A stretch of 64,000 nucleotides of DNA, from the NCBI GenBank assembly GCA_016744375.1, contig JADGEM010000005.1, positions 9,632 through 73,631 of the forward strand, in the 5' to 3' direction. The stretch comes from Gammaproteobacteria bacterium. Its GTDB lineage: Bacteria; Pseudomonadota; Gammaproteobacteria; GRL18. Of the stretch, positions 1 to 64,000 are shown piece after piece. Both the position numbers and the translations under genes were made by a program. Below the pieces are notes generated by a model. It saw nothing but the letters and a program-made list of their open reading frames with translations, made no database searches and was not told the DNA's origin. How positions within the stretch are numbered: the stretch's first letter is position 1; every line of letters begins with the position of its first letter.

Positions 1-297
1 GATTACACCGCCGAGGTTCTCCCAGCCGGCCCAGTTCGAGCCGTTCCACCATTTGTGGTACATGTGATCGCCACCGCCCCGGGCAAAGCAGTCGATGCGG
101 TTCGGCCCCCAGGAAACGCACTCGGGCTGCTCTTTGATTACACCGCCGAGGTTCTCCCAGCCGCCCCAGTTCGAGCCGTTCCACCATTTGTGGTACATGT
201 GATCGCCACCGCCTCGGGCAAAGCAGTCGATGCGGTTCGGCCCCCATGAAACGCACTCGGGCTGCTCTTTGATTACACCACTGAGGTTTTCCCAGCC
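1..297 (-). repeat. 135-bp in-frame tandem repeats in the protease gene
   Basis: Units begin at 1, 136 and 271 (each opening with GATTACACC on the plus strand). Units 1 and 2 differ at only three of 135 positions by eye, while the third matches only its first part (to about 297) before diverging. Each unit encodes 45 residues, so copy changes keep the frame. The array continues beyond the left edge. Confidence 0.93.
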
Positions 298-1227
298 ACT
301 ACTACCACCAATCGCGTTCTCAATGAAGCTTCGAATGCCACTCGTCGAAACATGTGTATAGACGCCGTGGAGGTTTGGTTGGGCGCACCCAAATCCCCAG
401 CTCGTTATCCCGGTCAGTATGGAATTATCATTGCCACGAGTGAGCGGACCACCTGAGTCACCCTGGCAAGCATCTCTGCCACCTTCATCATAACCAGCGC
501 AAATCATATTTTCTGTGATTCCACCATTATAGGAATTAGCATCGTTGCAGTTTGTCCTGTCAACAAGAAGGACTTCTACTCTCTGAAGATCGATAGGCTG
601 GCTCCCTCCCTCGGTGAGTGTGCCCCAGCCAGTTGTGAGTAGCTCTCCACCTACGGATCCGTCTTCCGTTGCAAGTGAGGCCAGGGGAATGTCGGTTGCG
701 TTGCTAGATAACTGCCAAACAGCAACGTCATTGTCAAACGTATTACTGTTCCACCCTGGATGTATGACAATACTCAAGACATTTCTGCGAACACCTGTTC
801 CATCTAACCTTCTGGCTCCGGTGAGCACTTGGACTTGGTCTGCAGCAATAAAATCACTGCAATGTGCCGCAGTTACTACAAAGTTTGGTCTTACTAAGGT
901 AGCTCCACAGAATTGTGCCAATGCATTGTCAGGCTGTGCTCTCATCAGAAGTGCTACTTGGAATGGATTGTCGGCCGGTCCGGCAACTGTGCCACCAACT
1001 ATCCTTGGTTTGATCATAGATCGGAGGTCGGTTGTGGTGGTTTTCGTAGTGACATCAGAAATTGATCTGATATTCTTTTCTAATACCCGTAACTGTACGT
1101 GCTCAGCCATCCAGTTTGTGCTTGCATCTCTATTGCTAGGAGGCGCGGCAAAAGTGTTACTAGCAAAAGCGATACCGGTAACAACAGATAGAATAGCTAT
1201 GGAATTTTTAAGCCTTTTAAGTAACAT
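1..1227 (-). CDS. Secreted trypsin-like serine protease with C-terminal lectin-like repeats (3' end outside window)
   Basis: The reading frame runs from an ATG at 1227 (AAAGGAGAT ribosome site just upstream) to the window edge without a stop, so 409 residues are visible and the C terminus is missing. Residues 1-28 look like a signal peptide ending in a TFA-A type site. A propeptide leads to the activation site R75/IVGG. The S1 triad is present: H122 in TAAHC, D167 in DNDVAV, S258 in GDSGGP; D252 in the S1 pocket predicts cleavage after Lys/Arg. From residue 311 there are repeats of 45 residues (WENLGGVIKEQPECVSWGPN and on through HKWWNGSNW) that resemble the DUF346/PLL-type beta-propeller lectin repeat. 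Inference: an exported protease targeted to glycans or surfaces. The repeat part is much more GC-rich than the protease part and the neighbouring genes. Confidence 0.9.
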   Translation of the reverse strand, partial: MLLKRLKNSIAILSVVTGIAFASNTFAAPPSNRDASTNWMAEHVQLRVLEKNIRSISDVTTKTTTTDLRSMIKPRIVGGTVAGPADNPFQVALLMRAQPDNALAQFCGATLVRPNFVVTAAHCSDFIAADQVQVLTGARRLDGTGVRRNVLSIVIHPGWNSNTFDNDVAVWQLSSNATDIPLASLATEDGSVGGELLTTGWGTLTEGGSQPIDLQRVEVLLVDRTNCNDANSYNGGITENMICAGYDEGGRDACQGDSGGPLTRGNDNSILTGITSWGFGCAQPNLHGVYTHVSTSGIRSFIENAIGGSSGWENLSGVIKEQPECVSWGPNRIDCFARGGGDHMYHKWWNGSNWGGWENLGGVIKEQPECVSWGPNRIDCFARGGGDHMYHKWWNGSNWAGWENLGGVI

Positions 1228-1804
1228 ATATGGATCTCCTTTAAATTCTCTCATTAAATTTAATCTAACAATATTTACTAATAGTTATTATTAACTTGAA
1301 AACCACCTCCTTATAATTTTCTTAGGCTAACGCTGTCAATAATTGGTATTTTGAAGCTGCAGAATGCACAATCAAAAGCAATAAACAGTTTATTGGTTAA
1401 ATATCTTAATAGAATACTTAAGGTGAAAATATTTAGTGGTTTTGAATTTTTCTAGTGATACAACAGAAATGGAGAAATAATTTCCTTGAGTAACAAACAC
1501 AGGAAACTATGTATGCAGGGATAAAGATAAATTCCAAGCAAGATTATGAGTCCATACAACTTCTAACCTAGTTTGAAATTTAGTTTACGATGTATTCTAG
1601 GAATGTCAAATAAACAAAGTTGAATATGTAAGAGCATACTTACACTTTAAGCTAATAAAGAAAAAATTATGTATAATAAAAGACTGTTTGGTAAAAGAAT
1701 CGAGATTCAAGCGCCTGAGAACTTAATATTTTCTTGATTTCCAAATAGCTACTTTTTGTACTAGGCTATACTCTTGAATAATTAATATTGAAACCGGAAA
1801 ACAG
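1228..1804. other. Gene-free AT-rich stretch between divergent protease and dapF genes
   Basis: No convincing reading frame or RNA gene was found in these 577 bases. It should hold the promoters of both flanking genes. TATAAT at 1672-1677 and TATACT at 1767-1772 are possible plus-strand -10 boxes, but neither has a good -35 hexamer 16-18 bases upstream. The lysA and lppL genes that often precede dapF are absent. Confidence 0.5.
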
Positions 1805-2668
1805 ATGCAATTCAGTTTTACTAAAATGCATGGCCTGGGTAATGATTTTGTGGTCATTGATGCCATTTCACAAGACGTTGAATTAACTGCCGAGCAGGTA
1901 CGTTTTATTGCTGATCGACGTTTTGGTGTAGGCTGTGATCAATTACTCATTGTCGAAAGCCCTGATCCGGCAAAAACACAATGCGTTGATTTCAAATATC
2001 GTATCTTTAATGCTGATGGCAGTGAAGTTGAACAATGTGGCAATGGTGCTCGCTGTTTTGCCCGTTTTGTGCGGGAAAAAAATCTGATCAGCAAAGAGAC
2101 CATTATTGTTGAAACGTCTAATGGTATTATTCGTTTAACCATAAATGAGCAGGGGCTGGTGACTGTCGATATGGGCAAGCCGGTTTTTGAGCCGGAACAA
2201 TTGCCCTTTCTGCCAACAGCAGGTGATTCTCAAGATAATAATCGTTATACTCTTACTATCGATGCAGACAATACAATTGACAGGGTCGAGTTTTCAGCCG
2301 TTTCCATGGGAAATCCGCATATTACGATAAAAGTGGATGATATTGATCAGTATCCTGTGCAGCAGATTGGAAAAATCCTCGAGTCGCATATCAGTTTCCC
2401 TAATCGCGTAAATGTCGGGTTTATGCAAATCATCAACCGGGAACAGATTAGGCTGCGAGTTTATGAACGTGGATCAGGCGAGACTCTGGCTTGTGGAACA
2501 GGGGCCTGTGCCGCTGTGGCCAATGGAATTTCAAGAGGTTGGCTTGCCGAGCAGGTGGAAGTGATTTTACCCGCAGGAAGCTTATACATACAATGGCAGC
2601 AGGGGAATCATACCCTGATGATGACTGGTCCGGCCAGTTTTGTTTATGAAGGTCAAATAACATTATGA
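1805..2668 (+). CDS. dapF: Diaminopimelate epimerase
   Basis: Interconverts LL- and meso-diaminopimelate in lysine and peptidoglycan synthesis (cytoplasm). At 287 residues it is slightly longer than E. coli DapF (274). The N terminus KMHGLGNDFVVID is the family signature. The two catalytic cysteines are visible: C78 in the EQCGNGARC motif and C230 in the ETLACGTGACA motif. Its stop overlaps the start of the DUF484 gene (ATGA-type overlap), and xerC follows, reproducing the common dapF-DUF484-xerC order of gammaproteobacteria. No frameshift or missing key residue is seen. Confidence 0.97.
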   Translation: MQFSFTKMHGLGNDFVVIDAISQDVELTAEQVRFIADRRFGVGCDQLLIVESPDPAKTQCVDFKYRIFNADGSEVEQCGNGARCFARFVREKNLISKETIIVETSNGIIRLTINEQGLVTVDMGKPVFEPEQLPFLPTAGDSQDNNRYTLTIDADNTIDRVEFSAVSMGNPHITIKVDDIDQYPVQQIGKILESHISFPNRVNVGFMQIINREQIRLRVYERGSGETLACGTGACAAVANGISRGWLAEQVEVILPAGSLYIQWQQGNHTLMMTGPASFVYEGQITL

Positions 2669-3417
2669 ATTCAAGCAGTGAACTAGAAAAACAATCAGTA
2701 ACCACCGATGAAAATGAACAGGAACTGATATCGGAGCAACCAGCTATTACAGAAATAAATAAAAAACAGGTTACTGCAGATTTTTTAGCAGAACATCCTG
2801 ATTTTTTTAATCAGCATGCGAGTCTTTTAGCCTCTCTGGAAATTGCTCATGCTAGCGGTTCTGCCGTATCATTAATTGAACGACAGGTTTCCATACTGAG
2901 AGAACAGAATTCTCAATACAAATCACAATTAACTGAACTCGTTGCTATTGCTAAAGAAAACGAACAATCCAATCAACGGATGCACAAACTGACTCTGTCT
3001 TTAATGGGCTGTACGGGTATTGATGCTTGTGAAGTGGCACTGAATGAAGTCTTATGTGATGAATTTTCGGTGGATGCCGTGGCTCTTAAATTATCGATTG
3101 AACCACAATCTGAACAGCCAGAACACCTTTTTGTTCAGAGCGACACCTCTTTAGGCAAGGAGCTGGAAAAACTTCTCAATACCCGTAAGCCTGTGTGTGG
3201 TTTTTTCAAAAAAATTCCACTGGATGAGTTATTTGATGAAGCATCATCATCCATTACTTCTTTAGCTGTGATACCTTTATTTATTGAAAAAAATAATTGT
3301 TTTGGTGCTTTGGTTTTGGGTAGCAACAATGTTCGACGCTTTAATGCAGAGATGGGAACACTCTTTTTAAAACGTCTTGGGGAAGTATTAAGCCATAGGC
3401 TCAGTGCTTTTATTTAA
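2665..3417 (+). CDS. DUF484 family protein (GAF-like)
   Basis: A 250-residue protein translated from an ATG that overlaps the dapF stop by 4 bases, implying coupling. After an acidic N-terminal extension it has the DUF484 hallmark FLAEHPDFFNQHASLL (about residues 39-54), then a helical segment with VSLIERQVSILREQN that is probably a coiled coil. A GAF-like alpha/beta domain follows from about residue 110. The family sits between dapF and xerC in many gammaproteobacteria. Its molecular role is not established as far as I know; a sensory or dimerisation role is inference from the fold. Confidence 0.9.
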   Translation: MNSSSELEKQSVTTDENEQELISEQPAITEINKKQVTADFLAEHPDFFNQHASLLASLEIAHASGSAVSLIERQVSILREQNSQYKSQLTELVAIAKENEQSNQRMHKLTLSLMGCTGIDACEVALNEVLCDEFSVDAVALKLSIEPQSEQPEHLFVQSDTSLGKELEKLLNTRKPVCGFFKKIPLDELFDEASSSITSLAVIPLFIEKNNCFGALVLGSNNVRRFNAEMGTLFLKRLGEVLSHRLSAFI

Positions 3418-3426
3418 TATAAAGTT

Positions 3427-3457
3427 GCTGAGAGCTATTTACTTGCTGAGGGCTCTT
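3427..3457 (+). repeat. GGCTGAWGGCTC-family short repeat, two units
   Basis: GCTGAGAGCTATTTACTT is followed directly by GCTGAGGGCTCTTA, immediately before the xerC start codon. The same sequence type occurs at 9924-10000, 11967-12050 (reverse orientation), 25343-25354 and 34069-34100. Confidence 0.6.
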
Positions 3458-3459
3458 AT

Positions 3460-4380
3460 ATGAAAGCTGTTGTTAATGCCTTTATTCATTATCTGAAAAC
3501 TGAGCGTCAACTCTCAGCCAATACTTTATCCAGCTATCAGCGTGATTTGAATCAGGCAATTCAATATTTTACGGAAGATGAACAGCATCGGGGGGAAAAA
3601 ATTGTATCCTGGCAGCAAATCAACAGTCACCAATATCGCGCCTATGTCGCTCGACAACATCGCAAAAATTGTGCAGGAAAAACCATTCAGAGACAACTCT
3701 CTTCATTGCGACGTTTGTATGAGTTTCTTATCAAAGAGCAACTGGCAACAAGTAATCCCCTTAATGGTGTGACTGCACCCAAAACCAGCCGAAAACTACC
3801 CAAAGCACCGGATATTGAGCAGCTTGAACAATTGCTGCACAGAAGGGGAGATAAGGATGATCCCCTGCTGGTCAGAGACCGGGCCATGTTTGAATTGTTT
3901 TACTCTTCCGGCTTGCGTTTATCTGAATTAACCAATATTGACAGCGTTGATCTTAAACTACAGGATTGTCAACTAAGAGTATTAGGCAAGGGCAGTAAAG
4001 AGAGAGAGCTGCCCATTGGTAAAAAAGCCGTGCGAGCATTGAACGAATGGCTGAAGGTGAGGGGAGAATTGGCTAAACCTGATGAGCAGGCAATCTTTGT
4101 ATCTCGCTTTGGAACACGTATTACCCAGCGAGGCGTACAACAGAGACTGGAAAAAATGGCCATTGATCAAGGCTTACCTGTGCATTTGCATCCTCATATG
4201 CTTCGACATGCTTTTGCCAGTCATTTATTAGAATCCAGTGGTGATTTAAGAGCCGTACAGGAACTACTGGGACATGCTGACATATCCACCACCCAAATAT
4301 ATACCCACCTTGATTTCCAGCATCTGGCTGATGTTTATGATAAGGCACATCCAAGGGCCAGAAAAAAATCCAGACATTAA
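3460..4380 (+). CDS. xerC: Site-specific tyrosine recombinase XerC
   Basis: Works with XerD at dif to resolve chromosome dimers. The 306-residue protein has an N-terminal SAM-like core-binding domain (about 1-90) and a catalytic domain. All six catalytic residues can be placed: R153 (SGLRLSEL), K177 (LGKGSKER), H246 and R249 (HPHMLRHAF), H272 (LLGHADI) and the nucleophile Y281 (QIYTH). Its position after dapF and DUF484 favours XerC over XerD or a phage integrase. The ATG start has only a weak GAGG element, and a short repeat lies directly upstream. Confidence 0.96.
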   Translation: MKAVVNAFIHYLKTERQLSANTLSSYQRDLNQAIQYFTEDEQHRGEKIVSWQQINSHQYRAYVARQHRKNCAGKTIQRQLSSLRRLYEFLIKEQLATSNPLNGVTAPKTSRKLPKAPDIEQLEQLLHRRGDKDDPLLVRDRAMFELFYSSGLRLSELTNIDSVDLKLQDCQLRVLGKGSKERELPIGKKAVRALNEWLKVRGELAKPDEQAIFVSRFGTRITQRGVQQRLEKMAIDQGLPVHLHPHMLRHAFASHLLESSGDLRAVQELLGHADISTTQIYTHLDFQHLADVYDKAHPRARKKSRH

Positions 4381-4413
4381 TATTGAGCCAGTTCATTTTA
4401 TACGTTTCTATTA

Positions 4414-4450
4414 ATCGATTTTTCCTATCAAACTTATAAATATAAACGAT
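4414..4450 (+). promoter_or_regulatory. Candidate OxyR binding site of katA
   Basis: Four tetranucleotides with exact 7-base spacers, ATCG-N7-CTAT-N7-ATAA-N7-CGAT, fit the E. coli OxyR tetrameric consensus ATAG-N7-CTAT-N7-ATAG-N7-CTAT with five mismatches in sixteen positions (two in the first, two in the third and one in the fourth tetranucleotide). The outer boxes are symmetric to each other. The site ends one base before a -35 hexamer, the usual arrangement for OxyR activation, and oxyR is encoded nearby. Confidence 0.7.
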
Positions 4451-4479
4451 TTCACAAATATAACCATTTTGTCTAATAT
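4451..4479 (+). promoter_or_regulatory. Sigma-70 promoter of katA
   Basis: TTCACA (4451-4456), a 17-base spacer and TAATAT (4474-4479) form a plausible sigma-70 promoter directly next to the OxyR box. Transcription would start near 4486, leaving a leader of about 70 bases before katA. Confidence 0.65.
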
Positions 4480-4553
4480 CTACTTATTCCTGGTAACAAG
4501 CCTGGATATATGAAAATCATACAGCATAGAGGCTGTAACGTTAGGAGTAGATT

Positions 4554-5993
4554 ATGAATAATAAAAAAAAGGTTATGACAACAGCAGCTGGTTGTCCGGT
4601 TGCAGATAACCAGAATTCCATCACTGCCGGTGCGCGTGGACCCATTCTTATGCAGGATGTTCATTTGTTTGAAAAACTGGCACATTTTAACCGTGAGCGC
4701 GTACCTGAGCGTGTTGTCCATGCTAAGGGCACGGGCGCATATGGGACATTTAAAGTGACAGGTGATATTTCAAAGTACACCCGCGCCAAATTATTTGAAA
4801 AAGTCGGCAACAAATGTGAACTATTTGTTCGTTTCTCCACAGTTGCAGGGGAACTGGGTTCAGCTGATACGGTACGTGATCCGCGAGGTTTTGCAGTGAA
4901 ATTTTATACCGAAGAAGGTAACTGGGATTTAGTGGGTAATAACACGCCAGTGTTCTTTATAAAAGACCCCAGCAAATTCCCTGACTTCATTCATTCACAA
5001 AAACGTCATCCTGTTTCTGGTTTACGAGATGGTACCATGCAATGGGATTTCTGGTCTCTTAGTCCAGAATCTTTACATCAGGTAACCTGGTTATTTGGTG
5101 ATAGAGGTATCCCGGCAACACTAGCTAATATGGATGGCTTCGGCAGTCATACTTTTAGTTTATGGAATAACGCTGGTGAACGCTATTGGGTGAAATGGCA
5201 TTTCAAAACGCAGCAGGGCATTAAAAACATGACGGTTGAAGAGGCAGGTAAAATTGCTGCTGAAAATCCAGATTATCATCGCCAGGCATTGCATGAAGCC
5301 ATTAAGCGCGGAGACTGTCCAAAGTGGATATTAAATATTCAGATCATGCCTGAGGCTGATGCAGAAAATTATAATATCAACCCGTTTGATCTGACTAAGG
5401 TCTGGTCTCATGCAGATTATCCACTCATCGAAGTGGGTGTGATGGAATTGAACCGCAATCCGAATAATCATTTTGCTGAGGTTGAACAGGCTGCCTTTGG
5501 TCCTGGGAATTTACCGCCGGGTTTTGGTGCTTCACCAGACAAAATGTTACAGGCACGTTTGCAGGCCTATCCTGATGCACATCGTTATCGTATTGGTGTG
5601 AATCATGCTGCTCTGGATGTGAACAAGCCACGATGTCCTGTGCACCATTATCATCGAGATGGTCAGACACGTTTTGATGGCAATGGTGGTTCTGCACCAG
5701 TGTATCAACCCAACAGTTTTGGTGGTGCAGAGGATGATAGCAGTTATAGTGAACCACCATTAAACATCAATGGTAATGCCGATCGTTTTGATCATCGGAT
5801 AGAAAATGACCACTACACTCAGGCTGGTAATCTGTTCCGATTAATGGATGCTGCTGCTCAGGCACGTTTGATTAATAATATTGTGAATGCAATGCAAGGT
5901 GTTCCTGTGGAAATACAAGAGCGTCAAGTCTTTCATTTTATGCAGGCTGATTCTGATTATGGTACCCGTATTGCAAAAGGGTTAGGGATCTAA
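4554..5993 (+). CDS. katA: Monofunctional haem catalase
   Basis: Dismutates hydrogen peroxide to water and oxygen. At 479 residues it belongs to the small-subunit (clade 3) catalases. Key residues are visible: catalytic H56 in [12 protein letters not shown]129 in GNNTPVFF, and the proximal haem ligand Y339 in the [14 protein letters not shown] motif. [12 protein letters not shown] is the other family signature. There is no signal peptide, so it is probably cytoplasmic. An AGGAG element precedes the ATG. A candidate OxyR box and promoter lie 75-140 bases upstream, and oxyR is the next large gene, on the opposite strand. Confidence 0.97.
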
Positions 5994-6042
5994 AGAATTA
6001 AGTCATTTAATTGTGTCCATCCATTTATTGCTGTTTCTTTTT

Positions 6043-6089
6043 CTTTCCCTCTTCTACCCAAAGCAAGTGTTAGTGCGAAGAGAGGAAAG
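6043..6089. terminator. Imperfect inverted repeat after katA
   Basis: CTTTCCCTCTTC (6043-6054) pairs with GAAGAGAGGAAAG (6077-6089) with one bulge and a loop of about 22 bases. It lies about 50 bases after the katA stop. There is no long T tract, so it may be a weak terminator or a message-stabilising stem. Confidence 0.4.
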
Positions 6090-6149
6090 GCTAAGATTTT
6101 TATAAACAGATGGCCACTAATTAATTCAATTTAATATGAGGTTAATACA

Positions 6150-6284
6150 ATGAAATTATATCAGAAACAACAGAACGTCATGGTGATCAATAAGTGGGTA
6201 CAACAGGTAAGTATAGCAGGTTTTTCTTTTTTCTTTATTAAGGGACTGGTATGGGTTGCAATTGCTGTATGGGCTGTTTATTAA
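6150..6284 (+). CDS. Small single-span membrane protein, 44 residues
   Basis: An ATG at 6150 preceded by GAGGTTAA at good spacing opens a 44-codon frame ending in TAA at 6282. The protein starts with a polar, basic segment (MKLYQKQQNVMVINKWVQQV) and ends with a hydrophobic stretch of about 24 residues, including FFFIKGLVWVAIAVWAVY, that should cross the membrane once. It fills the gap between katA and oxyR. The function is unknown. The clear ribosome site and the membrane segment argue against a chance frame, but I cannot test conservation. Confidence 0.6.
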   Translation: MKLYQKQQNVMVINKWVQQVSIAGFSFFFIKGLVWVAIAVWAVY

Positions 6285-6323
6285 GTTACTTGGGGTTCCT
6301 CTAAATATTCACTGGAGAAAATA

Positions 6324-7211
6324 CTAAGATAAAATTTCTTTGATTACTTGCGCTATCTTCTCATAGGTCTCTTCTCGATAGCTTCCATGACGATAGAGCA
6401 TCCCAATGTGTCGACTGGGTTTGGGGTCGCTAAAAGGTATATAACTAATAGTATCTGATTGCTTTCTTTTTTTCGGTATTGCCAGTTCCGGTAATAGTGT
6501 CATTCCGATTCCTTCACCTACCATACAACGTAAAGTTTCCAAACTGGTTGCTCGAAAAGTATTATTCTCTGTTGCTCCAGCGCTAAAACAAACATCCAGA
6601 GCTTGACCTCTTAAGCAATGTCCTTCTTCCAGTAGTAACATTTCCTGTTCATTCAGGTCTATCATCTGAATTTTATTTTTCTTGCTCAGAGAAGTATGGC
6701 TTGGTACAGCTAACCAGAAATTCTCTTTAAACAAATCTATTTCTGATAATTCATCACTATTGATGGGTAATGCGAGGATCAGTAAATCAAGATCAGCATT
6801 TTTTAATTTTTCTAATAAAACGGATGTTAAATGTTCATGCAGCCAAAGTTTTAACTGAGGGAATTTTTTTTTCAGTTCAGGGATAATTCTTGGTAATAAA
6901 TAGGGTGCAATGGTTGGAATTAAGCCAACTTGTAATTCACTAGCCATGGGATCATCAAAACTGATTGTGATCTCTTTGATTGCTTTCACTTCTTTTAATA
7001 TTTTTCTGGCTTGCTGGACCACTGCTGTGCCAACATCAGTCATGGAGACTTTTCGAGTGTTGCGCTCAATTAGCATCACTCCTAATTCTTCTTCCAGTTT
7101 TTTTAATTGGCCACTAAGCGTGGGTTGGCTGACAAAGCAGCGTTCAGCCGCTCGATTGAAATGAAGTTCTTCATCGACAGCAACCAGGTATTCCAATTCC
7201 CGAAGGTTCAT
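6324..7211 (-). CDS. oxyR: Hydrogen peroxide-responsive LysR-type regulator OxyR
   Basis: A 295-residue LysR-type regulator. The N-terminal winged helix-turn-helix includes RAAERCFVSQPTLSGQLKKL. The redox cysteines of E. coli OxyR fall at exactly the same numbers, C199 and C208, in GHCLRGQALDVC, so peroxide sensing by disulfide formation is well supported. The likely target katA is close by with an OxyR-like box. The gene begins only 12 bases after the stop of the upstream lipoprotein gene and is probably cotranscribed with it and the cyclase, which is unusual for oxyR. Confidence 0.95.
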   Translation of the reverse strand: MNLRELEYLVAVDEELHFNRAAERCFVSQPTLSGQLKKLEEELGVMLIERNTRKVSMTDVGTAVVQQARKILKEVKAIKEITISFDDPMASELQVGLIPTIAPYLLPRIIPELKKKFPQLKLWLHEHLTSVLLEKLKNADLDLLILALPINSDELSEIDLFKENFWLAVPSHTSLSKKNKIQMIDLNEQEMLLLEEGHCLRGQALDVCFSAGATENNTFRATSLETLRCMVGEGIGMTLLPELAIPKKRKQSDTISYIPFSDPKPSRHIGMLYRHGSYREETYEKIAQVIKEILS

Positions 7212-7223
7212 TCTTCTAATCTC

Positions 7224-8342
7224 TCAATTCTTTTGTTTTTCTTTCAAATGAAGAAGCTTCTCAATGACTTTTTCAGCTCTCTGTATATTTTTCTTTGCTA
7301 AAATATTCTCTGGTTCATACAATAAAATTTGTTCCCAAAGGTGTATAGCCTGATGAAAGTCCCCATCAGTATAGTTTTTGTTGGCTTCAGACATTAGCTG
7401 TTTTATTGTGAAATTAATAGAGCGATCAAGTTCCTGCTTGAGTTGTATTAGCTGGGTATCTTGCTGCTTAGCTTCATCAACCTGTGAAATCAACTGTCTG
7501 GTATTTAGAAAGTCACCGGCGTTATAGCTTTTTTCTATGTCTTGAAGAAGCGTGCTATATTGTTTCTTTTTTAATTTTTTCTGACGGTTTATTTTTTTTT
7601 GCTTTTTATTTTGAGTGCTTTTTCTGGATTGCCTTTTTAATTGTGAAAGTATTTTTTCACGTTGCGTGCTGGGTTCTAATGCAATAGCCTGCGTAATGCG
7701 TGTATGGGCTGTTATATAGTATTTTTTCTGAATGGCTTGCTGGGATAAAAGGGTTAATTTTTGTGCCAACTCACTGGCTTCTTTGTTTAATTGCTCAAGC
7801 TGTTTTTTTAAAATATCATTTCTTGGATCGGTATTCAATTTCTCCTCATAAAGCGGTCGCCCTTCAATCATCCAGAGAGAACGCCTTAACATGATGCTTT
7901 GATCAATTGAAGCTAATAATGTTAATTGTTCTTTAAAAAGTTTTTTTTCAGTTTTTACCAGTAATCGGTTTGTTTTTTTTGTTTCTTCCAGAGGGTATTT
8001 TTCATTAGCCTGATCCAATAAGTCCAGTGCATCTGCCCATTGTCGATGTTTAGTATATTGCTCAATCTGTTTATCAATACGTTGCTCATATTCTCTGGCC
8101 TCAATTAATAACAACTTTTTTCGAATCTGTAACTGTTGATATTGAGGATGAGACTCTTTGACATAATTCAATGTAGTAAATGCTTTTCCAAACTCATTTT
8201 CTGCAGACCAGACATCAATTTGTGTGAGAATGTCATCCTGTTTAGAGACAACAAATGCGGTACCACAGCCTGTTAAAGAAAGTATCGTCAACAAAATTAA
8301 GATGAATGACTGTTTTGGCGAGTTATTATTTACTAAAATCAT
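7224..8342 (-). CDS. Predicted lipoprotein with TPR-like helical repeats
   Basis: A 372-residue protein. The N terminus has a hydrophobic segment ending in the lipobox LTGC (cysteine near residue 26), so it is probably a membrane-anchored lipoprotein. The rest is almost entirely helical, rich in Lys, Gln and Leu, with weak TPR-like segments (for example DALDLLDQANEKYP, and GDFHQAIHLWEQILLYEPEN near the C terminus) and a very basic stretch of KKQKK type near residue 240. Its start overlaps the cyclase stop by 17 bases, and oxyR follows after 12 bases. No named family was recognised. A periplasmic partner of the membrane cyclase is inference from context. Confidence 0.85.
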   Translation of the reverse strand: MILVNNNSPKQSFILILLTILSLTGCGTAFVVSKQDDILTQIDVWSAENEFGKAFTTLNYVKESHPQYQQLQIRKKLLLIEAREYEQRIDKQIEQYTKHRQWADALDLLDQANEKYPLEETKKTNRLLVKTEKKLFKEQLTLLASIDQSIMLRRSLWMIEGRPLYEEKLNTDPRNDILKKQLEQLNKEASELAQKLTLLSQQAIQKKYYITAHTRITQAIALEPSTQREKILSQLKRQSRKSTQNKKQKKINRQKKLKKKQYSTLLQDIEKSYNAGDFLNTRQLISQVDEAKQQDTQLIQLKQELDRSINFTIKQLMSEANKNYTDGDFHQAIHLWEQILLYEPENILAKKNIQRAEKVIEKLLHLKEKQKN

Positions 8343-9801
8343 GATTGATTAATTTGTCCATATTTCTGGTCAGGTTTATTTGATGTTTATTTGTACATGA
8401 AATGACCCTGTAAAGAGTGATGGGAACTTTATGTCCACGAATATTTATGCGCCCTTTTTTTTCTATTTGAAAGTTATCTTTTATGCCCTTGCGAGCCAGC
8501 ATTGTCTCTGGAATAATCACTTCATTATTATGCGCATAGCTGGCAATACGAGCTGCAAGATTAACAGAATCACCAATAACTGTATATTCCATTCTTTGTT
8601 CTGAACCCATGTTTCCGGCCAGCATAATACCGCTATTGGCTGCAATATGAAAATTAACCAATTTTTTTTGAGTAGCTTTACGCTGCTTATTTAAATTAGA
8701 AATTATTTTCTGAATCAGCAAGGCACAGGAAACCGCCTGGTATGAATGATGAATATCCCGCTTGGGGACGCCAAAGACCAGCATGACACAATCGCCCATA
8801 AACTTATCAACATGGCCGCCATAAACACTGGCTGCCTGAGAAATTAAGGAAAAATATTCATTTAATAACTGATTCGTTTTTTTAGGGTTCATTGTTTGTG
8901 ATAGTTCAGTAAAACCAATAATATCAACAAATAATACACTGGCTTCGACTTGCAGTCCTCCTAGGTTAACGCCTTCTAAATTATCTAGAATCTCTTCAGC
9001 AACCGTGGGTGAAAGATATCGTGAAAAAGCTTTTTCAACCGATTCTTTGTGTAATAAACCATCAGCCATGATGTTCAGTGAGTGCATCAGGAGACCAAAC
9101 TCATCATTCCTGCGATTATCAAAGTGAATACTATAGTCCCCTTTTGAAATGGCGTGGCTGGCATCAACTATTTCTTCAATTGGTCTGGAAAGCAGTTTAC
9201 CAAGAAAAAAAGCAAAGATAATGCTGAAAACAATTAATATAAATGTAGTCAATGCGATGGTATAAAGTGTTTTATTTCTAGCTTGAAGTAATAGCCCTTG
9301 ATCAAAAGTGAGTAGGGCGTAGCCAATGGTAATGTTCTGGTAGTTAATTGAACCAATGTAGGTCAGGTAAGAGGGCCTATATTGTGTAAATAATGATTGA
9401 AGAGCTTGTTTCTGATTACTTGAGTCGGGTAAATCAGAGAGCCATGATGTCGTCGTAATTTGAGTTGAGCCGTCAGGAAAGGTTAATGACGGGGGAATCA
9501 GGCCCATGCTGTTACGCTGAAGCTTGTCTTCAGAATAAAAAGCAATGCCCAGAATTTCTGGATATTGTGAGATATTGTTAACCAGGACATCCAGATCAAG
9601 CGTATCTGAAGTTAAAAAACCATCCGTTGCTGAAGCTGTCAATTGATGGATTAAAATTTGGGCGTAAGAATGCATTTGCTTTTCAAGCAATTTATTTTGA
9701 TCATGAACAATCAAACTTCCTAAAAGCAGCATGCCCGTTGTGATCAGGACCACCATGGAGAGGGCAAGCTTGTAGGCAAACGGGAAATTAACTTTTTTCA
9801 T
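8326..9801 (-). CDS. Membrane-bound class III adenylate cyclase with HAMP domain
   Basis: A 491-residue protein with TM1 about 10-32, a periplasmic sensor domain about 33-178, TM2 about 179-200, HAMP about 200-252 and a class III cyclase domain about 280-475. Catalytic features are intact: metal ligands D293 (FVDIIGF) and D337 (KFMGDCVMLVFG), the purine-contacting K333 and D411, and the transition-state pair N414 and R418 (GDSVNLAAR). K plus D at the specificity positions predicts ATP rather than GTP as substrate. It is the first gene of a minus-strand run with a lipoprotein gene and oxyR. The signal it senses is unknown. Confidence 0.93.
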   Translation of the reverse strand: MKKVNFPFAYKLALSMVVLITTGMLLLGSLIVHDQNKLLEKQMHSYAQILIHQLTASATDGFLTSDTLDLDVLVNNISQYPEILGIAFYSEDKLQRNSMGLIPPSLTFPDGSTQITTTSWLSDLPDSSNQKQALQSLFTQYRPSYLTYIGSINYQNITIGYALLTFDQGLLLQARNKTLYTIALTTFILIVFSIIFAFFLGKLLSRPIEEIVDASHAISKGDYSIHFDNRRNDEFGLLMHSLNIMADGLLHKESVEKAFSRYLSPTVAEEILDNLEGVNLGGLQVEASVLFVDIIGFTELSQTMNPKKTNQLLNEYFSLISQAASVYGGHVDKFMGDCVMLVFGVPKRDIHHSYQAVSCALLIQKIISNLNKQRKATQKKLVNFHIAANSGIMLAGNMGSEQRMEYTVIGDSVNLAARIASYAHNNEVIIPETMLARKGIKDNFQIEKKGRINIRGHKVPITLYRVISCTNKHQINLTRNMDKLINHDFSK

Positions 9802-9859
9802 AGCTGCCGGAAATAAAGGGGGTTTATTGATAAAGGTCTTACTAAATATTCATCAGCAC

Positions 9860-9888
9860 CTTGATTTTAGTATAAATAAGCCCTATTT
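9860..9888 (+). promoter_or_regulatory. Candidate sigma-32 (RpoH) promoter of hslVU
   Basis: CTTGATT (9860-9866), a 14-base spacer and CCCTATTT (9881-9888) resemble the RpoH consensus CTTGAAA-N(13-15)-CCCCATNT, and the following genes encode the classic heat-shock protease HslVU. The long leader down to 10025 holds the tandem repeats described next. Confidence 0.55.
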
Positions 9889-9923
9889 CAAAGAATTCAT
9901 ATGGAACATAAAGCAGTTAGTTA

Positions 9924-10000
9924 GCCGAAGGCTATTTATGCCTGGGCTAAAGACTATTTATATTTGAGCTGAAGGCTATTTATATTTGGGCTGAAGGCTC
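9924..10000 (+). repeat. Tandem 22-bp repeats, GGCTGAWGGCTC family
   Basis: Three and a half units start at 9924, 9946, 9968 and 9990; the third reads GCTGAAGGCTATTTATATTT followed by GG. The array lies in the hslV leader, ends 25 bases before its start codon, and ends in GCTGAAGGCTC, the core shared with the other copies in the window. Confidence 0.75.
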
Positions 10001-10024
10001 AAATGATCAAACAGGGTAAATACA

Positions 10025-10582
10025 TTGGAACAATATAGAGGCACAACCATTCTTTCAGTACGTCGCGGTAACCAGGTGGTTATTGGCGGTGATGGTCAGG
10101 TATCCCTTGGCAATACCATAATGAAAGGAAATGCCCGCAAAGTTCGTCGCTTGTTTCACGATAAAGTGATTGCTGGTTTTGCTGGTGGAACTGCGGATGC
10201 GTTCACACTTTTTGAGCGGTTTGAAGCTAAACTGGAAAAACATCGTGGTCAACTGGTTCGCGCTGCAGTAGAGCTGGCGAAGGACTGGCGTACTGAGCAA
10301 TCACTCAGGAAGTTAGAGGCATTGCTAGCAGTTGCAGATCAAAGCGCATCACTCATTATTACTGGAAACGGTGATGTTATTGAGCCTGAAGAAGGTTTGA
10401 TAGCAATTGGTTCTGGTGGCCCCTATGCCCAATCAGCTGCTCGGGCATTAATTGATAACACCGAATTGAGTGCTCAGGAAATTGTTGAAAAAGGACTCAC
10501 TATTGCAGGTGATATATGTATTTATACCAATCATAATCACACGATTGAAGTTCTGGATTTAGATAAACCAGAAGCTAAATAA
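10025..10582 (+). CDS. hslV: ATP-dependent protease subunit HslV
   Basis: The peptidase of the HslUV (ClpQY) complex, an N-terminal-nucleophile threonine protease. The 185-residue product begins MEQYRG and then [10 protein letters not shown], so the propeptide would be removed to expose T7 as the catalytic residue. [20 protein letters not shown] is the family signature. The start is TTG at 10025; the nearest upstream ATG at 10008 is in another frame, and an AGGG element stands about 10 bases before the TTG. The gene is followed by hslU after 32 bases. A heat-shock type promoter is visible upstream. Confidence 0.95.
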
Positions 10583-10614
10583 TAAAGTAGCCATAACAGG
10601 AGTTGATAGAGTCA

Positions 10615-11967
10615 ATGTCTCAAATGACACCCAGAGAAATTGTTCAGGAACTGGATAAACATATTATCGGTCAGGCAGATGCCAAGCGAGCCGTTGCGAT
10701 TGCGTTGCGTAATCGCTGGCGGAGGAGCCAGGTGGAAGAACCCCTGAGTAGTGAAATTACTCCGAAGAATATTCTTATGATTGGTCCGACGGGTGTGGGC
10801 AAAACAGAAATTGCCCGCCGGCTGGCGCGTTTGGCTAATGCGCCCTTTATTAAAATTGAAGCGACTAAATTCACTGAAGTTGGATATGTTGGTCGTGATG
10901 TAGAATCTATTATTCGCGATCTTCTTGATGTATCTATAAAAATGACTCGTGAGCAGGCTATGGAGAAGGTCCAAAATCGTGCCATGGATGCTGCAGAAGA
11001 GCGTGTATTAGATATTTTATTACCCTCGGCACGAGGAGAGGAGGATGAATGGCATAGTGATTCATCATCCGCAGGTACGTCAGAAAGTTCAACCAGACAA
11101 AAATTCCGTAAAATGTTGCGTGAAGGGAAACTGGATGATAAAGAAATTGAAATAGAAGTCAGTGCTCCCAGTGTTGGTGTTGAGATCATGGCCCCTCCCG
11201 GTATGGAAGAAATGACCAATCAGCTTCAAGGTATGTTTCAGAATCTGGGCAGCAGTGGTAAAACAAAAAACCGCAAAGCATTGATTAAAGATGCAATGAA
11301 ACTGTTAGCCGAAGAAGAAGCCGCTAAGTTAATTAATGAGGAAGAGACCAAGCAGCAGGCTGTCACAAATGTAGAACAAAATGGCATTGTCTTTCTTGAT
11401 GAAATTGACAAAATTGCGACTCGCAGCAGTGGCGGCGGTGGCCCCGAAGTCTCTCGTGAGGGCGTTCAGCGGGATTTATTGCCATTGGTTGAAGGCAGTA
11501 CCGTATCAACCAAGCATGGTATGATCAAAACGGATCATATCTTATTTATTTGTTCAGGTGCTTTTCATGTGTCCAAGCCTTCAGATTTAATTCCAGAGTT
11601 GCAGGGAAGACTGCCTATCAGGGTGGAACTCAATGCCCTGGATATTAAAGATTTTAGCCGCATTCTGGTTGAGCCGGACGCCTCTTTAACTGAACAGTAT
11701 ACTGCATTGATGAAAACAGAAGAGGTCACACTGACATTTGAGAATAGTGCCATTGAACGGATTGCAGAAGTGGCTTTTACTGTCAACGAATCAACAGAGA
11801 ATATCGGTGCAAGGCGCCTGCATACTGTTATGGAGCGTTTGTTAGAGTTGATTTCCTATGAAGCTTCTGACAAAGGTGGTGAGAGCTTGATAATTGACGG
11901 TGAATATGTTGATGCTCAATTAGGTGAACTGGCCATTAATGAAGATCTGTCACGCTATATATTATAG
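10615..11967 (+). CDS. hslU: ATPase subunit HslU of the HslUV protease
   Basis: AAA+ unfoldase that feeds substrates to HslV. I chose the ATG at 10615 rather than the in-frame TTG at 10603 because it gives [20 protein letters not shown], matching the known N terminus, and leaves AGGAG upstream. The product has 450 residues (E. coli 443). Walker A GPTGVGKT lies at 57-64, Walker [10 protein letters not shown] near 259-267, and the I domain lies between them. [14 protein letters not shown] near the C terminus is the sensor 2 arginine region. Tandem repeats begin at its stop codon. Confidence 0.96.
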
Positions 11968-12050
11968 AGCAGCCAGCCTATGGTTAGGAGCCATCAGCCG
12001 ATATTGAGGAGCCATTAGTCAATATTTAAGAGCATATAGCCAATTTTATA
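11967..12050 (-). repeat. Four tandem 21-bp repeats after hslU, GGCTGAWGGCTC family in reverse
   Basis: Units start at 11967, 11988, 12009 and 12030, an exact 21-base period; the second begins GAGCCATCAGCCGATATTGA. Read on the minus strand this is GGCTGATGGCTC, the same core as the repeats before hslV and slmA. The array fills almost all of the gap between hslU and the DUF971 gene. Confidence 0.7.
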
Positions 12051-12067
12051 AAATAGAGAATTAAGAT

Positions 12068-12436
12068 ATGTCTGAACAAAAACCAACACCAACTGAAATT
12101 AACTTACACCAGAAATCACGTGAGCTGGAGATTGCTTTTGATGAGGGCAGTCGTTTTCATTTTTCCAGTGAATTTCTAAGAGTCCATTCACCCTCGGCAG
12201 AAGTCAGAGGTCACGCTCCGGGCGAAGAAACACTGCAGGTCGGAAAAGAAAATGTCAATATTAAGGAAATAGAGCCAGTTGGTAATTATGCGATAAAAAT
12301 TGTCTTCACTGATGGCCACGACAGTGGTATTTTCTCATGGGACCTATTCTATGAATATGGTCAGAACCAGGAAAGAATGTGGCAGGATTATTTACAAAAA
12401 CTCAAAGATGCGGGGCATGAACGTCAGCTTAATTGA
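12068..12436 (+). CDS. DUF971 family protein
   Basis: A 122-residue protein of the DUF971 family, the small domain also found at the N terminus of gamma-butyrobetaine hydroxylase-like enzymes. FSSEFLRVHSPSAEV and AIKIVFTDGHDSGIFSWDLF are the recognisable conserved blocks. It follows hslVU, as in pseudomonads and many other gammaproteobacteria. The biochemical role is unclear; a part in iron-sulfur or iron handling has been suggested for such domains, but nothing here shows it. Its last 13 bases overlap the 3' end of the oppositely oriented next gene. Confidence 0.9.
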   Translation: MSEQKPTPTEINLHQKSRELEIAFDEGSRFHFSSEFLRVHSPSAEVRGHAPGEETLQVGKENVNIKEIEPVGNYAIKIVFTDGHDSGIFSWDLFYEYGQNQERMWQDYLQKLKDAGHERQLN

Positions 12437-12807
12437 GACTGAATCCAGCGTTCGGCATCCGCACGACTACTGAAAGACTGGCTTTTATAAACGAAGGATT
12501 CAACATAAGCCTGCCAGAGCTCAGATAAACTGAATTCCAGGTTTTTTGACTCAATAATCGCCATGATTATCGTGTTATTCACTTGTGCGGCTTTATAATC
12601 CAGGCGACTGATTTTTTGAATATCTGACGCTGTCACATCATATTCAGTACACATCGATTTATCTATTATATGATAGCGTTGTCTACTCAGCTTATCCGGG
12701 GCATAAATTTCCTGCTGGGCAGCAATGAGATCTTTGCCCGTTACAAGACCACTGGCCAGGATCTCAACACCTCTATCATTATCAATTAAATTTACTTTTA
12801 TTGGCAT
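12424..12807 (-). CDS. Hypothetical protein, STAS/SpoIIAA-like size and pattern
   Basis: A 127-residue protein with no signal peptide or membrane segment. The pattern of alternating strands and helices (VNLIDNDRGVEILASGLVTG, then YHIIDKSMCTEYDVTASDI, then NTIIMAIIESKN) resembles small STAS/SpoIIAA-like proteins, but I cannot identify a family with certainty. It is convergent with the DUF971 gene and overlaps it by 13 bases. The start ATG has a weak ribosome site. The protein may or may not be linked to the ATPase operon that starts on the other strand 320 bases away. Confidence 0.65.
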   Translation of the reverse strand: MPIKVNLIDNDRGVEILASGLVTGKDLIAAQQEIYAPDKLSRQRYHIIDKSMCTEYDVTASDIQKISRLDYKAAQVNNTIIMAIIESKNLEFSLSELWQAYVESFVYKSQSFSSRADAERWIQSQLS

Positions 12808-13125
12808 ATATGACTAACATTTATTATTGTATCGATAGATACAGAGCAGTATTATTTTATTTGGTTATTATTAACTGAGCAAGATTAGTTATCACCATGT
12901 TTTATCTTAATATACCTATTATATTGAACAAGCTCCAACTTTTTTAGGATAATGATATCAGAAGAAGAACGAATACTGCTTTTGATCAAGAAAAAACAAT
13001 TTTTTTGTAATACTGATTGTAAGTGATGCAAACAATAGTGTATCTTAAAATGCCTGTAGAAAGGTATCGTTATGCTTGATCGTAAATATTTCAAATTATT
13101 GACCCAATTCTAAAAGGAGATTGTC
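12808..13125. other. AT-rich divergent intergenic region before the ATPase operon
   Basis: These 318 bases separate the hypothetical minus-strand gene from the plus-strand ATPase operon and should carry both promoters. I see a small palindrome TATCGATA at 12829-12836 and an A/T-tract stretch near 12990-13010, but no confident promoter or RNA gene. A strong AAAAGGAGATTG ribosome site stands at its right end. Confidence 0.4.
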
Positions 13126-13323
13126 ATGTCGGGTGCTGTGAATCCAAAACCTCTGAATATGACTGAGCGTAAAACAACCATCGAAGAGTTCACTCACTTC
13201 TGCCATGAAGAAAAAGAACGCCGAATGAACTCTGGCGAAGGTTTTGATGAAAAATCCTTCGAGGAAGCAATAGAGCTGACTTTGCGCAAGCTGCAGGTTC
13301 TTGAAGATGAGGGCTGGGTATGA
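13126..13323 (+). CDS. Small acidic helical protein, first gene of the ATPase operon
   Basis: A 65-residue protein starting at an ATG with an excellent AAAAGGAG ribosome site. It contains EEFTHFCHEEKERRMNSGEG and a C-terminal helix of FEEAIELTLRKLQVLEDEG type; it is acidic and has no membrane segment. Its stop overlaps the start of the ATPase gene by 4 bases (TATGA), so the two are translationally coupled and probably made in fixed ratio. No family was recognised. Inference: a partner or regulator of the ATPase. It is too short for more. Confidence 0.75.
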   Translation: MSGAVNPKPLNMTERKTTIEEFTHFCHEEKERRMNSGEGFDEKSFEEAIELTLRKLQVLEDEGWV

Positions 13324-15110
13324 TTATTCATAGCATTAAGGCGCACAATGTCCTTAAATACGAAAATCTGAATCTTCAGGATTTACCGCAAGAAGGTGTT
13401 ATTGCTATCAGTGGTTTTAATGAATCAGGCAAAAGTACTATCGGTGAAACCATCTGCTTTGCTTTATTTGGCCGAACATTCTCTATTGATGAAGACGACC
13501 TGGATAAAATTATTCGTTGGGGCGAGAGTGACTGTAGTGTGACCATTCGTTTTAGCAATCAGAAGACTGATAGCGCCAGTGATGAACAATATGCCATTAC
13601 CCGCATGTTGGACTGTGATGGTAATCATTCAGCAAAATTATATAAAGTTTATAATGAAGAAAACCCCATTGCACGAGGTATAGAACGAGTAGAAGAAGCC
13701 CTGTTTGAACTCACTTCAGTTGAATTTGATGAATTTATTGAATCTTTCTATCTGGCCCAAAGAGAAATTACCACACCACATCCTCATAGCTACGCGCTCA
13801 AGACCATGGCAGGGATTGCCACAATGGAGTATTGCGAAGATGGAATCTATGAAGACATTCAACAGGATATAGAAGCAAGCGAAGCTTTGAACAGTCGAAT
13901 TGCTCAAATTGAAGAGGAACTCGATGATCTTGGCATAGAAGACGGACACATTGATGCACTTTCAATACAACACGATAAAGCCCTTGAGGATAAGGTTCAA
14001 ACGGATAAAATATGTGCTGATTACCTGACTTCTATTGATGAATACAATGAGACGGCCCCTAAACTCAGTCACTATTTGAAGAAAAAAGGCCGTGGTTCTT
14101 TTTGGCGCTTCATCTATTTTATGCTTGCTGTAGGTGCTTTTGCATTATGGTGGGTTTTAATAAAAATGCCTGAGGCCGCAATACATGGCCAAATCAGCAC
14201 GTTTGTGCAAGCCAGTCTGCCTCAGGTTACGGCTGATCACTATCCTTATCTTCTTTACATTGGCGGGGCTGCGACTTTTCTGTTTCTTGTGTCTTGGGCG
14301 GCTATTATTAGTCATCGTGGAAACATTGAACGTCTCGGTGTGGCAGGCAAGGAATTGGCAGATAAGATTTCCGCCCTTAATGAATCGGCTGATGACACAC
14401 AACAGTCCCAGATCACTTTGATCTCAAAATCCCAGATATCAGAAAAGCAATTGAGTGAAGTGACTGAAAATGATCTTACTAATCTGACTGCTCAGAAGGA
14501 AAAACAGGTGGATGAAATCAGCAAACTATCTGCTGAATTAGTGATTGAACGTGATCGTGTCAAACGTGCAGGTGAGCTGCAGGATAAAATTGATGATCTG
14601 CAAAGTCAGATTTATGATAAAGAATCAAGGAATCAAATCAGAGATCTGGCAACTGAGATATTGGGTGGTGCGACCCGACATTTGTCAAAACGTTTCAACC
14701 ATATTATCCGCGATCATGTAGGAAAAACTCTGCCTCTGTTCACTGATAATCGATATGAACATCTGCAAATTGATGACGATCTGACTGTTCGGGTGTTCTC
14801 GAATGAAAAGCACGATTTTATGGATCTGGATGAAATCTCCAGTGGTACTCAACGGCAGATTATGCTGGCTGTACGCCTGGCTCTTTCGCAGGAAATGGTC
14901 AGTCGAAAGGTACAGAGCAAACAGTTCCTGATCCTGGATGAACCATTTGCTTTCTTTGATGAAGAGCGCACGCAACGCTCATTAATGGTCTTGCCATCAC
15001 TGAGTGATGATTTATCCCAAATTTGGATCATTGCCCAGTCATTTCCTGAAGGAATGAGCTTTCAGCATACGATATACTGTGAGCGGGAGGCAGTGACCAA
15101 TAATACATGA
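13320..15110 (+). CDS. SMC/Rad50-like ATPase with a transmembrane hairpin in the coiled coil
   Basis: A 596-residue ABC-type ATPase with split head. The N-terminal part has Walker A GFNESGKST (32-40) and a Q-loop candidate, YLAQRE (144-149). A coiled-coil segment follows at about 180-240. Two hydrophobic segments at about 261-282 and 308-331 are separated by about 25 residues. A second coiled coil runs about 340-440, and the C-terminal head carries the signature SSGTQRQ (507-513) and Walker B FLILDEP (536-542). With both heads cytoplasmic, the hairpin would cross the membrane where Rad50 has its zinc hook and SMC its hinge. The usual switch histidine after Walker B seems replaced by Q573 (WIIAQS). 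No nuclease gene of the SbcD/Mre11 type is adjacent. The ATPase assignment is firm; the biological role is unknown. Confidence 0.9.
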   Translation: MIIHSIKAHNVLKYENLNLQDLPQEGVIAISGFNESGKSTIGETICFALFGRTFSIDEDDLDKIIRWGESDCSVTIRFSNQKTDSASDEQYAITRMLDCDGNHSAKLYKVYNEENPIARGIERVEEALFELTSVEFDEFIESFYLAQREITTPHPHSYALKTMAGIATMEYCEDGIYEDIQQDIEASEALNSRIAQIEEELDDLGIEDGHIDALSIQHDKALEDKVQTDKICADYLTSIDEYNETAPKLSHYLKKKGRGSFWRFIYFMLAVGAFALWWVLIKMPEAAIHGQISTFVQASLPQVTADHYPYLLYIGGAATFLFLVSWAAIISHRGNIERLGVAGKELADKISALNESADDTQQSQITLISKSQISEKQLSEVTENDLTNLTAQKEKQVDEISKLSAELVIERDRVKRAGELQDKIDDLQSQIYDKESRNQIRDLATEILGGATRHLSKRFNHIIRDHVGKTLPLFTDNRYEHLQIDDDLTVRVFSNEKHDFMDLDEISSGTQRQIMLAVRLALSQEMVSRKVQSKQFLILDEPFAFFDEERTQRSLMVLPSLSDDLSQIWIIAQSFPEGMSFQHTIYCEREAVTNNT

Positions 15111-15350
15111 GTGCTTTCTGAAATATCAGCAAAAATGACCAAAATGACTGCAAAAGTTAAACTGGTGCAATCGCTAGGCTTAACCTTTGCCAGCGCCCCT
15201 TCTTTTGTTTTTAAATTATCACGAATTGTCTCAAAGGTGGTTAATCCGGTAGGTGATACATGGAATTATGTGCACAACACCTCTGAAACTGTGTTGATTC
15301 ATGGATGGAAGCTATCTAAATCATTGGGAAAAATAATCGGTCCCTTATAA
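15111..15350 (+). CDS. Possible small third gene of the ATPase operon
   Basis: A 79-codon frame begins with GTG immediately after the ATPase stop codon. The product is basic with amphipathic helices (VKLVQSLGLTFASAPSFVFK, then TVLIHGWKLSKSLGKIIGPL). Codon choice looks coding, but the nearest GGGAGG is about 20 bases upstream of the GTG, so expression would depend on coupling. Its last 52 bases overlap the 3' end of the convergent metallo-hydrolase gene. No family was recognised. It could be a membrane-associated partner of the ATPase, or a chance frame. Confidence 0.45.
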   Translation: MLSEISAKMTKMTAKVKLVQSLGLTFASAPSFVFKLSRIVSKVVNPVGDTWNYVHNTSETVLIHGWKLSKSLGKIIGPL

Positions 15351-16240
15351 TTCTCGTTAATCAACTTATTGGTCTCGTCCTGTCGGTTGATACTGCGTTC
15401 CATCATATGGGTCAATAATAATTTTTTGACTTCGGCTCTGCCAGCAATCTTGCCAATATAACTGGGTTTCATATGTAATAATTGCGGCACACCTACGGCA
15501 TCTTCAGGGATGGCATTGTGGGCGACGAGTATATCTGAACCCTGGGCCAGATCAGGCATGGTATGCAAACGTCCACTCATGTCACCAGTAAAACTGATCA
15601 CGCAGCCTGCCACTTCAATCCGATAGGCCAGAGCGGGGAATGGACCATGATGAACTGAGATAGTTTTAATGGTGAAATCATCATCTATATGAACGGGACG
15701 GATATTTAGATCTTTATAAGTCCAGCTAATGGTTTTTGTTTTGAGTTTATAACTGCTATGAGCATCATCACTAATAAATGGAGAGAGATAAGGATAAATG
15801 CCCCGTTCAGCACTGAATAAGCGCTCAACAAATTGTTCAGCAGAAGCAACAAAAGCCTCTCCTGAAGGCCCATAGAGAAAGAGATCTTTATTGCGTTTAG
15901 TAAAAAATCCACCCTTGATATAAGCACTCAAATCGGCGCTGTGATCAACATGAAAATGAGTAAACAAAAAAATGCTCAAATCAGTAAATTGTGCCCCACT
16001 TTGTTTAAAACGCTGTAAAGAACCCGGGCCGGCATCTACAACAATACGGGCTTTGCCATCCAGCCAGATCAGGTAGCCTGATGAAGCCCTATCGTTTTCT
16101 TGATCAGATAGAAGTTCGGGCCCGCCGGTGCCAAGCATTTGAAGTTTGACTCGTTTGGAGTCACAGGTGTTGCCTGCATAAGATAAAACTGATGTCATTA
16201 AAGTAAGGCTGAAAAGAAAGAGGCGGATAGCGGGTGTCAT
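15299..16240 (-). CDS. Exported metallo-beta-lactamase-fold hydrolase
   Basis: A 313-residue protein with a clear N-terminal signal peptide (hydrophobic residues 5-20, then SYA-G), so it is probably periplasmic. The MBL core carries the zinc motif THFHVDHSAD with H95, H97, D99 and H100. A second zinc region is VISFTGDMSG and a third is near VAHNAIPEDA. The order resembles RNase Z/arylsulfatase-like MBL proteins. The substrate cannot be read from sequence. It is divergent from ubiE and convergent with the ATPase operon. Confidence 0.88.
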   Translation of the reverse strand: MTPAIRLFLFSLTLMTSVLSYAGNTCDSKRVKLQMLGTGGPELLSDQENDRASSGYLIWLDGKARIVVDAGPGSLQRFKQSGAQFTDLSIFLFTHFHVDHSADLSAYIKGGFFTKRNKDLFLYGPSGEAFVASAEQFVERLFSAERGIYPYLSPFISDDAHSSYKLKTKTISWTYKDLNIRPVHIDDDFTIKTISVHHGPFPALAYRIEVAGCVISFTGDMSGRLHTMPDLAQGSDILVAHNAIPEDAVGVPQLLHMKPSYIGKIAGRAEVKKLLLTHMMERSINRQDETNKLINENYKGPIIFPNDLDSFHP

Positions 16241-16373
16241 GGTAAACCTGAATAATATATTTATAGGGTAAAATGGGCTGTTTGTTTATATATTGTAGAA
16301 CAGTCGGTTATCCTTGTGTGATTTTCTTGCCAATTCATCGTATAATCAGCTGATAATATCAGGTAGGAAGAAC

Positions 16374-17135
16374 ATGGAAAATCAGAATCATTCAGATGAA
16401 ACCACTCACTTTGGTTACAAGACTGTTCGAACCGGTGAGAAAGTTGAAAAAGTAGCCGAAGTTTTTCACTCAGTTGCCAGCAAATATGACATGATGAATG
16501 ATGTCATGTCCATGGGTGTGCACCGGATCTGGAAGCGCCTGACCATTGAAAAAAGTGGTGTGCGACGTGGCTATCATGTGCTTGACCTGGCGGGAGGTAC
16601 TGGTGATCTGACCATTAAATTTTCCAAAATGGTAGGGGAAGGCGGCCAGGTTATCCTAAGTGATATTAATGACTCTATGCTTAAGGTGGGGCGTGCTCGA
16701 CTGGTAGATAAAGGAATTGTCGGCAATGTTGAATATGTTCAGGCTAATGCGGAGTGCTTGCCATTCCCTGATAACAGCTTTGATTGCATTACCATTGCCT
16801 TTGGTTTGCGTAATGTGACTGATAAAGATGCTGCACTGGCATCAATGTTTCGGGTGTTAAAACCGGGTGGACGTTTGCTTATATTAGAATTTTCCAAACC
16901 AATTGCTCCTGGCTTGAGCCCCTTATATGACTTTTACTCGTTTAATATTTTACCTTTTATGGGCAAAGTCATTGCCAATGATTCGGAGAGTTATCGCTAT
17001 CTGGCAGAATCAATTCGAATGCATCCTGATCAGGAAACTTTGAAAGGGATGATGGAGACTGCCGGTTTTGAGCGTTGTGAATACAATAACCTGACAGGCG
17101 GTATTGTTGCTCTTCATCGTGGTTTTAAATTTTGA
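16374..17135 (+). CDS. ubiE: Ubiquinone/menaquinone C-methyltransferase UbiE
   Basis: SAM-dependent C-methylation of the quinone ring. I chose the ATG at 16374, which has GGTAGGAAGA just upstream and gives 253 residues (E. coli 251); an in-frame TTG at 16314 would only add a non-conserved extension. The product has HFGYKTV at the N terminus, [18 protein letters not shown], the SAM-binding [10 protein letters not shown] (near residue 71), and the AFGLRNVTD motif. Its TGA overlaps the ubiJ start, opening the ubiE-ubiJ-ubiB operon. Confidence 0.97.
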
Positions 17136-17797
17136 ATCAGAGTAAACCTGTCGACGACATCAATCCTTTGCTGATTCCTTTGCTTGCGGCACTAGAAGGC
17201 GGACTTAACCAGTTATTTGCCATGGATCCAGAAACTTTTGAGCAGTTGAATCGTTTCAAAGGATCCATCATTGCGTTTCACATTACCGATATGGAGCAAA
17301 CCCTCTATTTTTTCCCCGATCAACAGGGCATCCAGGTTATCAGCCACTATGAAGGTGACGCTGATACAATTATCAGTGGTTCTCTAATGGCTTTTGCACG
17401 CATGGCCATGGCAGATGAAAAAACAAAAACAACGGCTGTTTTTAAAGGTGATATCAGTATTAAAGGTGATATTGCCCTTGGCCAGCACTTTCAATCTTTA
17501 TTTAAACAACTGGATATTGATTGGGAAGAGCATTTATCCCATATCACCGGTGATGTCATTGCTCATTCTCTGGGGAATCTGGCACGAGGCTTTTTCGGCT
17601 GGGGCAAAGATGCGTTTAATTCATTGACAATGGATGTTAGTGAATATGTGCAGTATGAGAGCCGGGATATTGCATCCGGCCCTGAGCTCAATCATTATAA
17701 CACTGAGATTGATCAAATCCGCAGTGATGTTGATCGTGCTGAAGCACGTATAAATCGACTCATTCAAACTCTGGATAATAAGAAGTCTGCCAAGTGA
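17132..17797 (+). CDS. ubiJ: Ubiquinone biosynthesis accessory factor UbiJ (SCP2 domain)
   Basis: A 221-residue SCP2-like lipid-binding protein. In E. coli, UbiJ supports the soluble ubiquinone synthesis complex and binds lipids with UbiK. The SCP2-like core, about residues 25-135, includes the [20 protein letters not shown] region. The C-terminal part, about 180-218, is a predicted coiled coil ([20 protein letters not shown]), the likely partner-binding helix. The start is TTG at 17132 in a TTGA overlap with the ubiE stop; no ATG occurs early enough to give a full domain. ubiB starts in a 4-base overlap at its end. Confidence 0.93.
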
Positions 17798-19425
17798 AGA
17801 GCATTACCCATTTTTTCCATCTCATGTTTATCAGTCGAGTGTTGCTTCGTCATGGGCTGGATGAACTTCTCCTCAATACTCATCTCTTCAGACCATTGCG
17901 GATTGTGCGTTTCTTTTCACCTTCATTCTGGTTGCGCCACCGTACTCGCCGGCCTCGTGGGGAGCGGATCCGTCGGGCACTGGAAGATCTGGGACCTATT
18001 TTTGTTAAATTTGGGCAGATTCTTTCGACCCGCCGGGATTTATTGCCCGATGATCTGGCTGAAGAGTTAGCCAAGTTACAAGATAGAGTACCACCCTTTT
18101 CCGGAGATAAAGCGGTTGAGATCATTGAGCAGTCATTTAAATTGCCCATTGAGAAAATTTTTAAAGAATTTGATCGTACTCCACTGGCATCTGCTTCAAT
18201 TGCACAGGTGCATAAAGCCACGCTTCTTGATGGTCGGGAAATGGTGGTTAAAGTTGTTCGCCCTGATATTGAAAAAGTAATTCGTCGTGATCTGGCTTTA
18301 CTCTATGCCATTGCTGATAAAGTCGAACAATTCTGGTCAGAAGGTAAGCGTCTGAGGCCGCATGAGGTCGTGGAAGAATTTGATAAAAACATTATCGATG
18401 AGCTTGATCTACTCAGAGAGGCTGCTAACGCCTCAGAGCTCAGACGCAATTTTAAGGACTCACCCCTACTTTATATTCCAGAAGTTGACTGGGATCATTG
18501 CCGAAAAAAAGTCATGGTCATGGAGCGCATTCATGGCATGCCTGTGACTGATATGGAAAATCTTAAGACATTGGATATCGATTTTAAGCGCCTGGCAGAG
18601 ATGGGCGTTGAGATATTTTTTACCCAGGTTTTTCGAGATAATTTCTTTCATGCTGATATGCATCCGGGTAATATATTTGTTTCTAATTCAGGACAATATA
18701 TTGCCATCGACTTTGGTATTATGGGTAGCTTAAGCACAGATGACCAGCGTTATCTTGCAGAAAATTTTCTGGCTTTTTTTAACCGTGACTATTATCGGGT
18801 GGCCGAATTACACGTTGAATCCGGCTGGGTTCCTGCTGATACCAGAATTGATGATTTTGAGTCTGCTATTCGTTCTGTGTGTGAGCCTATTTTTGAAAAG
18901 CCGCTGCATGAAATTTCTTTTGGCCAATTATTATTACGTTTGTTTCAGACTGCTCGTCGTTTTAATATGGAAGTTCAACCGCAGCTGGTCTTATTGCAAA
19001 AAACACTATTGAATATTGAAGGGCTTGGACGTCAATTGTATCCGCAGCTGGATCTCTGGGATACGGCCAAACCTTTTCTGGAAAACTGGATGAAAGAGCA
19101 GCTGGGCTTTCGTTCATTTGCAAAGCAGGTTAAACATCATGCACCATTATGGATGGAGCAATTACCTGAATTTCCAGGTCAGGTGTTTGATGTCGTTCGG
19201 CAGGCACGTCATGGCAAACTGCGCATAAACTACCAAAGCCAGACGTTGGACCGCATTGAGCAGAATATAGAAAAACAGAGCAAGACCACTATTCAGGCGA
19301 TTGTCAGTGCAGCTTTATTGATCAGCGCTGCAATCCTCTATTCAGGGGGGGGGCTCATGGAAGCAAAAATCCTGGCAGGATTCGGTGCTGTAGGGAGTCT
19401 CTGGGCATTTTTCAAAAAAACTTAA
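17794..19425 (+). CDS. ubiB: Ubiquinone biosynthesis protein kinase-like ATPase UbiB
   Basis: ABC1/ADCK-family atypical kinase-like protein needed for ubiquinone synthesis. It has 543 residues (E. coli 546) and a GTG start overlapping the ubiJ stop (GTGA). The KxGQ motif is present in [14 protein letters not shown] near residue 72, an Ala-rich loop equivalent in [13 protein letters not shown], the catalytic-loop region in [11 protein letters not shown] near 285-295, and the metal-binding DFG in AIDFGIMG. Two C-terminal hydrophobic helices of the [16 protein letters not shown] type anchor it in the inner membrane. This ends the ubiEJB operon. Confidence 0.96.
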
Positions 19426-19441
19426 GTCACTGTTCTTAAAT

Positions 19442-19533
19442 AGTACACACTGAGCATTACCTCCTGGTATTTATTATTGTGTGATTTGATGCAGTTTGAG
19501 CACAATAATAAATACCAGGGGGTAATACGGTCT
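19442..19533. repeat. MITE-like palindromic repeat, copy 1
   Basis: A 92-base element between the convergent ubiB and ung genes. The arms CTCCTGGTATTTATTATTGT and ACAATAATAAATACCAGGGG pair with one mismatch, giving a long hairpin. Along its whole length it matches the reverse complement of 54253-54349, including ends AGTAC...CTGAG and TAATACGGTCT. It may also act as a bidirectional terminator. Confidence 0.85.
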
Positions 19534-19572
19534 CTTGATTAATAATTTTCACCATTTAGCAGTTATCAATTT

Positions 19573-20247
19573 TCATATCTGCCATTTAATTTCTGTTTGA
19601 CCCTGTTGTTTTAAGAACTGATTTATTTTTGAAAAAGGTTTGCTGCCGAAAAATCCGCGATAGGCGGATAAGGGTGAAGGGTGTGGTGAGCGTATTACAA
19701 CGTGACGTTCTGAGTCAATAATTGCCCCTTTTTTTTGTGCATAGGCTCCCCATAAAACAAAAACAAGCGGTTGTGTTTGATTATTCAAGTCTTCAATTAT
19801 GGCATCAGTGAAGAGCTCCCAGCCCTTTCCCTGATGAGAGTTTGCTTGTCCACTTGCCACGGTTAAAACACTATTTAATAGTAAAACACCCTGTTCAGCC
19901 CAGGGTTGTAGATGCCCGCTATGATTACTAATACCTAAATCATCCTGTAGTTCTTTATAGATATTAATCAGTGATTTTGGAAGGGGCGTTACATCGGGCA
20001 AGACTGAAAAACATAATCCATGAGCATGTCCGGGTGTCGGATAAGGATCCTGGCCTAGTATCACCACTTTGACCTGATCAGGTGGCGTGCTGTTTAATGC
20101 GTTAAACCAGAGACTGGAATGGGGTAAAATGACTTTTCCCTGTTTCTTTTCACTGCGTAGGAAATCTTTTAAAGCGGCCATCGTATCTGATTCAAAAGTA
20201 CTACGGAGCCGTTTTTTCCAGCTGTCATTAAGTTGAATTTCGCTCAT
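19573..20247 (-). CDS. ung: Uracil-DNA glycosylase
   Basis: Removes uracil from DNA in base excision repair. A 224-residue family 1 enzyme. The water-activating loop GQDPYPTPGHAHGLCFSV contains D67, and the HPSPLSAYRGFFG loop contains H189. The conserved WG of VFVLWGAYAQKK is also present. The N terminus SWKKRLRSTFES is typical. It stands alone on the minus strand, convergent with ubiB, with a palindromic repeat between the two. Confidence 0.97.
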   Translation of the reverse strand: MSEIQLNDSWKKRLRSTFESDTMAALKDFLRSEKKQGKVILPHSSLWFNALNSTPPDQVKVVILGQDPYPTPGHAHGLCFSVLPDVTPLPKSLINIYKELQDDLGISNHSGHLQPWAEQGVLLLNSVLTVASGQANSHQGKGWELFTDAIIEDLNNQTQPLVFVLWGAYAQKKGAIIDSERHVVIRSPHPSPLSAYRGFFGSKPFSKINQFLKQQGQTEIKWQI

Positions 20248-20306
20248 GCGTTATCATTTTTCCTTTAAGATAATGAAGTATTGCGCACAAGGGTAGCGAT
20301 TTTTAA

Positions 20307-21029
20307 TTAAATGATCCAGTTTAAATTTTGATCAATTTGCTTGCGGGTTGGTTCAATGGCTTCCTGATCTTCAGAAACGATGGCAACACTGCCTTTTTGA
20401 GATGGGTAGATAATGCCTTTTAGTTGCTGGTCATTTAATAATGAAGGTTTATTGATGTTTTGAGAAGGCAGTAATAACACAGTCACAACACTCTGAGAGG
20501 TCTGCAAAACCATGTGAATGCCAGTATGACCGCCAATAATGCAGTGTCCAAGAAATGAAACACGGCCAATGGGGCCATTAAGCTTCCCGCCATATGAAGC
20601 AAGCATTGTATCAATACTTGTTTTTGGTACATTCATGCGAACATTAAGAGCATGGGTGTCATCAATAACATGGTGTAAAACATTTCGCACCAGCAATGTA
20701 CTATCGAGCGTCTGCGGTAACATGTAATATAAACTGAGCACAAATATGAGTGATGCAGCAACACTGCTGCCAAGCCAGTTACGCCACTGTTTCTGGTGTT
20801 TTTGTGTTTTATGCCGTTTATGTTCACCAAGTTGCTGAGCAAGTAGGATTCGATCAGTCAGGTTTTCCGGGGCAGGGACTGCCATGGCAGAGAGTAACTT
20901 TTGATTAAATAATTGCTGTTCTTTTACAAAATGATGGTTATTTTGATTTTGCTTTATTTTTTCCAGAAACTCAGGAGCCAGACTATCAGGATCTATAACT
21001 GCCTTCTTTCGAAACTCTAAATCATCCAC
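20307..21029 (-). CDS. DUF3379 family protein, likely anti-sigma factor
   Basis: About 240 residues. I place the start at a GTG (21029) preceded by a GGGGG element, because the product then begins (M)DDLEFRKKAVIDPDS, which matches the usual start of this family; the upstream in-frame TTG would overlap the sigma gene. There is one central transmembrane segment at about 88-106 (SSVAASLIFVLSLYYMLPQ), with a cytoplasmic N-terminal domain and a periplasmic C-terminal domain. Its position directly after an ECF sigma gene is the basis for the anti-sigma call. It has no zinc-binding HxxxCxxC motif. Confidence 0.82.
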   Translation of the reverse strand: MDDLEFRKKAVIDPDSLAPEFLEKIKQNQNNHHFVKEQQLFNQKLLSAMAVPAPENLTDRILLAQQLGEHKRHKTQKHQKQWRNWLGSSVAASLIFVLSLYYMLPQTLDSTLLVRNVLHHVIDDTHALNVRMNVPKTSIDTMLASYGGKLNGPIGRVSFLGHCIIGGHTGIHMVLQTSQSVVTVLLLPSQNINKPSLLNDQQLKGIIYPSQKGSVAIVSEDQEAIEPTRKQIDQNLNWII

Positions 21030-21057
21030 TAAAAAACCCCCAACAGCTTTCAGAACT

Positions 21058-21627
21058 TTAACCGCTTGCAAGGTGATATTCTACCTTACTTAATTTATGT
21101 CTCAGTTGATCACGTGCTCTAAATAAGCGAGTATTGACGGTATTTAGATTCATATTCAACATTTGTGCAATTTCGCTGGTTTTATAACCGCCAATAGTCT
21201 GCAGAACCAAAGGCTCTCTGTATTCAAGGTCAAGCTCAAGAATTGCCTGGTGGAACTGCTGTTTTTCCAGAGACTGTTCTGGAGTTAGACTCATATGATC
21301 CTCAACAACAACTTCTTCAATATCAACAAGATCAAAACTTTTTCGTTCAAAACGACGGGCATTTTCCCTGCGTAAAATGGTAATGAGCCAGCTTTTTGCT
21401 TTTTTCTCGTCTTCTAGCTTATCCAATGCCTTCCAGGCCCTTAAAAATGTTTCCTGAACCAGATCATCAGCCACTGAATGATTACTGCACAACCAATAAG
21501 CAAAACGATATAAATCATTGGAATACGCTTTGACCAGTGTTTCAAAACGTTTTTGCCTGCTTACCTCTTTACAGACCGTGGGTTCAACTGTTTTCTTTCC
21601 GATAGATATTTTTTTTATACTAAACAT
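21058..21627 (-). CDS. ECF-family RNA polymerase sigma factor
   Basis: A 189-residue sigma-70 family protein. Region 2 (about 29-75) includes NDLYRFAYWLCSNHSVADDL and VQETFLRAW. Region 4 (about 130-180) includes LVLQTIGGYKTSEIAQMLNM and TVNTRLFRARDQL. Regions 1.1 and 3 are absent, as expected for group 4 (ECF) sigma factors. It is followed by a DUF3379 membrane protein as presumed anti-sigma factor and diverges from a DUF2282 gene that may be a target. I found no repeated promoter motif good enough to name its regulon. Confidence 0.94.
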   Translation of the reverse strand: MFSIKKISIGKKTVEPTVCKEVSRQKRFETLVKAYSNDLYRFAYWLCSNHSVADDLVQETFLRAWKALDKLEDEKKAKSWLITILRRENARRFERKSFDLVDIEEVVVEDHMSLTPEQSLEKQQFHQAILELDLEYREPLVLQTIGGYKTSEIAQMLNMNLNTVNTRLFRARDQLRHKLSKVEYHLASG

Positions 21628-22051
21628 ACTCAGATCCAGTGATTTATTATAAGGACGCGTTAGCTTGAAAAGGTATATACAGCTTAAAACAATCTGTCGG
21701 GTATAGATATTTCGGAAAATACCTACTATTTATTAACAACTTTTACCGTTAATGTGTTGTTTCATTATAGCAGTCAGGACTGAATGAAAGGTGAATACTA
21801 CCTATCACTTAACCCAAAATCAATTCAGGTTAAGTGATATGTAGCTCATAGTGAGAACAATAAATATAAATGAAATTTTTTTATATATTGTCAGGTCTAG
21901 TAATGTAAGCCAGACACTGGTAAATTTTACTTAGGTCCAATTGACTACTTTTGGTTTAAAAAGAGTTTTAAAAATTTGGCTCTGATTATTTTTTGAAGAA
22001 TTCAAAAAATATATTTCTTCTATTCCATTAAACAAAGACAAGGAAACGAAA
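21628..22051. other. Divergent regulatory region between the sigma gene and the DUF2282 gene
   Basis: This 424-base AT-rich gap contains no gene that I can support. It holds a large stem-loop at 21798-21844 (listed separately) and a smaller inverted repeat, GAAGAA and TTCTTC, near 21994-22021 just before the DUF2282 gene, which has an AAGGAAAC ribosome site. Autoregulated ECF promoters would be expected here, but no confident pair was seen. Confidence 0.5.
21798..21844. repeat. Long inverted repeat in the sigma-DUF2282 gap
   Basis: CTACCTATCACTTAACC (21798-21814) and GGTTAAGTGATATGTAG (21828-21844) pair over 17 bases with a single mismatch around a 13-base loop. It is stronger than random expectation for AT-rich DNA. 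It is not followed by a T tract on either strand, so an operator, small RNA stem or remnant element are all possible. Confidence 0.75.
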
Positions 22052-22303
22052 ATGGGAAACACTAAAAAAACAGCACTTATTGGTTTATTTGCTCTAGCTT
22101 TTGCAACTCTGGGTGCAACTGCTCATGCTGGTAAGCCTGGCTTTGAAAAGTGCCAGGGTATTGCTAAAGCCGGTATGAATGATTGCGGCACTAGTAAGCA
22201 TGCTTGTGCTGGTATGGCAAAGACTGATGCTGATGCAGAAGAGTGGGTTTATGTACCAGAAGGCACTTGTGCCAAGATTGCTGGTAACAAAGGCAAGAAA
22301 TAA
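22052..22303 (+). CDS. DUF2282 protein, bufferin BufA1-like precursor
   Basis: An 83-residue small exported protein with a Sec signal peptide (1-26, ending AHA). The mature part carries the four conserved cysteines of the DUF2282 family, C34, C45, C52 and C73, in the pattern [21 protein letters not shown] and YVPEGTC. Members of this family (bufferins) are copper-buffering peptides whose cysteines are modified by a DUF692 (MNIO) enzyme with a DUF2063 partner. Here neither maturation gene is next to it; a DoxX gene follows and an ECF sigma/anti-sigma pair diverges upstream. The family call is confident; modification in this organism is open. Confidence 0.88.
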
Positions 22304-22325
22304 GATGCTTTAAATCGTCTTATTT

Positions 22326-22375
22326 AAGAGTATCAGACATCTGGACCGATTCCTGGTTCTGATACTCTTCTTTTC
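22326..22375 (+). terminator. Rho-independent terminator after the DUF2282 gene
   Basis: A perfect 12-base stem, AAGAGTATCAGA (22326-22337) with TCTGATACTCTT (22358-22369), is followed by CTTTTC. It lies between the DUF2282 and DoxX genes, so the two may be transcribed separately or at different levels. Confidence 0.8.
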
Positions 22376-22485
22376 AAGCTTACTACCCTGTCTCTCTTAT
22401 TATCGTATGTCATATGAGTCTTATATATTACTCGTCTTGCATATTAAGAGTCACTCTCTCTATCACCCGAATAAGAAATAATAAA

Positions 22486-22926
22486 ATGATCAAGAAATTA
22501 TTGTTTGCACGAAGCGACATGATGATCCATGGATTTGATTTAGTGGTTCGTTTGTATTTGTTAAAAGTTTTTTTTCAATCAGGTCTCACTAAAATTCAAT
22601 CATGGCAATCCACAATTGATCTGTTTGCCTATGAGTACGCAGTTCCACTATTGTCGCCAGAAGTTGCTGCTGTCATGGGGACTGCTGGGGAGTTAATTTT
22701 ACCTGTGCTAATACTGGTGGGCTTAATGACACGCCCTGCTGCGATTGGTCTGTTTATTTTAAATGCAGTGGCCGCTTATGCTTATGCACTGACAGATTTT
22801 TATAATTTTACAGGAATGCTTGATCACATCTTATGGGGAGCCATGATACTGGTTTATATCCTTTATGGACCCGGCCCACTATCATTCGATCATTTAATTT
22901 CTAAGAGGCTGGATTCGTCAGATTGA
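22486..22926 (+). CDS. DoxX family membrane protein
   Basis: I prefer the ATG at 22486 (146 residues), because family members begin about there; an in-frame ATG at 22414 adds 24 unconserved residues. There are four hydrophobic segments, with the DoxX pattern RLYLLKVFFQSGLTKIQSW near the N terminus, GTAGELILPVLILVGLMTRP in the middle, and DHILWGAMILVYILYGPG near the end. DoxX genes commonly close bufferin operons, which supports a link to the DUF2282 gene upstream. Proposed roles include quinone-linked redox chemistry at the inner membrane; nothing in the sequence decides this. Confidence 0.85.
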   Translation: MIKKLLFARSDMMIHGFDLVVRLYLLKVFFQSGLTKIQSWQSTIDLFAYEYAVPLLSPEVAAVMGTAGELILPVLILVGLMTRPAAIGLFILNAVAAYAYALTDFYNFTGMLDHILWGAMILVYILYGPGPLSFDHLISKRLDSSD

Positions 22927-22971
22927 CGGCATTCTTAATTTGAGAAAGTTTTAGATTCAATCGCTTAAAAT

Positions 22972-23003
22972 AAAAAAACCACGAATTAAATCGTGGTTTT
23001 TTA
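22972..23003. terminator. Bidirectional terminator
   Basis: AAAAAACCACGA, a 6-base loop and TCGTGGTTTTTT form a perfect stem with A and T tracts on both sides. It serves the convergent DoxX (plus) and PEP-CTERM (minus) genes. Confidence 0.92.
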
Positions 23004-23032
23004 TTAGCCATTTTTTTACAATAGTTCGATTA

Positions 23033-23671
23033 CTAGCTTCTTTTTGTTTGCTTACGAGCAAAGCCAAAACCGATGAGACCAAGACCAAGCAGAGCAATAA
23101 TTGAAGGTTCTGGAACGGACGCTACTGTGCATGGTACTCCAGGGGTTGGTACACATTCCAGGCTGCCGCCATCAAGAGTCAATGTTGCTTTGCCTAGTGT
23201 TACCAGCCAGGCTTGGTCAAGCGCATCAATATCAATTCGAACCTGTAAGCCATCATTCACCTGATCTTGGGCCCATGAATAGGAAGTTAAATCAAATGTG
23301 GTAAACTCCCAAATGTCATCAGAGCCTGCCAGTTCACCAACTTCAACCCAGTCACTGCCATCAAAGATTGAAATTATATCATGCTCGGCTTCATCAAAAT
23401 CCCACCCATCTAAATCAACATCAAATGCTGAAATTTCAAGTGATATTGATGAAAAAGTGCCGGCCATTGCCGTATGAGTCCATCCCCAATCCTCGTCACT
23501 ATCACGATAGTAAGGGGAATCAAACTTACTCGCATCATCAATGACAAAATACTCGTTTGCCAGGTTATTTGAATAGTCTTGAACATCAGTGATCGGGACT
23601 GCAAATGTTGTTGAAGAAGCTGCAAAAAATGCTGTGGCTGCGAGTATGATACCTGTTAATTGTTTTTTCAT
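23033..23671 (-). CDS. PEP-CTERM sorting-domain protein
   Basis: A 212-residue exported protein. It has a signal peptide (1-24, FFAASSTTFA) and a C-terminal exosortase sorting signal: VPEPS, a hydrophobic helix IIALLGLGLIGFGFA and a basic RKQTKR tail (about residues 186-212). The mature region is very acidic (many Asp, as in RDSDEDWGW and AFDVDLDGWDFDEAEHD), beta-rich, and resembles calcium-influenced surface proteins. An exosortase (EpsH/XrtA) should exist elsewhere in the genome, since the signal is meaningless without it. The role is probably extracellular matrix or surface structure (inference). Confidence 0.92.
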   Translation of the reverse strand: MKKQLTGIILAATAFFAASSTTFAVPITDVQDYSNNLANEYFVIDDASKFDSPYYRDSDEDWGWTHTAMAGTFSSISLEISAFDVDLDGWDFDEAEHDIISIFDGSDWVEVGELAGSDDIWEFTTFDLTSYSWAQDQVNDGLQVRIDIDALDQAWLVTLGKATLTLDGGSLECVPTPGVPCTVASVPEPSIIALLGLGLIGFGFARKQTKRS

Positions 23672-23770
23672 TACCTTTTCCTTAAGTTATAAAAAGTTTT
23701 ATAGATTGAAATTCAACTTTAAATTCAAATAAAACCTCATATCCAAATACAGCCTTATAAAGTTGCGATA

Positions 23771-23804
23771 TTAAAAAAAGGCACTTATTGTGCCACTTTT
23801 TTAA
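23771..23804 (-). terminator. Terminator downstream of the small secreted protein gene
   Basis: On the minus strand a stem of GTGGCAC and GTGCC, flanked by A and T runs of 6-7 bases, forms a terminator-like hairpin. It lies after the gene at 23937-24293 and ahead of the PEP-CTERM gene, so those two are probably separate transcripts. Confidence 0.7.
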
Positions 23805-23936
23805 TAGTTAATAAAAACAATAAGATAGTCAGTTTCTATAAATCTATAAGTCATTATTGGACTCATTCTGTAAAAATAACTGACAGGAAGTCTTGTATAA
23901 AGCTGGATATCTTTTACACAACTGAGTTATTTAGTT

Positions 23937-24293
23937 TTAAGGAAGATTGACTGTGATTCCTTCGCCACCATACTTGTGCACACTGTCATGGCCGCGAACA
24001 ATGATAGTTTTTATGTGTTCAGGCAGCTTTGTTGTTAATGAGCGAGTAAATGGCTGCTCATTAACATGTGGGTGGCTTAATGTTCTTGTTGCCAGTATTT
24101 TACCTTGAGTATCTAAAATTTCCCATCGATTGGCATAATGATCCCAACCTTCATCTGTATGTTTCAGTGTGACATCAAAATGGTACTTCTGATCACCCTG
24201 AGATTTACTTTGGACATTGATCACTTCTACTTCACTAGCAATAATGTTGTTTGATATGACGAGTAATAAAATACTAAGAAAGTGGGATTTCAT
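23937..24293 (-). CDS. Small predicted periplasmic protein of unknown function
   Basis: I prefer the ATG at 24293, which has AAAGGAAGA at good spacing and starts MKSHFLSILLLVISNNIIAS, a signal peptide; the upstream in-frame ATG would place ten polar residues ahead of it. The mature part (about 98 residues) is beta-rich with KYHFDVTLKHTDEGWDHYAN and RTLSHPHVNEQPFTRSL, giving several His and Asp residues that could bind metal. I cannot name the family with certainty. It is divergent from a small membrane protein gene. Confidence 0.75.
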   Translation of the reverse strand: MKSHFLSILLLVISNNIIASEVEVINVQSKSQGDQKYHFDVTLKHTDEGWDHYANRWEILDTQGKILATRTLSHPHVNEQPFTRSLTTKLPEHIKTIIVRGHDSVHKYGGEGITVNLP

Positions 24294-24372
24294 AAGTCTT
24301 CCTTTGAATGGGCTAATGATCATTTTGACAAAACATTAGATTAGTATAATATGTTTCTTTTATAGAAAAAGT

Positions 24373-24401
24373 GTACCATGAGCCTGTCGGGCTTATGGTA
24401 C
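24373..24401. repeat. Inverted repeat in a divergent promoter region
   Basis: GTACCATGAGCC and GGCTTATGGTAC pair with one mismatch around a loop of about 5 bases. It lies between two divergent small genes, just before the ribosome site of the plus-strand gene. It could be an operator or a leader hairpin. Confidence 0.6.
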
Positions 24402-24420
24402 AAATTAAGGAAACAATATT

Positions 24421-24768
24421 TTGGATAGTAGTATCATGTTAATTGCAGGGTTTCTGGTTGCCTTGCTGGTTTATTTACTGGTTATCTGGTTCGTCAGAAA
24501 ATGGATGATTAAACATCAGCTTTCCTGTCTCTGGCGAAGCCTCGTCCTGGCCTTCTTTTTGGCACCGGGTTTATTACTCTATGGTGAACATGCTGGAATC
24601 CCTCTCCCTGCCTTTGCCTGGATGTCTGCTGCAAGCAATGCGTATAATTGTATAGAACAATCTCTTTTTTGCTCTGTGAAACTTAATCTATACATGTCAG
24701 TACTGCCTTTCCTGGCCACCTGGATGTTTGCCTATATGATGTGTAAGGGCCCAGAAAACAAGGCATAG
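24421..24768 (+). CDS. Small membrane protein of unknown function
   Basis: A 115-residue protein starting at TTG (24421), chosen because AAGG lies 10 bases upstream, while the next ATG (24436) would be 25 bases from it. Three hydrophobic segments are predicted at about 6-26, 40-57 and 92-110, with basic residues after the first (RKWMIKHQ). No family was recognised. The gene ends 9 bases before the convergent msrA gene. Confidence 0.7.
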   Translation: MDSSIMLIAGFLVALLVYLLVIWFVRKWMIKHQLSCLWRSLVLAFFLAPGLLLYGEHAGIPLPAFAWMSAASNAYNCIEQSLFCSVKLNLYMSVLPFLATWMFAYMMCKGPENKA

Positions 24769-24777
24769 AGAAAAAGC

Positions 24778-25314
24778 CTAATCTTTTAAAAATGAATGAT
24801 ATTTATGCTGAAGTTTTTCCAGCTTGGGTGTGATAATGTTCTGACAGTAACGATTGCCGGGGTTGAGCTGAAAATAATTTTGATGGTATGACTCAGCTTT
24901 GTAAAATTTATCCAGTGGTTTGAGTTCTGTGACCACGGGTGATGGCCATTTACCGCTATCATTAAGATTACGGATGTATTGCCTGGCTTCGGATAATTGC
25001 CTTTCACTCTGGTAAAGGATGGTTGAACGATATTGAGTGCCTGTATCAGCACCCTGTCGGTTTAACGTGGTAGGGTCATGCAGTTCAAAAAAAACATCCA
25101 ACAGGGTGTGGAAGCTTATAATTTCAGTATCATAAGCAATTTGAATAACCTCGGCATGGCCTGTTGTTCCGGTACATATTTGTTCATAGCTTGGATCGGC
25201 AACTTCACCATCGGCGTATCCGGAAACTACACTGATAACGCCCTGGAGTTTGTTCATCGTTGCTTCCAGGCACCAAAAACAACCTCCGCCCAGTGTAGCT
25301 GATTCTATTGACAT
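24778..25314 (-). CDS. msrA: Peptide-methionine (S)-S-oxide reductase MsrA
   Basis: Repairs oxidised methionine (S-epimer) in proteins. A 178-residue enzyme with the GGCFWCLEA motif, where C12 is the catalytic cysteine. TGTTGHAEVIQIAYD and ADTGTQYRSTILY are conserved active-site loops, and a likely resolving cysteine is in NPGNRYCQ. There is no signal peptide, so it is probably cytoplasmic. It stands directly downstream of the GGDEF regulator gene on the same strand, 40 bases away. It fits the oxidative stress theme of katA and oxyR, though they are not adjacent. Confidence 0.96.
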   Translation of the reverse strand: MSIESATLGGGCFWCLEATMNKLQGVISVVSGYADGEVADPSYEQICTGTTGHAEVIQIAYDTEIISFHTLLDVFFELHDPTTLNRQGADTGTQYRSTILYQSERQLSEARQYIRNLNDSGKWPSPVVTELKPLDKFYKAESYHQNYFQLNPGNRYCQNIITPKLEKLQHKYHSFLKD

Positions 25315-25342
25315 CTTTTTATCACCTCAAATATTGTTTTAT

Positions 25343-25354
25343 GGTTGAAGGCTC
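25343..25354 (+). repeat. GGCTGAWGGCTC-family short repeat, single unit
   Basis: GGTTGAAGGCTC directly abuts the stop codon of the minus-strand regulator gene. It is a single degenerate copy of the core found at the other four sites and is the weakest member of the set. Confidence 0.35.
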
Positions 25355-26653
25355 TTATTGTACAACAACTTCAGGTGATGAAAAGGTAATCGTTTGGTTG
25401 CGACCGCTGTCTTTTGCATGATAAAGTGCAGTATCGGCCTGGTTAAACATGAGTTCAAAGTTAGAATTATTGTCAGCGCAGGCAACACCAATGCTAATGG
25501 TAACTTTCAAACCTTCAATTAAATGACTTTCAATATGAGTACGAAGCTGCTCTGCTTTTTCAATGGCATCATCATGCGGGGAATTTGCCATAATAACAAC
25601 AAACTCTTCACCGCCATATCGGGCAATCAGATCCTCAGAACGGAAGTTGGCTGTAATCAGCTGGCCAAATTTTCTCAGTACATTATCACCTTTTGTATGC
25701 CCATGATCGTCATTGATGTGTTTAAAGTGATCAATATCCAGAACCAGCAGACTCAGTGGTGTTGAATGTCTGACAGAGTGGCTGAAGTATTTAGGCAGCA
25801 GCTGAACCAGAGAATGACGATTGTATAGACCGGTTAATTGATCCGTCATGGCAAGCTGGTACAATTGCTCCTGTTGAATTTTAACCTGATCGAACAATTG
25901 TTTGGTGGTCACCAGGTTGCTGAGCCGTGCGACCAGCTCTTCTTTGACAATAGGTTTAACAATGTAGTCATTGGCACCCATATTCAATAATTCAATACGG
26001 CGAGTTACATCATCGAATCCGGATATCACTAAAATAGGCAATTTGGAACGATCAGGTATCAGTTTTCGTATTTCACGAACAAATCCCATGCCGCTGAGCG
26101 TGCCTGCAACCAGCAGATCAGTAATAATAATATCGTATTCAATGGATGATTTCTTAAATTTTTCAAGTGCTTCAGCGGCACTGAAAAAATGTTCAACAAC
26201 CATTTTCATCGATTCCATCTGCTTCGTCATCATGGCTGCAACTGTTTTACTGTCTTCAATAAATAATACACTGGCATTAATTTCATGACGCTTTGTCTGA
26301 ATTGAACGCTTCAAATCTTTGGATAAGGTTGTGATATTTGAGCGGTTATAGATTTCAGTCACTCCAGAGTGATAGGCGTGGTCAAAGGAATTGTCTATCT
26401 GATTTGATGTAAGTAAGATGACTGGAATGTCTTTAGTTTTTGGGGCAGTACGTATCAATTGAGCAAGTTTAATGCCATCCAGACCATATGGTAAATGATA
26501 AGCAGTGCAGACAAAGTCCATTGTCTCATTTTCAAGAGCTGCAATTGCTTCGTCGCAGTTGCTGGCAATTCGAACCACCAGACCTTCATTGTTGAAGATC
26601 TGTGAAATCATTATCTGATGAAAGCGAGAGCTCTCAACAACAAGTACTTTCAT
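25355..26653 (-). CDS. Response regulator with two receiver domains and a GGDEF diguanylate cyclase
   Basis: A 432-residue protein: REC1 about 1-118, REC2 about 127-250, GGDEF about 265-430. In REC1 the phosphoacceptor aspartate is replaced (TAYHLP, A51), while REC2 keeps it (IIITDLL, D179), so only the second domain should be phosphorylated. The GGDEF domain has the active motif GGEEF (347-351) and an inhibitory-site RSED (338-341) exactly five residues upstream. It should therefore make cyclic di-GMP with product inhibition. This PleD-like REC-REC-GGDEF layout is known. No partner kinase is adjacent. Confidence 0.95.
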   Translation of the reverse strand: MKVLVVESSRFHQIMISQIFNNEGLVVRIASNCDEAIAALENETMDFVCTAYHLPYGLDGIKLAQLIRTAPKTKDIPVILLTSNQIDNSFDHAYHSGVTEIYNRSNITTLSKDLKRSIQTKRHEINASVLFIEDSKTVAAMMTKQMESMKMVVEHFFSAAEALEKFKKSSIEYDIIITDLLVAGTLSGMGFVREIRKLIPDRSKLPILVISGFDDVTRRIELLNMGANDYIVKPIVKEELVARLSNLVTTKQLFDQVKIQQEQLYQLAMTDQLTGLYNRHSLVQLLPKYFSHSVRHSTPLSLLVLDIDHFKHINDDHGHTKGDNVLRKFGQLITANFRSEDLIARYGGEEFVVIMANSPHDDAIEKAEQLRTHIESHLIEGLKVTISIGVACADNNSNFELMFNQADTALYHAKDSGRNQTITFSSPEVVVQ

Positions 26654-27001
26654 AACTTTCTCAGAATTTTAGTGTAACTATAATAGTGGCTACAATAGCA
26701 GTAAATAATAGTAATATTGATGTCATTTACCGATATTAAATCAGGCCTATGTAACTATATCGGTATTTGTTTTTTTCATAAATAGGATATCTATGACTCT
26801 AAGTGTAGGTAATTACCTACATCTCCTACAATAGGGTCTATAGAGACGTAGGTGGCCCTGTAAGGGCAATTATATATATTATTACAAATTCATCTATCAT
26901 ATTGAAAATATTGAAAAAAAACATTTTTCTTGCTATATTGTGGAACATTAATCATAAATGTGTGAAGCATCCCTCTTTTTCAACTGATTGACTAAAAGTT
27001 A
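26654..27001. promoter_or_regulatory. Divergent intergenic region with a 16-bp palindrome
   Basis: The 348-base gap between the GGDEF regulator and the TauD-like gene contains a perfect 16-base palindrome, GTAGGTAATTACCTAC, at 26805-26820. Half-sites CCTAC and GTAGG recur at 26825-26829 and 26850-26854, and GCCCT-gta-AGGGC stands at 26857-26869. This looks like an operator cluster for the downstream gene, but the regulator cannot be named. No gene was found. Confidence 0.5.
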
Positions 27002-27910
27002 ATGAATTTTCCCAATTCTGGCTCAGATAGAGCAGGCAGTCCTTTTTATTATGACAATGAAACCGCTTTTCAGCAGTGGAAAGAAAAAAAACTGTCAGAC
27101 TATCCGAAATCAATAAAGCAGCTTGTCGTGCATGTGAATGATCCCAGAGCATTAAGTCTCCTGGAACGCCAGCAGCTGCAGTCCATTTTGCTTAAGGCCA
27201 ACATGGTTATTTATGATATTAAAGGGAAAGCTGAAGAAGACAAGTTGATTCCAGAGAAGATAGGTCACCAGATGGGTATCCATCAACTGGATAAAAATGA
27301 GTGTGCTGATGAAGATGGTTTTACTTCCATTCAAGTTGTGGATGAAGGTTTGCATGCGATTTATATTCCCTATAGTGAAAAAGGAATTAACTGGCACACG
27401 GATGGTTATTACAACCGATTATCAGAACAAATTTACTCAATGATCCTGCATTGTGTTCGACCTGCGGGAGAGGGTGGAGAGAATCAGCTATGGGATCATG
27501 AAATAGCTTTTATCATGCTAAGAGATGAAAATCCTGACTACATTAAAGCCATGATGGCACCTGATGCGATGACTATTCCAAAAAATATTCTGGATGGTAA
27601 GCTGGTTCGACCAGATCGCACTGGTCCGGTTTTTTTGATCACAGGGGAAGGTCGTTTGCATATGCGTTATACTGCCAGAGCACGAAATGTTATCTGGAAA
27701 GATGATGAACTGACCCAAAAAGCACAGCAGGCATTGCGTGAAATTCTCAATAGCTATTCAAAGTATATGTTTCAGGGCAAGTTAAAGGCGGGGCAGGGAC
27801 TGCTTTGCAACAATGTTCTGCATGCGCGAACAGCCTTTAAAGATGACAAAGAAAGCCCACGGCTACTTTATAGAGGTCGTTACTACGATAAGATTAATTT
27901 TTCAGGTTAA
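27002..27910 (+). CDS. TauD/TfdA-family Fe(II)/2-oxoglutarate dioxygenase
   Basis: A 302-residue protein. The iron-binding triad is visible: H132 and D134 in NWHTDGYY and the distal H274 in [11 protein letters not shown]. The 2-oxoglutarate-binding arginine is in the [12 protein letters not shown] segment (R287 or R291). [10 protein letters not shown] and [20 protein letters not shown] are the core strands. Substrate cannot be read from sequence; taurine, sulfonate or amine substrates are all known in this superfamily. The gene is alone, convergent with radC by a 4-base overlap, and lies behind a palindrome-rich upstream region. Confidence 0.88.
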
Positions 27911-28581
27911 AGGATGCCCCGCTCGGCAAGAGAGACTATTTCACCATCGCCAATAATAAAATGATCCAGCAGTTTTATGTCGACCAGCCCCAGTGCTTCT
28001 TTGAGTCGAGTTGTGATCCTCTCATCTGCGGAACTCGGTTCTGCTACACCTGAAGGATGATTGTGTGCGATGATTAGTGCTGCGGCATTGTATTCAAGGG
28101 CTTTTTTAACCACTTCTCGCGGGTAAACGGATGCACCGTCGATAGTACCACGGAATAATTCCTCAAATTTAATAATCTGGTGCCTATTATCTAAAAACAG
28201 GGCGGCAAATACTTCATAGGGTTTATCTCTGAGCTGAGTCTTTAGGTATTGGCGTGTTTCTTCGGGGTTGGAAATGACCCCCTGTCTTTCAAGCGTTTCA
28301 CACAAATAACGTTTAGACATTTCTAATACAGCCTGCAGTTGCACGTATTTCGCCGGGCCAATCCCCCTGGTCTGGGAGAATTCTTCTAAATTTGCGTTGA
28401 AAAGATTCCGTAAAGATGAAAAGTTGCCTAATAGATGATAAGCCAGATCAATTGCTGATACGCCTTTGGTTCCTGTTCGCAGGAATATAGCCAGTAATTC
28501 GGCATCGGTCAGGGCATCCGCACCACGTTGTAATAATTTTTCCCGGGGCCTTTCGGCTTCCGGCCAGTCAATAATAGGCAT
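27907..28581 (-). CDS. radC: RadC family JAB-domain protein
   Basis: A 224-residue protein with an N-terminal helix-hairpin-helix-like part ([20 protein letters not shown]) and a C-terminal JAB/MPN metalloprotease-fold domain. The metal motif [18 protein letters not shown] has both histidines, the serine and the aspartate. RadC was originally linked to DNA repair, but its enzymatic function is not established. It is divergent from coaBC, as in many gammaproteobacteria. Confidence 0.95.
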
Positions 28582-28737
28582 TCCATGCTCCAGATTGATA
28601 TTTTAGTGATGGTTTTGTAATAAGAAATGTATCATAAACAAATATAGGTGATGTGTAAGACAGTATTTTCTTACAAAGTGAATATACTTAACAAATTAAT
28701 ATTGCAGTAAGTGCTTACTAATCGGTAAAATAACACC

Positions 28738-30000
28738 ATGTCAGATTTAAAAAATAAAAATATTATTCTAGGTGTTTGTGGTGGTATTGCCGCCTATAAG
28801 TCAGCTGAGTTAGTTCGCCTGCTCATAAAACAAGGCGCCCAGGTTCAGGTTGTTATGACTCATTCTGCTGGAGAATTTGTTACACCATTGACCTTTCAGG
28901 CTCTTTCGGGCCGAGTCGCACGGGACACGCTATTTGATTTAGATGCGGAAGCTGGGATGGGGCATATAGAGCTTGTTCGCTGGGCCGATTTAATTTTAAT
29001 TGCTCCTGCAACAGCCAATACCATCGCTAAAATTACCCATGGCATTGCAGATAATTTATTATCGACAATATGCATGGCAAGCAAAGCACCCTTGCTGATT
29101 GCGCCAGCAATGAACCAACAGATGTGGATCAACGCAGCGATGCAGGATAATATTAAAATGCTTTTACGCCGCCAGACTGTCACTTTGTGTGGCCCTGCAG
29201 CAGGTGAACAGGCATGCGGTGATACAGGTCCCGGACGAATGGAAGAGCCAGCTCAGTTACTTAAGCGCTGCATTACTCTATTAAAGTCAAACCAGCAACT
29301 GTCTGGTAATCAATCGCCCGGTAAGCGGTTAAAAGGAAAGAAAATTCTTATTACAGCGGGTCCCACAATTGAAGACATTGATCCGGTTCGTTATATGAGC
29401 AATCGCAGCAGTGGTAAAATGGGTTATGCAATTGTTCAGGCTGCTATAGATGAAGGGGCTGAAGTGGTTCTTGTGAGTGGCCCGACAGTCCTGACAGCAC
29501 CAGCACAGGCTGAATTTTTTATGGTCCGTAGTGCACTTGAAATGCATGATAAAGTTTTTGAATTAATTGATTCCGCCGATATTTTTATAGCAACTGCAGC
29601 CGTAGCGGACTATCGTCCCGTTAAAAAAGTAGAGCAAAAAATTAAAAAAAATAATACGACATTGATACTGGAGTTGATAAAAAATCCGGATATTCTGGCT
29701 GATGTTGCTGCCCTGGCCAATAAGCCTCTTTGTATTGGTTTTGCTGCAGAGACAAATGATGTAAAAAATTATGCATTGGATAAGTTAAAACGCAAAAATC
29801 TGGATATGATTGTTGCCAATAAAGTGGGTGAAAGTCAATCTGGTGGTAATACAGGGTTTGAAGGTGACAACAATGAACTCAACCTATACTGGAATAATCC
29901 AGCGGATAGAACTGAGTTAAGGACTAAAAATCTGCCCTATGCCAGTAAATATCAATTAGCAGGGCAGTTAATTGATGAAATTGTACTATTATTTACATAG
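28738..30000 (+). CDS. coaBC: Bifunctional phosphopantothenoylcysteine decarboxylase/phosphopantothenate-cysteine ligase
   Basis: Two consecutive steps of coenzyme A synthesis. A 420-residue protein. The N-terminal flavin-dependent CoaC domain (about 1-190) has GGIAAYKSAELVRLL, the catalytic histidine in GHIELVRWAD, PAMNQQMW, and the cysteine of the ACGDTGPGRM substrate flap. The C-terminal CoaB domain (about 200-420) has the CTP-binding ITAGPTIEDIDPVRYMSN segment followed by RSSGKMG, and the lysine-rich KKNNTTLILELIKNPDIL. It starts the coaBC-dut-algC-argB-slmA group. Confidence 0.97.
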   Translation: MSDLKNKNIILGVCGGIAAYKSAELVRLLIKQGAQVQVVMTHSAGEFVTPLTFQALSGRVARDTLFDLDAEAGMGHIELVRWADLILIAPATANTIAKITHGIADNLLSTICMASKAPLLIAPAMNQQMWINAAMQDNIKMLLRRQTVTLCGPAAGEQACGDTGPGRMEEPAQLLKRCITLLKSNQQLSGNQSPGKRLKGKKILITAGPTIEDIDPVRYMSNRSSGKMGYAIVQAAIDEGAEVVLVSGPTVLTAPAQAEFFMVRSALEMHDKVFELIDSADIFIATAAVADYRPVKKVEQKIKKNNTTLILELIKNPDILADVAALANKPLCIGFAAETNDVKNYALDKLKRKNLDMIVANKVGESQSGGNTGFEGDNNELNLYWNNPADRTELRTKNLPYASKYQLAGQLIDEIVLLFT

Positions 30001-30023
30001 AAAAATAAGGAAGCTGTGAAACG

Positions 30024-30479
30024 ATGAATGAAGTTGATGTCAAAATCCTCGACCCCAGAGTGGGTAAAGAATTTCCAATGCCGGAATATGCCACCCATGG
30101 TTCTGCTGGCATGGATTTACGAGCGATATTAGATGAAGAAACAGAGCTTTTACCGGGAGAAACGCTTTTAATTCCAACGGGGCTTGCTATTCATATTGCC
30201 AATAATAATATGGCTGCGGTTATTTTACCTCGCTCAGGCCTTGGTCATAAGCATGGAATTGTGCTTGGAAACCTGGTGGGCTTAATTGATTCTGACTATC
30301 AGGGACAACTCTTTGTTTCATGCTGGAATCGCGGTAAAACGAGCTTTATTATTAAGCCGGGAGAGCGCATTGCCCAACTGGTTTTTGTGCCTGTGGTTCA
30401 GGCTAATTTAAATATTGTTGAATCCTTTGAACAAAGCCAGCGTGGTGAGGGTGGTTTTGGTCATACAGGCTCGCATTAA
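30024..30479 (+). CDS. dut: Deoxyuridine triphosphatase
   Basis: Hydrolyses dUTP to dUMP, preventing uracil incorporation and feeding dTMP synthesis. A 151-residue trimeric enzyme with all five motifs: [10 protein letters not shown] (1), [10 protein letters not shown] (2), [11 protein letters not shown] (3), GERIAQLVF (4) and [10 protein letters not shown] (5). It lies 23 bases after coaBC, the usual order in gammaproteobacteria. Confidence 0.97.
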
Positions 30480-30534
30480 TAATTGAACAATGTACTTAAC
30501 CCTTTTAGCTCTAAAATAGGCGGATACTGACCTT

Positions 30535-34068
<3,534 letters not shown>

Positions 34069-34069
<1 letters not shown>

Positions 34070-34100
34070 GCTGATGTTTCTTTGTTCAGACTGAAGGCTC
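34069..34100 (+). repeat. GGCTGAWGGCTC-family repeat between argB and slmA
   Basis: GGCTGATGTTTCTTTGTTCA followed by GACTGAAGGCTC starts at the last base of the argB stop codon. Two degenerate units with 20-base spacing share the core with the arrays around hslVU and xerC. Confidence 0.5.
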
Positions 34101-34112
34101 ATATCAATAATT

Positions 34113-34727
34113 ATGACACAAACAAACAGTAAAAAAAATTCACCCAAAAAAAATCGTAAAGCAGAAATATTGCAGGCCCTTGCCCTGGAGCTGGAAAATC
34201 GGCCGGGTGAACGTATTACTACAGCAAATCTTGCTAAGGCAGTTGGTGTTTCAGAGGCCGCACTCTACCGCCACTTTCCCAGTAAAGCCAAAATGTTTGA
34301 TGCGCTAATTGAATTCAGTGAAGAAACTGTCTTTGGTTTGATTAATCAAGTGGTTAAACAACAGGACGGTATCTTTGCACAAATTGAAAAAATTATATCA
34401 ATTGTTTTGACTTTCTCTGCAAAAAACCCGGGAATAACGCGAGTGTTACTGGGTGATGCACTAATTGGTGAGAATGAACGTCTTTTAAAAAGAACCGATC
34501 AGTTTTTTCAGCGTATTGAAACTCAACTGAGACAAATATTAAGAGAGGCTGAGCTAAAAGGGCAATTCAATTATCAGGGGAACATTAGCCAGTTTGCTGA
34601 AGTGCTTTCAAGTTTTGTTGAAGGGCAGCTGAGCAAATATGTCAGGAGTCGATTTAAAAAGCGTCCTGATGAGAACTGGGTAAGTAAGTGGCTATTTTTT
34701 GTGAATAGTATTAAGGGGCAAGGTTAA
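34113..34727 (+). CDS. slmA: Nucleoid occlusion factor SlmA (TetR family)
   Basis: A DNA-bound inhibitor of FtsZ ring assembly over the nucleoid. A 204-residue TetR-type protein: the N-terminal helix-turn-helix includes ITTANLAKAVGVSEAALYRH with FPSKAKMFDALIEF, and the C-terminal dimer domain has GITRVLLGDALIGENERL and AEVLSSFVEGQLSKYVRS, which match SlmA rather than a drug-efflux repressor. Its location next to the dut/algC/argB genes also matches SlmA. Confidence 0.94.
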   Translation: MTQTNSKKNSPKKNRKAEILQALALELENRPGERITTANLAKAVGVSEAALYRHFPSKAKMFDALIEFSEETVFGLINQVVKQQDGIFAQIEKIISIVLTFSAKNPGITRVLLGDALIGENERLLKRTDQFFQRIETQLRQILREAELKGQFNYQGNISQFAEVLSSFVEGQLSKYVRSRFKKRPDENWVSKWLFFVNSIKGQG

Positions 34728-34740
34728 TTTCGCAAGTTCT

Positions 34741-35754
34741 CTATTGATAAACAACACTCTTAAATTCTTTTAACAATCCCTCAATCTCATCTGTATCGCA
34801 AAATTCCTGACCTTCTCGCTCTGGGTTACATCGAATCTGAAAAATAAGCATTCTATTTGGGATAGTGATTGTTTTTTCTACCATAGCCAAAGCCATTGCT
34901 ATATCCCTATATCCTTTTGGGATATCAGTGACTGAAATCTTGTCTGTTGAATACAATACCTTTGTTGTCGAAAACTCTTTAATGAATGCATTGGCTTTTT
35001 TCCAGTGTGAGTCACATTGTGCCTGGTTCAGGCAATTCAGGCGAACGGCATTAAGTTTTTTTGCCTGGCTAGGTGTTGAAAGGCTATGCTTAATGCGGTT
35101 TGCTTTTAAAATCATAAAGCGTTCAACATCATAGGCAAAAATATTTTTTATTTTTTTTGTTTCTATGTCCTGTTGGCTTAGTTGTGTCTGTAAATTTCTT
35201 AGAGACTTTCGGGCACTGTCAAGTTGTAGAGTCAGTTGATCAGATATTGGTTTCCCGGAGCGCTCCATATTGGCTGCTTTTCTAACCAGATTACCAAACT
35301 CACGCTTTTTGAGCTCAATGGTTGATTCCAGAATGAGTGAACGTGATTCGATAATTGATAGTTTTGAATCCAGAGAATCAAGGAGATCATCAATGCTTAA
35401 GTAGGTTTTTAATAAAACATTATCATAATCTTTTGACTGGCGCTTCTGCTTTTCTTCCAGAGCTAATAATTTGTTGACTTCCAGTTGGGCATCCAGTTCG
35501 CCTCTGGTTTTTGCCCTTTCTTTGACTTTGCGAGTCACACCCGCTTCATCGATATAGCGGATTCTTTGGTTATAATATTCTCTTGGAATGCGGTTTCCGC
35601 ATTCAGTCATGCCTTCGGCATTTTTCCAGCATTTAATATAGCCGTTAGCATATAAGGTAGTAGAAATGAGAGACAGGCATAAACAAGAAACAAATAAGAG
35701 TATTATTTTCTTGAAATTAATTATATTTTTATAAAATGGTGTGCTAATTAACAT
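34741..35754 (-). CDS. Secreted coiled-coil protein with a DUF4124-like N terminus
   Basis: A 337-residue protein with a signal peptide (hydrophobic residues about 17-33, ending near LYA). The segment YIKCWKNAEGMTECGNRIPR (about 39-58) with two cysteines resembles the small DUF4124 domain. The rest is long helices, partly coiled coil (about 85-215), and the C-terminal part has further cysteine pairs (LNCLNQAQC and IRCNPEREGQEFC) that could form disulfides in the periplasm. No function is known to me. It is convergent with slmA by 13 bases. Confidence 0.8.
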   Translation of the reverse strand: MLISTPFYKNIINFKKIILLFVSCLCLSLISTTLYANGYIKCWKNAEGMTECGNRIPREYYNQRIRYIDEAGVTRKVKERAKTRGELDAQLEVNKLLALEEKQKRQSKDYDNVLLKTYLSIDDLLDSLDSKLSIIESRSLILESTIELKKREFGNLVRKAANMERSGKPISDQLTLQLDSARKSLRNLQTQLSQQDIETKKIKNIFAYDVERFMILKANRIKHSLSTPSQAKKLNAVRLNCLNQAQCDSHWKKANAFIKEFSTTKVLYSTDKISVTDIPKGYRDIAMALAMVEKTITIPNRMLIFQIRCNPEREGQEFCDTDEIEGLLKEFKSVVYQ

Positions 35755-35970
35755 ATATAATGATAAGTGTAGTTATGGCTCAGCTTTATTTCCAGCCTGA
35801 TTCTTGTTTTTATTGTTAAATCTAAAAAAATACTTAGAGTAAGGTTAATGTATAACATTTTATGGCTTTTTGGCAAAGTAATTCGTGCATAATTTATGAC
35901 AAAGTTAACATCTATCAGTCAAATCATACATTATTGCGGTTATTTTTTCTTGTAGAAATAAGAGATTCGT

Positions 35971-36726
35971 ATGTCAATTTCTGAGCAACTCGTCCTGCTG
36001 TTTATATCTTATATCGCAAATACATTTTCTGCTTTTGCTGGTGGCGGTGCAGGTTTGATTCAACTGCCCATGCTCATTTTTCTTGGTTTACCTTTTAGCA
36101 TTGCCCTGGCAACGCATAAAGTGGCCAGTATAGCACTGGGTGTTGGTGCAACGCTGAGGCATTTACGCACAGGCAAGTTAAAACTTAAGTTTTCATTATT
36201 TATTTTATTGTCCGGCGTCCCGGGAGTGATTGCTGGAGGCTATATTATTGTACAGATCCCTGATGAGGCAGCCCGGTTTGCTTTGGGGGTGCTGACAATC
36301 TCACTGGGTGTTTATTCATGGTTAAAACCTGATTTAGGGAGAGAACACTTTGCGCTTAATAGGAATAGTTCAGGTCTGCTTATCGGGGGAGTTGTTTTAT
36401 GTCTGATTGGCGTGCTAAATGGCTCATTGACATCAGGAACTGGATTATTTGTTACTTTGTGGTTGGTGAGGTGGTTTGGTTTTGATTATAAAACGGCAGT
36501 AGCTTACACATTAGTATTAGTCGGTGTTTTCTGGAATGGCACTGGTGCGCTGACATTGGGTATGCTTAGTACCATTCAGTGGGATTGGCTTCCTGCACTG
36601 TTGATGGGTTCACTTTTTGGAGGGTATACTGGTGCCCATCTGGCGATTATAGCTAATAATCGCTGGATAAAACGGGGCTTTGAATTTGTTACCATTGCTG
36701 TAGGGACACAGCTAATTCTGGGTTAG
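35971..36726 (+). CDS. TauE/SafE family sulfite or anion exporter
   Basis: A 251-residue membrane protein with about eight hydrophobic segments. The N-terminal repeat has AFAGGGAGLIQLPMLIFLGL and LATHKVASIALGVGATLRHL, and the C-terminal half has the mirrored NGSLTSGTGLFVTLWLVRWF and DYKTAVAYTLVLVGVFWNGT, as expected for the duplicated TauE/SafE fold. Sulfite or another small anion is the usual family substrate. The gene stands alone, 9 bases from the convergent metF. Confidence 0.9.
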   Translation: MSISEQLVLLFISYIANTFSAFAGGGAGLIQLPMLIFLGLPFSIALATHKVASIALGVGATLRHLRTGKLKLKFSLFILLSGVPGVIAGGYIIVQIPDEAARFALGVLTISLGVYSWLKPDLGREHFALNRNSSGLLIGGVVLCLIGVLNGSLTSGTGLFVTLWLVRWFGFDYKTAVAYTLVLVGVFWNGTGALTLGMLSTIQWDWLPALLMGSLFGGYTGAHLAIIANNRWIKRGFEFVTIAVGTQLILG

Positions 36727-36735
36727 TTAATGAGT

Positions 36736-37611
36736 CTATCCGGTTTTCATGCCTAGATTTTGGCAAATCTGAAGTGTTGTTTTACTTTGGTTCAAGGTGT
36801 AAAAATGCAAACCCGGAGCACCAGCTGCTAATAGTTTTTCACATAAATTAGAGATGACTTCAAGTCCCAAAGCTTTAATTGAGTCAATATCATCACCATA
36901 TCCTTCCAGGCGTTTAGCCAGCCAGCGAGGTATTTCTGCGCCGCACATGTCTGAAAAACCTGCCAGACGGGAATAATTGGTGATGGGCATAATGCCGGGA
37001 ATGACGGGCTTATGCAAGCCTGCTTTCTCACAACTGTCGATAAAGTAGAGATAAGAATCAATATTGAAAAAATATTGAGTAATGGCACTATCAGCACCCG
37101 CACTCATTTTGCTTATAAAGTTGTTCAGATCAGTCTGAGCGTTTTTTGCCTGCGGGTGAACTTCAGGATAAGCAGCCACTTCAATATGAAAGTGTTCACC
37201 TGTTTCAGTGCGAATGAATTCAACCAATTCATTCGCATAGCGAAACTCACCGACATCACGGTGCCCTGATGGCAGATCACCTCTTAAAGCAACAATCCGG
37301 TTAATACCGCGTTCAATAAACGTATCAAGTAAAGATTTAATACCCTCTTTGGTGGAACCAATGCAGGATAAGTGAGGCGCGCCTGAAAAGCCGGCATCCA
37401 TAATGCTTTTGACAGTGTTTAGCGTCCCTTCCTGAGTACTGCCACCGGCACCATAAGTTACTGAAAAATAAAGCGGATCCAAAACGCTTAATTTATCACG
37501 AACAATCGCGAGTTTTTCAGCACCCTCTGCTGTTTTGGTTGGAAAGAACTCAAAACTGATGGGCTGTTTCTCTTTGTTATAGAGAGTTTTATTATGGTTG
37601 CTTATTGTCAT
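36736..37611 (-). CDS. metF: 5,10-methylenetetrahydrofolate reductase
   Basis: Provides methyl-tetrahydrofolate for methionine synthesis. A 291-residue FAD enzyme: SFEFFPTKTAEGAEKL contains the catalytic Glu, VTYGAGGSTQEGTL and HLSCIGSTKE form the folate site, and IVALRGDLPSG and ADSAITQYFFNID are further family motifs. It is the last gene of a minus-strand operon metK-ahcY-metF, 33 bases after ahcY. With a methionine synthase encoded elsewhere the three genes complete the activated methyl cycle. Confidence 0.97.
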   Translation of the reverse strand: MTISNHNKTLYNKEKQPISFEFFPTKTAEGAEKLAIVRDKLSVLDPLYFSVTYGAGGSTQEGTLNTVKSIMDAGFSGAPHLSCIGSTKEGIKSLLDTFIERGINRIVALRGDLPSGHRDVGEFRYANELVEFIRTETGEHFHIEVAAYPEVHPQAKNAQTDLNNFISKMSAGADSAITQYFFNIDSYLYFIDSCEKAGLHKPVIPGIMPITNYSRLAGFSDMCGAEIPRWLAKRLEGYGDDIDSIKALGLEVISNLCEKLLAAGAPGLHFYTLNQSKTTLQICQNLGMKTG

Positions 37612-37644
37612 AATGAATAATAGCTCTTAAGAGACACGTATTTG

Positions 37645-39051
37645 TTAGTAACGATAGTGATCAGCCTTATATGGCCCTTCCTGAGGTACATTAATATAAT
37701 CTGCCTGCTCTTTAGAGAGCAGCGTTAATTTAGCACCAATTTTCATCAGGTGTAAATGAGCGACTTTTTCATCTAATAATTTTGGCAAGATATAGACTTT
37801 GTTTTCATATTTTTCGGCATTAGTGAAAAATTCAATCTGTGCCATTACCTGGTTGGTGAAAGATGCTGACATAACAAAGCTGGGATGCCCTGTAGCACAG
37901 CCAAGATTGACCAGGCGTCCTTTTGCTAAAATAATAATTTTCTTACCGTCAGGGAAGATCACATGATCAACTTGAGGTTTAATTTCTTCCCATTCGTATT
38001 TTTCCAGAGAGGCGATGTCAATTTCAGAATCGAAGTGGCCGATATTACAAACAATGGCTTCATTTTTCATGGCCTGCATATGATCGTGATTAATAACATT
38101 CACATTACCAGTAGTTGTGACAAAAATATCACCCATTGAAGCCACTTCATTCATATCAACAACACGATAGCCTTCCATTGCCGCTTGTAAGGCACAAATC
38201 GGATCGATTTCTGTGACCCATACCGTTGCTCCCATGCCACGGTAAGCCTGAGCACAACCTTTGCCCACATCACCATAACCCAGGACAACACATATTTTAC
38301 CGGCAATCATGACATCGGTGGCACGCTTAATGCTGTCAATTAACGACTCACGACAACCATAGAGATTATCAAACTTAGATTTAGTGGCTGAGTCGTTGAC
38401 ATTCATTGCGGGAAATAATAACTCACCTTTTTCCTGCATTTCATAGAGGCGATGCACGCCAGTCGTGGTTTCTTCTGTAACACCTTTAACGCTGCCGGCA
38501 ATGTCCTGCCAGGTACTTGAGCCTGGTTCAATGGTACGGCGAAGCACATCTAAAATGGCTTTATATTCTTCATTATCATCATCTTTAGTCGCTGGAATTG
38601 CACCGGCTTTTTCAAATTCAACACCTTTGTGGACTAATAATGTGGCATCCCCACCATCATCCAGAATCATATTGGGTAATTGACCATCTGGCCATAATAG
38701 TGCTTGTTCAGTACACCACCAGTATTCTTCAATGGTTTCACCTTTCCAGGCAAAAACTGGTATGCCGCTGGCAGCAATTGCTGCGGCTGCATGATCCTGA
38801 GTTGAGAAAATATTACAGGAAACCCAGCGTACTTCAGCGCCTAAATTGACTAAAGTCTCGATTAATACGGCAGTCTGAATAGTCATGTGAATACTACCCA
38901 TAATGCGACAGCCTGCTAAGGGGCTCTTGCCAGCATATTCTTCTCTGAGGGCCATCAGACCCGGCATTTCAATTTCGGCGATTGATATTTCTTTGCGTCC
39001 CCAATCGGCGAGGCTTATATCGGCGACTTTATAGTCGGAAAAAGTAGTCAT
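37645..39051 (-). CDS. ahcY: S-adenosylhomocysteine hydrolase
   Basis: Splits S-adenosylhomocysteine into adenosine and homocysteine. A 468-residue NAD-dependent enzyme with the Rossmann segment [20 protein letters not shown] and [15 protein letters not shown], the catalytic-site [19 protein letters not shown], and the C-terminal PYKADHYRY tail that carries the NAD-contacting Lys and Tyr. Many enterobacteria use the Pfs/LuxS route instead; here the one-step route is used. It lies 42 bases after metK. No SAH riboswitch fits that gap. Confidence 0.98.
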
Positions 39052-39093
39052 GTAATATCCTTTGCTAATATATCGTATTTGTTTTTATCAGTT

Positions 39094-40254
39094 TTAGAGG
39101 CTGGCAGAAGCTTTCAATGCGTCTGCTTTATCGGTTTGTTCCCAGCTGAACTCAGCTTCTTCACGGCCAAAGTGACCATAGGCTGCTGTTGCTTTATAAA
39201 TAGGACGAAGCAGGTCAAGCATTTTAACTAAACCGCCGGCACGTAAATCAAAGTGTTCAGCAATGAGTGTAACCAGCTTTTCATCGCTGACTTTACCAGT
39301 ACCAAAGGTATTGACTGAAACGGAAGTGGGTTCGGAAACACCGATTGCATAGGAAACCTGGATTTCACAACGATCAGCCAGACCTGCTGCAACGATGTTC
39401 TTAGCAACGTAGCGGCCGGCATAAGCAGCACTGCGATCAACCTTGGAAGGATCTTTTCCTGAGAATGCGCCACCGCCATGGCGAGCCATGCCGCCATAAG
39501 TATCAACAATAATTTTTCGGCCGGTTAAGCCGCAATCACCGACAGGGCCACCGATGACAAAACGTCCGGTTGGGTTAATATGGAACTTGGTGTCTTTTGA
39601 CAGCCACTTTTCCGGTAGAATCGGTTTGATGATCTCATCCATGATTGCTTCACGCAGGGTCTCAATACTGACATCATCATCATGCTGAGTTGATAATACC
39701 ACCGCATCAATAGCAACGGGTTTATCATTTTCATAACGAAAGGTCACCTGGCTTTTTGCATCAGGGCGGAGCCAGCTGAGAAGACCACTTTTTCTCACAT
39801 GAGCCTGGCGTTTAACCAGCTGGTGTGCAAAGGTAATGGGCGCTGGCATCAAAATATCAGTTTCATTACTGGCATAACCAAACATCATGCCCTGATCTCC
39901 GGCACCCTGTTCATGTGCATCTGTTTCATCAACACCCATGGCAATATCCGTAGACTGTTTACCAATGGAAGTAAGAATGGCACAAGATTGAGAATCAAAG
40001 CCCATATCAGAATGGTTGTAGCCAATTTCCTTTATAGTATCACGTACAATTTGCTGCATATCAACATTAGATGAAGTGGTTATTTCTCCTGAAAGAATAA
40101 CCATGCCGGTATGAATCATCGTTTCACAAGCAACACGTGCCTGTTTATCATCAGCTAATATAGCATCAAGAACAGCATCAGATATTTGATCTGCCATTTT
40201 GTCCGGATGTCCCTCAGAAACAGACTCGGAGGTAAATAAGTGGATATTGGCCAT
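39094..40254 (-). CDS. metK: S-adenosylmethionine synthetase
   Basis: Makes SAM from methionine and ATP. A 386-residue enzyme: the N-terminal [18 protein letters not shown] contains catalytic His and Asp, [12 protein letters not shown] is the ATP-binding hexapeptide region, and [19 protein letters not shown] is the phosphate-binding P-loop of the family. It is the first gene of the metK-ahcY-metF operon. Upstream, minus-strand leader sequence holds a hairpin at 40418-40438 but no recognisable SAM riboswitch. Confidence 0.98.
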
Positions 40255-40417
40255 AAATTTTCCTGTGTGTAACTACCTGTTGATTGATGACAAGCAGTGT
40301 GAGTAAATGTATTTAACCCGATAGTTTAGACCTTATTTGAGTAACTTTAAATATTTTAAAGAAATTAGGCGAAATAAATGAAAATAATTCATACTTCTTA
40401 GTGATATGTCAAAATTA

Positions 40418-40438
40418 AGGGGTTGGTTGCCAAGCCCT
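40418..40438. repeat. Hairpin upstream of metK
   Basis: AGGGGTTGG and CCAAGCCCT pair with one mismatch around a 3-base loop. It lies between the divergent metK and redoxin genes and could be a leader hairpin or operator for either; there is no T tract. Confidence 0.5.
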
Positions 40439-40486
40439 AGTAAAGTTACTATATCTATAAAATTTCAATGAACATAAGGAAAAATA

Positions 40487-41041
40487 ATGGTCAGCCTTGA
40501 AACACCTGTTTGTGATTTTGATAAAGCGGCAATTGATTTTTTATTGCCGGATGTTGATGGAAAAGTGTGGAGCCTGGAAGGATGCAGTGGTGAAAAAGGT
40601 TTATTAATCATGTTTATCTGTAATCATTGTCCTTATGTCAAGGCTGTTTTAGAACGGCTGGTCCGCGATACTAGTGAGTTACAGGAATTTGGCATCAACA
40701 GTGTAGCGATTATGTCAAATGATCCAACTCAGTATGCAGAGGATTCACCTGAGAATATGTGTAAAATAGCTCAGGAAGCTGGTTTTTCTTTTCCATATCT
40801 GCTTGATTCATCCCAACAGACTGCCAAAGAGTACGGTGCCGTATGCACTCCAGATTTTTTTGGTTATAACGCACAGCTTAAATTGCAATACCGTGGTCGA
40901 CTGGATGCATCCAGAAAAGAAACCGCCGCAGCGGATGTTAAACGTGATTTATTTGAAGCAATGAAGCAAGTTGCGCAAAGTGGAAAGGGACCAGCAGAGC
41001 AAATCCCAAGTATGGGCTGTTCTATTAAATGGCTTGATTGA
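40487..41041 (+). CDS. Thioredoxin-fold redoxin
   Basis: A 184-residue cytoplasmic protein with no signal peptide. The thioredoxin-like fold carries the motif IMFICNHCPYVKAV, with C45 and C48 as a CxxC pair, followed by the AhpC/TSA-like segment SNDPTQYAEDSPENMCKIAQ and the conserved AVCTPDFFGYN cis-proline loop. Another cysteine pair is outside this motif. Members of this uncharacterised redoxin family are often annotated as thiol-disulfide isomerases or peroxiredoxin-like; the exact substrate is unknown. It is divergent from metK. Confidence 0.88.
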   Translation: MVSLETPVCDFDKAAIDFLLPDVDGKVWSLEGCSGEKGLLIMFICNHCPYVKAVLERLVRDTSELQEFGINSVAIMSNDPTQYAEDSPENMCKIAQEAGFSFPYLLDSSQQTAKEYGAVCTPDFFGYNAQLKLQYRGRLDASRKETAAADVKRDLFEAMKQVAQSGKGPAEQIPSMGCSIKWLD

Positions 41042-41170
41042 TATTTGTCAATCAAATACAGAAACAAACCCCTGGATTGTAGGAAAAGAGCTTAGCTTAA
41101 TAAATGAAGAAACTGACTCAGACTTGATGTTAACTTATTGAAAGTAGGCAACAATAATAATCCACAGCTT

Positions 41171-41338
41171 TTTTTTTGACAATAAAAGGTATAAGTATTC
41201 CTTTATGCAAACTATTAAAAAATAAAGGTGTACTTTATACCTGATTTCTATTATATTCCCTAAACCGCTTTTTTTAGCGGACTGAATATATTGGGGAAAA
41301 AGCCCCAAAAAGTTGCTGTCTCGGAATATATAAGAGAC
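41171..41338 (+). promoter_or_regulatory. Structured leader of the transketolase gene
   Basis: The 348-base gap before tkt has no gene but holds consecutive short hairpins: CCGC-tttttttA-GCGG (41265-41280), TTGGGG-aaaaag-CCCCAA (41291-41308) and GTCTC...GAGAC (41318-41338), with a further AAAGG...CCTTT palindrome near 41186-41205. Three stems in 75 bases directly before the gene suggest a regulatory leader or processing site. It matches no riboswitch that I know. Confidence 0.5.
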
Positions 41339-41389
41339 AATGCGACTCAAAATTTTAATTGAAAACTTCCTTAATTCCAGGAGAATCAT

Positions 41390-43363
41390 ATGCCAGATCG
41401 TAAGGTACTAGCCAATGCTATTCGTGCACTAAGTATGGATGCTGTACAAAAAGCAAACTCAGGACACCCCGGTGCACCAATGGGGATGGCTGATATCGCA
41501 GAAGTGCTTTGGAATGGCTTCATGGATCATAATCCGGCTAACCCGAACTGGGCTAACCGTGACCGCTTTGTTTTATCCAATGGTCATGGTTCTATGCTGA
41601 TTTATTCACTATTACACCTAACTGGTTATGACCTTTCAATTGACGATCTGAAATCTTTCCGTCAATTACATTCAAAAACGCCGGGTCATCCAGAATATGG
41701 TTATGCACCTGGTGTTGAAACAACAACAGGTCCTCTGGGTCAGGGTATTACCAATGCCATTGGTATGGCGGTTGCAGAAAAAGCTTTAGCGGGTCAATTC
41801 AACCAGAAAGGTCACACTATTGTTGATCACAACACTTATGTGTTTTTGGGTGATGGTTGTTTGATGGAAGGTATTTCTCACGAAGCCTGTTCATTAGCTG
41901 GCACTTTAGGTCTGGGTAATCTGATTGCATTTTGGGATGACAACGGTATTTCTATTGACGGTCATGTTGAAGGCTGGTTCTCGGATGATACGCCTAAGCG
42001 TTTCGAATCTTATGGCTGGCATGTTATTGCTGATGTAGATGGTCATAATCCTGAAGAGCTTATAAAAGCAGTTGAAATGGCCAAAGCCATGACTGATAAA
42101 CCAACCATGATTTGTTGTAAAACAACGATTGGTTTTGGTTCACCAAACAAAGCCGGCAGCCATGCTTGTCACGGAGCACCATTGGGTGAAGAAGAAATTA
42201 ATCTGACTAAAGCAGCTCTTGGCTGGGATCACGGTGCTTTTGAAGTGCCTGATGATGTTTACCAGGGTTGGGATGCAAAAGAAAAAGGTGCAGCAGCAGA
42301 AGCAGCATGGGATGAAAAATTTGCAGCCTATAAAGCAGAATTTCCAGAACTGGCGGCAGAATTTGAGCGTCGTATGTCAGGTGAGTTACCCGCAGACTGG
42401 GCAGAAAATTCTGCAAAATATATCGCACAGGTTAATGCCGATGCCAAGAGCCCTGCAACACGTCAGGCTTCATTAGCAAGTATTGAAGCATACTCTCCAA
42501 TGTTACCTGAAATGTTTGGTGGTTCAGCTGATTTAGGTTGTTCCAACCTGACTGAATGGTCTGGTTACAAGCCAATGTGTGACAATGAAGTGTTTAACTA
42601 TGTTAACTATGGTGTCCGTGAATTTGCGATGTCAGCCATGATGAATGGTATGGCACTGCATGGTGGATTAATTCCATTTGGTGCAACCTTCTTAATGTTC
42701 TCAGAGTATGCCCGTAATGCACTACGCATGGCAGCACTGATGAAAATTCGTTCCATCTTTGTTTATACTCATGACTCAATTGGTCTGGGTGAAGATGGTC
42801 CAACACACCAGGCGGTTGAACAAATTCCAACTATGCGCATGATTCCAAATATGGCTGTATGGCGTCCATGTGATGCCGTTGAGTCAGCGGTTGCATGGCA
42901 GCAGGCTGCAGAACGTGCTGGCGGACCGTCTTGTCTGATTTTCTCTCGCCAGGGTTTGCCACATCAAACACGTACTGATGCACAGATTGCTGAAATTACT
43001 AAGGGTGCTTACATTCTTAAAGACTGTGATGGCACACCAGATGCAATTATTATCGGTACTGGCTCAGAAGTCGCACTGGCTATGGGTGCAGCAGAGCAAA
43101 TGTCTGGTAAGAAAATTCGTGTTGTTTCTATGCCTTCTACGAATGTTTTTGATGCACAAGACGCCGCTTATAAAGCCTCTGTACTAACTAAAGGAGTTCC
43201 AACGGTTGCTGTTGAAGCAGCAGTGACTGATGCATGGTACAAATATGCAGATGCTGTAGTTGGTATCGACCATTTTGGTGAGTCTGCTCCAGCAGATGTT
43301 CTGTTCAAAGAATTTGGTTTCACTGTAGAGAATGTTGTTAAAACAGTTGAAAGTATTATTTAA
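41390..43363 (+). CDS. tkt: Transketolase
   Basis: Thiamine-diphosphate enzyme of the pentose phosphate and Calvin cycles. A 657-residue protein. [29 protein letters not shown] and [14 protein letters not shown] are at the N terminus, the ThDP-metal motif [20 protein letters not shown] near 153-172, and a catalytic His is in ACHGAPLG. The pyrimidine-binding domain has [15 protein letters not shown]. It is the first of five genes, tkt-gap-pgk-pyk-fba, in one direction, a set typical of autotrophic gammaproteobacteria. An AGGAG ribosome site precedes the ATG. Confidence 0.98.
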
Positions 43364-43380
43364 TTCAAAATTCTAATAGT

Positions 43381-43415
43381 ACCCCTTCTTTTCATTAAAC
43401 CCGAAAAGAAGGGGT
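43381..43415 (+). terminator. Strong perfect hairpin between tkt and gap
   Basis: ACCCCTTCTTTTC and GAAAAGAAGGGGT pair over 13 bases around a loop of about 9. There is no T tract after it, so it is more likely a message-end stabiliser or partial terminator that uncouples tkt from gap. Confidence 0.65.
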
Positions 43416-43465
43416 GTCACTAATCTATCAAGATAAATTAAATTTTTAATAATTTAGGAGAATAA

Positions 43466-44473
<1,008 letters not shown>

Positions 44474-44538
44474 TATTGCGTAAAAATCTATGTAGATCAA
44501 GCATTAAGTCTCGCTTAGTGCTTAGCATAGATGAAGAT

Positions 44539-44580
44539 AAAGAGCATACAGGTGAGAACCTTGTGCTCTTTGCTTTTTCT
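44539..44580 (+). terminator. Rho-independent terminator after gap
   Basis: AAAGAGCA (44539-44546) and TGCTCTTT (44564-44571) pair, with extra inner pairs, and GCTTTTTCT follows. A smaller stem at 44488-44523 lies just before it. Confidence 0.75.
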
Positions 44581-44613
44581 TCGTAGATTAGCTCAAAAGC
44601 TTTCATTCTTTTA

Positions 44614-44672
44614 ATCATAGTTTTTATTAAATCATAGTTTTTTAAGTTATAGCTTTTTAAATTATAGTTTTT
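44614..44672 (+). repeat. Short degenerate tandem repeat upstream of pgk
   Basis: Four units of about 15-17 bases of the form ATCATAGTTTTTATTAA, then ATCATAGTTTTTTAAG, TTATAGCTTTTTAAA and TTATAGTTTTTATC. It lies in the gap between gap and pgk and is very AT-rich, so it may be slippage or an upstream promoter element. Confidence 0.55.
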
Positions 44673-44764
44673 ATCTGAATACATTTTTACTCTTCAGCAT
44701 CAAAGAGAAAGAAAGCATTTAAATAGATATTATAAATTTTTACAATTTTGCAAGAGGAATTCGC

Positions 44765-45943
44765 ATGTCAGTTATCAAAATGAGTGACTTAGATTTATCT
44801 GGAAAACGTGTACTTATCCGTCAAGATTTAAATGTACCGATTAAAGACGGCAAAGTTTCATCAGACAAGCGTATTAAAGCATCTTTACCAACCATTGAAT
44901 TAGCACTGAAAGCTGGTGCTAAAGTCATGGTTATGTCACACCTTGGACGTCCTACTGAAGGTGAATATAACGAAGAATTTTCTATGGCTCCAGTTGCAGA
45001 GCACATGTCTGGTTTAATGGGCAGAGAAGTTCGTTTAGTAAAAGATTACCTTGATGGTGTTGATGTTGCTGATGGCGAAGTTGTTTTATTAGAAAACGTT
45101 CGCTTCAATGTCGGCGAAAAGAAAAATGCTGAAGATCTGGCAAAAAAATATGCCGCTTTATGTGACGTTTTTGTTATGGATGCATTCGGCACTGCTCACC
45201 GTGCACAAGGTTCTACTTATGGTGCATCTCAATTTGCTCCAACAGCGTCTGCTGGTCCATTATTAGCGGGTGAACTTGAAGCACTTGGAAAAGCACTGGA
45301 TAATCCTGCACGCCCAATGGTTGCTATTGTTGGTGGTTCAAAAGTTTCAACTAAACTGACTGTCCTGGAATCTCTGTCTAAAATAGTTGACCAATTGATT
45401 GTCGGTGGTGGTATTGCCAACACCTTTATTGCCGCTGATGGGCACAATGTTGGCAAGTCACTCTATGAAGAAGATCTGGTGGAAACTGCCAAGAAATTAA
45501 AAGCTGACGCCCTGGCCCGTGGTGGTGATATCCCTGTTCCTACCGATATTGTTTGTGCAAAAGAGTTTGCAGAAACAGCAGAAGCAAGTTTAAAAAATGT
45601 TGATGAAACGACTGATGATGACATGATTTTTGATATTGGCCCCGAAAGTGCAAAAGCACTGGAAGATGTTATTATGAAGGCTGGAACAATCGTCTGGAAT
45701 GGCCCTGTGGGTGTTTTTGAGTTTGATCAATTTGGCGAAGGTACCAAGGCTATTTCATTAGCTATTGCTGAGTCCCCTGCATTTTCAATTGCTGGCGGTG
45801 GTGATACACTTGCGGCTGTTGATAAATATGGTATTGCAGATAAAGTTTCTTATATTTCAACTGGCGGCGGTGCATTTCTTGAATTTCTTGAAGGCAAAAA
45901 ACTACCTGCTGTTGCCATACTGGAAGAACGAGCTAAAGGCTAA
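44765..45943 (+). CDS. pgk: Phosphoglycerate kinase
   Basis: A 392-residue enzyme. It has [18 protein letters not shown] and [15 protein letters not shown] for 3-phosphoglycerate, [33 protein letters not shown], and the nucleotide-binding [14 protein letters not shown] with [16 protein letters not shown] at the C terminus. It probably has its own promoter, since a terminator separates it from gap. It is followed by pyk after 42 bases. Confidence 0.98.
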
Positions 45944-45985
45944 GTTAAGTAATTCAAACTCACATGACAGGCAGTATAAAACTCA

Positions 45986-47437
45986 ATGTTTAGACGGACA
46001 AAAATTTTAGCGACACTAGGCCCGGCGACAGATGATCCTAAGGTATTAGACAAGATCATTGAAGCTGGTGTGGATGTTGTACGCATCAATTTTTCGCATG
46101 GAACTGCCGAAGAACACTTATCTCGTGCTGAAAAACTTCGCTCACGAGCTCGATCTTTTGGTCGCCAGATCGGTGTACTCGCTGATCTGCAGGGGCCTAA
46201 GATCCGCATTGAACGGTTTAGAGATGGTCCAATTGAGTTAAATGAAGGTGATGAATTTACCTTTGATGCTGGACTTGGCAAAGGAAAAGGCGATCAACAT
46301 CGAGTTGGGATAAGCTATAAAGCTTTAGTTGATGATGTTAAGCGTGGTGATACCCTGCTTGTTGATGATGGACGCCTGATTTTTTGGGTTGATCATGTTG
46401 AAGAGCATGAAGTAGTCTGCCGTGTTGTTGTGGGTGGCAAATTATCTGATCGTAAAGGCATAAACCTCCAGGGTGGTGGACTTTCTGCTGCAGCTCTTAG
46501 TGAAAAAGATAAAAATGATATTAAAACCGCTGCTAAAATGGGTGCTGATTATCTTGCAGTCTCTTTCCCCATTTGTGCAGATGACATTCACCTTGCCAGG
46601 CAGCTCTTCAAAGAGGCTGGTGGTCATGGTGGTATTGTTGCTAAAATAGAACGTGCTGAAGCGCTGAATTGCATTGAAGAAATTATTGAAGCATCAGATG
46701 TTATTATGATCGCTCGTGGTGACTTAGGTGTTGAAATTGGTGATGCGGCTTTACCACCGATACAAAAGCGGCTCATTAGTCTGGGAAGAACGATGAATCG
46801 TGTGGTCATAACGGCTACTCAGATGATGGAATCAATGATTGAAAATCAGATTCCGACACGAGCCGAAGTTTTCGATGTGGCGAATGCCGTACTGGATGGT
46901 ACGGATGCAGTGATGCTTTCTGCTGAAACAGCGGCAGGAAAATTTCCTGAAAAAGCAATTATTGCGATGGACCGAATTTGTCGTGAAGCAGAAAAACAGC
47001 GTCAGGCAAGTCAATCCGATCACCGCATACACACAGAATTTAAATACATTGATGAAGCCATTGCGATGTCAACAATGTATACTGCCAATCATCTTAAAGT
47101 AAAGGCAATTGTGGCCCTGACTGAATCAGGCACCACGTCATTGTGGATGTCTCGAATTGGCTCGGGCATCCCCATCTTTGCTTTTACCGGGCATGTCGAT
47201 ACACGCCGTAAAGTCACACTTTATCGTGGCGTCGTACCGGTCAGTTTTGATGTTACAACAACCGATCATGCCACATTGAATATGGAAGTGGTCGATGAAC
47301 TGAAACGCAGGGGATCTGTCCGGGATGGCGATCTGGTCGTTATCACCAAAGGTGATTTGGCTGGTGTTATGGGCGGTACCAATGCGATGAAAATTGTTAA
47401 GGTTGGTGAATTAGTTAAGCCCGACTTTAGAGAATAA
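45986..47437 (+). CDS. pyk: Pyruvate kinase
   Basis: A 483-residue enzyme, close to the PykA (type II) length. TKILATLGPATDDPKVLDKI is the N terminus, VRINFSHGTAEEHL and ADLQGPKIRIERF frame the active site, KIERAEALNCIEEII and MIARGDLGVEIG are the core signature with catalytic Lys and Glu/Asp, and MMESMIENQIPTRAEVFDVA follows. The C-terminal domain, about 355-480, is the allosteric part. It lies 42 bases after pgk, so they are likely cotranscribed. Confidence 0.97.
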   Translation: MFRRTKILATLGPATDDPKVLDKIIEAGVDVVRINFSHGTAEEHLSRAEKLRSRARSFGRQIGVLADLQGPKIRIERFRDGPIELNEGDEFTFDAGLGKGKGDQHRVGISYKALVDDVKRGDTLLVDDGRLIFWVDHVEEHEVVCRVVVGGKLSDRKGINLQGGGLSAAALSEKDKNDIKTAAKMGADYLAVSFPICADDIHLARQLFKEAGGHGGIVAKIERAEALNCIEEIIEASDVIMIARGDLGVEIGDAALPPIQKRLISLGRTMNRVVITATQMMESMIENQIPTRAEVFDVANAVLDGTDAVMLSAETAAGKFPEKAIIAMDRICREAEKQRQASQSDHRIHTEFKYIDEAIAMSTMYTANHLKVKAIVALTESGTTSLWMSRIGSGIPIFAFTGHVDTRRKVTLYRGVVPVSFDVTTTDHATLNMEVVDELKRRGSVRDGDLVVITKGDLAGVMGGTNAMKIVKVGELVKPDFRE

Positions 47438-47509
47438 ATTAAAGTCGTTAAATTTATTTTAAAAAACATACTTTTATAAAACTTTTGATAAACAAAGAGG
47501 AGAGCCAAC

Positions 47510-48574
47510 ATGGCCTTGATTTCAATGCGTCAATTACTGGACTATGCTGCAGAAAACAGCTTCGGTCTACCAGCTTTTAACGTAAACAATATGGAGCAGG
47601 TTCATGCCATTATGCAGGCTGCGGATCAAACAGATTCTCCAGTTATTATGCAGGGTTCCGCTGGTGCTCGCTCTTATGCGGGCGAACCATTTTTACGTCA
47701 CCTGATTGAAGCCGCTGTTGAAATGTACCCGCATATTCCTGTTGTTATGCACCAGGATCATGGCTCTGAGCCAGCAGTCTGCTTACGTTCTATCCAGTCA
47801 GGTTTTACATCAGTCATGATGGATGGTTCTTTAATGGCTGATATGAAAACACCTTCAAGCTTTGAATACAATGTAAATACTACTCTTGAAGTGGTTAAGA
47901 TGGCTCATGCTGGTGGTGTTTCAGTTGAAGGTGAACTGGGTTGTTTGGGTTCACTGGAAACAGGCATGATGGGTGAAGAAGATGGCCATGGTGCAGAAGG
48001 CAAATTAGACATGGATCAGTTATTGACTGACCCTGAAGAAGCAGCAACCTTCGTTAAAGAAACGGGTGTTGATGCTTTAGCAATTGCAATTGGTACTTCA
48101 CACGGAGCGTACAAGTTCACTAAAGAACCAGAAGGTGACGTTTTACGTATTGATCGTATTGTTGAAATTCATAACCGTATTCCTGATACTCACCTTGTTA
48201 TGCATGGTTCTTCTTCAGTACCACAAGACTGGTTAGAAATAATCAATAACTATGGCGGTGATATGGGACAGACTTATGGTGTACCTGTGGATGAAATTGT
48301 CGAAGGTATTAAAAATGGTGTTCGTAAAGTCAATATTGATACTGACCTGCGTATGGCATCTACTGGTTCAGTACGTAAATTCATGGCTGAAAATACTTCT
48401 AATTTTGATCCACGTAAATTCCTTAAAGCCTCTACTGCTGGAATGAAAGATATCTGTGTTGCACGTTATGAAGCCTTTGGTGCAGCTGGTCATGCTTCTA
48501 AAATTAAGGTTCAAACATTAGAAACTATGATCGGTCGTTACGCAAGTGGTGAGCTGAATCCTAAAGTTTCTTAA
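47510..48574 (+). CDS. fba: Class II fructose-bisphosphate aldolase (CbbA type)
   Basis: A 354-residue zinc aldolase of glycolysis, gluconeogenesis and the Calvin cycle (also able to make sedoheptulose bisphosphate in autotrophs). [16 protein letters not shown], the zinc-binding MHQDHGSEP with [10 protein letters not shown], the [11 protein letters not shown] active-site stretch and [10 protein letters not shown] carry the zinc and substrate residues. [20 protein letters not shown] is the C-terminal signature. The length and motifs fit the longer CbbA subgroup rather than E. coli FbaA. It has an excellent GAGGAGAG ribosome site. Confidence 0.96.
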
Positions 48575-48613
48575 AAAATCTTTTACTAAAGGCACTGACC
48601 TTTATGTAAATGA

Positions 48614-48664
48614 AGAGAGAATTCTCTCTGACATGAAAGAGGACGGCATTGCCGTCCTTTTTCT
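48614..48664 (+). terminator. Palindrome and rho-independent terminator after fba
   Basis: A perfect 16-base palindrome, AGAGAGAATTCTCTCT (48614-48629), is followed by GGACGGC-att-GCCGTCC (48641-48657) with T tract CTTTTTCTG. The second hairpin is a textbook terminator that closes the pgk-pyk-fba block before purE. Confidence 0.9.
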
Positions 48665-48729
48665 GTTTTGGAAACGGATGATTTATAGCTATTTTATCAA
48701 ATCGAAACATTAAAAAGTGATAAATACTT

Positions 48730-49245
48730 ATGAGTAGTAATGAAAAAGCAGTAGTTGGGACGGCACTTGTTGGAGTTGTAATGGGCAGCAATAGTGATTG
48801 GGAAGTCATGAAAAATGCTTGCCAGCAACTTAAAGATATGGGAATTTCCTATGAAGCAAAAGTTGTTTCTGCCCACCGAACACCAGACTTATTATATCAA
48901 TATGCAGAACAAGCAAGAAGCCGAGGTTTAAAATGTATTATTGCCGGCGCTGGAGGTGCAGCGCATCTTCCCGGAATGTTGGCAGCCAAAACAACGATCC
49001 CGGTACTGGGTGTGCCTGTTAATTCTCGTTATTTGAAAGGCATGGACTCATTACTTTCGATTGTTCAGATGCCAAAAGGTATCCCTGTGGCGACCTTTGC
49101 TATTGGCGAAGCGGGCGCAGCCAATGCAGGTTTGTATGCAGCGTCGATTTTATCAGTTGAAGATCAGGCAATAGCTGATAAACTACAGGCATTTAGAGAA
49201 AAGCAGGCACAAACGGTTTTAGAAATGGAACTGCCTGATTGCTAA
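48730..49245 (+). CDS. purE: N5-carboxyaminoimidazole ribonucleotide mutase
   Basis: Sixth step of purine synthesis, acting after PurK. A 171-residue class I Pur[16 protein letters not shown] is the phosphate loop, [20 protein letters not shown] carries the catalytic His, and [20 protein letters not shown] and [17 protein letters not shown] follow. It is next to purK, as in E. coli, 60 bases away. Confidence 0.97.
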
Positions 49246-49305
49246 GTAATTCTAAAAACACAGTATTTATTTAATTTTCAAAGAACGATTTATAAGGGGT
49301 TCATC

Positions 49306-50445
49306 ATGATTCTGCCAGGAAAGACATTGGGAATGCTAGGTGGTGGTCAGCTGGGAAGAATGTTTGTTATGGCTGCACATGCAATGGGGTATCATGTTAT
49401 TGTGCTGGACCCGGATCCAGATAGTCCGGCAGGCCGTATTGCAGATGAGCATATTCACGCCTCTTATAGTGATCAATGGGCTATTGAACAATTGATGAAT
49501 AATTGTGATGCGGTTACAACTGAATTTGAAAATATACCTTCAGCGACACTTAAGAAGCTGGAGCAAAGAATCCCTGTCAGGCCCTCGTCAGCGGCTGTTG
49601 AAATCGCTCAAAATCGAATTGCAGAAAAAACATTTTTAGCAGACAATGGTTTTGAAACAGCTCGATTTTTCCCGATATATGAAAAGGATGATTTAGATTT
49701 TGCATTAACTCAGATTGGTGATACAGCTATTTTGAAGGTGGCTAGTTTTGGTTATGATGGCAAAGGTCAGGCTATTATCAATAATCTTGAAGAAGCAATC
49801 AATGCCTTTGAATCAATGGGCTCGGTAAATTGTGTCCTGGAAGAAAAAGTAGAGCTTGCCTCTGAAATTTCTGTGGTTCTTGCCCGTGGTCATGAAGGTG
49901 AAATCACCAGCTATCCTATCGGAGAAAATCATCACGTTAATGGTATTCTGGAATATACAGCTGTTCCCAGCAGCATGCCTAAACGAATATTGGATATGGC
50001 CATTAATGAAGCTTCTCAGTTTTCAGAAAAGCTGGATTATTGTGGTGTGATGGCGGTTGAATTCTTTTATACAGCAGATAATCGTTTATTGATTAATGAG
50101 GTTGCACCAAGACCACATAATAGTGGGCATTATACCATTGATGCCTGCAAAACATCTCAATTTGAGCAGCAGGTTAGAATGTTGTGTGGCCTGCCTGCCG
50201 GTAGTATTGAACTGTTATCTCCGGTGGTGATGTTTAATATTTTAGGTGACATCTGGTCTAATGGTGAGCCCGACTGGGAGCAGTTGTTATCAAATCCTAA
50301 TGTTAAGCTGCATCTTTATGGGAAAAGAGAAGCCAGATCGGGAAGAAAAATGGGGCATTTTACCTGCCTGGGTAATTCAACATCAGAATTGCTTCAGGAG
50401 ACACGTCGCCTAGCCAATGTATTACCTAAGCCTGAACCGAAATAA
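49306..50445 (+). CDS. purK: N5-carboxyaminoimidazole ribonucleotide synthase
   Basis: ATP-grasp enzyme that carboxylates AIR with bicarbonate to give the PurE substrate. A 379-residue protein with LGMLGGGQLGRMFVMAAHAM at the N terminus, AILKVASFGYDGKGQA for ATP binding, VLEEKVELASEISVVLARG, and the metal and substrate motif NEVAPRPHNSGHYTIDAC. It is just downstream of purE. Confidence 0.97.
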   Translation: MILPGKTLGMLGGGQLGRMFVMAAHAMGYHVIVLDPDPDSPAGRIADEHIHASYSDQWAIEQLMNNCDAVTTEFENIPSATLKKLEQRIPVRPSSAAVEIAQNRIAEKTFLADNGFETARFFPIYEKDDLDFALTQIGDTAILKVASFGYDGKGQAIINNLEEAINAFESMGSVNCVLEEKVELASEISVVLARGHEGEITSYPIGENHHVNGILEYTAVPSSMPKRILDMAINEASQFSEKLDYCGVMAVEFFYTADNRLLINEVAPRPHNSGHYTIDACKTSQFEQQVRMLCGLPAGSIELLSPVVMFNILGDIWSNGEPDWEQLLSNPNVKLHLYGKREARSGRKMGHFTCLGNSTSELLQETRRLANVLPKPEPK

Positions 50446-50469
50446 ATTTCACTGAGACAATTAAAGAGT

Positions 50470-51168
50470 ATGCAATTTAAATTTGAGACAATTGGCATTG
50501 TACACTCTTGCTATAAAGATAAATTTGCTATCCCAAGGCAAGCTCGACTTGTCACGGCATCAACAGCATCAATCGAACTGTTAGCACCTTACAATGAGAT
50601 TGAAATGACACGGGGGCTGGAAGATTTTTCTCACCTCTGGTTGAGTTTTGTTTTTCACCGTCATATTGGCAAAGGTTGGAACACAACAGTAAAACCTCCC
50701 AGGCTAGACGGCAAGCAGCGCTTTGGGGTTTTAGCAACGCGTGCAAGTTTTCGGCCTAATCCAATTGGTTTGTCTCTTGTTGAAATGGATTCAATAGAAC
50801 AGCAGGATGGTAAACTTTATATTCATGTGAAAGGTGCAGACCTCCTGGATCAAACACCCATCATTGATATAAAACCTTATGTTCCCTACACTGATAGTAT
50901 TCCTGATGCAAAAGGTGGTTTTACGGATCAAATTAAAGAGCAGAAATTAAATGTTGTTTTTTCACAAGAAGCAGAAAATGATTGTGAAACAGCCAGTCAA
51001 AAATACACGCAAATTAGACAATTTATAGAGCAATTATTGGGACTGGATCACAGAGCCTATTATTATAAAAAAATTGATAAAACCTATTCCACTAAAGTGT
51101 ATGACTATGACCTGAAATGGACTATCAATAATAATAACGTCAATGTGATCAGTCTTAAGTCTATTTAA
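50470..51168 (+). CDS. trmO: tRNA (N6-threonylcarbamoyladenosine37-N6)-methyltransferase TrmO
   Basis: A 232-residue TsaA/YaeB-family enzyme that methylates t6A37 in threonine tRNAs using SAM. The beta-barrel domain includes FETIGIVHSCYKDKFAIPRQ, EDFSHLWLSFVFHRH, the VRP-like KPPRLDGKQRFGVLATRASF followed by RPNPIGLSLVE, and IDIKPYVPYTDSI. These motifs are decisive for the family. Its last 8 bases overlap the 3' end of the convergent DUF1015 gene. Confidence 0.94.
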   Translation: MQFKFETIGIVHSCYKDKFAIPRQARLVTASTASIELLAPYNEIEMTRGLEDFSHLWLSFVFHRHIGKGWNTTVKPPRLDGKQRFGVLATRASFRPNPIGLSLVEMDSIEQQDGKLYIHVKGADLLDQTPIIDIKPYVPYTDSIPDAKGGFTDQIKEQKLNVVFSQEAENDCETASQKYTQIRQFIEQLLGLDHRAYYYKKIDKTYSTKVYDYDLKWTINNNNVNVISLKSI

Positions 51169-52489
51169 TTCTACGAGCTTCCAGATAAAAACGTTTTTCA
51201 TCCGCTTCGCCCATAGAAAAAGTCTTTCTGGGTAAGGCGCCATCAAAGATAATAGTTTTAAATAAACTGTCTTTTGATATGGGGGGGAAGAAAAAGCCCA
51301 TATTGCCTTCCTTAACACCCAACTCATGTACTACACCATCACCATGGATAAAGTCTACTTTACCGCCATTTTGATCAAGATAGTCATTTAAAAACGATTC
51401 TATCGTGGCAAGCTCTAATGTGAATACCGGGTTTTCAATTTGAATATAGCCATACCCGTCTGCATCATTAAAGGGGATGACATGAACATTGTTGATATTG
51501 GCTACTTCAGATGCACGTTTATTCATCTCATCACTATTGCCACAGCGACAAATACTGCAATTGCCAGAAAAATGAGAGTGCATGTCTTTGAGCAATTGTT
51601 CGGGGTTTACATTAAAAATGACTCGATGAATGGGTTCAAACTGTAAGCCTTCATCATGTATATTGACAAGCTCTACTAATGCATAACGAGCGGGGTTGTC
51701 CATCTCTGACTCTGTTGAGTCTGCCTTAATTTTTTCCCAAATGGCTTTGGCTGTAGCCAGAGAATGATTACCATCACCCATTGCGTACAGGAGTACATCT
51801 TTATTTTCAGCATTATATTTTTTTGCAAAGACTTCAGGTGATGCCAGTTTTTCTAAGGCATCAGCAACCTGTTGAATCAAATCAGGAGTATCAATAGCAT
51901 ATCCTTTAAGGTGACCACTGTTCATCATTAATTCAAAGTCGTAAAGTTCTTTTGGATTTTGGCTAAATAAAGGTTCGATCACCGTATATTCTGGATCATC
52001 AATTAAAACCATGATGTGAGGCAACTCAATGGCAGCATCCTGCCTGACTTTGATGCGTGGTGGCAGACGATCAACAATAGTGCCTTCGGTGGCACGGATT
52101 AAAGTTTGTGAGCCCTTATTAAAGTCGTATTGTTCAAGATCAATGGCAACCACAAGTCCTTTTCTTGAAGGAGCCTGGGATGTTTTCCTGTCAACCAGTA
52201 TAAAGCCCTTATTTTCCATGGGGGCCAGTACGGCGAAGTCCAGATATTCTTGCATGCTTGTATTGATATTTTTTATACGCTCATCACCATCACTGTCTTC
52301 AAGAAATACTTCAGGAAAAATAACATTTAGTGTTGAAGGGGCATCATCTGCAGTCTCTTTGACCTCATCCCAGTAATCAGGTTGTGAAGTATATTGGTCA
52401 CAGGCAACAACAGACCACTTATGCAAATCAATATTTTCATTGGGTAATAAAATTTCAGGTACTTGTAAACCAATCTTGTTAAAATTCAT
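51161..52489 (-). CDS. DUF1015 family protein
   Basis: About 442 residues. I chose the ATG at 52489, preceded by TTGGAGACAAAG, over an upstream TTG; the product starts MNFNKIGLQVPEILLP. The family marks are WSVVACDQYTSQPDYW near residue 24, YAMGDGNHSLATAKAIWE in the middle, RYALVELVNIHDEGLQFEPI and the C-terminal GFFFPPISKDSLF. The DUF1015 family is widespread, but its function is not established to my knowledge; the His-rich GDGNHSLA motif suggests a catalytic or metal site. It is located upstream of trmO in convergent orientation. Confidence 0.88.
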   Translation of the reverse strand: MNFNKIGLQVPEILLPNENIDLHKWSVVACDQYTSQPDYWDEVKETADDAPSTLNVIFPEVFLEDSDGDERIKNINTSMQEYLDFAVLAPMENKGFILVDRKTSQAPSRKGLVVAIDLEQYDFNKGSQTLIRATEGTIVDRLPPRIKVRQDAAIELPHIMVLIDDPEYTVIEPLFSQNPKELYDFELMMNSGHLKGYAIDTPDLIQQVADALEKLASPEVFAKKYNAENKDVLLYAMGDGNHSLATAKAIWEKIKADSTESEMDNPARYALVELVNIHDEGLQFEPIHRVIFNVNPEQLLKDMHSHFSGNCSICRCGNSDEMNKRASEVANINNVHVIPFNDADGYGYIQIENPVFTLELATIESFLNDYLDQNGGKVDFIHGDGVVHELGVKEGNMGFFFPPISKDSLFKTIIFDGALPRKTFSMGEADEKRFYLEARRIK

Positions 52490-52541
52490 CTTTGTCTCCA
52501 ACAACTAATGTTAGCAGCCTGTTTATTGACAGGCTTATCAC

Positions 52542-53429
52542 TTATGGGCGGGTAAGTCTATCCAGTGCTTCAGCGTATTTTTCTGAGGTATTTTGTACTA
52601 TCTCATCGGGTAATTCAGGGCCTGGTGAGGTTTTGTCCCAGTTCAGTGTTTCAAGATAGTCACGAACATATTGCTTATCAAAACTTTGAGGACTTGAACC
52701 CGGCTGGTAGGCATCAGCAAGCCAGAAACGGGAAGAATCTGGAGTCAGAGCTTCATCAATCAGGGTCAGCTGGTTATTACTGTCGATACCAAATTCAAAC
52801 TTGGTATCAGCAATAATAATGCCTCTGGGCAGTGCATAAAGAGCCGCATCGGTATAGAGTTTTATACTAACCTGTTTAATTTGTTGAGCCAGATCCTGAC
52901 CAACAATATCAGCAGTAGCAGCAAAGTTAATGTTTTCATCATGCTCACCCACTGCTGCTTTGCTGGATGGTGTATAGATGGCCTCAGGCAATTTATCAGC
53001 CATTTGAAGTCCTGCTGGTAATTTGATGCCGCAGACAGAGCCTGTGGCCTGATAGTCCTTCCAGCCGGAACCTATAAGATAACCCCGAACTATCGCTTCA
53101 ACGGGTAATGCCTTGAGCTTTTTGACAACAACGGCTCGTCCTTCAACTAACTTACGCTCACTGTCATCAGGAATGGCATCGGATAACGACATATCAGAGA
53201 CTTGATTCGGAACAATGTCGCTGAAATGCTTAAACCAGAAATTAGAAACACTGGTTAAAATAGCCCCCTTACCAGGGATAGCTGTTGGTAAAATAACATC
53301 AAATGCTGATAAGCGGTCAGTAGTCACAATCAACATGTGATCATCGCCTACGGCATAAATATCTCTGACTTTTCCACGATGGATTAAAGGCAGGCTTTTT
53401 AAATCAGTATCAAAGAGTACAGGAACCAT
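52542..53429 (-). CDS. purC: Phosphoribosylaminoimidazole-succinocarboxamide synthase
   Basis: Purine synthesis step joining CAIR and aspartate. I place the start at the ATG giving MVPVLFDTDLKSLPLIHRGK (295 residues), because other members begin similarly; an in-frame ATG at 53438 and a GTG at 53459 are alternatives. This is the longer form of about 300 residues, unlike the 237-residue E. coli PurC. GKVRDIYAVGDDHMLIVTTD and RLSAFDVILP are the ATP-binding core, VVKKLKALPVEAIVRGYLIG and LIDEALTPDSSRFW the substrate site. With purE and purK it makes a loose purine cluster. Confidence 0.95.
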   Translation of the reverse strand: MVPVLFDTDLKSLPLIHRGKVRDIYAVGDDHMLIVTTDRLSAFDVILPTAIPGKGAILTSVSNFWFKHFSDIVPNQVSDMSLSDAIPDDSERKLVEGRAVVVKKLKALPVEAIVRGYLIGSGWKDYQATGSVCGIKLPAGLQMADKLPEAIYTPSSKAAVGEHDENINFAATADIVGQDLAQQIKQVSIKLYTDAALYALPRGIIIADTKFEFGIDSNNQLTLIDEALTPDSSRFWLADAYQPGSSPQSFDKQYVRDYLETLNWDKTSPGPELPDEIVQNTSEKYAEALDRLTRP

Positions 53430-53605
53430 AATATTCATCAATTCTACATAAGAGGTCACTAATTATAAAACATTGGTTAAAAAAATGCAGAGTTTATTCT
53501 CTATTTAAGCCCTCGGAAAAATAATATGTATTTGCTCAGAGGCTTGAATAAAGAATCGCCTGTACCCATCACTAAGTCACTTCAGTAATATCCAGGACAG
53601 CTAAT

Positions 53606-54205
53606 ATGAAAATAGCAATTATCAGCGGCAGCCACAGACAAAAATCTCAGAGCTTAAAAGTAGCAAAGCACATACAAGACACATTGGATACTGAAACATG
53701 GCTTTATTCACTTGAAGGTAACCCTTTACCGCTTTGGGATGAAGGTGTCTGGGATGGAGAACAAAAATGGCTGGATATTCTTAATCCCTTAAGAGCAGAG
53801 TTGACGACTTGTGATGCTCTGGTGATTATTACTCCTGAGTGGCATGGGCAGGTACCTGCGGGTTTGAAGAACTTCTTTTTACTCTTTGGTAAAAATGAAC
53901 TGGCGGACAAGCCGGCTTTGATTGTTTCAATTTCATCAGGTATTGGCGGCAGCTATCCAGTTGCTGAGTTAAGGATGAGCAGTTATAAAAACAGCCGTAT
54001 TTGTTACATCCCCGAGCATGTGATTATTCGCGAAGTTGAATCAGTACTTAATCAGAACGAATCCGACAATAATGAGCGTTCTGACCCCTATATACGTGAG
54101 CGGCTTAATTGGTCATTGAATATCCTCAAGGGATATGCCAATGCCCTGAAGCAAGTGCGTGATAGTGGCGTCACTGAGACAGATAAATTTAATAATGGTA
54201 TGTAA
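53606..54205 (+). CDS. NADPH-dependent FMN reductase family protein
   Basis: A 199-residue flavodoxin-fold protein. IAIISGSHRQKSQSLKVAKH is the FMN phosphate-binding start, DALVIITPEWHGQVPAGLKN the second FMN contact, and LIVSISSGIGGSYPVAELR the third. The family includes quinone and chromate reductases and flavin reductases, and the donor or acceptor cannot be decided here. It is a single gene, separated from the convergent yaiI-like gene by a MITE-like repeat. Confidence 0.88.
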   Translation: MKIAIISGSHRQKSQSLKVAKHIQDTLDTETWLYSLEGNPLPLWDEGVWDGEQKWLDILNPLRAELTTCDALVIITPEWHGQVPAGLKNFFLLFGKNELADKPALIVSISSGIGGSYPVAELRMSSYKNSRICYIPEHVIIREVESVLNQNESDNNERSDPYIRERLNWSLNILKGYANALKQVRDSGVTETDKFNNGM

Positions 54206-54252
54206 TGAGTGACTCAATAAATATTCCTAAATGGTGAATATTATTTGTCTGA

Positions 54253-54349
54253 AGACCGTATTAGCTCCTATTATATTATTCATTATCGTGCTCGGACTGC
54301 GTCAAATCACACAATAATAAATAATAGGAGCTGATACTCAGAGCGTACT
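54253..54349. repeat. MITE-like palindromic repeat, copy 2
   Basis: A 97-base element, matching the reverse complement of 19442-19533 across its full length. Outer arms ATTAGCTCCTATTAT and ATAATAGGAGCTGAT pair, and the inner arm CTGCGTCAAATCACACAATA corresponds to TATTGTGTGATTTGATGCAG of copy 1. It occupies the gap between two convergent genes, as copy 1 does. Confidence 0.85.
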
Positions 54350-54380
54350 ATTAAGAAACCGTTTTCATCTCGATCATGAG

Positions 54381-54827
54381 TTATTTATTCCGGGTCAAAA
54401 AGGTATCAAGATGATTGGCAAAAGCCTGTCGGTCACTCTGACTCAGTGGCGGAGGGCCGCCTGTCTGGACACCGCTGCTGCGTAAGGTATCCATGAAATC
54501 TCTCATATTCAGAATTGATTTAATGGTGCTGGCTGAGTAAAGCTCACCTCGGGGATTCAGTGCATGAGCACCCTTTTCAATAATCTCTGCCGCTAAAGGG
54601 ATATCACTGGTAATAACCAGATCGCCCTTACTAGCTCGCTTGACAATTTCATTATCAGCGACATCAAAACCAGAGGCGACTTTAATTGATTTTATAAAAT
54701 CTGAAGGCGGTATCTTTAGTGGCTGATTGGCCACCAGTGTGACTAATATTTCAGTTCGTTTTGCTGCTCGATATAAAATATCTTTAATCACAACAGGACA
54801 TGCATCGGCATCTACCCAGATTTTCAT
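54381..54827 (-). CDS. UPF0178 (YaiI/YqxD) family protein
   Basis: A 148-residue protein of the DUF188 family. [20 protein letters not shown] is the N-terminal signature with paired Asp residues, as in PIN-like nuclease folds. [20 protein letters not shown] and [20 protein letters not shown], and the C-terminal [20 protein letters not shown], are also diagnostic. A nuclease role is suspected from the fold, but I know of no proof. Confidence 0.94.
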
Positions 54828-54983
54828 TTTTGAACCTTTAAGAAAAATAATATTTCATCGATAATAAATCGTTTATGTAATTACTATCACAGATGAACCG
54901 CTGAAGAATGATGGATAATTCTGCAACTCAAATTTAAACAAAAGAAGTTTAACATTACTATCGCATTAAAAAAGGTTATCTTA

Positions 54984-55559
54984 ATGAAAAAAATTGGAAT
55001 CTCTGTCATTTTCTTATCAACATTATTGTCTTCTGCAGTCTCAGCAACTGAAGTCAATAAGGAACAGTTGCTTCAGGAAAGTCATCAGGCTATACAACAG
55101 TTTGCCAAACACTTAAAAGGTAAGCTCACTGCAGCAATGAAAAAAGGCGGGCCAGTCAATGCCATTCAGGTTTGTAATGAAAAAGCCATGGATATTACTT
55201 CCAGTGAAAGCCAAAAAAGCAGTGTCATATTAAGCAGAACTTCACTGAAAATACGCAATCCGGAAAATGCACCAGAAGCCTGGGAAAAAGCTGTATTGAA
55301 GCAGTTTGAAGAACGGAAAAATCAAGGTGAATCATTGCAGAAAATGGAATTCAGCGAAACAGTTGAAGTCAATGGTAACAAACAATTTCGTTATATGAAG
55401 GCAATGGGTGTTTCACAACCATGCTTACATTGTCATGGTGAAAAAGTATTACCTGATGTGAGTGCAGAACTGAGCAAACTTTACCCTGATGATAAAGCAA
55501 GAGCTTACAAAAAGGGTGATCTGCGAGGTGCAATTGTACTAATAAGAGAGCTAAACTAA
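54984..55559 (+). CDS. Tll0287-like/DUF3365 haem-binding protein
   Basis: A 191-residue exported protein (signal peptide 1-21, VSA). A single c-type haem motif CLHCH is at 147-151 near the C-terminal end of a mainly helical and PAS-like domain. VNAIQVCNEKAMDITSS and ILSRTSLKIRNPENAPEAWE are diagnostic of the DUF3365/Tll0287-like family, which is often a redox or gas sensor domain, either free or attached to kinases. Here it is free in the periplasm, so it may be an electron carrier or soluble sensor (inference). Single gene. Confidence 0.9.
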   Translation: MKKIGISVIFLSTLLSSAVSATEVNKEQLLQESHQAIQQFAKHLKGKLTAAMKKGGPVNAIQVCNEKAMDITSSESQKSSVILSRTSLKIRNPENAPEAWEKAVLKQFEERKNQGESLQKMEFSETVEVNGNKQFRYMKAMGVSQPCLHCHGEKVLPDVSAELSKLYPDDKARAYKKGDLRGAIVLIRELN

Positions 55560-55598
55560 TTATAATAAAATGATGAATTATCCTGACTTTTTGAACGG

Positions 55599-56396
55599 TC
55601 AACGAATATCAAAGACATAAAGTTTTGCTGATTCATCACTGACAATATAGAGCCGGTTCTTTTTGGTATCCAGAGCGATACCTTCGGCTTTTATTATCTC
55701 TTTATACTGCCCATTATCACTATAGCTGAGTTTCATTGTTTGTATGACCTGATTATTATTCCAGTCGTATAAAAATAAACTTTGCGCTTTGTCACTAATA
55801 ATCCAAAAATGATTGATACTTTGATCATAGACAATGTCAGAATAATCAATCTCTTCAGCGCTTATCTTATCATCACAAAAACCATTTTTTTTATTTAATA
55901 AATGATGATTAATAATGTGTTTTAAATCAGATGAAATTTCTATCAACAAGCCAGGTTCACCTTCTTTTAAAACAAAAATATTCCCGCTTATAGGGTTCCA
56001 TGTCACCCCTTCAAGCCCTTTATTATTTATTTCGGTTGAGAAGTAGTGTGCAATTTTTTCATATCCAGGTATTTGCTCCAACTTCTTTCTATTCATGACC
56101 TTCTGTTCATTGACTGAAATGATTATGAGCTCGTTCAGGCTTTCTTTTACAACCAGCAAAGATTGCCCATCATGAATCAGGGCAATACCTTCAAGTTCAG
56201 TATCTGGAATTATAAATGATTTCTTCTTTTTTACTTGACCTGTTAGATTGATTTTAAATATTTTATTTGTATCATCGCTTATGGTCCATAAAGCATTACC
56301 TTTATTGGACAAGACCAGACCAGAAGGTTCAAGTAAGCCTGCAGAAGTATCTTTAATATTGAAGCTGTTTAAATAGGTTAAGTTGTAGTGATGCAT
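55599..56396 (-). CDS. SdiA-regulated (YjiK) family beta-propeller protein
   Basis: A 265-residue protein with repeated beta strands. GLLEPSGLVLSNKGNALWTI and SDDTNKIFKINL start the propeller, DTELEGIALIHDGQSLLVVK and NKGLEGVTWNPISGNIFVLK are repeats of the E-G motif, and KAEGIALDTKKNRLYIVSDE closes it. This matches the SdiA-regulated/phytase-like propeller family. There is no obvious signal peptide at the chosen start, which is unusual as most members are membrane-tethered or exported. The function is unknown. Confidence 0.82.
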   Translation of the reverse strand: MHHYNLTYLNSFNIKDTSAGLLEPSGLVLSNKGNALWTISDDTNKIFKINLTGQVKKKKSFIIPDTELEGIALIHDGQSLLVVKESLNELIIISVNEQKVMNRKKLEQIPGYEKIAHYFSTEINNKGLEGVTWNPISGNIFVLKEGEPGLLIEISSDLKHIINHHLLNKKNGFCDDKISAEEIDYSDIVYDQSINHFWIISDKAQSLFLYDWNNNQVIQTMKLSYSDNGQYKEIIKAEGIALDTKKNRLYIVSDESAKLYVFDIR

Positions 56397-56517
56397 TATT
56401 CAATCTTAGGACAGTTTGTAATAAAAAAAAGTAAAATAATCATAATTTGTCATATTTTAGTCACTAATTTAACAGAATTATTTGCTGAAATAATGGTTTT
56501 GTAAGGAGTAAACCATT

Positions 56518-57048
56518 ATGTTTATAGCACATTTACCTGCCGGATATTTATTGTCAAAATACTTTGCTAGTAAATCTAAAACCCACAAGATACCTTGGGG
56601 AATTTTTGTGGCTCTTGGGTTGGTAGGGAGTATTTTACCTGATTTAGACTTATTTTATTTTTATTTGATAGATGAACGTCAGCATCAGCATCATTCTTAT
56701 TGGACGCACATCCCTATCTATTGGATTTGTATTTATATTATTGTTGCCAGTATGTTTATTCTTAAAAAGAATAAGAAACTGTTATTTATAACTACATTTA
56801 TCTTTATTGATGTTATGTTGCATATTATTTTAGATACCGTAGCAGGTGGTATCATATGGGGTTACCCGAGAAGTACTGAATATTTCTCTTTTTTTACCGT
56901 ATTGCCACAATATAATTGGTGGGTATTGAATTTTATTCTTCATTGGACATTTTTATTTGAAATGACAATTATCATATTTGCATTCACAATTTACACGACA
57001 TCAAAGTTCAAGATAGCTAATGACCTGAAAGTTTACAAAAAAGCTTAA
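56518..57048 (+). CDS. YdjM/DUF457 family membrane-bound metal-dependent hydrolase
   Basis: A 176-residue protein with about four transmembrane helices. Family motifs with likely metal ligands are FIAHLPAGYLLSKY at the start, GSILPDLDLFYF, HHSYWTHIPIYW and HIILDTVAGGIIWGYP. These His/Asp patterns match the PF04307 (LexA-induced YdjM) family. The enzymatic role is unproven. The GTAAGGAGTAAACC ribosome site before the ATG is strong. Confidence 0.86.
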   Translation: MFIAHLPAGYLLSKYFASKSKTHKIPWGIFVALGLVGSILPDLDLFYFYLIDERQHQHHSYWTHIPIYWICIYIIVASMFILKKNKKLLFITTFIFIDVMLHIILDTVAGGIIWGYPRSTEYFSFFTVLPQYNWWVLNFILHWTFLFEMTIIIFAFTIYTTSKFKIANDLKVYKKA

Positions 57049-57103
57049 ACTTGAAGCAGTAAAGCTGAGTCTACAAAAAAGGCATTAAGGTTCAACAAGC
57101 AGC

Positions 57104-57130
57104 AAAGGATAATAATGGTTATTATCCTTT
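57104..57130 (+). terminator. Perfect hairpin after the YdjM-like gene
   Basis: AAAGGATAATAA-tgg-TTATTATCCTTT forms a 12-base perfect stem with a 3-base loop, about 55 bases after the stop codon. A T tract is limited to the stem itself. Confidence 0.65.
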
Positions 57131-57291
57131 CGGTCACTCGTTATCAGAAGAAAAAAGTAATTATATCAAAACCTTATAATTTCAAATAATGACGTGTATA
57201 CTACTTTCTACTTGCAAGCTCTGTTTATTCCTGAAAATTTTTGGGAGGCATTGTATTGTTTAATTTATACCCTCAACAAAAAGGTTATTGA

Positions 57292-59514
57292 GTGATCCTG
57301 GTAAAAAACCTGATAATTCAAATCATTATTGCTCTGTCAGTTGGTCTGGTTTGTTGGGTGTCCCATTTGTATCGTTTTCCTCAACATGCAGTACCCATGC
57401 TGGTCCTTGGCTCTGGAGTTGTTCTGGGTTTGTTGTATCGTATGGGCTACCGGGTTATCCCGGCATTATTTATTGGCTTGTTTATTTGTCACTTCCAGAT
57501 TATTGGATATCGCTTTCTGGTTTCATTCTGGCTATCCTCTACGATGCTGATTTCGGGCTGGCTTTCATTGCTATATGTGCGCCGTTTTTTCAGTGATGAT
57601 CTGATTGATCGACCCGTTCATAACTATTTGCACTTTTACGTCGCGGCGATGTTGATTGCACCTATGAGTAAATTGCTGCTGGATATACCATTAATCTTAT
57701 TAATTGACCGTGTGGATATTCTTGAGGATATTCGCCTGTTTATTTTTTCCTATACTTTTGGTGAAGCATTGGGTGCACTGGTTTTTGCGCCGGCAATCAT
57801 ATTATTTGGTCAGCAATACCACCTCCGGTATGCTTATGCTGATTATTCCTCGGTAAAAATGGAGAAAATAGTCTGGTTGGCTATAGCGATGCTGCTGATA
57901 CTGCTGACTTTTATCTTAGGCAAGTATTTCTCTTTTACTGGCTTGTTGGATGCTGAGCTGTTGTTGTTTCCAATGATAGTATGGAGTGCATTGCGCCTGG
58001 GAGTTGTCTTTACCAATATTGCAGTTGCTATTATTTCATACACAGTTTTTACGTTTCATTTTTTTGGTATTGCCGGGACACCAAGAGAAATGAGCCCGCC
58101 CCATGTCTTAGGTATGCTGTTACTGATTATTACTCTGACAGTTCTGGGACAATTGGTGGCTGCGACAACGCTGGAGCGGCGTAAAAAAGAACTCAAGTTG
58201 GAGCAAGCAGTCCTTCATGATCCCATAACAGGGTTGCCGAATGTATTGTATTTACGCAAAAGTATGGAATCTGCCAGTCAGAGCAATCAGCCATCTGAGA
58301 GCAACTATATGTTGGGTTATATTGCAATTTGTAACTATGAGGCATTATTGCAAGGCTATGGCATTGAAGCTCGGAATACTCTTTATTGTCAGTTTGGTGG
58401 TTTTTTGCAGTTTGCTACGGACTCAGAAATAAAAATTTATCGTGTTAGTGGCCCTGTGTTTGCACTACTACTGGAAGATTCGTCAGAAAGTCCGGCCCTT
58501 AAGATAATGCATGACTTGTCAGAAAGAATTAAACAGTTTACTTTTATCTGGGATGAACATCCTTTTCATATCAATGCTGTTTCTTCAATGGTGCCGGCAA
58601 ATTACACCTCTGGTGAACTACATGGTCCTATAGAGCATGCGAGTGCATTAATTGAAAATGCCTATAAACTGGGCCACATTGGTAAGGTTATCGTTAACAA
58701 TAAAGATCAGGACAAAAAGGAACGTAAAGTTCGAGCTGACTGGTTAGGAAAAATTAATGAAGCTCTGATAAAAGATCAGTTTACTCTGGTTGCACAGCCT
58801 ATAGTCCCTATTGGTACAAGCAGAGTGACCTCAAAGAAGTATTCTTTTGAAATCCTGCTGCGACTGCATGGAAGTGATGGCAAATTAGAAATGCCGGATG
58901 AATTTATACCCTATGCAGAAAGTTTTAATTTGATGCTAAGTGTTGATCGATGGGTGATAAGACATGCTTTACAATGGTTGTCGTCTGTTGAGCTGAATCT
59001 CGGGAATGTTGGAACTTGTTCAATCAATCTTTCCGGACAGTCTGTTGCTGATCCAAAATTGTGCTCAGATATAGAAAAATTATTGCAAAAATATCAAGTT
59101 CCAGCAAAGAAAGTTTGCTTTGAAATAACGGAAACGGCCGCTATTGCTAATATGTATAATGCCACCAATCTTGTCACTCAGCTGCAGAAACTCGGCTGTT
59201 CTGTGGCTCTGGATGACTTTGGCAGTGGTTTGTCATCTTTTGAATATCTGAAAAAACTGCCAGTCAACATCTTGAAAATAGATGGTGAATTTATTCAAAA
59301 TATGCCGCAATCAAAAACAGACTATGCAATTGTCGATGCTGTCTGGAGAGTTGCAGAAACAATGAATCTGACAACGGTTGCCGAATATGTTGAGTCTGAA
59401 AAAATTCTGGACTATCTGTCTGAAATGGGGGTTAATTATGCGCAAGGTTTTTATACCGGTAGGCCGGTAAGCTTAGAGGAATTGCAACAGCAGATTAATG
59501 AATCATGCTCGTAG
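57292..59514 (+). CDS. Membrane cyclic di-GMP phosphodiesterase (MASE-like, degenerate GGDEF, EAL)
   Basis: A 740-residue protein from a GTG start (AAGG about 9 bases upstream). The first 300 residues have about eight hydrophobic segments, resembling a MASE1-type sensor. A GGDEF domain follows, but the catalytic motif is replaced by SGPVF (386-390), so it should not make cyclic di-GMP. The EAL domain, about 490-740, looks active: E520 in FEILLRLHG (EIL variant of EAL), NLSGQS, FEITETAA, D641-D642 in LDDFGSGLSSFEYL, LKIDGEF and AEYVES. Predicted function: phosphodiesterase responding to a membrane signal. It could oppose the diguanylate cyclase at 25355-26653. Confidence 0.93.
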   Translation: MILVKNLIIQIIIALSVGLVCWVSHLYRFPQHAVPMLVLGSGVVLGLLYRMGYRVIPALFIGLFICHFQIIGYRFLVSFWLSSTMLISGWLSLLYVRRFFSDDLIDRPVHNYLHFYVAAMLIAPMSKLLLDIPLILLIDRVDILEDIRLFIFSYTFGEALGALVFAPAIILFGQQYHLRYAYADYSSVKMEKIVWLAIAMLLILLTFILGKYFSFTGLLDAELLLFPMIVWSALRLGVVFTNIAVAIISYTVFTFHFFGIAGTPREMSPPHVLGMLLLIITLTVLGQLVAATTLERRKKELKLEQAVLHDPITGLPNVLYLRKSMESASQSNQPSESNYMLGYIAICNYEALLQGYGIEARNTLYCQFGGFLQFATDSEIKIYRVSGPVFALLLEDSSESPALKIMHDLSERIKQFTFIWDEHPFHINAVSSMVPANYTSGELHGPIEHASALIENAYKLGHIGKVIVNNKDQDKKERKVRADWLGKINEALIKDQFTLVAQPIVPIGTSRVTSKKYSFEILLRLHGSDGKLEMPDEFIPYAESFNLMLSVDRWVIRHALQWLSSVELNLGNVGTCSINLSGQSVADPKLCSDIEKLLQKYQVPAKKVCFEITETAAIANMYNATNLVTQLQKLGCSVALDDFGSGLSSFEYLKKLPVNILKIDGEFIQNMPQSKTDYAIVDAVWRVAETMNLTTVAEYVESEKILDYLSEMGVNYAQGFYTGRPVSLEELQQQINESCS

Positions 59515-59523
59515 TGATAAATA

Positions 59524-59943
59524 TTATTGGTGAGCCGTTTGTTTTTTTTGATTTCTGCGTTTTAACAAGAAACTGTGATTGTTTTCAGGATTATTAAAAT
59601 AATCGCTTTTTAATACTAATAAGTAATGGGCAATTTTGTTTGCTTCTTTATCAGACATGGTTTTAAATACAGGCATTTTGGAGTGTCCGTGTTGATCCCC
59701 TTCTTTGATATACCGGATGAGCTCTGATATATTTTTATTTGTACTGATATTGGCTGGGGCGCCTTTAAGAAACAGTCCGGTGCCATCATTATTATGGCAA
59801 CCAGCACAATGAGAATTAAAAAAATCTTTTCCAGTCAGGAGGTTTGGGTGATTATGCTGGTCTTTGTCACATGCAATTAATAATAAAAAGGCGCTAAGTA
59901 ATAAGAAAAGTGACAGTTTTTGTGAAAAAGAATTAAATATCAT
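59524..59943 (-). CDS. Lipoprotein c-type cytochrome
   Basis: A 139-residue protein with lipobox LLIAC (C25), so it is probably anchored in a membrane and periplasm-facing. One c-type haem site is present, CAGCH at 46-50, with the axial Met in SKMPVFKTMSD (M90). The pattern HCAGCHNNDGTGLFLKGAP and MSDKEANKIAHYLLVL is that of small class I cytochromes. The tail is rich in Asn, Lys and Gln. The electron partner cannot be inferred. Confidence 0.9.
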   Translation of the reverse strand: MIFNSFSQKLSLFLLLSAFLLLIACDKDQHNHPNLLTGKDFFNSHCAGCHNNDGTGLFLKGAPANISTNKNISELIRYIKEGDQHGHSKMPVFKTMSDKEANKIAHYLLVLKSDYFNNPENNHSFLLKRRNQKKQTAHQ

Positions 59944-60143
59944 AAGTCTTTTCTGATTGATAAAATATAAAATTATTGTATCCTTAACTAACTAGGCAGT
60001 TTATTGACTTCCGTCAAGGAATATATTTAATAGAAACGCCAAAATGTTGCAAGGAGTCTTTTCAAGCTTAGTAGGGGGTTCCTGATTTGCAACCTTAAAA
60101 CAATCGCCATAATATCAATCACCATATAAAACAGGAATGAATC

Positions 60144-60521
60144 ATGTTTAGCTGGTTTTTAAAATTACTGGGAATTGACGAAGACAGATCCAATACGTCA
60201 GGAAATTCTTACTTGGACAGCAGTACAAAAGAGACAGGAAGTTCTTCAGTTGAAACCGTTGAAGTTAAAGCAGCGGTTGATGAAACTTCTGCTGATAAAA
60301 CGAAAGAAGAACCCAGAACGGTGCAGGAAAAAACAGTTGATTCAACTGAAACTGAGCCAGAGTCTTTGGCTGCTGAGTTCCCGAGTTTAAAAGCAAATTA
60401 TATCAAAGTGCTTGAAGAGGGTGGTTTTAAAACAAAGGCTGCAGTTGACAAAGCCAGTGATAAAGAGCTTCTGGAACTTAAAGGTATAGGCAAAGCAAGT
60501 TTGAAAATCTTACGAGGATAA
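60144..60521 (+). CDS. Small protein with C-terminal helix-hairpin-helix
   Basis: A 125-residue protein. The first 80 residues are low complexity and acidic (rich in Ser, Thr, Glu, Lys) after a hydrophobic start, MFSWFLKLLGID, that may bind the membrane. The last 45 residues (YIKVLEEGGFKTKAAVDKAS then LLELKGIGKASLKILRG) form a helix-hairpin-helix of the kind seen in DNA-binding tails and ribosomal-associated proteins. Function unknown. Confidence 0.75.
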   Translation: MFSWFLKLLGIDEDRSNTSGNSYLDSSTKETGSSSVETVEVKAAVDETSADKTKEEPRTVQEKTVDSTETEPESLAAEFPSLKANYIKVLEEGGFKTKAAVDKASDKELLELKGIGKASLKILRG

Positions 60522-60558
60522 GACCTCTTTTATAAAAAATACGTCCTTATTTTAGTGC

Positions 60559-60589
60559 TGGGAGGGTAGGCATCCTGCCTATCCTCCCA
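60559..60589. terminator. Strong hairpin in the convergent gap before fumarase
   Basis: TGGGAGGGTAGGCA and TGCCTATCCTCCCA pair over 14 bases with one G-T type mismatch and a 3-base loop. It lies between the convergent HhH protein and fumarase genes and probably ends transcription from both sides, although T tracts are short. Confidence 0.7.
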
Positions 60590-60613
60590 AGAGTGAAAGG
60601 AGGCGTTTTGATG

Positions 60614-62131
60614 TTATTTTCTGATGAGTTTTGACCACTTTTCCGGTCCGGTTTTGTGTACTGACTCGCCATGCACATCCACACCCACAGTGACAGGCAT
60701 ATCCTTCACTTCAAATTCATAAATGGCTTCCATCCCCAGTTCTTCATAGGCAATCACTGTTGATTTTTCTATGGCCTTAGAAATTAGATAAGCCGCGCCG
60801 CCTACGGCCGTCAGATAAACAGCCTGATGCTTCTTGATGGCTTCAATTGCAACAGGGCCGCGCTCTGCTTTTCCAACCATGCCGATTAAACCGGTTTCAG
60901 CTAGCATGGTTTCAGTGTATTTATCCATCCGTGTTGAGGTCGTAGGGCCAGCAGGACCAACGGACTCACCTTTAATCGCATCAACCGGTCCCACATAGTA
61001 GATAAAGCGATTTTTAAAATTAACACCTTCAGGTAAATCTTCACCTCTGGCCAGTGTGTCAACAATACGCTTATGAGCGGCATCTCGGCCTGTTAGCAGT
61101 TTACCGCTGAGTAAGAGTTGATCGCCGGGTTTCCATTTCTTAATCTCTTCCTGGGTAATGGTGTCTAAGTTAACGTGATGTGATTCTGGAGATGCGGACC
61201 AGGTCACTTCAGGCCAGTCTCCCAGTTTTGGTGGTGTTAATTCAGCCGGTCCTGAACCATCAAGAGTAAAATGAGTATGCCGGGTAGCGGCACAATTTGG
61301 GATGATTGCAACCGGTAATGATGCCGCGTGTGTGGGATAATCCAATACTTTGACATCCACTACTGTCGTCAGCCCACCTAATCCTTGTGCACCAACACCC
61401 AGGGCATTGATTTTTTCATAAAGTTCAAGGCGAAGCTCTTCAGGCCTGCTTAATTTGTCTCCCTGATGTGATTTTATTATCAGTTCCTGAATATTAACGG
61501 GTTCCAGCAATGATTCTTTGGCAAGTAACATGGCTTTTTCAGGAGTACCGCCAATGCCGATACCCATAATGCCGGGAGGACACCAGCCGGCACCCATTTC
61601 AGTGACTGATTTTAATACCCACTCAACCAGATCGCTACTGGGGTTTAATGCAGCAAACTTTGCTTTATTTTCAGAGCCACCGCCTTTAGCGGCAATTTTA
61701 ACATGAACGGTATTTCCCGGTACGATTCGTGTGTGAATCACTGCCGGGGTATTATCGCGGGTGTTTTGTCTTGCTCCGGCGGGGTCAGCAAGAACTGAAG
61801 CCCTTAGAACATTATCAGGATTCAAATAAGCACGCCGAACCCCTTCATTGATCATATCTTCCAGGCCCATCTGACTGTCCCACTGAACATCCATGCCAAC
61901 GTCAATGAAAACCACAGCAATACCAGTATCCTGGCAAATCGGGCGGTGCCCCTCTGCACATAGGCGTGAATTAAACAAAATCTGGGCAATTGCATCTTTG
62001 GCTGCTGCAGATTGTTCCATCTCATAAGCCGCACCAAGAGCCTGAATATAGTCTTTCGGGTGATAATAAGAAATAAATTGCAAGGCATCAGCAATGCTCT
62101 TAATGAGATCGTCTTGTTTTATTCGTGTCAT
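60614..62131 (-). CDS. fumA: Fumarate hydratase class I
   Basis: Iron-sulfur enzyme of the TCA cycle (fumarate to malate). A 505-residue single-chain class I form. Cluster cysteines can be placed in the HRPICQDTGIA segment, in IPNCAATRHTHF and in the GSGP-AELTPP vicinity. MGAGWCPPGIMGIGIGGTPE, GLGGLTTVVDVKVLDYPTHA and the C-terminal GPAGPTTSTRMDKYTETMLA with VGVDVHGESVHKTGPEKW are diagnostic. The fumA symbol covers the class; fumB is equally possible. It is oxygen-sensitive in known members. Confidence 0.95.
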   Translation of the reverse strand: MTRIKQDDLIKSIADALQFISYYHPKDYIQALGAAYEMEQSAAAKDAIAQILFNSRLCAEGHRPICQDTGIAVVFIDVGMDVQWDSQMGLEDMINEGVRRAYLNPDNVLRASVLADPAGARQNTRDNTPAVIHTRIVPGNTVHVKIAAKGGGSENKAKFAALNPSSDLVEWVLKSVTEMGAGWCPPGIMGIGIGGTPEKAMLLAKESLLEPVNIQELIIKSHQGDKLSRPEELRLELYEKINALGVGAQGLGGLTTVVDVKVLDYPTHAASLPVAIIPNCAATRHTHFTLDGSGPAELTPPKLGDWPEVTWSASPESHHVNLDTITQEEIKKWKPGDQLLLSGKLLTGRDAAHKRIVDTLARGEDLPEGVNFKNRFIYYVGPVDAIKGESVGPAGPTTSTRMDKYTETMLAETGLIGMVGKAERGPVAIEAIKKHQAVYLTAVGGAAYLISKAIEKSTVIAYEELGMEAIYEFEVKDMPVTVGVDVHGESVHKTGPEKWSKLIRK

Positions 62132-62420
62132 AGTAGCTACTTTATTTAATTTAAATCAGATTAATCATAGCATATTATCAAAAAGGACGAAGTCCGTAAA
62201 AGAAGTCAGTAGTCTATAGTCGTCAGTTTGCTGTCAAAAGATGAAATAAAAAGCATTTAGAATGCAGTAGTAAAAGCTGCTGAACTTTACCTTGTTTCTA
62301 TTGACTTTGACGAATGATTATGGACAACGGACTTCTTTTTTTGTTAGTTCTGAAACAGGTAAATTATCAATAAACGACTATAGTTAGATTATATCTCTAT
62401 AAAAGAACCTGAGGATTTTT
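62132..62420. other. Intergenic region with distant inverted repeats
   Basis: No gene is visible in this 289-base gap between divergent fumA and the HDOD gene. GAAGTCCGT (62189-62197) and ACGGACTTC (62327-62335) form a perfect 9-base inverted repeat 129 bases apart, each with A or T runs beside it. This could be the ends of a degenerate mobile fragment or chance. A CTGAGGATTTTT ribosome site precedes the HDOD gene. Confidence 0.4.
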
Positions 62421-63284
62421 GTGTCAGAAGAATATTTGCAAACAATTCAGGCTTATGTGGGTAAAATGCCCAGCTTGTCAACAACGGTAACTAAAGTACT
62501 GGAAGTCTGTAATCAGCCGAATGTCTCACCGAATGACTTAAATAAAATTATTTCACTGGATCCTGTTCTAGCCGGCAATGTGCTTAAACTGATTAATTCT
62601 GCTTATTATTCATTACCGAATCATATCACCTCTTTGACCCGGGCAATTATCATATTGGGGGTTAATACAGTAAAAAATCTGTCTTTAAGTACTGCTGTTT
62701 TAGGACATATGAAAAAAGCACAACAGTCCAGCCTGGCGATGGATGATTTCTGGAAGCACTCTATCTGTGTTGGTGTGACGGCCAAGGCAATTGCCTCCAC
62801 ACAGCAAATACCTGCGAATCAGAGAGAGGAATTTTTTCTTGCGGGCTTATTGCATGATCTGGGTAAAATACCCATGGCTCACTGCTTTCCTGATGAGTAC
62901 TCACATTGTCTTGCTATTGCCAGGGAACAAAAAATATCACTTCATGAGTCAGAAGTGTCTATATTCGGATTTAATCATCAACATTGCGGTGCAATTATTG
63001 CCAGCAAATGGAAATTAAACGATAATATTGTAGGCACGATGAAATATCACCATGAGCCTGAAAAATCAGACATAGATCACAGACTTTTAATTTCCAGTGT
63101 GGCAATTGCTGATCTTTATGCTAATATTTTTGAAATGGGTTCTGCTGGCAATCATTTTGTTAGTGAAGAATATGTGGAGAGGCTTTTTGCATCAGGCAAA
63201 TTATCCTGGAAAGAGTTGACTCAGATGCACGAAGGCATTTATGAATCAATTGAAAAAGCCTCCATTTTCCTTCAGGTAAGTTAA
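62421..63284 (+). CDS. HDOD domain protein
   Basis: A 287-residue regulatory protein starting with GTG (GAGG about 9 bases upstream). The HDOD domain covers about residues 10-210: MPSLSTTVTKVLEVCNQPNV, LDPVLAGNVLKLINSAYYSL and ITSLTRAIIILGVNTVKNLS at the front and HDLGKIPMAHCFPDEY and HEPEKSDIDHRLLISSVAIA later. The family is found in signalling and stress responses and lacks the metal site of true HD hydrolases in most members. No output domain is attached. It is followed 39 bases later by an MBL-fold gene. Confidence 0.9.
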   Translation: MSEEYLQTIQAYVGKMPSLSTTVTKVLEVCNQPNVSPNDLNKIISLDPVLAGNVLKLINSAYYSLPNHITSLTRAIIILGVNTVKNLSLSTAVLGHMKKAQQSSLAMDDFWKHSICVGVTAKAIASTQQIPANQREEFFLAGLLHDLGKIPMAHCFPDEYSHCLAIAREQKISLHESEVSIFGFNHQHCGAIIASKWKLNDNIVGTMKYHHEPEKSDIDHRLLISSVAIADLYANIFEMGSAGNHFVSEEYVERLFASGKLSWKELTQMHEGIYESIEKASIFLQVS

Positions 63285-63323
63285 CTAATTTTTTAAGCCG
63301 AACAAGGCTACTAGGTCTGCAAT

Positions 63324-64000
63324 GTGAAAATGTTAATCAAGTTCTGGGGTGTTAGAGGTTCGATTCCTTGCCCGGGGGCTACTACAGTCAAGTATGGGGG
63401 CAATACTCCCTGTCTTGAAATCCGCTTTCCAGAGATCAATCGCCTGATTATCATCGATGCTGGTTCGGGGCTCAGAGAACTGGGAAACGAGCTGATGACA
63501 CGTTCAGACCCTGTTGAGGCACACCTTTTTCTGACCCATACTCATTGGGATCACATTATGGGTTTTCCTTTTTTTACCCCTGCTTACATACCTGGAACTC
63601 ACATTCGAGTTTATGGTCCTGTGACTTATGAGGAAGACACACTTGAGAAAGTCGTTGGTGGGCAAATGACCTATCGTTATTTTCCGATCAGGGAAGCTGA
63701 GCTGGCGGCCAATATCCAATATTTTAGCCTCAAAGAAGAAATAATTGATTTAGGTGACGGTATTATTGTAAAAACAAAATATCTTAACCATCCTGTGCTG
63801 TGTTTGGGGTATCGCATTGAGTATGAAGGAAAAGTCTTTTGTACGGCTTATGACACTGAAATTTTCCGCAATGTTTTTATTACAGATCCTAATGATCCTG
63901 ATTATGATGAAGATATGGCAGCTGAAGGCGACTTGGTTGCAAACGAACAAAATGCTATGATTGAGCAGTTCTACGAAGGTGCTGATCTGTTGGTACATGA
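63324..64000 (+). CDS. MBL-fold metallo-hydrolase (3' end outside window)
   Basis: The frame opens at GTG 63324 (TAGGT element 8 bases upstream) or ATG 63330 and remains open to the window edge, giving about 225 visible residues. The start, KFWGVRGSIPCPGATTVKYG, and the zinc motif LTHTHWDHIMGFPFF with H72, H74, D76 and H77 identify an MBL-fold hydrolase of the cyclic-phosphodiesterase (PhnP-like) or RNase Z-like type. A later metal region is near TAYDTE. It follows the HDOD gene on the same strand and is probably cotranscribed with it, which hints at a signalling role (inference). Confidence 0.92.
   Translation, partial: MKMLIKFWGVRGSIPCPGATTVKYGGNTPCLEIRFPEINRLIIIDAGSGLRELGNELMTRSDPVEAHLFLTHTHWDHIMGFPFFTPAYIPGTHIRVYGPVTYEEDTLEKVVGGQMTYRYFPIREAELAANIQYFSLKEEIIDLGDGIIVKTKYLNHPVLCLGYRIEYEGKVFCTAYDTEIFRNVFITDPNDPDYDEDMAAEGDLVANEQNAMIEQFYEGADLLVH

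Follow-up and report, generated by a model that had tools for sequence, protein, structure and literature searches.

A Rad50-like ATPase with a predicted membrane hairpin is co-inherited with a 65-residue partner in Pseudomonadota

The present work describes two adjoining plus-strand genes, which encode a Rad50-like split ABC ATPase of 596 residues (13320..15110) and a 65-residue partner protein, p65 (13126..13323). Coordinates refer to the window, that is, the whole 64,000-nucleotide stretch of gammaproteobacterial DNA that was analysed. Judged from sequence and structure models, the pair combines a Rad50-type head and short arms with a membrane hairpin in the ATPase, and adds an obligate p65 that is itself a predicted helix hairpin. 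A first-pass annotation had proposed a set of three genes at this site, namely the ATPase with a small partner on either side, and had suggested that an ATPase of the DNA-loop or end-processing type would thereby be attached to the inner membrane; what we find are two genes only, the ATPase and p65.

Results

The ATPase has a Rad50-type head and an invariant glutamine at the switch position

The ATPase matches the Pfam families SMC_N (4e-14) and AAA_23 (1e-12), and a profile built from 12 of its homologues retrieved archaeal Rad50 from the PDB with an E-value of 7e-33, SMC (6e-4) and SbcC (5e-3) following far behind. An AlphaFold model of the ATPase that drew on 81 family sequences (mean pLDDT 87) contains the strands and helices of the head. 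The top Foldseek match of this model was Mre11-bound Rad50 (5dny, 2e-18), with 3av0, 3auy, other Rad50 structures, SMC and LmuB of the Lamassu system ranking lower. The catalytic motifs lie exactly where the first-pass annotation had placed them, in a head that PDB profile and Foldseek mark as Rad50-like: Walker A (GFNESGKST) at residues 32-40 (13413..13439, +), the ABC signature (SSGTQRQ) at 507-513 (14838..14858, +) and Walker B (FLILDEP, followed by FAFFD) at 536-542 (14925..14945, +). Invariant across 81 sequences are G32, N34, E35, G37 and K38 in the first of these, S507, G509 and Q513 in the second, and D540, E541, F543 and D547 in and behind the third. The same holds for Gln573 (15036..15038, +), which occupies the switch position where Rad50 has a histidine; the earlier reading of this residue as a glutamine was thus correct. 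Its invariance suggests, as a prediction, that hydrolysis is slow or dependent on a partner.

Two coiled-coil arms emerge from the predicted head. The first covers residues ~166-260 (13815..14099, +; model helices 166-203 and 210-282), and the second, together with the coil base, residues ~332-475 (14313..14744, +; model helices 305-353, 359-369 and 375-475). In the model, helix 210-282 comprises both arm and first membrane segment without a break, and helices 305-353 and 375-475 run back from the tip. Homologues with as little as ~25% identity still have the catalytic motifs, hairpin and Gln573; this conservation extends over ~80 non-redundant sequences and two classes of Pseudomonadota. In comparisons with unsaturated dS, dN/dS against relatives was 0.06-0.09, indicating purifying selection. 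By its head sequence, the protein falls among the Rad50-like coiled-coil ABC ATPases.

A predicted membrane hairpin forms the tip of the arms

The tip of the arms consists of a predicted membrane hairpin of ~70 residues: transmembrane helix 1 (residues ~261-282; 14100..14165, +), a short loop (~283-307; 14166..14240, +) and transmembrane helix 2 (~308-331; 14241..14312, +). Both helices were assigned from hydropathy and positive-inside statistics over 82 homologues, while the loop, which includes a short model helix (287-299), is presumed to be periplasmic from charge and spacing statistics. Among the 82 non-redundant homologues (557-781 residues), 81 have both hydrophobic segments above 1.3 on the Kyte-Doolittle scale. 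The best hydrophobic pair at the tip averages 2.06 and 2.08 over the 82, as compared with a median of 1.1 for the highest window elsewhere in the same proteins, and the two hydropathy windows are spaced by a median of 28 residues. Mean net charge is +4.0 in the 15 residues before helix 1 and +2.3 after helix 2, as opposed to -1.3 in the loop; likewise, lysine and arginine number 4.5 and 3.4 in the flanks versus 1.2 in the loop. From this positive-inside pattern, a topology follows in which both arms and the heads would reside in the cytoplasm. In homologues with longer arms (about 742-781 residues), the hairpin is still found at the tip. We also looked in these conservation data for signs that the segments are something other than membrane helices. 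None appeared, and the two transmembrane segments predicted earlier for the arm tip are upheld by hydropathy and charge conservation in 81 of 82 homologues. The CxxC motif of a zinc hook was missing from 115 of 116 members, with any CxxC at all present in only one. As far as sequence statistics go, the tip is a conserved two-helix membrane anchor that obeys the positive-inside rule and stands in place of hook or hinge.

An anchor of this kind might also serve a trans-envelope ABC ATPase with a mechanical or signalling role, in which head closure would be passed on through rigid arms to the hairpin and its periplasmic loop, and whose target would be an envelope partner instead of DNA, comparable to the mechanotransmission of FtsEX and MacB. 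Hairpin and loop are indeed conserved, including the loop prolines P284 (63 of 81 sequences) and P301 (66 of 81) and tryptophans 277 and 303 (most members), the arm helices enter the membrane without a break in the model (210-282, 305-353), and periplasmic or transport genes occur nearby (PstS-like in 6 of 82 loci; SulP). However, the loop comprises only ~25-28 residues and holds no domain, the nearest heads are those of the DNA-acting Rad50 and SMC proteins, not of transporter ATPases, and no envelope gene is consistently linked to the pair. We consider an envelope function unlikely, yet deserving of some weight.

p65 is an obligate partner, whereas the downstream frame lacks support as a gene

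The first-pass annotation had pointed out a small gene overlapping the ATPase by four bases, and this gene proved to be a real partner: p65 sits directly upstream of the ATPase in 79 of 79 named loci and, overall, in 119 of 119 homologous loci (~100 of them distinct, the second class of Pseudomonadota included). The match was weak in a single one of the 119 (L178), where the motif is still recognisable. The overlap between p65 stop codon and ATPase start (ATGA) recurs in 108 of 116 pairs and suggests that the two genes are translationally coupled. Of 370 genomes sampled from the class, 35 had the ATPase and 33 had p65, and all 33 carry the ATPase with p65 adjoining; no genome in this sample had p65 without the ATPase. 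As to the two ATPase-only genomes, the gene lies at a contig end in one (G379) and is a partial match only in the other (G293). Homologues lacking the 65-residue gene were looked for in other genomes, and this search left the pairing intact. Like the ATPase, p65 evolves under purifying selection (dN/dS 0.04-0.10 against relatives, in comparisons with unsaturated dS). p65 is an obligate, co-inherited partner of the ATPase.

The AlphaFold model of p65 (pLDDT 83, above 90 in most of the core) predicts a helix hairpin with helices at 18-36 and 42-61, and the family shares the motif F..[YF]C..E.ERR.NSGE.FDE..[YF]..A..L.L.KL. p65 had neither a Pfam family nor a PDB sequence match, and a Foldseek search against PDB folds returned nothing better than an E-value of 5. 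We considered p65 as a detached Rad50-binding domain of SbcD and rejected this candidate at the level of sequence, for a profile comparison with the C-terminal helix-loop-helix of SbcD was not significant and shuffled controls scored higher. Residue covariation between p65 and the ATPase reached a maximum z of 6.6 as compared with 7.8 in permuted data (~50 effective sequences); some of the top pairs map to the coil base, yet are not significant, with the observed maximum inside the permuted range.

On the other side of the ATPase, directly after its stop codon, the first-pass annotation had assigned a second small partner to a 79-codon frame (15111-15350). A translated search with this frame matched the window only and found no homologue in any locus. 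Its DNA similarity is confined to the last ~50 bases, and the alignable part is 17 codons long and runs antisense to the 3' end of a convergent metallo-beta-lactamase-like gene. Even genome G005, whose ATPase homologue is 86% identical, lacks the frame next to that gene. On present sequence evidence, the 79-codon frame is not supported as a gene.

The pair is kept vertically on the chromosome

A scan with one genome per species yielded 233 confirmed ATPase loci. The best 80 of these belong to Gammaproteobacteria or unclassified Proteobacteria and include Sedimenticola, Candidatus Thiodiazotropha, tubeworm and lucinid symbionts, Chromatiales, Arenicellales and relatives of the window's genus. 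Of the 15 genus relatives, 14 carry the ATPase, and the one exception is a genome that is 64% complete. In our genome sample, the gene occurs in 20 of the 272 genera of the class, and a sample of the phylum added 22 genomes of another class. Searches of plasmids and viral contigs for the ATPase found none. Within the window's genus and family, the majority of members have the pair downstream of hslVU and a DUF971-type gene. Other lineages show different neighbours, and only ATPase and p65 remain together. A comparison of 82 loci revealed neither a common third gene nor a conserved nuclease next to the pair. The neighbour clusters consist of housekeeping genes and provide no link to DNA repair; HrpB is found downstream in some lineages. 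Constant among changing, ordinary chromosomal neighbours and absent from the plasmids and viral contigs searched, the two genes show the pattern of a chromosomal pair that is passed on vertically, rather than that of a defence island.

This pattern bears on a role in anti-phage or anti-plasmid defence, in which the Rad50-like head would sense foreign DNA and either the hairpin or p65 would be the effector. PADLOC models do match the ATPase (mad3, 4e-19; LmuB, 1e-13), and the LmuB structures among the Foldseek matches fit in with this, but any Rad50-like head gives such mad3 and LmuB matches. No effector gene adjoins the pair, and the near-constant place that it holds in the window's genus and family, downstream of hslVU, the dN/dS of 0.04-0.10 and the lack of matches in the plasmids and viral contigs searched speak against a defence system, which strikes us as very improbable.

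Several local features accompany individual loci. A ribonuclease-like gene of ~606 residues, RNB-like by reading, is found co-directional upstream of the pair in 21 of 82 loci; the Sedimenticola/Chromatiales group (L068-L070, L073-L090 and others) often has this arrangement. In the second class (L177-L185), a gene for a PstS-like periplasmic phosphate-binding protein follows the ATPase in most loci, usually within a few bases. One genome has, in addition to an intact ATPase copy, a second one that is a TGA-interrupted C-terminal fragment (G003:C73:202-645, L028). Within the window, a 127-residue ORF on the minus strand (12424-12807) is convergent with the DUF971-type gene and overlaps its end by 13 bases; it is 71% identical in L033 and present only as fragments in L031, L032, L034 and L045, has no confident Pfam family and is apparently decaying.

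Nucleases of carrier genomes have their own ATPases

The first-pass annotation had remarked that an SbcD-type nuclease is missing beside the ATPase, in agreement with the neighbour comparison above. Such a nuclease might instead be borrowed from elsewhere in the genome (SbcD or YhaO-like), which would make the protein an ATPase for processing DNA ends or hairpins. Some SbcD-type match was obtained in 29 of 40 carriers, 13 of them above the family cut-off and 16 weaker, yet the remaining 11 gave no match. Besides, we inspected seven SbcD or YhaO-like loci, and the nuclease already adjoins a large ATPase of its own in most of them; the genome of the window itself encodes, on another contig, a canonical SbcD together with an SbcC that has the CxxC hook. 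A borrowed nuclease thus appears improbable. Since more than a quarter of the carriers (11 of 40) gave no SbcD match and the nucleases inspected mostly lie beside their own ATPase, a nuclease is not a required partner of ATPase and p65. As a separate system, the L199, L201 and L204 carriers encode a YhaO-like nuclease beside a YhaN-like ATPase of 1033-1178 residues with a switch histidine.

Discussion

Relation to known coiled-coil ATPases

With Rad50/SbcC, the ATPase shares the split ABC head (Walker A, Q-loop, signature, Walker B, D-loop) and two coiled-coil arms made from one chain, and the predicted helix hairpin of p65 is comparable to the helix-loop-helix of Mre11. On the other hand, it has a membrane hairpin for the zinc hook, much shorter arms, no nuclease partner in the operon and Gln573 in place of the switch histidine. 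SMC proteins likewise have an ABC head and coiled-coil arms that fold back at the tip, but the ATPase lacks a hinge, its arms are several times shorter and its sequence match to SMC is far weaker than to Rad50. Nor do kleisin or KITE/HAWK genes lie beside it; only p65 is conserved there, and may have a distant kleisin-like role.

YhaN-like proteins (Pfam AAA_27), the partners of YhaO, also possess Rad50-like heads, and membrane-spanning segments are reported for some of them. However, they keep the switch histidine and adjoin YhaO, whereas our ATPase has no YhaO-type phosphoesterase as a neighbour and did not match AAA_27 (PF13514) at E-values up to 1; no match to this family was found in its own genome either. 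A profile of the ATPase family scored five of its members, all of them in the profile itself or its close relatives, at 543 bits or more, and other Rad50-like and YhaN-like proteins of the carriers at no more than 32 bits. Finally, LmuB of Lamassu is a Rad50-like ATPase of ~600-650 amino acids with short arms (PMC10586767) and hence resembles our protein in size and build. Yet many LmuB homologues have a zinc hook, LmuB is accompanied by LmuA and LmuC, and no membrane hairpin has been described for it; neither the LmuA effector nor LmuC was found among the neighbour clusters of our ATPase. Because the pair differs from Rad50/SbcC in hook, nuclease and switch histidine, from SMC in the hinge, from YhaN in Pfam family and neighbours and from Lamassu in its partners, and is set apart by the wide gap in profile scores, we regard ATPase and p65 as a distinct family that has so far gone undescribed. 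In the openly licensed literature, we found no description of such a membrane-anchored Rad50-like protein or pair.

A possible mode of action

By extension from the Rad50 and SMC families, two ATPase heads would meet in the cytoplasm with two ATP between them. The anatomy suggests that the membrane hairpins would provide a second contact between the two copies, the inner membrane thereby doing the job of the zinc hook. The substrate clamped by the engaged heads would most likely be double-stranded DNA, as in those families, and, as arm 1 with its about 95 residues spans at most ~14 nm, this substrate would be held near the inner membrane, within about 14 nm. p65 may bind the head or the coil base and set the ATP cycle, bringing no nuclease; here we argue by analogy with the Mre11 helix-loop-helix, which touches the Rad50 coiled coil at its base (PMC7260605); p65, an element of the same kind by prediction, would sit in the corresponding place. 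We put this reading, a nuclease-free, inner-membrane-tethered Rad50-like ATP clamp that probably acts on DNA and is controlled by p65 at head or neck, just short of an even chance. The wider proposal goes further, towards a new class of nuclease-free Rad50-like DNA clamps that dimerise through the inner membrane, are run by a helix-hairpin subunit and tie chromosomal DNA to the membrane, both in gammaproteobacteria (sulfur oxidisers and symbionts) and in a second class of Pseudomonadota; we advance it more tentatively, as possible rather than probable.

SMC and Rad50 machines are seen as soluble rings or clamps, with a hinge or a zinc hook as the closure. If the clamp reading is true, the present family would be a conserved one that closes via a membrane hairpin instead, with a 65-residue subunit replacing nuclease or kleisin, and would offer a minimal system for asking what the tip and the head-bound subunit do. 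The occurrence of the pair in cultured bacteria such as Sedimenticola selenatireducens opens it to experiment. For the bacteria that carry them, ATPase and p65 could, on the same reading, be a direct physical link from DNA to the inner membrane.
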